DNA of 64,000 nucleotides from Xiphydria camelus. Its lineage: Eukaryota; Arthropoda; Insecta; Hymenoptera; Xiphydriidae. The notes below the pieces were generated by a model, which saw only the letters and a program-made list of their open reading frames with translations, made no database searches and was not told where the DNA came from. A program made the translations under genes and the position numbers. Below, in pieces: positions 1-64,000 of this stretch (its first letter is position 1; each line of letters opens with the position of its first letter). Location of the stretch: the NCBI GenBank assembly GCA_963678675.1, contig OY783198.1, positions 10,860,580 through 10,924,579 of the forward strand. Direction: 5' to 3'.

Positions 1-1446
1 ACCGCTATTCATTATCGCTTTTTGTGCTGAGTTCAACCGGCGCTGTCCGGATAGAGAGACCGTTGCTATTTTTTTTTCTCCGTGATGGGCGAAAATTATT
101 CTGCGAGATCGCGGCACATTGAAATGTCGCCGCGCGGTGAAGAAAAGTCATCGCGTGTGCTTCACAGCTCGCCGGATTTCTGCGTCACGCATTTCGCAAG
201 GCGGCTAAGGAATTCTCGTACGACCCATGAACCACCGTGATTCGCAGCGGTCGCAGCTTAATCGATTAATTACCTTAACTATCGTACTTTCTCATTATGT
301 ACATTGCGTTCATGAATTATTGTAATAAATAAGCTCAACGCGTGTCCTATACTTAATTCAATCATCGTGTATAACTAATTTCGTGTGTACAATTACAAAT
401 AACTATTATGCTCCTCGGGCGAGAAGGTGAATACGTGCGCGCGTACGTTCGTAAATCTTAAGAATCGTTTAAGAAGAAGCAACTCCGCTCGATGTTCAAG
501 ATTCCGGATCGAGGCCAAAGAAGTGTCAGAGCTTCTGATAAGAGATGAGTGGGCGCGACGCGTTCGTCACCCGCGGGAATATGTCGCGGTTAGAAGCTGC
601 GCGGAAGGCGCAGAGACGGAAAGTTCCTTCCTTTCAAGTTTTCGTTTCTACAAAAGCAACATTTCGACGCTTTCCGACTGGCGAATTCGTCGAGAGTTTA
701 TTTGCCATTAGTGGTCGTATTCAATAGATATCTTATCGAAGGAGCCTGAACATTCTTTGCCTGATCCTTCGACTTACGAGTTTAGAAGAAAACGAAAATT
801 ACTTAAATTAAGGATCTGATATGATTCTTTTAGTCAATGGATTCATTATGTATATGCACGTGCGTATCTGCGCGTATGCTTGTGTGTGTGTGTGTGTGTG
901 TATATATGCATGTACCGTCTTAAGTCAGTTTAGCGTATTAGTTCAATAACGAAATGTAACAACTTCTTTACTTCCGTGTCGTTTTAGGCACTTTTATCAG
1001 GGAACGGACTCGCGCTTTCCTCGACCCGATATGTACGTCGGGACTTGGGTTAACGAGAGCCCGCCAATAGCACTCGCGTTTTGAATACGCTCGAGCGTCT
1101 CATTTAAATCACAAGAATCCACATTTCGGACGTATCATCGATACGTCTACCTGGATTCGAATCGGACGATCGTCAAGCCGACTCATCGGCGACGATCGAA
1201 CGAATTTATCGCCAAAAAGCGAGTAGGTACCTTCTCGTCGAATTTCACGCCACGGTGCGAGAAAATTGCACGATACGTCAACGTATCGAGAAACGAACGG
1301 CCGTGAGCCGTCTCTCCACTCGCCGGGAGTATCGTAGCCCTTCTTTTTGCTTGAACGCGTCAATCACATCCCGTCGAAAACCGCGGTACGCGTTCTAACA
1401 AAAACATAATCGCGCTTTTCGACTACTTACTTCGATCTTTCGGCTC
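1..1446. other. Left flank without a recognisable gene
   Basis: No reading frame here resembles a known protein and no spliced model could be built. The stretch is moderately CpG-rich. It contains a TG microsatellite at about 880-902 followed by a short TA run. It lies downstream of the minus-strand gene that ends at 1447, so part of it is probably that gene's 3' UTR. Confidence 0.4.
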
Positions 1447-4400
1447 TCACTTTTCGACGGGCCTCGTCACCGTCTGCGGTATCACCGTGAGGGACTTCGG
1501 AATTTTTGGCAATATTGGAATCGGGTTAGCGCTTGGCGGCTTGGTCGTAACTTGGATGGACTTGGGCAGGTTCAAATTGTTCAGCAGACTCTGCGTCAGC
1601 GTCGTCTCGTTCTGCGTCAGCGATCTCACGTCGCAAATCAGCGGCTCGAAGTCGCCCCTGCTCTGACGATTGAGCATCTCCTGCTGCATCCTCAAGTGCT
1701 TCTGGAACTGCGTCTGGGCGGCGATCTGCGCCTTCTGATACTGCGTCGCCGGCTTCAGTCCCGACGGTGAAGTCGAATTGCTCGAACCGCCGCCGGGCTG
1801 CTGCTTATCGCCGAGCATTTGCTTCTGTCTCTTGAGATTTTGCAGCCGCTTGAAATCCGGCTCGCTCAGCTGGAACACCTTGCCGCCGGAAGTTATCGGT
1901 ATTCTATTGCCATCCTTCCGCTTGGCGCTCCCGTTCGTCGCACTGGTGGAAGGTAAATTTAATCGCTGCAAGTTCGGAGGTGGCTTCCTTATGATCGACA
2001 CGCCAGGATTGAGCTTGAGGATGCGCGGTGGGCTGCCCTTGGACAATGACGCGGTACCCGACGCGCCGCAGGCGCTGGAGAGTAACGAAGAGCTCGTGCT
2101 CGGCAGGGAGAGCCTGTCCCTCTCGAGGACGTAGCCTCCGCTCAATGCGCGCGCGCTGTTGTATTCCGAGGATATCGGTTCCACGATCGGTTCGTCCATC
2201 TTTTCGGGACCCTCGTAGGATATCAGGCGATTCTGCACTGACGTCGAATAATTAATCGCATTGCGAGACGCATTCGGCGCCAGGACGAGGTCGCCCGATC
2301 TGTAATACTTCTCGAGAAGTATGAGGTGTCTCAGAAACGAGCTCTGATTCCCGTAAGGCCTCTGCAACTCTTGCCAGAGCAGCTTGGTGTCCCTGTCGTA
2401 CTGAATCATCGTGGCGCACTTCTCCCAACCCTGTGGCGTGACCTCGCGAACGTTATTGAACTCGACATTGGCATGCAAATTCATCTCCTCCTCGCCGGGG
2501 AACAGCGTGCGGACGCTGATCGAGGGATTCGCTCCGAGTCTTTGCACCACTGGATTTATGTCGCTGTTCGTTCTCGCGCGTTTCGGTAACCTCGTCAAGG
2601 TCACCTCCTTATCCATTGCGAGAATTTCGACCACGTCGCTGGCGTCTTCGCACGACAAGGAGGTGGTATTGGTTGCGTAGCCCTCGAGGGCTTTTCTCTT
2701 CTTCAAATTCTCCACGGCACTGTCGATTCCCAATATTCGCACGTCGGTCACCAATACGTCCTCGATCGCGTCGACCTTCGTCGAGCGATTCTCGTTGTCG
2801 GTCTCCGAATTGGTCCCTTCGTTCTTATTTGGTTCCGGCGTCGATTTCTCGGAGTGGTTCGAGTTGGTTGTGCCGTCCGGCGATTTAGAAGTGGCACTGC
2901 CGCCGTTCTTGTTCTGGACGCACTTGGTCTTTTTTCTCTTGTCCTTATCCTTCGACGATTGATTCTGCAGGGGCTCCTCCTCCTCGTTCTCCAGAACCTC
3001 GATGTCGTGATAGTGCAGGATTCTGGAAAACGAATACCGTTTGCGGCGTAAAACGCGCCTCCCTTCGTGAACGTTGCGCCCGGCGATATAGGCATTCCAA
3101 ATTGATTGCTTTACACGCCTCAATTTTCGTCGGTCGACTCACCTCTTTCGATAGTTCTTAAAGAAGGGTCTGCGAGTCATGTTCATATCCTCGATGTCCT
3201 TATACTTCAATTGCAACTGTGTAAAGTAGCGACACAGCTTGCAAACGAACGTCCCGGCAACCAGTAACACGGGGATTTCCTGCTGTCGAAGTCGCTGGTT
3301 CAGCTCTTCCGTTTCCGCGGTGACAAGCTGATGCGTCTGGTTCCTGGCGAGTCGGCGCTTGCAAAGCGCGCACGTCAAAAATCTCTCAATTTTCGAATAG
3401 TGATTCACGCAGAACGACATGGACGTGTGTTGACTCGATTCCCAGTCTATGTCCACCTGCATAAATAAGGGCCAGTTAATCGTAACTGCACCGTACGCAT
3501 CGCGAACCGCGTGATTAGGTTTACGCATCTTAAAACCTTTTCTTCGACTATCGTTTGTATAAATACGTAATTAGCAAAAAGCTGTCTACTTTTAATGAAT
3601 ATTTACAAATGTATCGACATTGCTCGCGATTGGTCTGTACCTCGAAAAGCGATAATTACATCAAATAGCAGATGAATATTTCTGAAAATAAGTGACACGA
3701 AAGTTAAGAGTCTTAAATTCGACAAAGTACCCGAAGCGAGTGACAAAGTTACACTTTCTCGCGCGATATCTGAAACGCGAACGAACAATTCATCCAATAC
3801 AGCTCACATATTAGTGAAACCCTTTTTTAGGAAGCTTTCGGCTTTGAGCTGTTTTGGCCTTCCTCGCGTCTCGTGTTACAAAGCAACAAGTGCTTACCAT
3901 TCCTCTTCGCGTCGTTACATTGCCTCGATATGAGAAATTCCGGTAAATAGCCCTACTCTACGAAATTCAGGTACCTACATCGTCAGTCTCTCGAGGCCCG
4001 ATACAACGAGCGTTATCGATGTACGCCTGAGAGAATACCAACCTGATTTAGTAAACCGGCTTTGATCTTCAACAACCATCGCCGTTTCACGTGGTGTCGA
4101 GCGGACTCTCTGCAATCGCGCGCCGAACATTTAGTCACCATGAGCTGACGGTGTTGCCTCGGCGGTTTGGCCTGCATATTCGTCGGACTGGTATTCGCCT
4201 TAACACGTAAATATAACTGTCATTTTACCATCCATCGCGGTACTACGCATCGTCGACGAAAGACGAACTAGAAGACACGTACTTTCCTATCGACGTGACG
4301 ATAACAAGCGTCGCAAAGACAGGAGTCCTTGGTCAGGTGTCTCTCCACATTGAGGATCTTTTTGCGCCTCTCGTCGGACTTCATTTGTGCCAAGTGCATT

Positions 4401-7400
4401 GGCGTGTCCAGCGAGCCGAACTTTCCGAAGCAATAGCAACAGACGTCGGCGCAGAGGCGCCCCGGATGAATGGAAAACGACGAGGACTTCTCTGGAATAA
4501 CGAGAGATTGGCGGTCCTTCGATTGCGCCTCGTCGTTGTCTTCGTCTGCGATAAAGAAAAACGATTCGATGAGAAATCTCGCCGGTTACGGAGCGTAAAC
4601 AGTAGTCTCATTCTCCGATGTTGCTTTGATTCTAGGCACGCGGTGAATGAGGGGTTAAATCAAGCGCATCGACGAGAGAAAGCACAATTCCATGGCGGAA
4701 GAAGTGTTATTTCCTTAAAAGCATGCCATTCGTTATCGCGGTGCCATTTGATTCAGAGTCAATGGATTATTGTACGATTAAGCCTCCAACCTACGCGTGA
4801 TGAATTTTATATACACTGCCGTAAAAAAGTTTGAGACTAACCACTTGCATGAGTAGAAAATCGAGTTATGATCTACGACCATGAATTTTTCTGCATCTGC
4901 ATCTCTAAAGTTATTTCAATACATTCCGGACAAATTAGCGAGACTGCGACAATGAACGATAGCTCGTTCGACTTGGCCTAACAAAGATATTTTTAAGCTG
5001 AATCGAATGAGTTATTTTTCATTGTTGTAGCTTTGCTAGTTTGTTCGCAATTAATAGTTAGTCGTTATTAGGGGTAACTACCTGCTGTTGAAAACTTCGA
5101 AATTCTAAAATTAGATAAAGCTGGCATTTCTGAACTGAATCGAATGAATGATTGTTCATTGCCGTAAAATGATTTGTAATATGTAAGATGTTTTGGCTTC
5201 GGAAAATCTCAGAAACGGAACAATACGGTTAAAAAAAAAATTTTTTTTTCTTAGTCTTGACATAGTTTTTAAATAATTGGTTCACCCTTTAGAATTAAAA
5301 TTATTACCATTATATCGTATTACCTCAAAGATACTCTTTTCGTATAGAGAATAGATTTATAAAATGCCAATCAAAGCATTTTAACGACACTGTAAATTAA
5401 ATCTTTTCGTTTGTTCAAACTCGAATTTAGTATCCATGAATTAATTTTCTAATCACACAGAAGCTAATCTCTCTAACTTTATTCTACTTTGCTAAGAAAA
5501 TCTGTAACGTGCGGGAGGAATGTAAAAGAAATGTGCTCGAAATAGCACCAAAGCATTATCTCTGCTATGATTGAAAAACTTTTGAAAGAGTTAATTTGTT
5601 TTGACGCGGAGCGCGAAAATCGAGCATCTTTACTTCCACTATTCATTGGCAGTAAACGATTAGCCAAAAAAAAAAGCCGCTGAGACGAAGCGGTTAGAGG
5701 AAATGTGTGATCGAGAATGTAGTTATGCCCGCAACCAGGATTACCGCAGGAGTGTCTGTGGTTAGTAGAGAACTTGCGGTTCGCACCAGAACTGCTATCG
5801 CCCAAACCACTGGATCCAAACTGAAAAAAGATGAGACAACAACGATCATAATTGCGAACGATCGACAAATCGACGGAATATGTTTGCGACGCGAAATCCC
5901 GCGAGGGACAGACAACTTTCTGAAAGACGTACCTCCTTTTGAATGGTGTAAAACTCAGGTGAATCGCCATCGCCATCGCCGCGTCCCTGTTTCAGTACCA
6001 TCCGCAACGGCGATCGCGATCTCTTCTTATCTTTCTCCTTCTCCTTTTGCACCCTGATCACAGTCTTCAAAGTTCCGGTATATTGCTCCTTCTTGGCCTT
6101 CTGATGGTTCATTCGCTCCGCCGCCTTCTCCAGCGACTCCAGGCCCAACAGTCGAAGGATCGACTCTTTCTTCGCTTTGTCCTCAGGTGTCTCAAAGATT
6201 TTTGGAGTTGGTGGGGCGCTGATGGTCGACTCTTCCGACGTCGACACATCGTCCGAGTCTTTCCGCAGTAGCTCCGGTGTTTTCGTCTTCTTGCATTCGC
6301 CATCCGAGTTCATCTCCGAATTATCTACTCGTTCGGGCGTATGGTTCTCCTGCCGAGTTTGCACGAGCTCTTCGGCGTCCAGTTCGTCTTTTACACTCTC
6401 CAAATCATTTTCCGATTTACTTCGTAGATCACGAACGTTGTTCTGCGTTTTGATGGGTTCGCGCTGACCACCTTCGGAAAGTCCTCTCAAATTTTCGGCG
6501 CCGTCCAACGACTGACTATACTTGCTTTCAAGCGAACGATTGTTCTCGTTGATTTTGGCCACCTCGTTGTCGAGTAGCGTTTCCTCCTTGTTCTGTTGAT
6601 CGGATTTTCTGACGTCTCGCTTACCGCGTTTGGACTTGAACAAATTTTGAGTCTGCTGCCGATCTTCTTTCCGCCTCTTCGCTTCTCTGCTGCGTCTTGT
6701 GCGAATTTGCGTCTCGGAAATGCTGGATTCCTCCACTTTCACCGCATTTTGATCCTTCTCCGCATTTCCTCCGTTCGCGCTACTTTCGGGTGTAGCGCGT
6801 TCCGAGTCGGACGATCCCTGATTGTCGTCCATATCCATTGTTTGGGTGCTGTCGTCCTCCACTTTACGCTTGGAGTCGATGCGTTCCGTGCTTCGAGATT
6901 TTGATCCGATCTCGCCTTTCCTTTGCTTGTCACGCGCCCTCAGAACCCGTCCACCTTCCTCCGTAGTCGAGTTCTGTTCCTCGGCGGTGTCCCGATCTTT
7001 TTTCATGGATTCCTTGTCCGAAGAAGTATCTTCCAAATTCATCGACCGGGAACAAGAGTTCGCATCTTCGCTGCGATTCAAATCTTTACCGACGGTATTC
7101 TCCGTTACCGCGGTATCCTCTGTGGCACCGCGCGATTCTTCTTCTATTGTAGAATTGGCGGACTCCCTAATATTTCCATCACAGCCATCGTTTTCAGTCG
7201 ATTGGTTATATTTGTTCGAGTGATTTTTCGTATGCTCAGTCGACTCGCCGAGGTTCTTCTCGATAATTGACGCCACTTTCGAATCGACCGAGTTTTCCTG
7301 TAAATCATCACCCATAGCTAACGCGTTGCCAACTTCCGCGGCGACGCTCATTATCTCCGAATCGGTGAAGGAGATGTCCAATGCCTCCAAAGATCTGCTC

Positions 7401-10300
7401 TCCTCGGTTTTGTCGTCTTCCGGCTCGACGGAGTCATCGCAAATCGTTGGATCTTTCCCGAGTTTTCCATTAACATCGTCGTCCGAAATCATTTTCGACG
7501 ATTTCGAATCGTTCCTTTGCTGATTGTTCGGTTGCCCTCCGGACACGAGCTCCTCTACATCGCGAGAAATGCTTTCCAGCGTTTCGGAGTCTTCCGACTG
7601 TATCAAGACGTTCAATTGCTTCTCCGGCTCGTTGACGCTACTCGAGTAGTTCGGCGCCTCGTTTTCTCGAAGCACGCTCGATAATTCAGAATCGCCCGAC
7701 ACCGATCGATCCGTGGAAGGCAATGAAGGATCAGCAGAATCGTGACAGTCCTGCGTAGACTTCGAATCCCTTTCACACGTCTCTTCGGCCTTTGTGTCAC
7801 TTTTAAACGTCTCGCGATCGGGACAGCCATCGTTTATAGCCGCGCAGTCTCCTTCTTCGTTCCACGTAGAGTCTTTTGCGTCTGCAAATTTTTGTACGCC
7901 CTTATCCGTCGTTTTCGTCGACTTTTTCGTGCCATCCGTATCCACACTGTTCTCCGAAGAGCTCCTATCGTTGATTCTCGGAGATTTTCTCGTACCGATT
8001 ACCCTTTTCGCGCCGTCAAACGATCTTTCCATGGCATCGCCGATCGCGTCGTCTGCCTTTCCCTCGGCTCGCTCGAAAGCGGCGGTGGCGACGGCGGCGG
8101 ACTCTTGATTCGATTCTTTGTCGCACGATCTTTCGAGTTTCGACAAGCGATCGCGATTATTGCTCGTGGTCCCCGCGTCTTCGATATTTCCAACCGCGTC
8201 GGTATTGGAACATTCCTCATCCTGCGTTTTTTGGGACTGAGTGTCGATCAATTCCATGTCTCCCATGACTAGTTTCTCGATCTCTTTGGCAGTGTCCGCC
8301 ACCTTGGGGACTGAATTCTCCGCTTTGTCCGACTTCTTCTCACTCTTTGAAACGTTCGGCTTGTCCTCTTCCGCGTTCTCCTCCAATCCGAGCTTCTGGG
8401 ACTCGGCGCTCAACGGTGCCACGATTTCCTCGATCTTCGACACCTCGAAATTCTTGTTGAGCGTCGTCAGACTCTTCTCGGGTCCGAATATCTTATCCTC
8501 GATGGACTTGGCGATCGTCAGCTTGATGTTCTCTATCATCTGATCTATTTGAGACTTTGGATTTCCGTCCGCCTTGTCGGCACTGTAAAACGAGCCCACG
8601 GTGCTCTTCTTCGTATCGATATTGAGACTGCTCCTGCGACTTTTGGGCTTGTCCGCGAGCTTGATCAACGTGATGTCCTTGCGCGATTGTTCCAAGCTAA
8701 CGGACTTCTTCGATTCTTCCTGACTCTCGAAACTTTTGCTCGTGGAGTTCGTGTCTTCGGTTTTCGCGTCGTCGCTCTTTACCTCACCGTCGACGGTTCT
8801 GGCCTTTGTCTTCGAACGCAACGTGGGACCGATCTCTATGCCGCTCCGTTCGCTGTTGTTATTGTTTTCCACTTCGACGACTCCGTTATCGACTATCTCC
8901 TCAAAGTTCCTCTGTGCATCAGCCTTCCCCGACAACAAGCTGTTCTTGCCGGAGGGCACGTTGCTCTGAGTCTCGGCGTCGTTGGATTCGTAGACGCCCG
9001 ATTCGCCGTCCATATTGTCGTCGGAGGCGTGTTCGGCGCAAATTTCCGAAATCACCACGTCGTCCGAGCCTAACCCGCGGCGTTTCTTCGCGTCCAGATC
9101 CAGCGAAATCCCCGAGTCGGAGAGCTGTCGCAATTTACCGTTTCGGAGACTCCGGTGGCTTATCAAAAAGTTCGACCTCTGCTTAACTTGAGTTATTTTT
9201 CGCTGCTGAGCTCCGGAATCGGAATCTGCGCAATCGTCGTCCGAGGCGCTCCTTCCCTCGTCGCAATCGATTTCCTTCTTGATCTCGCAGTCGGGAATGA
9301 GCTTTTCGCCCGACGGTACTTTCCGGCTTCTCGTTACTTTCACCTCTACCTTCTCCGACACCTTTCGTTGGTCGTCCAATTCCGAATCGCTCAGCATTGA
9401 CGCGATCACCTCGTCTATGGTGAGATCGATGGAATTTTTGCTTTCCGAAAGTAACTTGCTACTTTTCGGATCAGCAACGCTATCGCCCTTTACGCTGTCA
9501 ACGTTCTTCTTGCTTTTTGGACTTGTCGACTCACCTTCCGCGATTCTAGTGCAAGTATCTCTTTCCTTGCTGGTATTTCTCTTAGTGCTTACGACTTTCG
9601 ACGCTTTGTTATCCGGCTCCGTAGTTTCGGCGCCAATATTCGTAGCCTTTTTACTCAAAAGCTTCACTTTCTTGCCAGATTTTGGACTCGTTTTTACGAT
9701 CGCTCCCGTTACGACGTCCACTTCCTTTATCCGTGTCTCGCTACTTTCGGGCTCCTCCGCTGGCTTCAGAGGTGGCTTGCTTTTCTTCGTCCTAAGATTG
9801 TTCTTCGCGCTCGCACCAACTCCTTTGGAACTTTCGTTATCCCCGATATCGCTCTCCGCCGATTTCGTATCGTTCTCCGTAATCTTCGTGTCAATCTCGT
9901 CGGACTTTCTGAGCTTTCTCGCTTTCGCGCTCTTCTTAACGTTCGGCGCGATCTTGTTCAGCGACTTGATCGCGACTTTCTTCGTGATCTTGACCTTGAT
10001 GAGATTTGCCTTTGCCGCCCTTAGCTTCTGCTTGCGCTTCAGATTTTTAAGGGCCTTTTTGCGCGGCAGACTTGCGTTTATCTTAGGCGGAAGCTGGCTA
10101 CCCGTTGCCACAGCTTCTAGGATGTCGCGTGCGAGTTGCTGCTGTCTAGAGCTTGGTAGCGACTTGCCCTTTTTACCTTTACCATCGACGGCGGACAAAC
10201 TAGTGTCATTATTCCCCTTCTGCTTAGACTTAGAAGGCGCTAGGGGTCTCTTCTCCCTGGATGCCATCTCACTTCCACCCACATCGGGCTCCTGAAACAT
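1447..10300 (-). CDS. Very large nuclear-type protein with Cys-rich zinc-binding clusters, unnamed
   Basis: Six coding exons join in phase: 10300-5933, 5820-5634, 4545-4283, 4198-4043, 3456-3143 and 3058-1447. Total is 6,900 nt, about 2,299 aa. The first exon alone codes 1,456 residues, mostly Lys/Glu/Ser-rich and probably disordered, with basic patches near the N-terminus. From about residue 1550 the protein becomes ordered and Cys/His-rich: C1550, C1554, C1555 and C1557; C1594, C1596, C1599 and H1602; C1630 and C1635; C1674, C1687 and C1690; C1730 and C1733. This suggests several treble-clef or cross-brace zinc sites. The C-terminal 540 residues are Gln/Ser/Pro-rich. Composition suggests a chromatin or transcription protein, which is inference. 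The MFQ start may be intronic because TTTCAG precedes GAG; the next Met, at about 10267, is then the start. I do not recognise the family. Confidence 0.75.
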
Positions 10301-12544
10301 GCGCGTCGCCGTTATTTGCTTACGAGCTTTGTATTCGTTTTATGCAGACTCTCTTCACAGCTTCTACCCGGACAGTGAAAGATAATTGTTTTCTTAACAA
10401 TTGAATCGCAATATTTTATATTTTGTAAAACTGACAGCTCGAATAACTAATATAATTATTAATGGTCACCTTTCCACTATAAATGAGCTAAGTGCTGAGA
10501 ACTCAATGCAAATATTCAAGCTTCTCAGCTATCTTTCGTTTCGCACAGTCCCGAGTTACCTTGCGTATCGGTAATATAAATCACACCACAAAGCGCATAA
10601 TATACAACAGACCGTAAACTATTACCATCTTGCAGCGTGTCCAGTTCCTTCTTGTTTATAATTTTCTCCAGTTTTTCTTTTACTTGGCAAAAAAGAGTAT
10701 AAAAATGCAAATTAAAGTCTCTTTTTTTTTGTTAAAAAAAGTTAACGAGAGAAATATTACATATTCTGTTATTTGGAGCTATGTGTTTGAAGAAAATCTA
10801 AATCAACAAGAGTAAAATCGTCGTTTCCCGCCTATGGTAAACATACATGAAAACCGTATCCACACAGGCGACGTGTAATATTTTTACCAGTATAAGAGAA
10901 CTGCATAATATCTCCAAATTTGATAAAAGGTTCATTTATATTAAGTTAAAAATAAATCCAAGGAATGTGCATATGTCGAAACTTCTTTAAACTTCTTCCG
11001 CGCGAAAGGCAGAATCTTTCATTGAAAATTCAGAGTTCAAAATTTCATGCGCTTTGGGCTATTAGTAAAAATTCAAGTTTCTAAGGCCATGAAGTAACAC
11101 GCATTGTTGATAAGCGAATGATAATTATCAATACTTGCATTCAATCGAAAAGTCAGCATCGATCTTTGATATATCTTACATTATTTGGAAATATAAAAGT
11201 TTGCTTACGAGAGAGAGACGAGGCATTGCGTTGAGAAGCTAATTATATTCACTGATCTTGCAACAGACAAATTTATATTGAATATCTTTTTCAATCAAAG
11301 GGGAAATCAGAAGGGAGTGCAAAGAAACGCAGTGTGGAGATGATATGCGAACTGCTTCGGATTCCATTCCAAGGATCGTCGATCGCATGAAGCAAACATG
11401 TCGAGAAGAAAACCGTGAGAATAGCCTGACTATGGATATGGTTCAAAAGTAAAAGATCAGATTTTGACGAAAATCAACGATAAATTTATCGCGAATGTGA
11501 AAAAATTGGAGTACCCGATTAGATAGAATACCAGAATAAGCAGGAGACTGGGCAGTGGGGTTGATTGATGCGGCCCTGGCGGCCAGAAAAATTACGTGAC
11601 AAACTTTGCATTTACACGGATCTACCGTGCGCCTCTTCTCGCCCAGGAAAATGCTCCGATATATTTCGACCGATATCTCTCCGGGTGCTCCATCAATTTC
11701 TAAAATTTCGATCTCGTTAGCAAGAGCGGGGCGCGTATTAACTTCCCAGTGTAGAAATCGACCAGCGGATACACGGGAAAGGCGGAAAATCTTGCGATAA
11801 ATCTTCGCGAAAAAATCGTCACGAATAAACAAAAGGTCGGCCCGACTCTAGACTTCTCGAGCTCGTTACGCCGGTCGGGGCGGAGGGTCCGGCGAATTTA
11901 TCGTCCGAAAAGTCGCAGCGCGTGCTCCACTCACCTCTGAGGCCAAAAATCCTCGCAAAAGTTCGTGGTTTTTCCGAAAAAACGGGAAATATCACCCTCA
12001 GAAAAACACGATCCCGTTACAGGGTGTCTATACGCTGTCCTACTGTTTTTACACTACCGCCGCCTGGCGGCCGAACGCCCGACCTCTCCCAGGCCCATAC
12101 CCCGTTCGCGCTAACGCCACACTGTGTTATTTCGCAAAATTCATCCCCACGCGCGCTTTCTATCACGAAATACTGCGCGCCTCTCACCGAACCGATCTTC
12201 GACTTCACTTTTGGGCGAGAAAAAACTTCCCGGCAAACCGACCGGACGCGCGTTTAGGTACACTCCGAGACGACTCGGAACAACGCGGCACTTTTCCCGA
12301 GCCTACACGATGTTCGCGCTAACTGCCCTCGCATTATTCGTCAAATTTCGAGCTTTACGCGGACTCTTTGTCGGGATCCTCAACGAGCTTCGGTGCAGCA
12401 CGTCGGTTGCCCACCGGCGAGATCGGAAAACCGGAAAAAAAATAGGTCCGGTGGGCGGAGAACCCAGAAAGACGCGAGAACGAAAAGAAAGACGCGCCCG
12501 TGCGCACCAATGGCGGCCACCGACCCTTATTTACCGAACTCAAA
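10301..12544. promoter_or_regulatory. Divergent intergenic and promoter region, CpG-rich toward mL49
   Basis: This lies between the divergently oriented large zinc-cluster gene and mL49. The left half (10.3-11.4 kb) is AT-rich. From about 11.8 kb it becomes strongly CpG-rich, as expected for a housekeeping promoter. Short open frames near 11443-11832 and 12100-12660 have no recognisable homology or splice support. I see no TATA box or defined element. Confidence 0.4.
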
Positions 12545-14325
12545 ATGGCCGCCCTTCGGATTTTCGCACGATCCAGTCTCCCGGCGATCCGTCGCGCATC
12601 GCAAGCCGTCGTACCGGGGGAAAATGCTTTTCCGATTCTCAACGAGGTACGGATTAACGTTTTCACGATTCGCCCGTCGTTTCTTCGCGGGGCGTAAAGT
12701 CTCGCCTTCGGTCTCTTTCGAAGCCGATTACCACGTAGCGTGTAAGGGCCTCACGTTGGGCCCTTATCCGCAGTTACTCCATTTGTTTCTTGCATTTTTA
12801 CGGGATTTTCGAAAGCCTCGCATGGGGTCGTCGCGAATTGCTCGCTCGACGCGTCTCGTCGAATACAAGGAAGGCACGTCCATTCAGAATCGAACCTCGA
12901 AATTCAAGGGAGTTCGTAAAAAAAGCTGAAGAAGGCACTTAAATACCTCGCACGTGACAATCACCTTTTTTTTTTCGATAACATTCTCTGCGAACTGATC
13001 ACGCAAATCGTTAACGGACCTTCTCCGTTTAAAAAAAAAAGTCAATTTCTTTTCGTATACTATCTTTGGAGATACGTATTCATTTGACTAGAAAACAATC
13101 TAGTTGGTATCAATGTACGAATAACCATTTAAAACGAGCTAATAACATCGATCAATTGTATTTGATTTTATGACCCCAGATGAAGGAATAATATTGGAAA
13201 TCCCGTCGAATTGAAACTAAAAAAGTAAAATCATTCCCTGATGCAATCAAATCGAAAACTATACATCAGAACTATCGCTCCCCGGATTCATGCTTAAAAT
13301 TAATGAGAATAAATATTAACGGACATTAGCTTGTTATCCAGTCCTTAACTCTCCGTTTGATTTGCCCCTAGGTTCAAAAGAGGCGAAGCAGCTACAAAAG
13401 CTCTCCGATATACGATGAAACCGCAGCCTACACAGACTTCGAGATATCGAAAGATCCAAAGGAATGGATGTACGTGGAGCGGCTGTTTCGAGTGAAAGTC
13501 GTACCGTCGCCACCCACTGGAGTCAAGGAGCTTCCCTCGGGATGGAAACCACAGTCCGGTAGAGCTTATTCTTGAACAATTTTTAACGCGGTAAAAGGGT
13601 GGCTACAGAAATTTGATTATAGAACTCCCTGACCATTTCAGATCAAATTTTGTATATATTCCGAACTTTTGTTCATATTAGTTTTGCATAAACAACAAAG
13701 CTATAAATAATTGTAACGCAAGAGGACGCGTATTGGAATCCTTCTTTGCAAATTATGAGAATTACTGTAAAGAGGTTTATACGCTAAGAAAGTAACGTTA
13801 ATGATAGACTTTAATAATTCTAGTCAATGGAACATGTACGCTACTACTAGAGATCTGAAGTAGCAGCGCAAATTGCTGCATCGTGAAACACATCAGCGAT
13901 GAGTTTCCAAAAATTAATTCCATTTCATTTATAATTTCCACTAAAAATCCAAAATTCCCTGATTTTTTCTGGTTTTCCAAGTCTGCAGTCACCCTGTATA
14001 AGCTCGCAATTTCCATACATTTACGATGATGCAATTTTGCCTCCTCACAGAAACCGCTTTCCAGCAACCTTATTACGTGGGTCGTACAAGGAATCACATG
14101 CAACCCGTATACCTGAAAATCACGGGAAGGGGACTGCGAAGGGTGACGACGTTGTGCAAAATCGAGGGTGACATCTGGGCGTTGGAAGCCGATCTGAAGA
14201 CGTACTTGGAGGAGAAAACGGATAAGCGACTAAGCTCTCGGATCCACGAGCCTGCGGGTCAGTTAAAATTTCGCGGCGATTACGTATCGCGTGTGAAGGA
14301 ATGGCTGGACATGAACGGTTTCTGA
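12545..14325 (+). CDS. mRpL49: Mitochondrial large ribosomal subunit protein mL49
   Basis: Three exons, 12545-12646, 13372-13558 and 14051-14325, give 187 aa. Exon 1 codes an Arg/Ala/Ser-rich mitochondrial targeting presequence without acidic residues until its end. Exons 2 and 3 carry the mL49/IMG2 fold, including a conserved Y-V-G-R-T-R-N type segment, the PVYLKI strand, the motif K-x-E-G-D-I-W-A-L and a C-terminal helix ending in NGF. The exon 2 to 3 join was chosen because it restores the family spacing between the W-K-P segment and the Y-Y-V strand. mL49 is a core component of the mitochondrial 39S/54S subunit. It is convergent with eEF1-gamma downstream. Intron 2 is largely filled by a dispersed repeat. 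Confidence 0.93.
13598..14003. repeat. Dispersed repeat with CAGGGTG-type ends, copy 1
   Basis: Sequence in mL49 intron 2 aligns along most of its length with 21124-21470 in an eEF1-gamma intron, at roughly 75-80 percent identity by eye. The left edge begins GGGTGGCTACAGA and the right edge reads, inverted, as CAGGGTGACTGCAGA, giving short imperfect terminal inverted repeats. It is probably a non-autonomous DNA transposon. No protein coding is seen. Confidence 0.55.
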
Positions 14326-15133
14326 ATCGATCCCCGCCGTCTGAATGTTAACGGAGGCTGCGAACGTTGCTCCACATCTATTGTGTAGTAAAACTTGTCC
14401 TCCAGTTTTCGCAGTGAAGGAAATTGAAGTTCAGGTGATCCATATCACATACGCATACTTTTATGCCCGGCCCTAGCCTTGTACGTTAATATTGTTTACT
14501 GCATTAGGAAAAAATTGAATTTTCGCCGCGTGCAAAAAGAAAAACGAGTTCGATCGCAGCCATAGTTTTACCGCGTCTAGACGCAAGTCCGACGCGAGTA
14601 ATGTAAACGGTCATGACATTGAATTAAGTCGATGTTAAACCATTAATTAGGAAAAAAAACATGAACGATAATAAAGGAATTCGTTGCACGTTGTAGCTTT
14701 AGATGGTCTGACGCAATTCATTTTACGCTTCTCCTTTATTCCGATAAATCACAAAACTCCGAATCAATCATTATTCTTATTCAGACCCAATGTTTGAAAA
14801 GAAATTAAATGTCGCGACAAAAAAACCATTGGTAGTGAAAACATCAAGAAACTTAAAAGCAATTAGTCATCTTATATAACTTGACAGCCGTCTTGTCACG
14901 TAATGAGAGTTGTGCTAAGAAAATTAAGCAGCACTTTTCAATTGATAATTTGAAAAGAATTGCGGAGGTTATACCGTGAAAGAATACCCTTGGAAAGAGC
15001 AGCTATAGATAAGGTAAATACTTCAAAGATATAGGATTTAACAGGTCGTGTACATTTTATAGTCCGAGCTTATTTTTTAAGGTTTATTTCATGTAAATTG
15101 CGATGTCTTTCTCGCTACAGGAGAAAGGTGGAT
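14326..15133. other. Convergent 3' UTR region of mL49 and eEF1-gamma
   Basis: This gene-free stretch holds the two converging 3' ends. A plus-strand AATAAA at 14670-14675 could serve mL49. A minus-strand AATAAA at 15083-15088 lies about 45 nt past the eEF1-gamma stop. No other structure is evident. Confidence 0.5.
15083..15088 (-). promoter_or_regulatory. Polyadenylation signal of eEF1-gamma
   Basis: The minus strand reads AATAAA about 45 nt downstream of the eEF1-gamma stop codon, a normal position for a short housekeeping 3' UTR. Confidence 0.6.
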
Positions 15134-18100
15134 TCATTTGAATATCTTTCCTTGGTTAAATTTGCGTCCGTTTTTGTCGGTACCGGTCCAGCTGAGATAT
15201 TGTTTAACCAGTTCCTTCGTTTCTTCTTTGGACGGATCCAGTTTTTTCCAGTCGTACGATTCGTAATCTATCTGCCAGTCTGGACTCAACTGTAACAAAA
15301 GAATGGGGTATTTATGGAAACTGACATTACTACGTGCAATAAGTAGAGCACTCTGAAGTCATTGTATCTATTATATTTTGATTTTCATCCCGCGATAAAC
15401 TATACTAAATTGCTCCAAGGGTAATCAATTTTAGTAAAAATTAAGCGCTGTTAAGAGCTCTGAGAAAAGCTTGAACCCTGATCAGAGGGTGATCTATAAT
15501 TTTACTTACTTGACCTCCGCTACAAATGGAAAACATTTATACAATACGTTTAACATAAAATTATTTTCTAAATTATACGTATGTCTACCCATTGTAGAGA
15601 TGAAACAGGATTATAATTAGGTCGATAATAACCCGAAAATCAGCAGCTTTATGCGAACAACTTTCAAAATAACGGAACGGTTATAGAGCTTTAGATATGC
15701 CTCGACGAGGACTTATCGATGGCAAGTAGAAACCCACAATCGTAACAATAGACCCCTCCACTACTGTATGTATTTGCAAATATAATATTAGGTGTACAAC
15801 TTTGTTCCCGCTGGTTTTCCGCTATTCGAGGCTTTTTTGTAAAAAACTGGTTATACATTTATGAGATCCAAAGTATATTGTCCATCGCTGACCACTACTT
15901 TCTCCCATCTTTCGGGCAGCGTACGAATCCCGCGTTGAAAAAAACTGGTAATCTTTTGAAGCGATCCACGAATCGAAAACGGCGGAAGCAAAGTTATACG
16001 CCTATTACATATACCGAACCACTTTGGAGGGGCCGCTTGTTCTTGCCAAAAGGGGTTTACACATTTACTATTATATTCATTTATCGCAATTAACTCTTTA
16101 AATGCCTATAAAAATAATTAATTTATTATTTTATAGATTTATTTATGCACGATGTCACCGGACAAATGAGATAGGTAATTGTGTGTCTGTATTGTCTGAA
16201 AGACGAAGAGATGAGGTGTAAAAATCTTCCTCGATGTTTATTTCTAGTACTTTTGTTTTTAACTTTTTATATCAACAAAACCTGATTTTATCTTTTTTAT
16301 TAATGTCGTTTACTCAAGACCATTTCACATTCGAGACTAAACAAATGTAGAGCCGAGATTTACCGTACTGGTCAAAAGGTATTCATTTTGACCCTCTAAT
16401 GTTTCAACAATTTTTCAGTCCTGCGAGGTCATTAATGACAACAAAACGGTATGTTGTAATGCACGACGAGTGCAACTTATATTTGTTACCTTTTAACCAT
16501 AATCAGCTTCAGGAGTCACACTCGACACTATAAGGTGACATATTAGGGAGAAGAGGAAAAGATATACGCGCGGTGATGTTCATCTTCATGAAATTTAGTC
16601 AACGCAGATTTATAGTGAGAAGAGCACATATTATTACGTAAAAAACATTATGCTGTAGTAGACTCTGAATCGGGCTTGAATAACGCTTGGCATATAGCTT
16701 AAAACGAGTGCTTTTCTCAGTATTTTCTTTCTTTTGCTTCGAAGAAAGCCTCTCTAAATAATATTGCCATTGCCATCATCAAAATTATCACAAATTTTTT
16801 AAATAAGTATAAACGGTCCGTGTATCCAATTAAAACGTATTTCCACCGAAAAGTTAACTTCGGCTATTTTAATTAGTGCAACGTTATTCGTGACGCCTTT
16901 CAAATAATGCTTATTGTAAACTTATTGACGTCAAATCCGAATCAGTTGGATTCTCTGATGGAAAAAATGACTATATAATGTTTACGAGGATTCCATTTGT
17001 GTAGTTATTCGTAGATTTTTAAGGACGGCAAAAAAATTCTATAAATAATTACGAAATCATAAAATCGTTGGTTTTTCATAATTTTCCGTAGAAACTATGA
17101 ATTTTTACCAAATGCTCATGGATATCTACAACTTTTTCGTCACCTTAAATATCAATTTATCTCCGAATTTTCATTCGACAAAATTATTTGCATTGGCATG
17201 GATTGAGTCTAACAAAATGGCATTTGACACTAGACGAACCACACGAAATCTGATAAGTGTTTCACCATAAAATCATGCAATCTTCGAGTTTAGCGGCCGC
17301 GTTATCTTTCTTTCTTTCTTTCTATCGTTACTCCATATTCTACGAAATATCGAGTCCCGCTACTCTAATTTTAACATTTTTCGTAGATCTCCACAACACA
17401 AATTGGAAAAAAAAAACCATCAATACTCACTTTAAAAGCAAGATCCTGTCCGCGCCATACCCAAATGCCACTGATGGTGCTGTTGTTATCTTCGCCGAAG
17501 AGACAAACACTGGCGAATGCCGCCTTTCTCATTTTATCCAAACGCTGGTACATCCCACTAATTAGATTACAAGACATGAATACCTGCAAACACAAATTAT
17601 AAATATTTAGCACGCGCGTATAATCGTTTCCAATAAACGCAATAATATTTCTTTTGAACGTAAAGAAGACAGCGAATAAGAAGTTCATTGTACCAATATA
17701 AAATATTTTACATGCAGTTGAGAATATAAAATTTATTTTGTCACTGTGCACATTTTTACCAGCTAGGCGTGAGAACGTTCATTTTATTCAAATAAGCATC
17801 AAATCCAATTCTTAACCTGTTCAAATAGGCGAAATTTTACCCTAACGCGATCTCCATCGTTCATAATTCAAACGGGGTTGCATGTAAAATTTAATTCCAG
17901 ATTACAACATGGGAATTGTTCCCAACTATGGCCGCGCTTACAACTTCGTGTAATAGTCTAAGATCCGAACTAGAGACGTTCTTCACCTATCTGCTTACCG
18001 GATGAAAAGTATTTTTTATCAAACATAATACGTCAATGAACATATCGCGTATGGGTAGGCTAATAAAATATGCTCAAGACTACCCTTAAAACTATATAAA

Positions 18101-21100
18101 CAGGTGAGCTGATATGAGCAATTTGCACCGATCTGCTTACCAATTAAACTATATATGAAAATAAAGATAATTTTATTGCAAACACGATGGTATAACCCTA
18201 CCTGCAAAAAATCGGTCATGAGTCACGGTTGTAAGGCTTTGAAATTTATCGGAGCTAGCCAAGATGCGCGTACTACTGGGAAATTTGCTATAGGACGCAA
18301 CGTAGGAAGTGGGCGCGACGCGACGCGACGGTTAGATGAGAGAGAGTGCGTACATGCTGCTTCCTCGTACGATTGACAAAGATAACACTACTAAAATGCC
18401 GAGAAAAAGCGACTACAATGGAGTAGGTAGGTACTGGCAGTAAACTTTTAATTACTTTAAATTAAATATAAAATATTAAAATGTGAAAGATTTTTCAAAT
18501 ATTTTCAACTAAATATATGGATGGGGAAATATTAATATTTCTATCACAGAATAATAATATGTTAGTGATAATTATTCGATAAATTTTATCTATTCTATAA
18601 AAATACTACAGCAAACAAACAGAAAAATTACATTTTTTAGAGAGCGATAAAAAGTCATTAACAAATTGACGGTGTAAAAAAACTCTATTATAAAACAATG
18701 AATACAATAACAATCTTTACAAGAATTATAACAATATTACAACAAATACAATATCATAGCCTTCCAAAAACTTGTATGTTGCTGGAATAAGAGAGTGCCC
18801 AGATTTTATATAACAGTAACCTAAACAACGCAAAGACTCCAAGAAGAATTTTTCTTAACAATTTATCATTTCAACTTATGAAATCTCACTTAGAGGAAAA
18901 GTCTAGAATTTCGTCTTTACCTCAGATATTTTTAATGCGTTACAAACCCACCCCATGAGCCATCGCCTCCACTGTCTGTTTATCACATGTTCGGAAAAAA
19001 CTCACTCGAAAACACCCGGTAAGAACGTTTTTCCCCTTTTTCTGTACTTTCGAGAAAGAGCCATAAAGTAATAAATTGTCCCTTCTCCAGACAGGCAAAA
19101 ATAAAAATGCAAAGTTAGTTGAATCTTGAACGAAAATAATTTTACCAGGGATCCAACAGTAATTGATTGAAAAAAATAACGATTGAAAAAGATACTACAT
19201 TACATTTATGTCATAATGGAGCACGTATTTTTCCGCAAACTGAGGGATGTAAACAGCGAGTCGCTCGTAGTCGCTTTTTCTCGGCATTTTAGTAGTGTTA
19301 TCTTTGTCAATCGTACGAGGAAGCAGCATGTACGCACTCTCTCTCATCTAACCGTCGCGTCGCGCCCACTTCCTACGTTGCGTTCTGTAGCAAATTTCCC
19401 TGTAGTACGCGCATCTTGGCTAGCTCCGATAAATTTCAAAGCCTTACAACCCTGATTCATGACCGATTTTTTGCAGGTAGGGTTATACCATCGTGTTTGC
19501 AATAAAATTATCTTTATTTTCATATATAGTTTAATTGGTAAGCAGATCGGTGCAAATTGCTCATATCAGCTCACCTGTTTATATAGTTTTAAGAGTAGTC
19601 TTGAGCATATTTTATTAGCCTACCCATACGCAATATGTTCATTGACGTATTATGTTTGATAAAAAATACTTTTCATCCGGTAAGCAGATCGGTGAAGAAC
19701 GTCTCTAGTTCGGATCTTGTACTATAACGAATTCCGTCCAGATCTTACATCCCGAGTCCAAAATTCCGACAAACTAACAAACACGCTTAGCTATATCGCA
19801 ATAACACAAAAGACATACCTTGGTTAATTCATCGCTGTATTTATATTCGCCAAACCAAATACTATAATGCGTCGGATCGAATTTCTGCCAAAAGTAGGGA
19901 ATAGATTTGGCCTCGTCCTCATTGGAGTAGCACCGCTTGAAATCATCAAGATCAAAAGTGCCTTTAGGCATGGAGTCGAAGGGGTTCGAAGATTTGGGTT
20001 CGGCAGCTAACACAGCGTCAGCTAGATCCAGCTCTTCTGCGGGCTCTTCAGCTTTCTTTTCCTTCTCTTTTTTAGCCTCCTTCTTCGGTTCCTTTTCCTT
20101 TTTCTCCTTCTTCGAAGACTGCAAGGAGCACGTTGTTTATTGATTTTGATAGTCGGAATAAAAATGTATAATTTAGACGGTAGCAGTCTTTATAATCAAG
20201 CTGCGATCAGATTCTCTTGATCGTAGCTCATTCGATTATGAAAAACGAACGAATTATACCAACCTTTGACTGAGTTTCGGCAAACTTCTTGGGATCGTAT
20301 TCGAGTACCTTGTCCGCCAACTTGAAAGCACCAATTACGGCGATGGATTCCGGTTGATAAATAACGGTCTGGAACCATCTGTTCACGTTTTGATAAGGCT
20401 TTCGCAAACTCGGCTCCAAGACGTACTGGTAGAGATGAAGAAGCGTCATCGCCACGCTAATATCGGCGAGAGTCAGTCGTTCTCCGACCAAATAAGTTCG
20501 CGTCAGTAAATGTGAGTTGAGAGCCGTCAGTGCTTTTTTTATGTCGTCCTTAGCATGTTCGATGGTCTGAAAGAATAAATGTTGCGTTACAGCGAAATTG
20601 TTACTTTCGACTTCATTTTCTGATGTGCTGATAAATTTTGAGAATTCTACAGTGCAGTTTGGAAAAATATTCCACTCTTGTAATATTTTTAATATTCAAC
20701 TATACGTTGACAAAATATATGTACCTATGTCACATGAACTCTTGAAATCATTTCTCTTTTAATCCAGTTCAAATTGTATGCAATGCTCGACGCGCGATTG
20801 TCCGCCGATGGACAAACGCGCTTAAGATTATATATTGCACAGATTTATCTTCCTTCTGTTGTTACGAACACGGGACTCGTAATCCTCGAGTTCGCCTTTT
20901 GCAGAAGGTTAAAGAAACTACCTATTACAGGATACCAGAATTTCATGGAAGCGCACAAATTTAATCATCTGTTACTAGTATAAAAAAAAAGGTAGCGACC
21001 TAGATAATCAAATATCAAAATCTTCCTCTTGTGCGATTTTTATGGAGAACGGAAAACGAACTATGATCTTAAATCGTGTGATATCGATCGTACATCGTCG

Positions 21101-22468
21101 TTCGCTTCGACTTACAAGAATCATCTCAGTGTGGCTACAGAAACTCGATTATAAGATTCCCTGACTATTCCAGATCAAATTTTGCTCATATTAGGAGTTT
21201 TTCATAATCAATAAAGTTACGAATAATCGTAATATAAGAACACGAACTGGAATCAAATTAACGTTGATTTCAAAGACTAATTCTGATCAATGAGTGTATG
21301 TGCGCTACTACTGGAGATATCTGAAGCAGAAACGTAAACTGCATAATGAAATGTATCAGCGGTGAAATTTTGAGAAATTAGCTCCATTTTATTTATAATT
21401 TCCAGTAAAAATCCAAAATTCCCTGAGATTTCTCAGAGTTTTCTAGATCGGTAACAACGCTGATTAAAACGACAAACAACTCTCACCTGCTTATTATACG
21501 GCATAATCCCCAATAGTGGGAAGACCCATGCGCAGCTTGCTGGAAGGATTTCAGAATCGGCAAAACCGAACCATTGAATGACCTCTGCCTGCTCATTCTT
21601 GGTTTTGCCTCTGAGCTGTTCATTCGCCACTACGAATTCAAACCTTTGCATTATTTTTGCACAGGACTAAGTTATCGTCTCTTATGGAAGAATCGATCTA
21701 CTTACGGTAATAGGCGATAGCGTTGCTCTCAGTGATGTACTTGCCATCGGATGTCTCAAAAGCAGGGACCTGAGTATGTGAGAAAAAATGCACTTTAATC
21801 GAAATATTGAAATATTCAATTAAATTATCGATAGCCTCTCGTTATAGAACTTCAAAAATAAAGTTGAAAAATCTGGGAACATCAAAGACAAACAACAACG
21901 ATGTCAAATAATGAGTAATGTCATTCGTAACAGATGTACAGAAACTGTGAACGATAAGCGCAAAATATGCTGCATTCGATGGCCGTATCAATGGTAATTT
22001 GTCGTAGTAAGATTATTTATAGCAATGGAAAAACATTAATATCCGTGATCCAAGTACGCGACGAAAAATCTTGTTAGAGAAATGAATGTCAAACTTTTGC
22101 GAGCAAATGGAGACTGCAAATAACAAGCCGAATTTGAGTAAAGCCGAGAACTGAGGAAATAAATACACATCATGCTTCTACCTTTCCAAGTGGAAACTTC
22201 TTCAAGAAGGCCTCGCTTTTATTGGTTTCGCCGAAAACGAAGTCTTCGGCGACCTTGACTCGAGCACCGGAGTACTGGGCCGCGATCAGCGCCTTGTAAG
22301 CCCGGAAATTTTCCGGGTACGTGTAGAGGGTCTGAAAAAATGGAAATGCCGGTGAGCTCGCCGTACGTTGGGCTCTATTTCCGACGTATCGCGATCAGTT
22401 GCTCGTGTATCTCGGCGTCGATGTCTCGCGGTAAAGATCTCGCGTGGAACACTTACTCCAGACGCCAT
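15134..22468 (-). CDS. eEF1gamma: Translation elongation factor eEF1B gamma subunit
   Basis: Eight exons: 22468-22457, 22331-22182, 21769-21706, 21629-21487, 20566-20264, 20118-19819, 17583-17431 and 15289-15134. They join in phase to give 426 aa, close to the fly protein. Exon 1 holds only four codons (MASG). Residues 5 to about 190 form the GST-like N and C subdomains ([15 protein letters not shown], then LTLADISVA). Residues about 210-245 are a Lys/Glu-rich linker. The rest is the conserved EF1G C-terminal domain, with [22 protein letters not shown] in slightly varied form and the family end [11 protein letters not shown]. The protein anchors the guanine-exchange subunit that recharges eEF1A. 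Introns 6 and 7 are over 2 kb and host transposon debris, unusual for such a highly expressed gene. Confidence 0.96.
15789..15990 (-). pseudogene. Mariner transposase C-terminal remnant
   Basis: Read on the minus strand, this gives a frameshifted C-terminal mariner transposase segment: a W-I-A-S-K-D stretch, then in another frame [15 protein letters not shown] and S-D-G-Q-Y, followed by a stop. The end of the element near 15790 is a GGGAACAAAGTTGTACACC-type terminus bordered by TA. The rest of the transposase is missing or too decayed to recognise. It lies in eEF1-gamma intron 7. Confidence 0.6.
17960..19718. mobile_element. Long-TIR (foldback) DNA element, 1.76 kb
   Basis: Two inverted arms of about 455 bp, 17960-18416 and 19267-19718, differ at only a few positions, including one GACGC unit-number difference. 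They flank about 850 bp of AT-rich sequence with no recognisable transposase. Termini read AAGATCCGAACTAG. No exact target-site duplication is visible. The element is in eEF1-gamma intron 6. The identical-looking short frames on both arms are a consequence of the inverted repeat. High arm identity implies recent insertion or arm conversion. Confidence 0.85.
21124..21470. repeat. Dispersed repeat with CAGGGTG-type ends, copy 2
   Basis: It aligns with 13598-14003 in mL49 intron 2 and lies in eEF1-gamma intron 4. The best-conserved blocks are GTGGCTACAGAAA, CAGATCAAATTTTG and TAAAAATCCAAAATTCCCTGA. Its right terminus appears truncated. Confidence 0.5.
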
Positions 22469-22894
22469 TGTGCCTCGGTACGGGAAAAGGAAGTCGAAGG
22501 CCGGTAAAGACACGCTGCTCACAGGCGCGTCCAAAAGGTCCAAAACATCGACTGCCTTCGGGCAAAGGAAGATTTTCAGCAAGCGACTTTCCGTAGATCA
22601 AGTTATAATCACTGGCTGAGTTTCGGGAGAAAAGACCAATGATTTTGCTATGTAGGTATCTCGTGATGTTCAATAGGAACGCGTTAAACGATTTCATTAA
22701 ACAAATCAAACGGCATTAAACTTGTAAAATAAAATTGCATCATAGAAATCAAGTTTTATATTAAGCTCATTGGAGGATTCCTTCCAATCCACCCAATAAG
22801 AGGTAGATATGTAGGTATCCCGAAGGTTCGTGTTCACCATTCACCACACGCCGCTCTTGTGCAAACGAAACTTGACATACCCGACAATAGAATA

Positions 22895-23983
22895 ATGGCG
22901 GCGCTCAAGGAAGTTTTATCATTGTACCAGACATTAAAACAAGAGTGGACCAAGCGTCCGAACAATTTGAAGAAATGTGGCGAGTTACTGAACCAGCTAA
23001 AAGTAAGCAATCTTTTAAATAGCCTGCACAATTTTTTCTTTGGGTGTTCCTTCAAAAACGAGCGGTCAACGTAACCTAACCTCTTTTTTCGCACTGTCAA
23101 ATTGAATTGTCATCATGCCCTAACATCAGAACCAATTTATTACAATGAGTGTTTCATCATTTTTTACCTATCAAATTTATTATCACGTATTCTTCACACA
23201 GGTTGGTCTGACTCACTTAATGTTCCTCCCTACATCAAACAGCACAGCGTCGCAAAAGGAACTGCTGATAGCCCGTAAGTCATCGACGTTAATCTCTCTT
23301 GAATTGATTCGTGGGAACATTAATCGAGCATCGTTACTGATAATCTTTGATCCCCAATTGTAGGTGACATTCTGGAAATCGGCGCGCAGTGGAGCATAGC
23401 CGTAGAAGACATACCTTCCTTTGAGCGTTACATGGCGCAATTAAAATGCTACTACTTCGACTATAAATGCGAGCTTCCAGAATCGGCCTTTAAGTATCAG
23501 TTGCTCGGTTTGAATCTCCTGTTTTTATTGTCACAAAATCGAGTTGCAGAGTTCCACACGGAATTGGAACTCTTGCCGTCCGATCAGATTCAATCAAACG
23601 TTTATATCCGACATCCCTTGAGCTTGGAGCAGTATTTGATGGAGGGCTCATACAATAAGATATTTCTAGCCAAAGGAAACGTGCCGGCCGCTTCATATAA
23701 TTTTTTCATCGATATTCTCCTCAATACTGTTCGTGACGAGATCGGAGCGTGTTTGGAGAACGCGTACGACAAGATCTCTCTGAAGGATGCTGCGAGGATG
23801 TTAAATCTGACGTCGGAGAAGGATACCAGAGCGTTTGCGGCCAAGAAAAATTGGACGCTGGCGAAAGACGGATACTTTCACTTTGGTATACCGAGTGAGA
23901 AGAAGTCCGAAGAGCCTATACCCAGTTCTGATTTAGTTACACTCACGATAGATTACGCCAGGGAATTGGAGATGATCGTGTGA
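22895..23983 (+). CDS. Rpn12: 26S proteasome regulatory subunit Rpn12 (PSMD8)
   Basis: Three exons, 22895-23002, 23202-23274 and 23364-23983, give 266 aa. The N-terminal half is a helical repeat region (LYQTLKQEW, then C-G-E-L-L-N-Q-L-K). It is followed by the conserved block [20 protein letters not shown]. The last 120 residues are a PCI domain with the [12 protein letters not shown] segment and the typical Y-D-K-I-S-L-x-D-A winged-helix stretch. Rpn12 is a lid subunit of the 19S particle whose incorporation completes lid assembly. Its start lies about 430 bp from the divergent eEF1-gamma start, so the two housekeeping genes probably share a promoter region. A possible ATTAAA signal is at 24065-24070. 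Confidence 0.95.
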
Positions 23984-24298
23984 TTCGATTTGATGGTTTT
24001 AGGAGCGTCTTTCTACTTTAAAATCGTTGCGTTGTGGTGTATATTTATCCATTTGTCAAGTCAAATTAAATCTACATCGATAATGTAAATTGCAGTGTAT
24101 TTGATTCTTCATTCCTGTAAGTTACTGATTTCAGTATGATCTTTACTTTCTCTACTGGTATTTTACATGAACTGGACAGTAAGGTAATGGCAAGCTATTG
24201 GTTTTATTTAGAATCGCTAACAATAATTATTATATCCTATGCTTTCGAGGATGGTGATCATAGGCGTACCTATGCGAAAGCGAGCGAGAATGCTGTAG

Positions 24299-24516
24299 GT
24301 ACACCCGTGCTCACGGAATCTGTCGCTGGTGACTTTTTTTAAATGTTATTTTTAAACGTACTAACCAATGATTAATCAATCCTCGTGCTTTCATTAACGA
24401 GAGTAGACGTCACCGTAGCTAATGAGGGCATGAGAATTAATTGTTCACTGGTTAGTACGTTTAAAAATAAGGTTTAAAAAAAGTCACCAGCGACAGATTC
24501 CGTGAGCACGGGGTAC
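24299..24516. mobile_element. Palindromic MITE, family A copy 1
   Basis: Inverted repeats of about 75 bp begin GTACACCCGTGCTCACGG on the left, with a close match on the right. A second copy is at 25351-25566. Beyond the right end the sequence again mirrors 24244-24260, so the palindrome extends outward with a short asymmetric interruption. It sits between the Rpn12 3' end and the ribozyme/Arp10 promoter. It has no coding capacity. Confidence 0.85.
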
Positions 24517-24561
24517 GATCACCATCCTCGAAATCACATGTATGTATGTATTAATGCCGCC

Positions 24562-24571
24562 AGGTGGCGCC
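24562..24571 (+). promoter_or_regulatory. Possible CTCF-type insulator motif
   Basis: The sequence AGGTGGCGCC matches the core recognised by insect CTCF. It lies between two independently transcribed genes and just upstream of a TATA box. A single ten-base match is weak evidence alone. Confidence 0.3.
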
Positions 24572-24629
24572 GACCTTCGACTCCACGGCTTTCGGCTTCT
24601 CGTTAGTGGTCCATCAACGGGCAAGTTTC

Positions 24630-24637
24630 TATATAAG
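24630..24637 (+). promoter_or_regulatory. TATA box upstream of the hammerhead motif
   Basis: TATATAAG lies in otherwise GC-rich sequence. Transcription starting about 30 nt downstream, near 24660, would put the hammerhead ribozyme within about 10 nt of the RNA 5' end. Arp10 starts translation at 24959, so the promoter could belong to Arp10 or to an independent retroelement-like unit. Confidence 0.5.
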
Positions 24638-24670
24638 ACCGCAACTGCCCGTCTATCACCGAGGACCACA

Positions 24671-24740
24671 GAGCGTCTAAGGCAGGAGTCGGCCTAGCCT
24701 TACTGACGAGTCCACAGGCCGACTCCGGGACGAAACGCTC
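24671..24740 (+). ncRNA. Hammerhead self-cleaving ribozyme (open helix III)
   Basis: All parts of the hammerhead consensus are present in order. Helix III is GAGCG (24671-24675) with CGCTC (24736-24740), plus the U24676-A24735 pair. The predicted cleavage is after C24677 in the G-U-C triplet. Helix I is TAAGGC (24678-24683) with GCCTTA (24697-24702). The core CTGACGA is 24703-24709. Helix II is GTCC (24710-24713) with GGAC (24728-24731), including the conserved G10.1-C11.1 pair. GAAA is 24732-24735. Loop I (24684-24696) contains GGAGTCGGCCT and loop II (24714-24727) contains its exact complement AGGCCGACTCC. Hammerheads are known in Penelope-like elements, retrozymes and insect satellites. 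Here I see only one copy, with no flanking reverse transcriptase. Confidence 0.88.
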
Positions 24741-24958
24741 CGCCGATAAGATGGCGACCACATCCTTTTCGCCACACATTACGGAATAGTGACGCTATCT
24801 GTATTCCAATTGTCGCTCCTGTCAAATAATTTAGGTTAGTGGAACCACTCGTGATTTACAGTCATTTACCTCGTACATACACGAATATTTTTATGTTTTA
24901 CACATCGTAAAAAGACAACATTCGCTTTGCAAGTCGAAAAATTCATATACGAAAAGAG

Positions 24959-27170
24959 ATGTTGCGTTATGAAGGCGTAAGGTACATCTCCGACAAGCAA
25001 ATCGTCGTTCTGGACATCGGCAGTGCGTACACGAAGTAGGTAAATCGGAAACGAATCGCTTATCCGTACGTAACGAAATTATTTTATTCCGTTCAACATC
25101 AGATTCGGTTATGCTGGAGAAGTGACACCACGTGGCATCATAAAAACGGAGATCAAATGTCCCGAAACGAGAGAAATTCGAAAGATTTTCGAATACAAGG
25201 ATACCGACGACTTGTACCAACTTCTCGTGGAATTCGTCCACGCGTTGTTCTTCAGGTAACTTTTCATTTCTCGAGACAACAATGCTCTACATATAATGTA
25301 TATGATATACATGGGACTTCCACGCTACTTCAACCACTGAAGAAATGAATGTACACCCGTGCTCACGGATTCTGTCGCAGGTGACTTTTTAAAATGCAAT
25401 CTTTAAACGTACCAGCTAATGAACGATTATATCTCATACTTTTATTAGCTACAGTGACGCTTGCCCTGGTTAATGAAAGCATAATAATTAATTATTCATC
25501 TTTTGGTATGTTTAAATATGACATTTTGAAAAGTCACCAGCGACAGAATCCGTGAGCACGGGTGTACCTATCACCAAAAGATCAAAAGATCAAGTTATTC
25601 GAGTAGAATAATTCTACCAAATTACAAACCAATCCCCCGTAAATCATTTTTCCCTTTATATTTGAGGGGGTCAGAAGCCAAGGGGTCCAAGTAGAAATAC
25701 AAGTTTTCCGAGATACTCCACATTAAAGTATTCTTGTTCTTTAAAAATACCTGCAATTTTCCTTTGCCTCAAGTGTATAAGGTGTATGAATAGTTCATAC
25801 AGCTTATATATTTGAGGCAAAGAAATTGCAGGTATTTTTAAAGAACAAGAATACTTTAATGTGGAGCATCTCGGAAAACTTGTATTTCTACTTGGACCCC
25901 TTGGCTTCTGACCCCCTCATTTAATGAGTAAAAAGAATATTTTGCACAAAGTTACATTATAAAACTCACTTGATTTTTTAAATGGAAGAGGGTCTGTAAT
26001 TTGATAAAATTGTTGTATTCATAGAACTTGATTTTTATACATATTTTTTCTGAGTGGCTGAAGCAGTCCTATATAATTTTTTTTTCAATATTCACAGACA
26101 CGTAGTGATCAGTCCCAAAGATATAAAAGTCGTGATATTGGAGTCGCTGTTGACGCCAACGCAATTCAGAGATACCCTTGCCAAAGTGATGTTTCGACAC
26201 TTCGAGATTGGCTCTTTAATGATACTGCCATCCCACTTGGTGACGATAAGTACGCTCGGCACGGATACGGTGTTGGTCCTGGATGTCGGTTATCGAGAGG
26301 CCACTGTTATTCCTGTTTTTAAGGGTGTCTCGATACTGAAAGCATGGCAGGCTCTTCCACTGGCTGGCCAAGCGGTGCACGAGTAAGTCGGATTGTCTTA
26401 ACGACCTTCGGGATGTGCAGTTCTTGGTGGAATTAGCTGACGACACGGATCCTTCCCTTTCAGATGCATCAAAAAAGACTTGAAAGAAGAGATACCAGAT
26501 CTGGATATATCGGAAAACACGATCGAGGACATAAAAGTAAGAACGTGTTTCGTAACGACGTTAAAACGCTCTAGCAAATTAGGAACGGAAAGCGCTCCCG
26601 CTCCGCCGCCGTCTGTTAGCTATCCCGGAATAAGAACTATTAACATTCCTGGACGCGCCAGAGAAAGAGCATTCGAGGTCCTCTGGGAGCGGGACAATGA
26701 TAATCTCAGTATACCCACGATGATCTTGGATGCGATAGTAAAGGTATTCGATTACATGATTTATCGCACTGTTTCCCTACCAAATCTTTCTAAATATCGC
26801 GATCGTCACAATAATTGATATTCTTTCGATACAGTGTCCGATAGACACGAGACGTCTCTTGGCTGAAAATATCCTACTTATCGGCGGCACGACGATGGCC
26901 ACGGGTTTCGCGGCTCGTCTCAACTCCGAGCTGCTGGTTTTGCTGAAGAGTGACTTGTATTCGGAGAAGCTGAAAATAAGTACAGTCAAGTTTCACACGG
27001 CGCCCAGCAAGGCAAATTATACCGCGTGGCTCGGCGGCGCGATATTCGGCATCGCGGATCTGCCCGCGCGGTACCTCACGAAAGAGAATTACTTGAAATT
27101 CAATAGAGTGCCTGATTGGGCTAGTCTGATCGATAATCAGAAAGATGATTTCATGAAGTATAGCATTTAA
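24959..27170 (+). CDS. Arp10: Actin-related protein 10, dynactin pointed-end subunit
   Basis: Five exons, 24959-25035, 25103-25255, 26098-26382, 26464-26743 and 26835-27170, give 376 aa with every phase matching. The actin fold begins with the phosphate-1 strand VVLDIGSAYTKFGYAGE, which is restored only by using the donor inside GAAGTAGGT. A second nucleotide-site strand reads TVLVLDVGYRE, and the adenosine-site strand is LLIGGTTMATGF. The C-terminus WLGGAIFG matches the actin W-I-G-G-S segment. Arp10/Arp11 caps the pointed end of the Arp1 filament in dynactin, the dynein cofactor. Intron 2 contains two palindromic MITEs. The 5' leader may include the hammerhead at 24671. It is convergent with eIF3F. 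Confidence 0.93.
25351..25566. mobile_element. Palindromic MITE, family A copy 2
   Basis: This has the same termini and size as 24299-24516, in intron 2 of Arp10. The arms start GTACACCCGTGCTCACGG and are about 75 bp long. Arms within a copy are more alike than the centres of the two copies. Confidence 0.85.
25664..25918. mobile_element. Palindromic MITE in Arp10 intron 2
   Basis: Arms of about 115 bp (25664-25778 and 25802-25918) are near-perfect inverted repeats beginning TGAGGGGGTCAGAAGCC, around a short spacer. It would fold into one long hairpin. It is unrelated in sequence to the adjacent family A MITE. Confidence 0.85.
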
Positions 27171-28051
27171 TTTTGTGTACGTTCTACTATTCATTAATCG
27201 AGGAGTCGTAATGATGCCTTTTTTTTTCAAAAAAGAACTCGTCGAGTAACGGATCATTTTGCGAACAGTCGCGAAGCTATGTCGTGCCTAATGGCATTCG
27301 TTAAGACTAGTTTTTTACGTCGCATTGAAAATTGCGTATTAACGACGATAATGTGAAGTATTTATATAAATTATTTTGTATCTTTAATAGTCACAACAAA
27401 AAACCGATTTATGTGTAATTAATAGGCTGAATAGCAAACACTGGCACGAAAGTAAATAGGTAGCCTTTTGCGTGATTCCTTTCAATCCGGTTTATTATAA
27501 TCTGACTGTGTTGATGATGTAAAGTTCCGTTTATGCGATCTACAAAAATGCGTCAAATATCTGGCAGACTATAGAAATTAAAAAGTCAGTCGATACCTTC
27601 TGAGGTTAATCTCTCGCGGCGAATATTTTAAACCACTAGCCGAATAATATACTAATTTGAAGAGAATGTAATATTTAAACGTAAATATTAATACTATTAT
27701 AAAATTTACGTGAATATCTGCTTAGAAGATTTATGTCGTATTGTATCTCCCATTTTCTTTACTTACACTTTATTTCCACAATGGTATATCGATAAAGATA
27801 TACATACACACTGTGAGTTACTGTGAATGGAATTTTCAAAACAGCTGATCGTCTCAATTCTCTTTCCGAAGCAAACGATACTACGAGTCGCAGCACCAAG
27901 TGCCACGACGATCATAGTTAAAAGAAAGAGTGAAAGTGACCTCGCAATTTTGCGAGATGTGTAATTCAGGCGTATATTAATTTGAAACAGTGCCACGACA
28001 CGTTTCCATTTCGACATCGTTCTCTCGCCAACATTATTGGAATCGCAGAAA
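27171..28051. other. Convergent 3' region of Arp10 and eIF3F
   Basis: This is AT-rich sequence without a gene. On the minus strand an AATAAA at 27769-27774 is the likely eIF3F polyadenylation signal. No repeat is evident. Confidence 0.45.
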
Positions 28052-30358
28052 TTATAAGGTCGTTAAGAGCGTAAGCTTTTCATTAAGTTGCAGCTGGGTT
28101 TTGATCAATTGAGAAAGTCCAACGACCATCAGAAGATCGTTAACGTTACTGTTGAACATCTCATCGAATTGATCGGCTGACATCTTCGGCACCGAATGAA
28201 CCATGTCCAGAAGAGCTCTTCCCACCTGTCGCAAAAAACGGCAATAAGATCCTCCGATATTTAACGAAGCGGTGGAATCATTTAAAATGACAGGAGAAGA
28301 TCGTACTTGATTGTCAGGAGGCTGCTTTCCCGCTATAACATCGTCCACGTACGCGAGCACTTGCTCTAGCATAGAAGCCAGCTTCTCGCTGGCTTCCGCG
28401 ATTTGTGCGAGATCCATCATCGGTTCTACCGCTCCGCCTGGTTTGGCGACGCCGGGCACCGTGACGTGCGCTTGCGATTGAGTTTTCATGCAGAGTTGCA
28501 GTCCGACAATTTCGGGCTCGTAACACGTAATCTGTTAAAGCGCAAATTTTATACCATGAGAATTATAAATGTATCAGCGATGTGGTTCACGTTTTCACGG
28601 AGGATCGTGCCTGTATTCGAGACTGTAATTTACGTTATCTTTCTACGTAAGAAATCAATTTCCCGAGATTCGTTAAAATCCTTACAAGATATTGAAGGAT
28701 CGAAGGATGCGACGATTTGCTTTACAATATTAAATCGCACCTGAACTTTTGACGGTGTAAACATGCAACCTTGCTTGCCGTTTGGAACACCTAATTGTAC
28801 GCAAACGTAGGCTCTTATCCCCATCCTTGGTGTGTGCGCCAATGTCGTGTCGAGGGTGAGATGAACCGGATTATTGCACTCTCGCGCGTAATATTCATGA
28901 ATAACCGATGAATGATTGGTCACCTAGAACGAATTAATTTATACTATACAGGCAAAAAATAATGCAGGTAAATATCGTTTTACGAATTTTGGCTAAGTTT
29001 CCATCGGATGACTAAATGCATTAACTATATTTAGAAATGCTGATATTAGTAAATGCCGCGATAGAAACGGATTTATATCTCCAAATACTGCATTTGTCTG
29101 TATTTATATCTGATCGAAATGCTCTCTAAATGTACATATAGTAATGTCAATCTTTATAAATACAGCATTTAGTGCCAGGTGGAAATGTAGTTTTTTTTTG
29201 GATACGTTTTGAAGTGTTTCAATAATGATTACGCGCGCGTTTCCATCAGATGGCTAAATGCTGTATTTAGGAATGCTGGTATTTGTAAAACCATAATGGA
29301 AATGGAATTATATGTTTAAATACTGCATTTGCCTGCATTTATGTTCAATGGAAAAGCTCTCTAAGCGTACACTTAGTGATATCGATACTCATAAGTGCAG
29401 CATTTAGCATCTGATGGAAACAATCAATGTTAAGAATAAAGTTTGATTTTACTGTTTTTATCACGATTGGCTTAAATAATTTAACCGTAAGCTAGTAATG
29501 AATTACAATCTTGTAGAGAATTCAAGAATTAAATGCCATCCAAAAGCTGAATAAAAACAACTGCTAAAAAAGCTAGACGCTTGAAAGCGTGATATTGAAA
29601 TATCACCTGACGGTTGTATCACGCTTCTGGACCTATAACTCAGTCATAACCACAAGAGATCTCGCAAAATGTGTGCAAAGCAAAGAAACACTCTAAAGCC
29701 TCTTTGATTGGTCCCTCAAATTTAAGAAATAAGAAAATTAAAAATGGGCGCGCCAACCTCTCTGCCGGTTGCCCACCAGCCCACAATGTTTTCTTGGGCA
29801 TTGACTCTATGATTCAGGTCATACAGATCCATGGCGTAGTTCAATTCAGCTTCAACCTGATCGGCAGTCTCTTTGTGCGGAACGCAAAAACAGTTGGTGA
29901 CTTCGACGACTCCCTTCTCAGCGGTTCCTTTGTCAATCGAGAACGAAAAGATTAAATATATACACTGGATCTTTACAGTTATACTTAGATCCTGCTTTAC
30001 ATTTTTATCTTAGGAAGGAATTGCGCGACAAATAAAACGCGGGACAATCGACGAATTTGGTTTTGAACCGCTCAATTTACTCGTATATCGGACATTAGGA
30101 ATAACTTTAATTTGCGTTTTTTCTTTCGTTTATTCGATCGAGCTACGCGACATGTGGATGTCGTGCTGCTCTCGTGTCGGCGTATGGGGAAGTGCGTGCG
30201 TTGGCCATCTGTGCCGATTTAAAGTTAGCGAAGAATTATTGTGTCTTACCGAGTAACGTTCCGATAACACGTTGAGAATCTGCATTTCGGCGCTCATACG
30301 CGTCCACTATTTGAAATAATACAACGGGGTGTACCTTCACGGTGAGGTTAAGCGCCAT
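28052..30358 (-). CDS. eIF3f: Translation initiation factor eIF3 subunit F
   Basis: Five exons, 30358-30250, 29927-29758, 28923-28741, 28531-28307 and 28225-28052, give 286 aa. Residues 1 to about 130 form the MPN domain: [18 protein letters not shown], then [18 protein letters not shown] and VGWWATG. The JAMM zinc-ligand set is not complete, as in other non-catalytic eIF3F proteins. The C-terminal helices include the family signature [19 protein letters not shown]. Exon 2 was joined at ACAAAG because only that acceptor keeps both phase and the family spacing. eIF3F is part of the eIF3 octamer core that recruits mRNA to the 40S subunit. Intron 2 carries two related MITEs. Confidence 0.94.
28997..29187. 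mobile_element. Palindromic MITE, GTTTCCATC family, copy 1
   Basis: Ends read GTTTCCATCGGATGACTAAATGC with the inverted partner CATTTAGTGCCAGGTGGAAAT in eIF3F intron 2. A more intact relative lies 50 bp away at 29239-29421 in the same orientation. Confidence 0.75.
29239..29421. mobile_element. Palindromic MITE, GTTTCCATC family, copy 2
   Basis: Terminal inverted repeats GTTTCCATCAGATG and CATCTGATGGAAAC are perfect over 14 nt. The interior is itself a degenerate palindrome. It shares blocks such as CTAAATGC and TACTGCATTTG with copy 1. Confidence 0.8.
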
Positions 30359-30449
30359 GTTCGCCCTGTCAACGAGATAAGTGAGCAACACGAAACACGA
30401 AGAGAACGGAGATGCGGTTCTGTTGAGTGAAACGATACGCGGCATATAG

Positions 30450-30662
30450 GTAGGCTAGGCAAGTATCTCTAGTGGCGCCACGAGGTGGTCGCAGTTCGTA
30501 ACTTTGGGGTGATAAGTGACCAATCAGGATCAAGTATTCCGTTGTGGTGGGATACAGACAACGGAATACTTGATCCTGATTGGTCACTTATCACCCCAAA
30601 GTTTCGTGGACTCTCCACGAGGTCGCGCGCGCGTCAATAATTTGAGATACTTGCCTAGCCTA
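30450..30662. mobile_element. Palindromic MITE with mosaic core, copy 1
   Basis: The outer repeats TAGGCTAGGCAAGTATCTC enclose a second inverted repeat (30511-30597). That inner repeat contains AATCAGGATCAAGTATTCCG and its complement around a 20-nt loop. The same inner core occurs at 48740-48800 and 49353-49432 with different outer sequence. It lies just upstream of the eIF3F start. Confidence 0.8.
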
Positions 30663-32193
30663 TAGTTTATAGTTTTCTCTCTTCGCTCTTTTACTCAGAA
30701 AATGCAAGTTTAAATTTAAAATTGACGCACGCGGGTCTCTAATCGCGAGAATCTCAACGGTATCCAATAATATCAACCAAAGAAGTCATCTACCATTGCA
30801 TTGTCTTCTATAAGTAACATTTAAATTTATCTAGGTAGACATTATACCTTTCTTCAATTCGCGTGATTGCAGAGTTTTCAGGAGCAGAAGTGATACATCC
30901 GTCGTACGATGTAGAATATGAAAAAATTTTAGATTTGCATTGATACACTTTTGTAAGATACCTCGGCATTAGACATCAAGTCGTACAACGCTCTTTGTAT
31001 ACTTTTTAGATAGGGTCGCGTATATTTAAAAAAACGATAACATTGTACATCTCTATGTAATCTCAGAGTAATGTCACCGCGTGATAAATCTTAAGTTGTA
31101 GCGATTTAAAAGTTTATAGATTTTAGAATATATTTTGTCCGATACGAGATTTGGATCAAATGGTGCAATTTTACGTTGTAATTACTATTATTGTGTGACG
31201 ACCCTTATAGTTTTTTGAGACTGAACACATTCTTGTTGGTGAGATATCGAATGTTTGGACGTGTTTTGTACCTGATGCTTTTATCGACGACTCGAAAATA
31301 AAAGTTATTGTTACGAAAATATAAATATATTGTTATAGATATCTTTTATTTACCGGGCACGTATTTTCTTTGGATTTCTGATTCTTGGTAATACGTCAAT
31401 GTCATCATCAGATGATGATTAAAAAACTGGTACATCAATCAACTATTTTAAAATTAATAACAATTTACCACAACGATCAGGTTATGATTATGTCATGAAA
31501 GAATAAAGACGTCAAAAACAAAAAGTTAGGTTATACTGAGAATAACAACTCCGAATTTCATTTATCGCGCCGGAACAGCTGTCAAAACGACCAAATGTCA
31601 TGCGCAGTACGTACTTCTTACTACCAACCTAAAAATAATTTTAGATGGCCAACGCTTATACCTGGAATAGTTATCCCAGGCAAACTTGGAGCTGGTAAAA
31701 CGCCTTTATACCAGGTATAAAGAAGAGAGAGAGAGAGAGAGAGAGTATAAATTTATCCTCGGTATACTTATTCTAGGTATAACTTGGCTTTGGTAAAACT
31801 GGCCCTAAGATGAATTGGAACACAGCCTTAGGTTCATTTTCTAAGGCCCGGTTCCACAACTCGGGCTTAACTCTTAAACGGAGTTTAAATCATCCGTCCA
31901 ACCAATGAGCGTCCGAGAATGAGGATTTAAACCGAGTTTATCTAGATAAGCCCGAATTGTGGAACTGGCCCTAAATACGTTGGTGCAACCGGGGCTGACT
32001 GTGACGCGTGCAAGCAGTGATTTCGGGCCGTGTCCAACCATGTCTGCAAAGAGGTCAAAAACCATTTTGTATTGAGAAACAAGTGTAGAGAAGCGTATAA
32101 AGCATGATACAAATCTTTATTGAACGTTTGATACGTATTAATTTGATAGGCTTGATAAATTTTGCATCGATAAACGTAAAATAAGACAGTGGA
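30663..32193. other. Gene-free stretch between eIF3F and NXF1
   Basis: No coding exon is recognised. It holds an AG microsatellite at about 31721-31744, apparently inside a decayed palindromic element (31650-31805), and a short MITE at 31842-31974. The rest is AT-rich and probably includes the NXF1 promoter. Confidence 0.45.
31842..31974. mobile_element. Short MITE, GGCCCGGTTCCACAA ends
   Basis: Terminal inverted repeats of about 30 bp (GGCCCGGTTCCACAACTCGG and its near complement) are flanked by TAA on both sides. A TAA target site fits PIF/Harbinger-type mobilisation. Confidence 0.7.
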
Positions 32194-35100
32194 ATGCCGC
32201 AGAAACTGGGAAGAGGACATGGAAAGCGAAGTGGCAGAGTACCTCATAAACGAGACAATGCAGATAAGAAACAGTTTTTCGGTAGGTTTGAAATGATTTT
32301 GACCGTTCCAAAATTTTATATTACTATCGTAAAACCTTAACTTAAAAATTTAACTTAACCTAACATATTTCTAACCTCACTTAACAATTACACGACGCAC
32401 GTAGTAGCCTTTATTAACATGACCACTCGCTTAACCCGAACAAAATTGAATTCATCGGTTAAATCTCGAATAACACGACTTCTTAACACATTCACCCGGT
32501 TACAGTGATTCCACAGCGACTCACCTTTGGTGATATGACTATTGAATCGACTACGGTTGAACGGTATGAGTAGTTCTTGTTTTGCCATGAAGGACTGATC
32601 AAATTCAGCCTCCATTGCAAAACGATAAGATTCGCTCGAATCTTCATGTATGGATATGAATTCCAATAAAGTTTCTTCACTTAAAGTGTATAGGTCATAA
32701 TTGAAGAGTGTAATTAAATAACGTTCTAAGTGCCAAAATGTAAAAGTATTAGATATAATTTTTAATGTAGTCTCAGTGCCATGCCCACATTAACTCTTAT
32801 AACGTTCTAAGTGTAATAATACAATTTAATAGTAACGCTACTCTCTAAAAAGATGGCATGTGTTCCAAGTCTGGCAGTGAATTTCGCGAATAATGGTCTA
32901 AGTGCCAAACACGTTGTCTCTACACTTATTCACATAACAGCGTTGTGACCGCGACTTTGCACAGATAGAAAAACGCAAAAAAGTATGTAAGTGCATGGTC
33001 CCAAAAGACTTAGTGTGCAAGATGATGATCGCAAATGCAAGGCAAATTCAATCATTCGTGGTAACCATGATGGAAAAAGAAGACTTTTATGGTTTTAAGA
33101 GAGCTTGTGACACTTACTTGAACACACAGAAAGTTAACATCAGCAAGATCCAATGGGTAAAAATAGAAAAAGAAAATCCTGGGAAAATTCGTGTACGAGA
33201 AACCTTAAATGAAATGGAAGACTGGAAAGTTGTCAACGTTTTGAAAAAAAGGAGTCACTCTAGATCGCTTAAGGCCAGGGCCTGGTTTAGACGGCCGAAA
33301 ATCAGCGGTTTTTAGGGAGCGTTTTTAGGGAGGGTTTTTAGGGAGGAAGGAGATAACTGATCGAAACACGGTTTTGGGGATATTATTTTATATATTTTAA
33401 CTTCAAAAAAAAAATTTTAGTGACCAGCTACAACGCATTATAGACTAAGTTATAGGCAGATTCGTAGAGCGCCTCGGCGTTGGAGTTCCTCGATGGCGTA
33501 CACGCTAGCGCCCCCTATTTTCATATAAAATGAAAAAATGATTTAAATTATTATTTTTCATGTTTTTATCTACCATGTGAACTAAAAAAAGCTATAAAAA
33601 GTTTAAAATTCTGAATGCCTTGAAGTGCCGAAGGAAAAAGCTACTTTTTGAAAAAGTAGCTTTTTCCTTCGGCACTTCAAGGCATTCAGAATTTTAAACT
33701 TTTTATAGCTTTTTTTAGTTCACATGGTAGATAAAAACATGAAAAATAATAATTTAAATCATTTTTTCATTTTATATGAAAATAGGGGGCGCTAGCGTGT
33801 ACGCCATCGAGGAACTCCAACGCCGAGGCGCTCTACGAATCTGCCTATAACTTAGTCTATAATGCGTTGTAGCTGGTCACTAAAATTTTTTTCAAAAAGT
33901 AGCTTTTTCCTTCGGCACTTCAAGGCATTCAGAATTTTAAACTTTTTATAGCTTTTTTTAGTTCACATGGTAGATAAAAACATGAAAAATAATAATTTAA
34001 ATCATTTTTTCATTTTATATGAAAATAGGGGGCGCTAGCGTGTACGCCATCGAGGAACTCCAACGCCGAGGCGCTCTACGAATCTGCCTATAACTTAGTC
34101 TATAATGCGTTGTAGCTGGTCACTAAAATTTTTTTTTTGAAGTTAAAATATATAAAATAATATCCCCAAAACCGTGTTTCGATCAGTTATCTCCTTCCTC
34201 CCTAAAAACCCTCCCTAAAAACCGCTGATTTTCGGCCGTCTAAACCAGGCCCTGGCCTTAAAAAAAATTAATCTTCCACACCTTCCTACAGTTTCCCGAA
34301 TATCTGAGGAAAAGAAGCAAAATATATGTGAAATGTTTAACTACTTACCCAAACTTGAACATAAAACTTTTTTTTCAGAACCTGATAAATACTACTTAAA
34401 CTACATGGCACTTAGAACATTATTACTGTTACTTACTGATGGACTTAGAACGTTCTTAATATTTAGTTTTGATTTTTCTTTAACTTTTTAATTTGAACAT
34501 ATTTCTTTTGTTTATTGTAAATTTTCAGTATTCTTGTCCATAAAGTAGAAGACCAAAAAGTATATTTTATTTTATGTTAAAAAATAAAAGCAGTGTTACT
34601 TTAAATTTAAATATCCCGGGTTCCACTTTTTGGCACTTAGACCATAATTGAATTACACTCTTCAATTATTGTTGCTGGGTATACATCTAATTTTTTAGTC
34701 TTTCTGAGCTCATATCGATGGAGGTTCACTTTAACTGTTCAAGAAGCACATGCCGCAAGTTTCAACATTTCCCTCGTAAACTTCACCTATTGTTCTTTCA
34801 GATCATGACGATAGAGTACCTCGTGGCAACAGAGGCTCTCGGCCACGAGTATCTTTCAAAACTGCGCGCGATGGTAGAATCGGTCGAAATAGGAATCTGC
34901 AACTTGCTTTCAAACTTCACACGGATGACGATGTGGACATGTCGTCGGACTTTGATTCCAGAAGGATTCAATTCAGAGGTGGTGGAGTTCGAAGAGCGAT
35001 CAGGTATGTAATTTAATGATAGTCAGAATATTTTTGACCTTAGAAATATAGGCTGTACATTTTTTCGATGTTAGAGGCGGAAGGAACAGCCCTGCTCCAT

Positions 35101-38100
35101 CGAGGGCTGACGAAGGGGCCTGGCGAGGCGTTCATCGGAGACTATTAAAGGAAGGTGCGGACGGTTGGTTCAAAATAATTATTCCATATGGACAGAAATA
35201 TGGGCAGGATTTCATCTTGAAAAGTTTGATGGCTTGTATTGCTCCAGAGGTGTTTGTTCCTGTTATGGTATGTAACAGAGAGACTAAGAGTCTTTGGAAA
35301 TATTTAAGTAGAAAAATTGCAGGGCTGAGAGATCACTTTGTCTTGTCAAACTCGCTTCTTTTCACCACCTTGAAAAAATTATCTATATTTGCTACTTGTT
35401 TAAGCAGCTTAGAAAATAACGCTTATTGAAACAATAAAGACATTGGGGATTCATTTTTTATTCTAACGATAATGGTAAAGACTATTGTCATTGTTATATG
35501 GTTGCGTCGACGTCGACCTTTCAAAATTTGGAAGAGCACCAACGAAAGGTAGAGTTTCAATTAATTATGTACAGAAAAGTGAGGTAGACAAAGTACAAGA
35601 AACTACAGAGAAACGAGAGCCGTATAATTTATGCGATAGCTAAACATTTGAAAAGGAAAACCAGTCTGTAATTTACGTATGCTTGCAAAATATTTGTCAT
35701 TAATAATCAAATAATCATTCAATTTCTCGAGGAATAAAATTTTCCTTGATGCGAGTATATCGTATTCAGATATTGCTAAAGTATAATAATTAATATGACA
35801 ATAAATAAAATTCCTATTGCTCAGTCACGGTCCGAATCGCTCTCAGCTCTGGAATCATCTTTAGCGGAAAGAGAACGATGATTTGCTCGTATGTAGATTC
35901 AAAAGAAACGCTATAAATTGGTACGATTATTTCTGGAATCAGTACACGATCGAAGATAATGCGGCGGTCTTCTACGTCGACGATTACAAATTGGCGAATA
36001 AATTGTTGTCGTGCGACCGAAAAGTAACGACGGACGAAGGCTTCAAGATGGCTGTGAAAGTTAAATCCGGCTCCCCCAAGGTCGAAGTGAACGAGGAGCT
36101 GAAGGGGAAGATCAAAGCAACTTTAGCCAAAAGATTTATACAAGAGACGAATGCTCTTGATCTCTCGCAATTTCATAAGGACCCTGGTAAGTGTCGTTAA
36201 ATTTTACACCTCAAGATTGCACCGTGTCGCTGATGTAATTCAGGGTGGCCGCTCATCGCGAAATTGGGAAAACCAGGAATTACAGCGGTGATAGTGGATC
36301 ACTTTTTTCACTTTTTGTCATTTATTTCATTTAAATCACTTTGTTTTTACTCAATTACCTGAGCCATCTAGAAAATTGTTCATAACGCTATTGATTATGT
36401 TCAGTGCTTACCAAAATTTATCAAATACTTATTATTATAGTTTGATAGTACGTGATTGTTCTTGTATTTATTATTATCATCAGAGAGAACTCTCAATGCT
36501 ATTCTTATTTCTAAAAGTGTTATGAAAATGTACAATAAGAAGGCTAATCTTGTACCAATCACAAAAATGTTTATCGAGATGGTAAATGCTTCCTGCAATA
36601 AATATCAGGAATATTTAGAAGCGGAGAAGAAGAGAAAATATAATGTTGCTTAGAGGGAAAAGGTGGGAAAGAAAGTTGAAGAAGAAAATTAAAAAGGATT
36701 GAGAAAAAGAAAAACTGAAATATAAATGAAAATGCGATTAACCTTTTCGCTCATGGTGACCACAAATGTGGACACGTGGATTAATGTATATATATAAGGT
36801 CATAAATTAGAATTTTTTGACCGTTTGTTCACAAGAAGTACATTCGTGGACATTGTAACGAACGTGTAAGGCATATATCGCCATAAAAATTAAATTTATA
36901 AATGAACTAATAAAATTAAATTTATGCAAAAAAAATTTTTTTTATTACAAACAATTAAAATTTAAAGCATCGAAGAGCTGGAATATACATTATCAATTGT
37001 ATGGCTGTAAAAATAAAAATTCGTGAGTGAAAGGGTTAAAATAAGAATTTGAAAGAAGAAGCATTGACCATCTTAATTTTGTGAGCTCGCGTACGTCATC
37101 GTCAGTAGTGTTCTGTTGTTTACTTGTGAGACTATAGGTACATTCTATAATACGGAAATTGTTAAGTAGGTATTAGATGATTATACTTAATATTACTAAA
37201 AAGTAATTAAGTTTCGTTCAAAAATTCTTTTATGTTTCATTTTCTTATGTTCCAATAACTGATATCTTCTTTTTTTTTGAATTACATTTCTTTTTTGTAA
37301 TACATTCTGCGAGTATTGTACCTAGTAATAAAACGCCGGGAAATTTGGAATTTTCGACTGGGAAAACCAGCTATTATCTGGAAATTTCTGTTCCGCTTTT
37401 AAGTGATCGCCCTATAACAGTTTCTTCAATGTTCCTAAAACTATACGATCGAATCGTTTGGTCGAAATTATGTCCTACGGTTCATTAATGTTTCAGATTT
37501 ATGTCGAGATACTTTTTGCCCTCTGTCCCGGACCACTGTTCTACTCGAAGTTCTCGACATCATTGGCGAACACACGCCTAATTTAAAAGCTCTAAATTTG
37601 GACAGCAACAAATTGCGCGTACTGGACAGATTTGGTACTGTCGCGTGTCGAAAGTTACCCGCGCTTAAGATTCTTTATATCGGAGATAACAAGGTGAGAA
37701 GTTTTATTATTTAGTTGTCATTAATATATTGGATTCTCTCGATATATAAAAATCATATTAATCGGTCGATCGTACTTCTAATTTCGATCTTTTTCTTCCA
37801 ATACAGATACAGGAACTGAGAGAGTTAAATTCCCTGAAAGGCCTTAAGCTCGAAGAATTACGGCTCGCGGGGAATCCTCTGTGTAACAAATATACAAACC
37901 GGCAGGACGACTACGTTCAGTGAGTATTTCAGTGATATATTGGCATGTTTTCAATTTCCCTAATTACGCATTTAATCGTGTCGTCGGAGTGTGTGGTGAC
38001 TGGATATTATCTTTTCGTTCCAGATATTTGGATAGTCCTAATGTACGATAACAGGAATAGCGAGTTAAAGTTTTTGGAGAATTAGTTATTTATCATGATA

Positions 38101-40968
38101 AAACTCTAGGCGGATCTTAGATTTAATTATTTTTAGGAGCGATCGTGATGTGTTTACTCCTTTGAATGCTTTACGAAGTTTCACTATCGATCGCTAAAAA
38201 ATCTGTCTTTGCCAAATTGCTTGTGGATAGAAAACTAATTAATTTTTTTTTATGCCACAGCGAAGTGCGTAAGAGATTCCCAAAGCTCCTTAAATTGGTG
38301 AGTAATTTGTAATGTGTTGGTTGTAATAGTCGTGTTAAATTCACATAAAACTTCAAACACCGTCGAATAAATTCGATGCCAGATAAACAATTAATTTCAA
38401 AGATCTGATCATTTTCAATTTATTTCACTCATAACTAACGACATTCGATAATGTTTAATATAAAAAAGTCGTGCCTCTTTTTATGCCGTGGTATATTATT
38501 AACGAATACGCGCGTGCATACGAATTAACGTATACATTGGTGTATATCTTTTAGCTCTAAGGCACTAAAGAGCTAAATAAACGTTACAGGACGGCGTGGA
38601 CTTACCTGCACCCATTGTCTTCGATGTGGCTGGCGATGATGACGCGCTGAGATTACCTCCCATTCATAGAGCCTTCGCAATCAATGAAGATGCTCGTAAA
38701 GTCGCTACCACATTTCTCCATCAGTACTTTATAATCTTCGACAGCGGAAATCGTCAGTCGCTTCTCGATGCCTACAACGAGCAGGCGTACTTCAGCTTGA
38801 CCATCACATTTCCTCACAGTACTGCAAACAGGTACACATTCAACTTTGATACATAATACGCGCCAAATGTCTAATGACAAATCGAACAGATACGTTCTAG
38901 TGATATTTTTCTGAATTTGTAATGTGCGCAGATATACGGGGTGTTCCGTTCAGGATAGTCACGCTGTTTATTTCCGTTATCTGTCCCACTTCGCGAATAA
39001 GTATTTCAAATAAAAGTTATTTGGTGTCGAAGAAGATATACGATACACGCAGCAAATTTTTGATATCATGTATTGTTTATGAGGTATGAAAGTCATCTCC
39101 TTTTTTTCGTATAAAATTTAATATTTTTATTCTCATAAAAGTTAGAGTTTATCGAGATTAATAAGAAACGTATAAGACGAAATATCCATACATTGAATAG
39201 TTTGAGATATTTTCGCTCAAAGTACAAGTTTCCGCTTATTCAAGTTACGCTCCGCGCGACTAAGATCCCGGCGCCGAGAGAAATTTACTCTTGTACTTTG
39301 AGCGGAAATATCTCACATCAGAAATCGTTCAATGTATGAACATTTCCTCACACATTTCTTATTAGTCTTGATAAACTATAACTTTTATGAGAATAAAATA
39401 TTAAGTTTCGTATGAAAAAATGAAGGTGACGCTCATACCTCGTAAACAATACCTACACATAAAAAATGTGTTGCATGTATCTATGTCCTCCTCGACACCA
39501 AACCACTTTTATTTGAAATACTTAAAATGGCAAATAACGGAAATGAACAACGTGACTATCCTGAGTGGAACACCCTGTATAGGTATAATTGCTCACTTGA
39601 ATTAGAAAGAACAATATAAAAGTCAAGTTCAAGAAAAGGAACGTAGAATGCATTCGTTCGATTTAACATTGAAAAATCATCGTAGGGTCATAATTTTCGA
39701 CACGAACGATTTCTTAGAATGTTGCAGCAATTCTAAAAAAGCACGTTTTCTCCGATGTTTTACTGAAAAAGTTCATTTAATCCGACTTCATTTTTTGCAT
39801 ACTTATATCTATGTATATTGTGGCAGAGCGATACTTTAAAAATATTTTAAAATTCCTTTTTACGATTATTAGAATAATAATTTTTCAATCATCTTTTCAT
39901 GTTTTATGAGATAGTAACTAGAAATTATTGTTCTTCTTGAGAATCTTTTTAACAAGCAGCACAATGTAGATATAATTGTTATTTTGGAACGATTTCTGTC
40001 TAAATTATTAAAGGTTGTAATGTATTGGAGGATACATGTATTTTTTGGGTTGCACATAATTCATTAATCAAAGGGGAAAGCAAGTAAAAATCGCTTTATT
40101 AAACGTAAATATATGGTATAATACGTTAAATAGAATATTTTCGAAATTGTATACCGTATGTCGCATGGGAAACCGAGCAGGAGCGACATATGGCGTGGTA
40201 GACGGATAAAATGATTCTTGAAATATTCACCATTACACAAATAATGGGGCCTTCATCTTTTATTGACAAAATAAAATACAAAATAATTTTCTGATATTTC
40301 AGGTTTACGCATTATTTACCGGAAAATAGGAACTTACTCAAAGTAAACGATACAGAAAAGCGCCATCGACTGCTCAAGACAGGCAAGCTGCCAATCGTCT
40401 CATTCATTTCCGAAATACCCAAAACTCAGCATTATCTCGATACATTCACTATGGATCTCTGTCTTGTCACGGTGAGTCGATTTGACTTATTTTTTAGTAG
40501 CGAACGATATGATAATTAAACGTCAAGCGTAGTCTTACCTTAAATTCATTTGTAATTCTTCCGCCTTTAATTTAGGATACGCTGATGCTCGTAACAGTGA
40601 CTGGAACGTTCAAAGAATTGGATACGGAAAAAGGAGTATTACGTTACTTCAACAGGACACTTATCATAGTTCCCCAAGGATCCGGTTACTGCATTCAGAA
40701 CGAGCAATTGCACATAGCCGATCCTACGGAAAGACAGAGGAAGGAAATAGAGAGCATAGATGCCAGAGTTTCGACTACGCTATCCAGTGGCAGTACGGAT
40801 CAGCAACGAGAGCAAATGATGGTTGCGTTGACGCAACAGTCTGGAATGAATCGCGAATGGAGCAAAAAGTGTTTGGAAGAAGTCCACTGGAATTTCGACG
40901 CGGCGTTGGCGGCTTTTCGATATTTTCAAGAGAAAGGTCAAATGCCAACAGAAGCGTTTCAAAATTGA
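32194..40968 (+). CDS. Nxf1: Nuclear RNA export factor 1 (NXF1/TAP; small bristles)
   Basis: Ten exons: 32194-32281, 34802-35003, 35075-35267, 35943-36186, 37497-37693, 37807-37919, 38261-38297, 38590-38831, 40303-40471 and 40576-40968. They give 625 aa, near the human length. Residues 1 to about 100 are Arg/Gly-rich RNA-binding sequence. The RRM spans about 110-190 (W-F-K-I-I-I-P-Y-G, then AAVFYVDD). Leucine-rich repeats span about 210-350 (LKALNLDSNKL, LEELRLAGNPLC). The NTF2-like domain that pairs with p15/NXT1 spans about 370-540. The C-terminal TAP-C/UBA domain (about 570-625) binds nucleoporin FG repeats. NXF1 carries bulk mRNA through nuclear pores. Exon 4 was placed at TACACG because it keeps phase and the RRM strand. 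Introns 1, 4 and 8 hold transposons. Confidence 0.95.
32697..34672 (+). mobile_element. Decayed DNA transposon with subterminal repeats, in NXF1 intron 1
   Basis: Inverted ends match: ATAATTGAAGAGTGTAATT on the left and its complement near 34650-34672. Inside both ends the motif TCTAAGTGCCA recurs in opposite orientation (about 32729, 32808 and 32901 on the left; 34420, 34450 and 34630 on the right), as transposase-binding subterminal repeats do. A partial plus-strand frame (from 32995, beginning MVPKDLVCKMMIANARQ) is interrupted at 33272 by a nested element. It resumes after 34262 with a one-base shift as a Leu/Pro/Ser stretch with S-E-E-K-K. The family is not identified. Confidence 0.6.
33273..34257. 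mobile_element. 985-bp foldback element in a TTAA site, nested
   Basis: Outer inverted repeats start GGCCAGGGCCTGGTTTAGAC and the element is flanked by TTAA at 33269-33272 and 34258-34261. TTAA is the piggyBac-type target. The right arm contains two nearly identical tandem copies of a roughly 245-bp block (about 33650-33895 and 33895-34133). The left arm has one inverted copy, so the structure is arm, inverse arm, inverse arm. Copies look almost identical, indicating recent origin. It has no transposase of its own. Confidence 0.85.
36241..37430. repeat. Possible CAGGGTGGCC-ended element in NXF1 intron 4
   Basis: The left edge CAGGGTGGCCGC resembles the ends of the repeats at 13598 and 21124. 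A right edge near 37430 reads AGTGATCGCCCTATAACAG, an imperfect inverted partner. A short open frame near 36456-36653 ends with a Lys/Arg-rich tail but has no recognisable homology. Boundaries are uncertain. Confidence 0.35.
38938..39581. mobile_element. Palindromic element of about 640 bp in NXF1 intron 8
   Basis: Arms of roughly 290 bp begin GGGTGTTCCGTTCAGGATAGTC and end with the near complement GACTATCCTGAGTGGAACACCC. They meet near 39240-39290 and diverge mainly by point changes. It has no coding capacity. Confidence 0.8.
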
Positions 40969-41223
40969 TGTCACGGATAAACTTGGAAATTTTTTACTTA
41001 CAATTGCAAAATATACTAATAATTAAGAACGTTTAATACTATAGTAAAGTGATTTAAGATTACACAATTTGTATATATACATATAGGTAGTGTAGAACTC
41101 TGCTCCGGGATAATTGTAAAATTATTATGGTGCCTAGAAATGCACGTATTTTTTTTTTACAAATTATGATTTTTTCTTTCAATGCTTCCTTCTTACCCGA
41201 TAATTATTAGCAGTCGTAAAAAT

Positions 41224-44200
41224 TCAGGAAGGTTTCAAAGCGGCGCTTTTACTTTTGTCGAGAAAGAATTTGGCTATCGTGCCGATTGCAGGTCCAAATG
41301 AATCATTGACCCTTAATGTACGTTGAATCCAAGCGGGAAGGGATTGCGTCTTGTTGGCGTATCTCTTGTCGATTAGAATGACCGTCGAATAATCGTTGAT
41401 ATGTCGCACCGCTCTTCCGATGCACTGATTTACTGCTTTCATGCATGCATTCTCATAGAAAGTTCGACCGGCATCGAGATTCTGGAAGGTGTCAAATGAG
41501 AATAGTTGAAAAGTGTAAAATGGGTTCTCGGTAATTTTATCGACAGTCGAATATCCGAGGACAAAGGTTCTTCCGTAGATAACACGAATAAATTGCACGC
41601 GTACCACATTTTCATTCAAATATCTCATCTTTTCTTGTAATTCGGGCGATTTGACGTTGGGATACGGCATCCCCACTACCATCACGCACCGACCCAAATC
41701 ATCAGAAAAATTTAATCCTTCGCTAAGCTTGCCGCCTAAAAGAATCAGTAACAGTCTCATCTTTGTCACTTTATCAAAGTTACCAATTTAGCGACAATAC
41801 CAACCAACGACGCTAAATAACAACGACCCGGTCTTGGGACGCTGGGGATTCTTAGCGGCCTGGGCGTATTGTTCCAAGATATGATTTACCTGTACAAAAC
41901 AAACATAGATGTATCTCGCGAATCTCGAGTGCAGAATTCCTAACAACCAGGAGTCAAAAATACAAGGATTCATAAACGAATATAACACCTGAAACGCAGC
42001 TTTTGGTTCTCGAAAAACACTCTTTCTCGCGTTTATTCTCTTTATAACGCCAGAAGCTTCCAAATGATTATACAGCGTCGCTTCGTAACTGTAGGATGGT
42101 AGAAAAACTACAATTCCACCCGGGACGATGTTGCATACATTCGTTAGAATAGAGCCAATTTCATTTAACTGGAACACGAGAGATCTCCTTAAATATGTCA
42201 TATTATAGATGATTTTTTTTTATTACATATTTCGTACAATTAATACGTATTTGTGTCGATAGGATCGAACGTTAATTACCAATCCTGTATTCTCCCGGTT
42301 CTGAAAATTAAACTCGAGTTCCATTCCATTCGGCCCGCGCGTGAGGACATTCGTTAGAATATTTTCCTTGGGAATGATATGATCGCAGGAGAACGTAACG
42401 ATCCTTTCCGGTTCGGCACCGGAGTTAATGAACAACTGTTCCCTGAATTCCGAAATAGGCTGCATCGTTCCCCCGGCGAGAATCACGGCTCTGGCATCCT
42501 TCACTGCAAAGTAATCGATCGTAACGATTCGCTCGCGATGATGGAGGGAGAGAGAGAGAGAGAGAGAAACGTGAAAACCCACGGAAACGGACCGATATCT
42601 CGAAATTGTGCCGCGGGATTCAGCAGAAGGAACTTCAAAATCCCCTGGCCGACAGTCGGGCCAGGCGTCACGAATATTCGGCCGTCCGAGCAACTGGTTT
42701 TCATACACTCGAGGAAAGCGAGGATGGGTAACAGCGGGTTGTTCGTAGATTTATCCTCGAATTGTTCTGTCGCTTCGCACTCGTATCCTCGCGGGCTATC
42801 GTTCGCTCGAAGGGAATCCAGGAAAGCCTTAACGCCGGATTTCGTACTTTTAACGTCGCGGATCATTAGATCGCCGCTGTATTTCTCCATATAGCCTTGC
42901 AATTTATGCGTCAACTTGGAGCTTTTCACAAAATCGACGAGCTCGAATATATTCACTGTGTCTATCTCGGCAACAGCCTCGAAATCCTCTATCCGATAGA
43001 GTTTGGGGGACGCGGGGCCGTTGGTCCTATCGTCTGGGCACGACTTTGAGCTGCCCCCGAGAACTTTTGCTAATTTTTTCATACAGAAATTCAGCTGATT
43101 CAGACGAAGGAGATTTCTCGCGGAAAAAAGCGCTTGATATCTGAAAGAAAGAAAGGAAAGACAGATTAGATATCTCCAAAAGTCTCGTCTCGCGAGAAAT
43201 GTCCCGTATCCATACCTATTCTGATACTGCGAAAGCTGGCTGACGCAGTGGAGTAAGTTCCTCCCAGTAATCGCGGCGCTGTACATTCTCTCCACAGCTT
43301 CTAACAAATTGTGCGCCTCGTCGATTATTAATACGTTTCCTCTCAAGACGATCCCTGAGCTGATTCTCGTATTTCGGTGTAAGATAGTATTGTATGGTAC
43401 AACTACGACTTGACTGTCGCGCGCGGAACTCCTGCACGAATAATAGGCACAAGTCTCGAGCTCCGCAGCCCTTCGTGAAATTTCTTCCACATCCTGTACT
43501 CGCGTTAGGATTTCCGCGTTAAAAAGTTGCCGATCGCCGAGAATATAAGGACACGACGCCGAAGCTTTCGACCTCTTCAGGTCCTTCTCCTGTTTTTTTG
43601 TCGTTCGCTTGCGTTGAAACTGCAGGCACCGTTCGTTAATCAAATTGATGTGTTTTAATCTCCTCACCTCTTTATTGACGCAATAACTGTGCCTACAAAA
43701 ATGAGATGAATATTTTTATCTATGATAGATTCTACAAACTTCTGACGTGAAATTCCTACCGAGAAAACTTACCTGGAAGCAAGAGGGACCAGCGAAATCT
43801 TGTCACCGTAAGGACTCCTCTTCAACTCGTTGATAAACTGTGAGAGCTGAGAGTGCGTTCTGGAGCAGAAATAAATTTTGGTCCCACCCAAAAGTTCCTC
43901 CTCCATATCCTCTTCATCCGAGCTATCCGACTGCACGCACACATCTTCTAAAAGAAGATCGTTATCCATAGAGTCATTGCACGAATCGACTCTAAAAATC
44001 TGAGACTCCTCAACGTCGTGACTCTTTGTATTTTTATCAATGACTGGTTTCGAACGATACTTCTTCTTGGTTTCTTTGCTTCGTTCGACTACATTCTTGA
44101 ATTTCTCTCGCTTCTCCTCGTTTTTAACGATCATCTCTAACTTCATTTGTAAAGATCGCCTTTCAGCGTCGAGTTTCAATCGATCGGTTTGTATGGAAAA

Positions 44201-44467
44201 CCAATCACTCGTGGCTCCATCCGAGGCTTTTTTCAGTTTTATATCAAGTTCAGCGATTTCTTCCACGAGTTTACTTTTTTGCCAGTTCTCGTGGTCCACG
44301 AGCCACTTCAACGCACCGCAGATAATGGAGAGAGTCTTGCCAGTTCCGGTGGGACTCTCGAAAATTCCCAAGTTACCATTCTCAAGACACGAGTATAAAT
44401 TCTTCATGAAATCCTTTTGAATACAGTACGGTGAAAATGGGAAGAGAAAATCTTCCGGTGGTTCCAT
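41224..44467 (-). CDS. Ddx11: ATP-dependent DNA helicase DDX11 (Chl1), Fe-S superfamily 2
   Basis: Eight exons: 44467-43773, 43692-43216, 43140-42593, 42503-42280, 42168-41989, 41889-41805, 41735-41605 and 41481-41224. They give 865 aa. Walker A GTGKT is at about residues 41-45. Cysteines at about 236, 254, 279 and 313/318 fit the XPD-like iron-sulphur cluster. The DEAH box (LIIDEAHNL) is at 356-359. Helicase domain 2 carries AVILAGGTMQP, GGIVVFLPSY, LNFSDDLGRC and motif VI QCIGRAVRH. The enzyme is a 5'-3' helicase of sister-chromatid cohesion and G-quadruplex resolution. The intron between exons 3 and 4 contains a GA/CT microsatellite that doubles as its pyrimidine tract. It is convergent with NXF1; a palindrome array begins 37 bp upstream of its start. 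A diverged fragment lies at 47922. Confidence 0.94.
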
Positions 44468-44503
44468 CGTTTCGCTGCAGCTACAAAGAGTACCTCTACC
44501 TAC

Positions 44504-44826
44504 CGTACATACCATATGTCCGCGATCAATTTTACCATAGGAAAATTGCGATTATTGCATGAGCACCGCTTGGGTCTCCTCGTCCAATAGAATCATCGGA
44601 AAAGCGTGAATGCGCATGCGTAGTCACCGCGAGTGTTGGCGTGACGTTTGCGAGTGCAGTTCGATTTCGATTTCGATTCTCGCGTCGAAGTCGAACTGCA
44701 CTCGCGGATGACTACGCATGCGCAGTCACGCTTCTCCGGTGATTCTATTGGACGAGGAGACCCGCAGAGGTGCTCATGCAATAATCGCAATTTTCCTATG
44801 GTAAAATTGATCGCGGACATATGGTA
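44504..44826. mobile_element. Palindrome array unit 1 (TATGTCCGCGATC family)
   Basis: This full-length palindrome of about 320 bp has arms that include CCATAGGAAAATTGCGA, a GGGTCTCC stretch and a CGCATGCGTAGTCA block. It begins 37 bp upstream of the DDX11 start codon, so it probably lies in the promoter or 5' leader. Confidence 0.85.
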
Positions 44827-44890
44827 CATACCGGTTGGAATGAAAACCGATCTGAACTTGCTGACAACACCAACACCCGCGGATTACCGT

Positions 44891-45202
44891 ACCGTATGTC
44901 CGCGATCATTTGAACCATAGGAAAATTGCGAGTTTTGCATGAGCACCCCTTTGGGTCTCCTTGTCCAATAGAATCACCGGAGAAGCGTGAATGCGCATGC
45001 GTAGTCATCCGCGAGTGATCGATAACCGATCGAGTTATTTCGATAACCGATTTGAACTTGCTGACACGCCATACTCGCGGATGACTACGCATGCGCATTC
45101 ACGCTTCTCCGGTGATTCTATTGGACGAGGAGACCCAAAGAGGTGCTCATGCAAAACTCGCAATTTTCCTATGGTTCAAATGATCGCGGACATACGGTAC
45201 AT
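44891..45202. mobile_element. Palindrome array unit 2
   Basis: The same family and orientation-independent palindrome as unit 1, separated from it by about 65 bp. The arms are about 140 bp and the centre (around 45020-45060) differs from unit 1. Confidence 0.85.
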
Positions 45203-45516
45203 ATGTCCGTGATCATTTGAACCATAGGAAAATTGCGAGTTTTGCATGAGCACCCCTTTGGGTCTCCTCGTCCAATAGAATCACCGGAGAAGCGTGAATG
45301 CGCATGCGTAGTCATCCGCGAGTGTGGCGTCGTCAGCAAGTTCAGATCGATTATTTCGATAACCGATCTGAACTTGCTGACGACGCCACACTCGCGGATG
45401 ACTACGCATGCGCATTCACGCTTCTCCGGTGATTCTATTGGACGAGGAGACCCAAAGGGGTGCTCATGCAAAACTCGCAATTTTCCTATGGTTCAAATGA
45501 TCGCGGACATACGGTA
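45203..45516. mobile_element. Palindrome array unit 3, almost perfect hairpin
   Basis: It abuts unit 2 directly. The arms are nearly perfect to the centre near 45358, with the innermost repeat TCGTCAGCAAGTTCAGATCG facing its complement. It is the best preserved copy. Confidence 0.88.
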
Positions 45517-45519
45517 CTA

Positions 45520-45645
45520 TGCATGCGCATTTACGCTTCTCCGGTAATGGTTCTATTCTATTGGACGAGAAGACCCACAGGGGTGCTCATGCAAAAAACT
45601 CACAATTTTGCTATGGGCTGTTTGATCGCGAACGTACGGTACATA
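45520..45645. mobile_element. Palindrome array half-unit 4
   Basis: Only the right arm of the family is present (CGCATTTACGCTTCTCCGG through GATCGCGAACGTACGGTAC), so the array is three and a half units. It ends about 130 bp before the Ly6 gene start codon. Confidence 0.75.
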
Positions 45646-45777
45646 TTGCAGGTCCAGTAATGGTCCCTGTATGTCATGACATCACCCGAAGCTACGTCAC
45701 CGCTTTGCGTTATGCACCTACAAGTAGTGGTCATGCAGAATCTCTCGCGTTTATGAATATTCGGCAAGATATTCAAC

Positions 45778-46873
45778 ATGAACAAAACGTACGGGTGGTG
45801 TTGCGCCTTTTTAATCGTCGCTACTTTATCGTTTAGTGAGTTTGAACGAATTGGCGGTTGGCGTGATATAGAAATCGGAAAAAATCGTTTCATACAATAT
45901 TGTTTACTTCCTCAGGCAACGCCCTCGAATGCTATGTGTGTAAGGATCAAGAAGGTAATATTCAGAAATGTTTGAATACCATAAAGACCTGCGAGCAAGG
46001 AGAAGATGTGTGCCTGACTGAGATCAAATGGGGCAGTAAGTTGATAACAATTTATTTTAAAAAATACGTAGAGAAATTTTGAGTTGGAGCCCAAGTCGTC
46101 ATAGATAACTTGTGATATTGTTACCTCTTCTGCGATGATTTATTGAAATGTGGAAAATTATACACAATACAATTAACAACGATTACAATCATCGATAACA
46201 AATTGATGTGGGAGTAAGTTTGCAATAGCTATCAGAATTTGAAGATGTAATTATAAGAACCCAAAACTTGGCAGTAAATACGTTGGTAATGTACGTTATA
46301 TCGCAGGTGTCTGACAGCATTGTAAACCTTTTTGTTGAAGCTATCAACCAATTTACTCTTACACCCACTACACTCATAGTTATGAAATTTCCTGATTTAA
46401 CACATAATTGATTTGTCTCAAGTTCTTGTCATGTTTGCACATAATGTTTAGATATTTCTATCAGAGCCATTATGGTATTAGTGAATCCAAAGCCTTTAAC
46501 TCAATGTTATATATTCCCCAGGTACTCCTTACTGGTCGCAAGGAGCTAAAAAACAATTTTATGTCTCCAAGCGTTGCTCCACTAAAAAGCGATGTGAGAG
46601 GATAAGGCAAAACAATATGCCTGACTGTACTCACCTTTGGTACCAAGACTGGAAGTGTTCGGAGTGCTGTCAGGGTGATAGATGCAACTACTACATCATT
46701 GTAAGAACCCCTGAATCTTAATTAAGATACAAACATTCAAAATATTGGAATAAAAAAACTTATATAGTGCCTTTTCTTAATTTCAGTCTGGAGCAAGTAG
46801 CAGTAGTGTAAATCTTTTAATAACGTTATCTCTCGCACTCATTCCTCTCCTTGGAGTTAGCAAGGTGCAATGA
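45778..46873 (+). CDS. Ly6/uPAR-domain GPI-anchored protein (quiver/coiled-like)
   Basis: Four exons, 45778-45835, 45916-46035, 46522-46700 and 46787-46873, give 147 aa. The N-terminal 20 residues form a signal peptide. The mature part starts ALECYVCKDQEGN and carries the three-finger Cys pattern, ending with the signature C-C-Q-G-D-R-C-N. The C-terminal exon encodes a small-residue omega-site region (SGASSSS) followed by a hydrophobic tail, as for GPI attachment. Insect members act in septate junction formation or modulate channels. The exact orthologue (possibly coiled/CG2813-like) is inferred from memory and uncertain. The final exon plus 3' UTR is tandemly duplicated just downstream. Confidence 0.88.
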
Positions 46874-47374
46874 AAAACTGGAACAAATGCAACGGTGTTC
46901 AAAACATCAGATCATGAGAATTTTACAATAGGTAGCCTTTTTTTACTATGTTGTAAGAATATCGATGGATATCATACATATTTTATCTGTAGACATTTAA
47001 TTTCTTTTAACTATAAGTTTAATACGACACGTATTTGTGGAAAGTATGTGGCAAGTGTGAATTGTGTAATCCGTCCAATGCTTGGAGCAAGTAGCAGTAG
47101 TGTAAATCTTTTAATAACGTTATCTCTCGCACTCATTCCTCTTCTTGGAGTTAGCAAGATGCAATGAAAAACTGGAACAAATGCAACGATGTTCAAAACA
47201 TCAGATCATGAGAATTTTACAATAGGTAGCCTTTTTTTACTATGTTGTAAGAATATCGATGGATATCATACATATTTTATCTGTAGACATTTAATTTCTT
47301 TTAACTATAAGTTTGATACGACACGTACGTGTAGAAAGTATGTGGCAAGTGTGAAATGTGTAATCCGTCCAATG
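46787..47374 (+). repeat. Tandem duplication of the Ly6 terminal exon and 3' UTR
   Basis: A 294-bp unit occurs twice head-to-tail, at about 46788-47081 and 47082-47374, with only scattered substitutions. Each copy contains the GPI-signal exon through TGA plus about 205 bp of 3' UTR. The second copy lacks the splice acceptor because the junction replaced TTTCAG with CCAATG, so it cannot be spliced in directly. Confidence 0.9.
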
Positions 47375-47758
47375 TACACTGAGAAACAAAATATATACTT
47401 TTTTATACTAAATCAACAGTTTTCCCTCTGTCCGGTTGAAAGTCACCGCAGAAGCGTGACTGCACATGCGATTTTCTTGGAGCTGAATAGTTTAATTTGC
47501 TAATACTGCACTTCATGTAGAAAATGATAAGGTGTTAAACTTAATTTAATTAAATCTAAAGATTAAAAGAAATAAAGAAAAAAAAATAAATAAATCCTGT
47601 GGCAGATGGATAAATAAAGGTTAATTTTCTTATAATCTCGTTTTTACACTGGGTTAGAAGTTCAGCGCTCATTCATATAGCAAAACTATCTAGAGGCGCT
47701 ATATGAGGTTTGACGACTTCAGAAAGACGACACATTCCATCAACTTGGAGATGAGCGA
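47375..47758. other. AT-rich gene-free spacer
   Basis: Nothing is recognisable except A-rich tracts around 47575-47600. Confidence 0.3.
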
Positions 47759-47845
47759 TTACCAGAAGGAGACTGGAATCATTGGTGATTGCGACTGCTC
47801 GGCAATCGAGTAGGTAACACCATTGAGCTTCGGTTTACTAGTAGT
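47759..47845 (-). pseudogene. Orphan C-terminal exon-like fragment
   Basis: On the minus strand, a strong acceptor (pyrimidine run then TTTTGCAG) is followed by 28 codons in phase 0 ending in TAA. The peptide includes KPKLNGVTYSIAEQ and ends PVSFW. I find no upstream exons that fit. It may be the last exon of a gene displaced or destroyed by insertions. Family not recognised. Confidence 0.3.
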
Positions 47846-47921
47846 CTGCAAAAGCAAGAATTAATATTTCATAAAGAATTTTAAATTGAACTTCTGTTTT
47901 GTAGATTTGGTAGGGTTTATA

Positions 47922-48007
47922 GATTTATCCTCTAATGTTTCAGTCGCTTCGCACTCGTATCTTCGCAGACTATCATTCACTCAAAGGGAATCCAGGAAAG
48001 CCTTACA
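47922..48007 (-). pseudogene. DDX11 exon 3 fragment
   Basis: About 86 bp match DDX11 exon 3 (about 42748-42833) at roughly 85 percent, in the same orientation. Both read TCGCTTCGCACTCGTATC and GGGAATCCAGGAAAGCCTTA on the plus strand. It has lost the flanking exon sequence, so it is a captured or partially duplicated gene fragment about 4 kb from the parent gene. Confidence 0.8.
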
Positions 48008-48178
48008 AGCCTAAAAGGGTGTAGGTACGTAGAATTCCTGATAATTTTACACCCGTTTACTCGTGGAAGAATCGCGAAAGCTCGGCATTTCTTGTGACTT
48101 CTCGTGTAAACGGGCGCGCGCGAAAAATCGTAAATTTATTTACTTTTGTAAACAAAACGTGTAGACCAGTGCGACTGC

Positions 48179-48480
48179 CATGGACGTGAGCAAGCAAATC
48201 CGGAAATTGAGGCCAGCCGAGCTTTACAAGCTCTTGCGCAGATTTTAAATGTTTCCGACGTGTGGAAGAAATTAGTGGCGATTATACCGAAGGAAGGAAC
48301 GGAGAATGTACGATGTACATTGCGTGAGTATGCTTTGTACTTATAGTTATTAACTATTAAAAATATTTGGTAACTCAGTTGATTTGCTTTGGGAAATATT
48401 CAAAATCTTCCTTCATTACAGGCTGTTCGAACAGGTGCACAGTGCGGAAATAGGGAAAAAATTCAAAACTCAACTAGAAT
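48179..48480 (+). pseudogene. Tube/IRAK4-like death-domain fragment, frameshifted
   Basis: The frame from the ATG at 48180 gives MDVSKQIRKLRPAELYK. After an apparent one-base loss it continues as A-L-A-Q-I-L-N-V-S-D-V-W-K-K-L-V-A-I-I-P-K-E-G, which resembles the first helices of the Tube/IRAK4 death domain. A GTGAGT donor follows, and an acceptor-like CAG at about 48420 leads to L-F-E-Q-V-H-S-A-E, consistent with the next helix, before a stop. No kinase or later exons are present. The name comes from recalled similarity and is tentative. Confidence 0.45.
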
Positions 48481-48689
48481 GAAGTTTTAGTGATAGACTT
48501 TTTTTCATTTTAATTTAATTGTACATTGAAATATATATTTCGTCAAATAAGTAAAATAATATCACTTTGTTCAAACTTTTCAGGTTGCGTGATTACCGAT
48601 GTGACACTCAACTAAAAGAATATTTTCTTAAACTAAATATTGCATTTCTACGCAAGATACCTAGGTAGAGGAAAGTCACCAAAGTCGGG

Positions 48690-48862
48690 CCCTGCGGGGC
48701 CTTTCTCGAGTCACTCGTATCTTTGCGTGCACGCAACTCAGCGAATAGACCAATCAGGATCAAGTATTCCGTTGTGGTGGAGGTCCTTATTGGTCTACTC
48801 GCTAAGAAACGTATACGTTTCTCCTGCGAGTGACTCGAGAAAGGGGGCCCTGGTCTTTAAGG
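48690..48862. mobile_element. Palindromic MITE with mosaic core, copy 2 (one arm truncated)
   Basis: The outer arms CCTTTCTCGAGTCACTCG and the complement CGAGTGACTCGAGAAAGG enclose AATCAGGATCAAGTATTCCG once. The right side retains only the TATTGGTCTAC end of the inner core. The outer arms are unrelated to those at 30450 and 49304. Confidence 0.75.
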
Positions 48863-49303
48863 AGGTCGTCAGAGAAATGACTTCTCAGAAACCGTAGTTG
48901 AACATTTTTTAAAATATTTGTGAACTCATTTTAATAAGAGAAAAAAATCAAACAATTTCACTTTACAGTTTTCTCGTAATTAATTTTTAAAACTTACGAG
49001 TAATCTCTCTCTCTCGATGCTAATGCATTGAGTCTTATGGGGAGCATATTTAAAATGCACAGAACTTGCGATTTTCAACCGAAAAAAATTCTGAAAATTA
49101 TGGAATAAGTTTCAACACCACACGAACTTGTTTTTACTAAGTTATAAAGAATTTTCACTCTACAGTTTTTTATAATATAAAGGAAAAACTGTCGAAAAAT
49201 TCAAAACTTTTCATGTACTCGTCCGCCATATGTCAAAAACGTGGCAATACCTCACTACGTGATGTCACAAGCTGTTGGCACGAAGCGTGCTCTTTCTCAC
49301 TAA

Positions 49304-49480
49304 AGGCCATCACACACAAAATTCCGTAAGGCCGTAAGACGTAAGCGTAAGCGAATAGACTAATCAGGATCAAGTATTCAGTTGCGGTGGGGTTACGGAC
49401 AACGGAATACTTGATCCTGATTGGTCTATTCGCTTACGCTTACGCCTTACAGCCTTACGGAATGTTGTGTGTAATGGCCC
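49304..49480. mobile_element. MITE with TAA target duplication and mosaic core, copy 3
   Basis: The 177-bp element is flanked by TAA (49301-49303 and 49481-49483). Terminal repeats are GGCCATCACACACAA-like. The centre contains both arms of the AATCAGGATCAAGTATTC core around a loop. The TAA target site and size suit a PIF/Harbinger-type MITE. Confidence 0.85.
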
Positions 49481-49498
49481 TAACCAGTTTTCCAACTT

Positions 49499-50092
49499 GA
49501 GATTTAGGTTATAAACAGACGTCATGAACCGCTTCAACGCGTCGTCCGTCGATAAGAATTCTGTTTAACCTACAGATTTGCTACCGACTTAGGCTTAACT
49601 CAGACGGTGCGACTTCACTGCGACAGAACTGACGCACGCTGTCGCAGGAATCGACGACTTTCCTGCGACAGTTTTGTCCCACCGCGTGAGCAGATGCGCG
49701 GCAAACTAACACAACGACACCGCCACTGTAGATGTCATACAGACAAGCGCGAGGTGCGTGTCGCACTGCTGTCGCAGGGAAGTCGCACCGTGTGAGTGCT
49801 TCGCTGCGTCTCCATGCTGATTTGCCGCGTGCGACGTACTCTCGACCGAGTGCGACCGAGTGCGTCAGTTTTGTCGCACTGCTGTCGCACCGTCTGAGTT
49901 AAGCCTTACAAATAGGTACACTTTCTCACTAACCAGTTTTCCTCTCCATCGGAAAGTTTGAGCACGTGAAAAATTATACCTACATGTCTTGGCAGTTCTT
50001 TTACGTCTGTTTATATACTCGCTAATTTGAGATTGAGGTTATAAACAGACGTCATGAACCGCTTCAACGCGTTGTCCGTCGATAAGAATTGG
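49499..50092 (+). repeat. Direct repeat pair, about 62 bp
   Basis: The segment TGAGATTTAGGTTATAAACA through GTCGATAAGAATT occurs at 49499-49560 and again at 50031-50092 with two mismatches. The sequence CACTAACCAGTTTTCC also recurs (about 49478 and 49924). This suggests a small segmental duplication later interrupted by the MITE between the copies. Confidence 0.75.
49592..49905. mobile_element. MITE with TTA target duplication
   Basis: Terminal repeats GGCTTAACTCAGACGGTGCG and the exact complement flank a 314-bp element bounded by TTA on both sides. The subterminal regions are full of CTGTCGCA and TGCGACAG motifs. It is probably mobilised by a PIF/Harbinger transposase. Confidence 0.85.
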
Positions 50093-50119
50093 GTGTGTGC
50101 ACTAGTTACGAATGTTGCG

Positions 50120-51688
50120 TAATAGACTGCCTAAGTCTTGACGTCACGCGAAGGGGCGGAGCTTACAAACCTTCTCAAACAAATCGGTTTTACGTGCAAA
50201 TTGTCCATAAGAGAGTTTTCTTTTCAAGTGTATCGTTAATTTTGACGTAAATAAGGGTTATGAGCTATATATTTTGGTAAAGTTTGGTCAAACCTAGGAT
50301 ATCCCCAAATATTTTAAAATAGGTAAGCTGTATAATATATTTTTTGCTCCTTTTAGGTATGTTAGGTTATGAGGTTATATCAATGTTTTGTTTTCATGAA
50401 CTTTTATAATTTTTGAAAAATACTATTTTCTCAGGAGTGTTTTTAAATGTTTTTTTTATTATTATTTTCTAGGTTGAGCGGTTTAATGGTCATTTATAAC
50501 CATGGTAATGTGTTTTATGTCTGATTGTAAACACTACAGTGACCGAAATCTTTGTAAATTTTTCACGTTCCCTGCTGACTTACAAGAGGGAAGGAAATGG
50601 ATTAACATGATAAGATAATATTATTGAATACTCCCAGATAGAAAAGTCTGCCACAGGATTAGTGCAGTGCCGCCAATATACCACCAAAGTTGATGCAGAC
50701 CTTGTCGAAGCACGTCTTGTCGGTAGAACGTGATATTCCTACCATGGCATTGTACCGCAATTCTAAAGATTTTTAATTCCGGCATATTGGAGGTAAAATA
50801 CATGTATACTCTCAGTACAGGAAGACGATATATAAGGGGTATAGTTTCAAAGTGTATGATCTTGATGCTTCGTAAGCTAACGATATCTAAGGGGTATAGT
50901 TTCAAAGCGTACGATCTCCATGCTTCATAAGCTTACGAAGCATGGAGATCGTACACTTTGAAACTATACCCCTTATATATCGTCTTCCTGTACTGACAGT
51001 ATACATGTATTTTACCTCCAATATATGCCAGAATTAAAAATCTCTAGAATTGCGGTACAATGCCACGGTTGGAATATCATGTTCTACCGACAAGACGTGC
51101 TTCGACAAGGTCTGCATCAACTTTGGCGGTATATTAGCGGCACTGCACTAATCCTGTGGCAGACTTTTCTATCTGGGAGTATTCAATAATATTACTTTAT
51201 CATGTTAATCCATTTCCTTCGCTCTTGTAAGTCAGCAGGGAACGTGAAAAATTTACAAAGATTTCAGTCACTATAGTGTTTACAATCAGGTACAAAACAC
51301 ATTACCATGGTTATAAATGTCCATTAAACCACTCAACCTAGAAAATAATAATTAAAAAAAAACATTTAAAAACGCTCAAGAGAAAATAGTACTTTTCAAA
51401 AATTATAAGTTTTCATGAAAACAAAACATTGACATAACCTCATAACCTAACATATCTAAAAGGAGCAAAAAATATATTATACAGCTTACCTATTTTAAAA
51501 TATTTGGGGATAACCTAGGTTTGACCAAACTTTACCAAAAAAATAGCTCATAACCCTTATTTACGTCAAAATTAACGATACACTTGAAAAGAAAACTCTC
51601 TTATGGACAATTTGCACGCAAAACCGATTTGTTTGGAAAGGTTTGGAAGCTCCGCCCATTTGTGACGTCAGACTTAGGCAGTCTATTG
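50120..51688. mobile_element. Large palindrome of two P-type (THAP) element 5' ends
   Basis: Two arms of about 780 bp (50120-50930 and 50935-51688) are inverted copies at about 93-95 percent identity. Both start AATAGACTGCCTAAGTC. Each carries the first half of a THAP zinc-finger domain at about 190 bp from the centre side: in the left arm from 50502, M-V-M-C-F-M-S-D-C then F-F-T-F-P-A-D and W-I-N-M-I-R. The right arm has C-F-V-P-D-C but a premature stop. THAP fingers are the DNA-binding domains of P-element transposases. The catalytic domain is absent. Confidence 0.75.
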
Positions 51689-51693
51689 CCGTA

Positions 51694-53099
51694 TACCCGG
51701 TGTTTTTCTGGGTTGTTGACATAGGACAATATGGTTCATAGCAGTTTGTAGACTATAGTATGTACGATATTGGTCGGAGACGCAAGGACGCCGAGCGATT
51801 GGCTCTGCCTATCGTCGGCAGACGTCAATCGTCGCGACCGTCGCGACAGAAGTTCCCTAGTGCGTAGGCACCGAGCAGACGAGAAAGTATGGCGGTTGAT
51901 ACAAAAATTTGTTTACAAGGTGGAATTTTTCAGAGTAATTGTATTTTTTGAAAATAAAATGTGGTTTTCAAAGTTAATAAAATATTTCCATTCGCGAAAC
52001 GATTTCCTTCGCGTTTATTTCGACCCTCGAACGCGCTTTTTAATAAATAGTAAAAATACAGTTAAAAAGAGTAATGAAGGAAGGGTGATAAATCTTGGGA
52101 CAAATGTAAAATAATTAACGAGTTGTAGAGACAAGTGAACCGACGTGAAAAATAACAGTGACCAGGCAGTTCTCAGGATTTTTGAGTAGGGTAAGTGTAA
52201 CGATAAATCGAGAGGAATAACAAAAAGGAATTGTTTTGAAGTCATTCAATTTCTTTATACTTTATAAAGGTAATAATAGTACAAAAATTATTTGTAGACT
52301 TAGAGAAAGTGATGAATTCTTCATGGATGATGGAAAAGTTCGACGACGTGCATCAGCATCCACGGAGAAATGTGCCAAAGACGAAGGACGATTGGTATCC
52401 CGCTCATGAAATAGAAATAAATGAAACATAAAATAGTATTGATACAGAAAAAGAATGTATAGTGCAGGTATTTATTTACCAATACGACTCACATTACCAT
52501 CTGCTAACTAACGTGATTGAATACTTCAGCAAGCATCGATAACCAGGACCATGGTTAATGACTTTGTGTTTTGCAACAACGAGCACCAACTCCTCCGGAG
52601 GACACGAAAAGCTGTAACATGAGGAATACGGTGAAAGGTTAATAAAATTATCCCAAACGATACCATGAATGTAAATAAATCCTTTTCATATCATGACATG
52701 TTGTGGAAAACTCACCACTGCTTCATGTTTGCAGGAGACGTTCGAAATTATTCCCTTGCTCAGCCGAGCATCTATTATTTCTATTTCATGAGAGGGATAT
52801 CGTTTCGCGAATGGAAATATTTTATTAATTTTGAAAACCACATTTTATTTTCAAAAAATACAATTACTCTGAAAAGCTCCACTTTGTAAACAAACGAATG
52901 TGTCAACCGCCATACTTTCTCGTCTGCTCGGTGCCTACGCACTAGGGAACTTCTGTCGCGACGACTGACGTCTGCCGACGATAGGCAGAGCCAATCGCTC
53001 GGCGTCCCTGCGTCTCCGACCAATAGCGTACATACTATAGTCTACAAACTGCTATGCACCATATCGGCCTATGTCAACAACCCAGGAAAACACCCGGTA
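51694..53099. mobile_element. Long-TIR DNA element, 1.4 kb
   Basis: Inverted arms of about 310 bp (51694-52003 and 52790-53099) begin TACCCGGTGTTTTTCTGGG and end with the near complement. The centre has no recognised transposase. A 39-codon plus-strand frame from about 52312 (starting MNSSWMMEKFDDVHQHPRR) is the only notable frame and is of unknown meaning. It abuts the P-type palindrome within 6 bp. Confidence 0.8.
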
Positions 53100-53230
53100 G
53101 AGTGAAGTAAAGAATTTGTGTTGCACGTATCATTGTTTAAAAACATCCAAAAACAGACAAATTTGCGATAAATTAAAGTAAAAACTGCTGCGGCGAAACT
53201 TGGCAACTGAGCAAAATCAAAACGCGCTCT

Positions 53231-53643
53231 GATTGGCTGTGACGTCACGATCTGTACAAACAACCAGCTGTCAAACGAAGTTGCCTGTGTTTTTAAGGTA
53301 TTTTTCTGTGATTCAGAAAGTTTGTTGTTTCTACGTCGTTCTATGTAGTATCTGAAGTCGAACTGTGAAAGTGGCTGAAAATGTATGCACCCCAGAAGCA
53401 CACAGTAAATCGTGTTTTGTGCCAAAATGCACGAATACTTCTGTGCAAACTCCAAAGTGTTTGTGAATGTGCTGATCTCTCGAGAGACTATCACCTGAGA
53501 CGAAAATGGTTTAAAGCGGCCAGAAGAGATATGCCTAAGTCAAAATCAATATTCCATTGCTGCGAAGATCATTTCAATGTTCCATTGCTACGAAGTCATG
53601 TCTGCTACCGAGGTTCAACAACAGGCACTATTTCTTCAAGATG
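53231..53643 (+). pseudogene. Degenerate THAP-domain fragment
   Basis: Shifted frames give S-C-F-V-P-K-C-T-N-T-S, then R-R-K-W-F-K-A-A-R-R-D-M-P, then H-C-C-E-D-H-F-N. That is the C2CH pattern and central Trp of a THAP finger, with an in-frame stop between. It is preceded by TGACGTCAC, which also marks the THAP palindrome's ends. It is probably a P-type element or THAP gene remnant. Confidence 0.6.
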
Positions 53644-53659
53644 AACCAGACAATCCTAG

Positions 53660-53835
53660 GTAGCACACTGACGTTAGAATAACGTCTCAGACGTCATTTT
53701 TTGGTCAGTATAGGGTTTCAGACGTCAGTTGTCGTAATATAACGTCACAGGGACGTCATATTTACGACGTACCTTGGACGTCAAAATTCAACGTCTTTTT
53801 GACGGAACTTTTCCGTCATTTTTAATGACGAACAA
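53660..53835. repeat. Cluster of ACGTC motifs
   Basis: About nine ACGTC/GACGT words lie in about 170 bp (for example AACGTCTCAGACGTCA and GGGACGTCATATTTACGACGT). They resemble CRE half-sites or repeated transposase sites at the end of a decayed DNA element. Confidence 0.5.
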
Positions 53836-54058
53836 GACTTAGAAAATGTTCCGTCTCCTGCATATATAGGCTTGAAAATTTATTTGTGAATAAATGGACA
53901 AAAATTGTAATTTGTTCAATTATTAAATCAATAAATTATTTCATTTAGTCTCCAGAGTATGTTGAGCAAGTTATAAACTATACTATTTATTAAAAAGCAC
54001 AGATTATTAAAGTAAATGAAAGACAATCAATTAATGTAGGATGATTAAACATTCACAT

Positions 54059-54060
<2 letters not shown>

Positions 54061-54089
<29 letters not shown>

Positions 54090-54096
54090 ATTTATT
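54061..54096 (+). repeat. TTTA microsatellite
   Basis: About eight TTTA repeats are followed by a 44-nt near-perfect hairpin (54103-54146, CATAGACGAAAATTGATA with its complement). Confidence 0.7.
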
Positions 54097-54560
54097 TCTT
54101 GCATAGACGAAAATTGATATTAGTATCAATTTGCGTCTATGCAAGAATATTTATCAAAAGATGCAATCATAAATTTACAAAAATGTTGAGAAAAGAATAA
54201 TGCAATTATAAAATCTTATTTATTCAAGCTCTTTCTTATTGAAAAGTAATATAAAGTAATATACATTTATTCATCAAACTTCATATGAACACTAATACAT
54301 AGTAATAATATTCTTAACCACAGAAGCGTGCAGCAGATGAGGACTCGAGGACGGAGTCGGGTTATGGCCGCCGTGCGAGACACACGTCCTAACCTATAAC
54401 CGCAGAGAGTCTCAGAGAGTGAACCGAATCTTATGATTTGCTCTCATTAAAATACTTTATAAACTCGTATACAACGATATCTAGTAAAATTCAGTGAAAC
54501 CGGCTGTACGACGAACGGTGTAAAAAAAAACCTGGGGCTTGCCCCAGCGCGGTTTCAGAC

Positions 54561-55181
54561 ATGAGTAACCGCAACCACGTGGCCGAGACTGCGAGCGGAG
54601 AGAACAAGCGGAAGCAGAACTCCTCTCCTCCGAGTAAGTTGACCAAACTGCCGAGAACGTTAAACAGTCAGCAAGGAATCCTAACATGCGAGGCCTTGGA
54701 CAAATACTTCAAAGACTTTAGGAGAGAATATGGGTGCGAAAACAGAGACCCAAACGCAAAGCCTAACCTCAGTAAGGCGAGACGCGGCCGCTCTAGCTCC
54801 CTTGACACGGGGCTAAGAGAAGCCCACCAAGAATCGTCAAATACGTACAAAAAGCACAAGCCCCCCGAGCTACAACCCAGCTCACATAATAAGGAAAATG
54901 TCGCTAGCACCTCCGCAGCGGAGCCCGGATGGATACTGCCCAGAAAATCTAACAAGAAGCGGCACCCACAGAGAGACAAAGTGAGCTCACACGAAGTCAC
55001 AAACCGGTTCGCCGAGTTGAGTGACTCCGAGGACACCGATGCGGATTTGCCGAACATTACCAATCACACACCGAAGCAAGACGTACCCAAAAAGGACCCA
55101 ATAATGCGGGAAAAGGCTACGAAGTCACTACCGATACGAGTACGTAGCGTAAAAATAAGAGATAGCATCGCTACTCACTAA
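54561..55181 (+). CDS. Jockey ORF1, N-terminal part
   Basis: A 206-aa basic, Ser/Lys-rich protein ends in the segment NRFAELSDSEDTDADLP, which is typical of the disordered N-terminus of Jockey-clade ORF1. In related elements this continues without a stop into the RRM-like and zinc-knuckle region. Here TAA at 55179-55181 is followed after one base by the ATG of the next frame. That is either a frameshift mutation in ORF1 or a genuine stop-restart arrangement. Confidence 0.75.
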   Translation: MSNRNHVAETASGENKRKQNSSPPSKLTKLPRTLNSQQGILTCEALDKYFKDFRREYGCENRDPNAKPNLSKARRGRSSSLDTGLREAHQESSNTYKKHKPPELQPSSHNKENVASTSAAEPGWILPRKSNKKRHPQRDKVSSHEVTNRFAELSDSEDTDADLPNITNHTPKQDVPKKDPIMREKATKSLPIRVRSVKIRDSIATH

Positions 55182-55182
55182 C

Positions 55183-56151
55183 ATGGAGGTCCCGAAAGCC
55201 GCATTCCATCTTAAACAAGAAATCGATGCGGACAATGTGCCAATCACCACAACCGACACTGAAACATACAACCTAGTCATCAACATCCTCAAGACCAAAG
55301 GTAAGCAGTTCTACACATATACACCGAAGAACTTGCGGAACAAGACATTGGTACTAAAAAGAATAAGAGGTGACTTCAACGAGGAAGACATCAAAGCGGA
55401 AATTGAGGATCTAGGCCTAACCAATGTAAATATAACTAAGGTAGACAAACTCGTTTTTAACAAAGGCAAAGAGAACAGCTACTCGCACTTCCTAGTACAA
55501 CTCTCGCACGACAGCACGCAATCGGAACTTACAAAAACGAAATCACTAGCTTACCAAAGAGTCAGATGGGAGCACCTGCAAAAAAAAGCGATATTCCAAT
55601 GCAGAAAATGTCAGCGGTTTGGCCACGCAAGCCCAAACTGCAACCTCCAATACAGGTGCGTAAAGTGCAGCGAGTCGCACGCTCCAGGCGAGTGCAAAAT
55701 TAAAGCGGGGTCTGGGAAAGAATCTCTAAAATGTGCTAACTGTGGCATGAGAGGACACCCCGCGTCCTATAAAGGATGCCTTTACTATAAATCTGCCATG
55801 AGTTACATTAAAAATAGCAAAAAAACTAAAGCAGAAGCAGTAAATCAAAACCTAAAGAAGATCGCCAAGTCAGTCAGACCAGGACTGTCATATGCGGAGG
55901 CTGTATCCCCGATGGAACCCAAACAGCACAGAGACGGCAGAGAAAGGCATTTTCAGCAAGCACCTCCGACGCAGGATAATCAACCTCAACGTCCAGGACA
56001 CGAGGCACCTGAATGGATCACTGGACTCAAAAAAGAGATCATGGAAGGGGTCAGCCAACTGATTAACAACGTCCAAAACCAAGCAGCTGACAACGCATCT
56101 AAGATAGAAGCCCTCTGCTCCGCCCTGGGCTTCGATTTCCAACTCAGCTAA
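55183..56151 (+). CDS. Jockey ORF1, C-terminal nucleic-acid-binding part
   Basis: A 322-aa frame. Residues about 25-125 correspond to the RRM-like/PRE_C2HC region. Three zinc knuckles follow: C140-x2-C-x4-H-x4-C153, C159-x2-C-x3-H-x4-C171 and C184-x2-C-x4-H-x6-C199. It is an RNA-binding, gag-like protein that packages element RNA. Its TAA stop overlaps the ORF2 ATG (TAATG at 56149-56153). Confidence 0.88.
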   Translation: MEVPKAAFHLKQEIDADNVPITTTDTETYNLVINILKTKGKQFYTYTPKNLRNKTLVLKRIRGDFNEEDIKAEIEDLGLTNVNITKVDKLVFNKGKENSYSHFLVQLSHDSTQSELTKTKSLAYQRVRWEHLQKKAIFQCRKCQRFGHASPNCNLQYRCVKCSESHAPGECKIKAGSGKESLKCANCGMRGHPASYKGCLYYKSAMSYIKNSKKTKAEAVNQNLKKIAKSVRPGLSYAEAVSPMEPKQHRDGRERHFQQAPPTQDNQPQRPGHEAPEWITGLKKEIMEGVSQLINNVQNQAADNASKIEALCSALGFDFQLS

Positions 56152-59100
56152 TGGCGAACTTAAACAACAGTACTCAGCGTATCCCCGCAGATAGACAAGG
56201 TAACACTTATGTTAACCAGCAAAAAATTAAAATGGCGGCAGTGAACATCAATTCGATGATTTCACATCAACGTAGATTTCATCTCCAACACTTTATTGTC
56301 GAAAATAACTTGGATATTACTTTAATATCAGAGACCAAACTAAACGCGAAACACAAAATCAGGTTTAAAGGGTATACGGTAATTAGAACAGATCGCCCAG
56401 ACTCACACGGTGGAGGGGGCACAGCCATCGTAATTAATAATAATCTCAATTTCTCGGCTATAACTTACCCCAACTCAAAGCGAAATAAAATATTAGAGTA
56501 TTCCGTCATTAAAATAAACGTTAGTAACCACAAAAGCCTATATTTAATTAACATATATGCCTCGCAAAGGTCTAAAGTTAAGAAAGACTTTTTGGAAGAA
56601 CTTAACCACCTGTTCACAGCTCTTAAGCTCAATCAGAGAAATAACCTTTATATAATTGCCGGAGACCTAAATGCAAGACATACAAGATATGGAGACCGCT
56701 CAGACGAAGAACGTGGAAAACATCTCGTGGAATGGGAGCAGGATAAAGCGCCCCAGTATAGAGCAAAAATTTACATAGCCTCAGAACCCACGTTCACACC
56801 TGCGCAAACTTTTCTAGACTTGGGTATAGCGCACGAGGACATCCACATTTCCAACTTAGTGAATGGAAAAATTCCAACAGCAATGTACGACAGCGACCAC
56901 CGAGCACTAATGATTACCAGAGACTTAGGCACGGACCAAGTGCAATGCCCAACGATGGACAAAAGTATGCGTTTCAATTACAAAGCCACAAAGTGGCATA
57001 ACTTGACGCAGTACATCACCAGGAAACACACGTCAAAGATTCCGGACAACAGAGATCTATCGATAGCAGAGATTGAAGGAGCCTTAGTAACCATCACCAG
57101 CACAGTACAAAATGCAATCGAGCATACAGTCCCTAGACATAAAGAGTTTGATAACACGCAAAAGTATGTCACTAAAAAAATCAGAAAACTACAGAAATAT
57201 AAATCACGACTTCTCACCATGATCAACGCCCAAAGGATAAAGGACCCATGGCAACGCTCGCGGCTTACAATATACACTAAAGAACTACTACAGATGGTTA
57301 AAAATAAAATAATTCGAGAATTATCAATAGCCCAGCAAAAACATTGGGAAAATCTATGCAAGAAGATCGATTACCGTAATAGCGAGAAATTCATGCCCAC
57401 AATCAACAGAATTTTCCGTCCAAAGGCCAACATGGAACTAGCGGACATCCACATCGACACAAACGATAACACCATCCTTAACAACGCGGGAGCCATCCTT
57501 ACAGACATCCCTAGGCTCAACAACAAATACGTATTCACAGATCCGATAATGAAACTCAACGTTATTGGAGCATTCTACGAGACAATCAACTCGCCACGTC
57601 ATCTCAACACGAATACGGAATTCAGAAGGATAGTTGAAGAAAAAGTGGGCGCCGTAAAAGAAAAATTCGATCTCGATAGAACACTAGGGAGCTGTCACAC
57701 AGTGTTCTCCAACTCGAATCGGGCCACGAATCCCGAGGACCCACAAGACTCCTATAAGTACTTCACCAACATAAACGAAGTTTCAACAATAATAAAACGT
57801 ATGCCGAATAAAACATCAAGCGGCATTGATCGGATCCCGCTAGTTGTTATAAAACACCTGCCGGCAGGGATAATCAGAGACCTCACGATAATTATTAACA
57901 ACTCGCTGAATCACAGTTTTTTCCCAGACGGCTGGAAAACGGCGTTGGTAATTCCCATCTTGAAAAAGGACAAATCGCCAAATGACCCGTCCGGTCACAG
58001 ACCAATTAGTTTAATGCCTAACTTCAGTAAAGTGTACGAAACTGTCATCAACATAAACATCTCGACACTCTGCAGCAGAAACAATATCCTACCAAACAAC
58101 CAATTCGGTTTCCGACGCGGACTCTCCACCACACATGCCATTAACAAGTTCCTGTCAGACGTGAATAAGGCACTACTGGAAAACAATTTAATTGGCGCAA
58201 CGCTAGTGGACCTCGAAAAGGCATTCGATTCGGTTTGGCTCGATGGGCTCCTATATGTCTTAACTGAAAAACACTTCCCAGCCCCTCTCATCAACCTCAT
58301 ATGGGACATGGTGAGGGGCAAGAAGTTTAAGGTCACCAACGGCAGCTACACATCTTCGAAAACGTTCAGTATAATGGAAGGACTGCAACAAGGCACAGTC
58401 AACTCACCATGCCTTTTCTCCATCTATACGGCTGATATACTGAACTCCTTCGGGGCCAACACTGCACCAGATATCCACTCGATCGCATATGCAGACGACA
58501 CAGTCTGGTACGTCGTGGGAAGACGACCCCCATTAATTCGCGAGAAGCTGGAGCTACTAATCAACAACGTTAATGATCACTATGCCAAGTGGAATCTCCG
58601 GGCCAATCCACTCAAGTGTGAAACCATACTGCTACGGAGGCCATACAAATTCCTTGCCGGAAACCAAAACAAGAATTTGGGTGCTTTCCTGATTAATACG
58701 ACCGTTCTTGGAGCCGATACACAAGTCACGATCCCTACGAAGAAAATGGTGAAATACCTCGGTATGAACATAGACCAGCTCGCTCGATGTACAAAGCACA
58801 CAGACATCCAAATTGTGAAAGCTAAAAACAGGTTTAAAGCACTCGGAAGGCTTTTCAAAAACAAGTACATCAATAAAAGAGCAAAAGTTATTTGCTACCT
58901 ATTGCTGATCAGACCGCTACTAACGTATGCGGCAGCCGCCTGGTGGAATCTCAGCGCCTGCCAGGTGGAAAGCCTTCGAGTCTTCGAGAGAAACTGCCTG
59001 CGATCCTGCCTGAATATGCACCGATCGGAACATACCCAGTACCAACACCGAGTCAGTAATAGAGCGTTGTACAATACTGCAGACATCAGCAGAATCGATC

Positions 59101-59489
59101 TCTTCATACTGCGACTAACCAGAGATTACTTTGCGGGCCTGAAGGATCACGAAAACAGTATACTGAACGCACTTAGCATCGTGAACCCATATGCAGCAAA
59201 GGCAGCCGCTCGCCTTGGTTACCCACAGCCGCAGATGTTTACACAGTGTGACCATCTGGGAATCATACAAGATGCCAACAACGTACCACTAATTTACCAC
59301 GCGGAAAGGCACAAATTCGATAAAGCAATCACGCTCCCCGATGATAGGACCCCACGGTACAAATATTCACGAGCCATCCCGCTAAGGGACTTCATCGACG
59401 ATGGCAGACTCCGCCCAAAATATTGGTGGCTTAACCATTCTTCCAGGCACATTCCGGAGCTGATAGCTCGCCTCGAGACTGGCAGCTGA
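56151..59489 (+). CDS. Jockey ORF2: endonuclease and reverse transcriptase
   Basis: An uninterrupted 1,112-aa frame. Residues about 28-255 form an apurinic/apyrimidinic-like endonuclease with N32, E61 (ISETKL), the GDLNARH strand and a C-terminal SDH motif. Reverse transcriptase spans about 530-830 with P-I-S-L-M-P, N-Q-F-G-F-R-R-G, LVDLEKAFDSVW and the catalytic YADD at 780-783. The C-terminal region includes the thumb but no RNase H I could recognise. No internal stops or shifts are seen, so the protein could be active. Translation probably depends on the overlapping TAATG. Confidence 0.94.
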   Translation: MANLNNSTQRIPADRQGNTYVNQQKIKMAAVNINSMISHQRRFHLQHFIVENNLDITLISETKLNAKHKIRFKGYTVIRTDRPDSHGGGGTAIVINNNLNFSAITYPNSKRNKILEYSVIKINVSNHKSLYLINIYASQRSKVKKDFLEELNHLFTALKLNQRNNLYIIAGDLNARHTRYGDRSDEERGKHLVEWEQDKAPQYRAKIYIASEPTFTPAQTFLDLGIAHEDIHISNLVNGKIPTAMYDSDHRALMITRDLGTDQVQCPTMDKSMRFNYKATKWHNLTQYITRKHTSKIPDNRDLSIAEIEGALVTITSTVQNAIEHTVPRHKEFDNTQKYVTKKIRKLQKYKSRLLTMINAQRIKDPWQRSRLTIYTKELLQMVKNKIIRELSIAQQKHWENLCKKIDYRNSEKFMPTINRIFRPKANMELADIHIDTNDNTILNNAGAILTDIPRLNNKYVFTDPIMKLNVIGAFYETINSPRHLNTNTEFRRIVEEKVGAVKEKFDLDRTLGSCHTVFSNSNRATNPEDPQDSYKYFTNINEVSTIIKRMPNKTSSGIDRIPLVVIKHLPAGIIRDLTIIINNSLNHSFFPDGWKTALVIPILKKDKSPNDPSGHRPISLMPNFSKVYETVININISTLCSRNNILPNNQFGFRRGLSTTHAINKFLSDVNKALLENNLIGATLVDLEKAFDSVWLDGLLYVLTEKHFPAPLINLIWDMVRGKKFKVTNGSYTSSKTFSIMEGLQQGTVNSPCLFSIYTADILNSFGANTAPDIHSIAYADDTVWYVVGRRPPLIREKLELLINNVNDHYAKWNLRANPLKCETILLRRPYKFLAGNQNKNLGAFLINTTVLGADTQVTIPTKKMVKYLGMNIDQLARCTKHTDIQIVKAKNRFKALGRLFKNKYINKRAKVICYLLLIRPLLTYAAAAWWNLSACQVESLRVFERNCLRSCLNMHRSEHTQYQHRVSNRALYNTADISRIDLFILRLTRDYFAGLKDHENSILNALSIVNPYAAKAAARLGYPQPQMFTQCDHLGIIQDANNVPLIYHAERHKFDKAITLPDDRTPRYKYSRAIPLRDFIDDGRLRPKYWWLNHSSRHIPELIARLETGS

Positions 59490-60207
59490 AACTATGAGTA
59501 GCGTACATTAATTTTAGCCGGGCCGATAATAGACCCTTATTCAGTATCGAGAGAACGACACAATGGTCGAACACTGTGCCTCTCACAGACTTCAAGACCT
59601 ATACCGAAATCACGGTACACTTGTACATAATGTAAATTTTTGTATATATTGTAAAGCCGTAGTTTAAGCTTCCCCCCTACCCACGGCCCTCTCCCGCAAT
59701 ACTCATCCCCCCTTCCCACCCTTCCTTTCATCTCTTTTTAGATCATAAGGACATTAACCACGAGATAGTTAATTGGGTTTTTTATAAATTCTTCTTTTTT
59801 TTTCCCCAATATCCAATAGCCAGGTAGGCACAGAATATATCACAAAATGCAGTGTGTTCCCAAAAGATTCCATAGACTTAAAATAATAAAAGACTGAGCA
59901 TAAACGAGAATCACCAGGGGCTCGATTCTCGAGCTCATACGACTTTTGTCGCATACGATCAAGTTCGCAAGAGAATTTTCGCATGCGACTGACGGAAGCG
60001 ATTCTCGACCTCTTTGCGAATTGGTTGCGTACGATCTAATCGTATGCGTTTATAAAACAACGTTGCCAAATTTTCATGGAAACTACAAACCAATGAAATG
60101 TTGGCTTTATATTTAACAGAAGAAAGTAACCGATAAGGTTAGGTGTCTATCGACAAAACATCGTAGCAGCATAGGTTTTAATATTTGTGATTTTACGTAC
60201 TTAAATT

Positions 60208-61861
60208 ATGGAAAAACGAGCGGGGAACATCAGCAATGAGCAAAAAACCTTGCTCTTAGAGTATCTTAATGAGAATCCGAAATTAATATCGGCAAAATTT
60301 AGTTCCGACTTTTCGTTTAAAGATGCTCAAGCACAGTGGACTGAAATAGCAGAAATATTAAATGCTGTTCCTGGTGCTCGTAAAACGTGGAATCAGTGGC
60401 GGAAGGTAAATTCGTAGTCAATTCTTCATTTTGTTCCATAGCAATCGATTGAAAATTCATTATATATTTTTATGTATGTACTTGCAGACTTGGCACGATA
60501 TAAGAACTAAAACAAAGGGAAAGAAGGCCAATATTAATCGCAACTTTACCAAAACTGGAGGTGGCCCACCACTAGAAGTGTGTATGACACAGATGGATGA
60601 GGCTGTTGCAAAATTGATTGGACCGACAACCATCTATGGTCATGCTTCAGTAGACGAATCTATAGTTGAATTTGTGAGTATGATTAGGTTTGCGATATTG
60701 AGACCCAGATCGAGAGGTCTTTTTCTTACGTGAAGTTTTACAGAATTGGCCCCTCAATCTGAGTCTCATCTCACAAATGGACTTTATCCGTGCACCCAGT
60801 GAAAATGATTCTGATTGACCCACTCTGGGTGACGGAACTTTAATGAAGTCGTTCATAGCTGAACATTTCGAGTAAATCTTATCATTTTACCATATAAACA
60901 AAAACTGATTGACTATTTATGAAAATAACATAAACTTCATTGAAGATTTGTTAAGTAATTCTTACTCGGACAAATGTTACACAAGGAACTAATTTTTTTC
61001 ATATTATAGGCTTTCGAAGAAACGGCAGAGAGTGATAAAGATATTGCACAATATATTCAGAAAAAAACTGCCACTGATCAATCAAAAATTCCATCAAGCA
61101 GCTCCAATGCATTGAAAGAAGCTGCGTTTAGAAGTAATTTTATAATTAATATAGCCATTTCGTAATTCTACATTTATTTAAACATATGCCTGTCACATTG
61201 CCGTACACTAATAGTTGCTTTAAATAGTAATTTATTCCCTATTTATAGATGAGTTTGAGTCGAACATACCAAAGCCGAAAGTTGCCCAACACTCAAAGGA
61301 TAATGGAAAAGAGAATCGGACATCGTTTCTTAAATGTAAATATTATTATAGACAGCTGTATAGTCGAACGCATTTTCTATAAAACACTGATTTAATTTCG
61401 TATTTTATCTACCTAAATCGTTAAAATAATATTTCAGCAGGAGCAATGGAAGAGCATGATACTAAATTTCCTATGAGAAGATCAAGCGGGAAATCAGGTA
61501 TAGTTAACTACGTCGGTGGTTCCTAACAATATTATTTATGCTCTGTGCATAATAATTATATATCTGTTATTCTCAAAAAAATGTTACTCTTTAAGGTAAA
61601 CAGAGAAATACACGAGCTATGGCAACTAAACGTTTGAACGAAACTCTTTCGTATACAACATCTCTCGCAGCAAATGCAGATAATGATTTGATGCTCAGAA
61701 GAAGTTACTACAATAAAAAAGTTGAGCTTCTTGAACGAGATGTTACAGCTAAAGAGCGAATTGCTCGTGCTATTGAAATGTACAACGTTAATAATAACGC
61801 TACGAATGATGCTGTTTTCGAAAATGAGGAATATCTTGATGAAACTTGCGAGTTCGATTAG
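60208..61861 (+). CDS. Harbinger Myb/SANT-like DNA-binding protein
   Basis: Six exons, 60208-60405, 60488-60673, 61010-61133, 61249-61335, 61438-61497 and 61596-61861, give 306 aa. Residues 8-80 form a trihelix/Myb-like domain with the diagnostic aromatic residues (Q-K-T-L-L-L-E-Y-L, QWTEIAEILNAV, TWNQWRK). A Pro/Gly-rich segment (GGGPP) follows, as in NAIF1-like Harbinger partners. The tail is a predicted coiled coil (YYNKKVELLERDVTAKERI). In this superfamily the Myb-like protein binds element ends and imports the transposase. All splice phases hold and no stop interrupts it. Confidence 0.88.
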
Positions 61862-62012
61862 AAACAAGGATATTGTTTAAGAAGTATTGGGATGTCAAGA
61901 TGTCAACTATGATGTGATCTAAACGCAATATTAGTCAATGTGTGATACTATGTTTATCTTAATTTAAGTTCACTATTATTTATGTACTGCAATGTTATGT
62001 TATTTTAACGAT

Positions 62013-62234
62013 ATACAGTGTGTCCCTGCCTAGAACGTAAGTTAGGCGTGGTTTAATTTAGCCTATACTTATACCGCCGACCAATGGGAGATCGGCGGGC
62101 TAAGTATTGACTGAGAGCTATGTTCTGGCCGGCCAGCCAATACTCAGCCCGCCGATCTCCCATTGGTCGGCAGTATAAGTATAGGCCAAATTAAGCCACG
62201 CCTAACTCTACGTTCTAGGCAGGGACACACGGTA
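62013..62234. mobile_element. Palindromic MITE inside the Harbinger element
   Basis: Arms of about 95 bp start CAGTGTGTCCCTGCCTAGAAC and end with the near complement, flanked by TA. They meet at about 62110-62135. It sits between the two convergent Harbinger genes, apparently a later insertion. Confidence 0.85.
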
Positions 62235-62474
62235 TGTGATGTGAAAGTCATAGTTTTCATATTATCCTATAATATATTGTTTTCTTGGTTCATATAATAT
62301 GGCAAGATGTTTATCATATAAATTACCAGTCAAACTTTGAAACTTTATTCTATATTTATATGGTTTTAGCATAAAGAACATAAGGTTCGTCAGTTCCTAC
62401 TACTGTAAAGGTTATGTCAAAGAAGAAATAAAATATGCTTTTTAATAAAAAGAAAATTTATTTCAACGCCTTAC

Positions 62475-63975
62475 CTAATTTACAAAATAATTTCTTATTA
62501 TACGACGCTGCATCTCTCTTGCTTTCATAAGATCACGATTTACTCGTCCTACAACAACTTCTGCAATCGGTCTGTCGTTGAACATGCCTATATCAATATC
62601 TATCATCTCATCGTCACCTATGTCGGGCATGGGTACATTATTTTCTATACACATATTGTGTAATACTGTGCATGAGTTGATAATCTGAGAGGCAACGTTC
62701 GGAGCATAATGAAGGACTCGATGCTTTAGTAAGCAACGAAATCGCATTTTTAAAAGACCATTACATCTTTCAATTATCGACCGAGTTCTTTTAAAGCATT
62801 CATTATAACGTTCTTCTGGAGAACCTGGTTGAGTTTCATATAGTGGTGTTTGTAACCATGGTCTTAAGGCGTAACCAGAATCCCCTGCAATAATGTAATA
62901 TGACAAATGTATGTAATGCCGTACAAACAAACAATATATCCAACTAAAGGAAAATACATACCTAATAAGTAAAATTGATCTTGACCTTGGGCATGTAAAT
63001 TTTGTAACAGTGGTAAAACATTGCAGTTATTCCAAATGAAGCTATCATGGCAACTCCCGGGATACCGTGCATTAACGTGTAAGATTTTCATTCTTGAATC
63101 GCAGATCTATAATGAAAGAATAGCGTTACATTAATTAATTATGAGTTTCAACAATTAAAAATAGTTATAAAATGGTCAATGGACTGCTGTCCTCACCAGT
63201 TGTGTGTTTATAGAGTGGTATTTTTTGCGATTAACATATACGTGTTCTGGATACATATTGTCATATTGTTTCGGTGGAACTATTGCCACATGCGTGCAAT
63301 CGACACATCCCACCACACCAGGGAATCCATATTCAGCATAAAATCTTAAAATAATAAATTATAACAAATATTAAATGGTTTGTCTTGATCAATTTTTCAA
63401 TAATTCTCAACAATATTAATCAATTACTACCTACGCATTTCGAACATTCCTAAGCTCCTGCAGGTTTCTTGGGAAATAAACCCATTCATTTAAAACTTGA
63501 GGATGATTAAGTATTATGTTGACGTCTCGGATGCAACGGCTTGCAGATGATTGACTCACTCCAATGTACTCGTTAAGTCCTACATCAAGCTGATAACTTC
63601 CAGCTGCGAAGAACCGAAGTGCAGTAAATACCTAAAAAATACATACGTATATAACTTATAATAATTGACTTAGCATTAGAACGTTACTGACATCTGGAAT
63701 CTAAAAATCTACAAAGACATAATAATATTAATTCTTACTTTTTTTTCTGCGTCTAATTCTGATCTTCTTAAAACTGGGTCACTGTATTCTTCAACAATGT
63801 TTATAATATTCTGTACTACTTCTTTGTTTAATCTAAACAACCTCATGAAATTAAAATTTGACAGCGTGAATGGATCAGTACGTTGATGAAATTCTCTTCT
63901 ATTTTCGGCAATAATTTCAAAATTTTGTAAAATATCAGCAGCATTTATATCTATCAATCTTCTTAACTGTGCCAT
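62475..63975 (-). CDS. PIF/Harbinger DDE transposase (HARBI1-like)
   Basis: Five exons, 63975-63739, 63631-63435, 63344-63197, 63106-62962 and 62884-62475, give 378 aa in one frame. The N-terminal third includes a helix-turn-helix-like region (VGLNEYIGVSQSSASRCI). The catalytic triad is visible: D160 in CVDCTHV, D244 in LLGDSGYAL and E281 in SIIERCNGLLKMRFR. The length is about that of HARBI1 (around 350 aa). No disabling change is seen. It is convergent with the Myb-like partner, the standard Harbinger arrangement. A domesticated gene pair is possible but less likely, given the embedded transposon context. Confidence 0.92.
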
Positions 63976-64000
63976 TTTATATCTTGGTATAACTTATTAC

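Follow-up and report, generated by a model that had tools for sequence, protein, structure and literature searches.

Retrozymes have been reviewed as two groups, plant elements that combine long terminal repeats (LTRs) with type III hammerheads and animal elements that combine a non-LTR organisation with type I hammerheads (PMC7761336, PMC11722881), the former review mentioning insect elements with type III hammerheads as being in preparation. The plant elements are described as noncoding, flanked by 4-bp duplications and provided with a primer-binding site (PBS), a polypurine tract (PPT) and hammerheads in their LTRs, the hammerhead being blocked in the circle, with units of 697-776 bp in Jatropha (PMC4918200). 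For NbRZ1, from a relative of tobacco, the ribozyme is reported to strip the 5' portion from transcripts that the LTR drives in plant cells (PMC12029980). In insects, a structure search for the architecture of certain type III hammerheads with loop-loop pseudoknots (discussed below) returned none in the hymenopterans examined in that work (PMC7936874). Within the open-licence literature we found no published LTR retrozyme from an animal.

Here we analyse a 64,000-nt stretch of the genome of the hymenopteran Xiphydria camelus, hereafter the window. Its segment 24555-24776 is probably the solo LTR of an LTR retrozyme, i.e. of a non-autonomous, TRIM-sized LTR retrotransposon in which a promoter is followed by a putative type III hammerhead. 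The element appears to be organised in a way reported until now from plants; it is thus a good candidate for an animal counterpart of the self-cutting mobile RNAs of plants. LTRs, a PBS, a PPT, 4-bp target duplications and a hammerhead in each LTR that spans the site can be read directly from its copies.

The hammerhead motif and its competing folds

The predicted type III ribozyme occupies positions 24671-24740 of the forward strand and comprises helix I (24678-24683/24697-24702, 6 Watson-Crick pairs), the CTGACGA core (24703-24709), helix II (24710-24713/24728-24731, 4 pairs), the GAAA core (24732-24735) and helix III (24671-24676/24735-24740, A-U plus 5 pairs), with the cleavage site predicted 3' of C17 (GUC) at 24677 from its placement relative to the core. 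The CUGANGA, GAAA and NUH elements and three helices, with helix III open, are all present, so the core and helix layout given in a preliminary description of this DNA stands as an intact type III motif with helices of 6, 4 and 6 bp. A scan of both strands with minimum helix lengths of 4, 3 and 3 pairs returned no other match in the window.

The covariance models recommended for checking the motif gave a different picture. No Rfam family reached its gathering score anywhere in the window, and under permissive settings the highest-ranking hammerhead match, to the type I model RF00163, scored 21.9 bits where 34 are required (E 0.0046 in a search of 261 bases) and placed stem I in the wrong register; formally, this is the sub-threshold score that the preliminary description had named as an argument against the motif. 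In our judgement, the Rfam models fit loops of 13-14 nt poorly and the LTR evidence presented below outweighs the score; the type III class was assigned on the core and helices, the Rfam score being a detection criterion and not a defining feature. In 1336 Mb of simulated sequence (one strand, dinucleotide composition of the window) we found 64 loose matches, 5 middling ones and 1 as strong as that at 24671-24740, which corresponds to a chance rate for so strong a motif of ~1e-4 per window and ~0.5 per 357-Mb genome, so the motif alone would not rule out chance. Taken with the LTR evidence, we consider the hammerhead to be real, with cleavage as a prediction. A pattern search of viral contigs identified at least 120 loci, in which 169 hammerheads were detected, 157 of type I and 12 of type III; the exact loop complements of the latter are 1-2 nt long, and the exact ribozyme stretch had 0 matches in the viral contigs.

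Loop I-loop II pseudoknots are predicted for about 40% of hammerheads, and shortening the pseudoknot of a tested type II hammerhead from 6 to 4 pairs made cleavage ~20-fold slower (PMC3088659). In the present motif, the exact 11-nt complement reported previously is indeed found between 24685-24695 and 24716-24726. In the constrained hammerhead fold, the helix I hairpin (24678-24702) consists of UAAGGC/GCCUUA followed by AGG/CCU (24684-24686/24693-24695) and the loop AGUCGG (24687-24692), and the helix II hairpin (24710-24731) of GUCC/GGAC, a C-G pair, GG/CC (24717-24718/24725-24726) and the loop CCGACU (24719-24724). The two apical 6-nt loops are exact complements. The remaining complementary bases are paired inside the stems, and since only 6 of the 11 lie in the apical loops, the case for an exceptionally long contact is weaker than proposed, while the complementarity itself is exact over 11 nt. 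The minimum-energy fold is a competing 11-bp hairpin (24685-24726) in which 24685-24695 pairs with 24716-24726, so that helices I and II cannot form. Its folding energy is -31.8 kcal/mol; the hammerhead reaches -15.8 in its bare form and -22.7 with extended stems, the loop-loop kiss being left uncounted in these values. The 11-nt duplex alone (-22.3) cannot form in full within the hammerhead without opening stems. The complement is best read as a predicted 6-bp loop-loop kiss that competes with a blocked hairpin, and the earlier suggestion of a switch, in the sense of two competing folds, is a physically plausible hypothesis.

A dispersed LTR element and its copy upstream of Arp10

The motif had been taken for a single copy. 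However, 42 matches came out of a search of its own 357-Mb genome (window in contig C22), in which 40 of 1578 candidates were scored; the number of copies is thus a minimum, and close copies are favoured among those sampled. All but one of the 42 match at 100% (rounded), 39 of these 41 beginning at the same base, window position 24555; all 42 places were taken as 30 loci (L129-L158). Alignment upstream sets the start of the LTR 28 bases further left (TGTAGCGGCCCG), which gives a 250-bp LTR (family A) that starts with TGTAGCGG and ends with CACA. The PBS TGGTGACCCCGACGTGAT, which we take to be a match to tRNA-Trp, is found as TGGTGACCCCGACGTGATC one base (T) after the 5' LTR, and the PPT (GGGAGGGAGTAC or GGGAGTAC) lies directly before each 3' LTR. 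A second family (B) has an LTR of 214 bp and a primer site of the same kind; its last letters are AAA versus CA in family A.

Equal 4-bp flanks, read by eye, border all 27 insertions in which both outer LTR ends are intact (16/16 elements with two or three LTRs, 15 of family A and 1 of family B, and 11/11 complete solo LTRs), but these are not all independent, as some share flanks. L129 (three LTRs) and L145 (two) have common flanks with the same GGGA duplication, which we read as a duplicated region with the copy expanded or shortened in one of them; an inverted solo LTR in L151 shares GTCT with the adjoining family B element, and a solo LTR in L152 shares CTGT with an adjoining inverted, damaged copy. 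That damaged copy, the window copy, L141, L142 and L155 (3' LTR only) were left out of the count. In L141 (1984-2916) and L142 (1996-3112) the elements are hybrids: the 5' LTR belongs to family A and the 3' LTR to family B, and the flanks are unequal, which may reflect exchange between the families. The LTRs within an element are identical or nearly so. One apparent 5.1-kb autonomous copy (L149) was rejected, as it is the same short element interrupted by a nested 4.2-kb insert, in which no stop-to-stop frame exceeds 166 aa; one fragment of this insert is presumably a Harbinger-like transposase. Three LTRs are present not only in L129 but also in L147, and tandem units have been reported among plant retrozymes as well (PMC11722881).

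The spacing from hammerhead to hammerhead is 609-653 nt in 13 of the 16 multi-LTR elements (609-610 nt in L143, L144 and L148; 631 nt in seven elements; 637 nt in L130; 652-653 nt in L129 and L145), the others being 687 nt (L151, family B), 813 nt (L147) and 4885 nt (L149, with its insert). All five units extracted have a GC content of 0.59-0.61. Three of them, folded as circles, are more stable than 60 dinucleotide shuffles each (z from -4.2 to -5.4), and in each of the three the hammerhead strand is predicted to sit in the blocked hairpin. In the internal regions of 14 elements the longest ATG frame is 37-69 aa in 13, with L147 (122 aa) as the exception; by these frame lengths the element appears to be without coding capacity.

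Of the 53 LTR stretches taken, 51 span the site, and every one of these has the hammerhead motif, with all 70 bases unchanged in 43; the remaining 2 are partial and do not include it. Changes occur in L130, L148, L150, L152 (three changes, damaging helices III and II), L155, L156 and both family B LTRs of L151, the latter with one difference, at 24695, that costs one pair. Among the indel-free family A LTRs, which are the best-scoring copies, 37 of 41 keep all 70 bases, and substitutions are about twofold fewer in the ribozyme (6/2870) than in the rest of the LTR (36/7380; Fisher p 0.057). The six changes are G to A or C to T, and no compensatory change was found among these 41 LTRs plus L148 and L156, where the six and two further changes break a pair or make a G-U. 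Between families A (L140) and B (L142), compared within this one genome, the hammerhead is alike at 70/70 positions, versus 73 of 104 aligned bases upstream (70%, with 46 gap columns) and 29 of 34 downstream; exchange between the families could have caused this identical block.

The window copy (24555-24776, forward strand) is a family A solo LTR without the first 28 of the 250 bp; it ends with GCCACA, is 100% identical to positions 29-250 of the L140 LTR and has unequal flanks (TTAA and CATT). An inverted fragment in L152 (after 1563) contains approximately the first 28 LTR bases, exactly what the window copy lacks, and a common breakpoint is possible. The previously noted TATA box is found in the LTR as TATATAAG at 24630-24637, with TACATAAG in the corresponding position of family B, and transcription would start near 24658 (TCA, 28 nt past the box). 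The LTR lies between a PSMD8 frame (23432-23983) and Arp10, on the same strand as the latter, whose ATG at 24959 is 219 nt past the motif, close to the ~220 nt given before. The Arp10 identity also holds, with 4 of 7 matched PDB sequences being Arp10/Arp11/dynactin chains (best 1.7e-11) and the other 3 weak (E 0.002-0.005). Among the best 120 of 1744 matches of the PSMD8 frame, the top one is from Athalia rosae (90%), and the organism-named ones with at least 80% identity are, as we take the names, Hymenoptera. The motif, complement, TATA box and Arp10 neighbourhood of the preliminary description are confirmed; its single-copy status was wrong.

Several other features of the window were observed. 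A short frame with a good start context (AAGATGGCG) at 24751-24789 begins just past the ribozyme and crosses the LTR end. A foldback/MITE-like element (24240-24536) sits shortly before the LTR; it has a relative at 77-80% in the Arp10 region (~25351-25576), and pieces recur in several of the fetched loci (98-100%). In a LINE-like element (54561-59489), two frames without a Pfam match are followed by one of 1112 aa that has endonuclease and reverse transcriptase domains, and two-copy tandem repeats of 243, 317 and 294 bp (93-99% matches) are found at 33645-34135, 44895-45521 and 46789-47374. The tRNA scan of the window returned 0 hits.

Proposed mechanism and alternative explanations

We propose that RNA polymerase II starts the transcript near 24658, as the position of TATATAAG predicts, and that cleavage would remove ~20 nt from its 5' end. 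The hammerheads in two LTRs would cut the transcript into GC-rich units of ~630 nt, which would be ligated into circles and then copied and inserted by a gypsy-type reverse transcriptase, probably of the CsRn1 clade, primed by tRNA-Trp. The 4-bp duplication is compatible with such a mobiliser, and the primer site presumably is as well; a search for the primer-site letters in two papers found none. Elements of the CsRn1 clade are described as primed by tRNA-Trp and as flanked, in most cases, by 4-bp duplications (PMC2582038, PMC3630058). In the cutting fold the 11-nt complement would provide the 6-bp kiss between loops I and II, and in the resting RNA it would form the blocked 11-bp hairpin.

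It could be argued that the element is an ordinary TRIM in which the 70-nt block is conserved for some other role, for instance because packaging, dimerisation or reverse transcription depends on an RNA hairpin there, and in which the hammerhead is inactive or incidental. The minimum-energy fold is that hairpin, favoured over the hammerhead with extended stems as long as the kiss is uncounted, and a single conserved sequence with no covariation cannot separate the two folds. We nevertheless consider this unlikely, because the hairpin has no need of CTGACGA, GAAA and helices I and II, yet most copies keep all 70 bases, these are common to both families, and the place behind the TATA box and the LTR plan agree with plant retrozymes. 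Much less probable still is a chance likeness to a hammerhead: despite the sub-threshold Rfam result and the simulated expectation for a genome of this size, the complementary 6-nt loops add a calculated factor of ~1 in 4096, and the motif sits in the LTRs of a retrozyme-like element and is identical between families whose upstream regions have diverged.

The preliminary description had offered two interpretations, a self-trimming leader of Arp10 mRNA or the promoter-ribozyme end of an unrecognised retroelement. The latter is borne out by an LTR with a TATA box and a hammerhead; the former, dropped as the main reading once the 42 own-genome matches emerged, is unsupported as the origin or role of a motif that belongs to a dispersed element. 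Co-option of this solo LTR as an Arp10 promoter, with the hammerhead trimming the leader, would fit the common strand, the TATA box 329 nt before the ATG and the intact ribozyme, but it is highly improbable given dozens of near-identical copies elsewhere, as expected of a mobile element, the 222 bp at 100% to other copies, which suggest a young insertion, the cut leader, which would be uncapped, and the upstream ATG at 24751, which opens a short frame. We propose that the solo LTR is a passenger with no sign of an effect on Arp10; it may incidentally affect any Arp10 transcripts initiated within it.

Returning to the LTR retrozyme, a bolder extension, which we put forward tentatively and regard as somewhat doubtful, is that animals have LTR retrozymes of their own, mobilised by tRNA-Trp-primed gypsy elements, and that the 11-nt complement was selected as a two-state device. 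Since the mobiliser would be a tRNA-Trp-primed gypsy lineage, such elements would have been assembled independently of the tRNA-Met elements of plants. In the device, the kissing hammerhead would cut the nascent RNA, and the blocked hairpin would then stop the ligated circle from recutting itself.

Relation to known systems

Small noncoding LTR elements with 4-bp duplications and many solo LTRs are known from Hymenoptera as ant TRIMs. By its description, PbTRIM differs from the present element in an LTR of 152-184 bp, a tRNA-Leu primer site and ATAT as the commonest duplication, and the main text of that paper contains neither "ribozyme" nor "hammerhead" (PMC3532108). The termite, fly and HDV-like hammerheads with loop I-loop II pseudoknots share with ours the type III class, the occurrence in insect genomes and a Watson-Crick loop contact, but are described with a longer helix I with an internal loop and an extra hairpin, and as isolated motifs in termite contigs (PMC7936874). 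The metazoan non-LTR retrozymes are likewise noncoding hammerhead retroelements of animals; however, they are characterised by type I hammerheads, units of ~170-400 nt, low GC and no LTR, PBS or PPT (PMC7229834), and the present element, with a type III motif, LTRs, PBS and PPT, falls outside that group.

The closest likeness is to the LTR retrozymes of plants, with which the element shares the noncoding LTR organisation, a hammerhead per LTR, PBS, PPT, 4-bp duplications and a predicted circle that holds the hammerhead blocked (PMC4918200), as well as type III hammerheads, units of 600-800 nt and GC above 55%. An LTR promoter upstream of the ribozyme, as in NbRZ1 (PMC12029980), is here predicted from the sequence alone. 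As far as the plant elements are described, the differences are the animal host, an LTR of 214-250 bp versus 300-400 bp, potential Watson-Crick kissing loops versus the usual non-Watson-Crick contacts, and a circular RNA that is here a prediction. The primer site, tRNA-Met in plants, is here presumably tRNA-Trp. As a concrete candidate for the insect type III elements mentioned in PMC7761336, the element could serve as an animal model in which to test the part of viroid-like circular RNA in retrotransposition, and an insect LTR retrozyme would break the division between plant elements with LTRs and type III hammerheads and animal elements with a non-LTR organisation and type I hammerheads.
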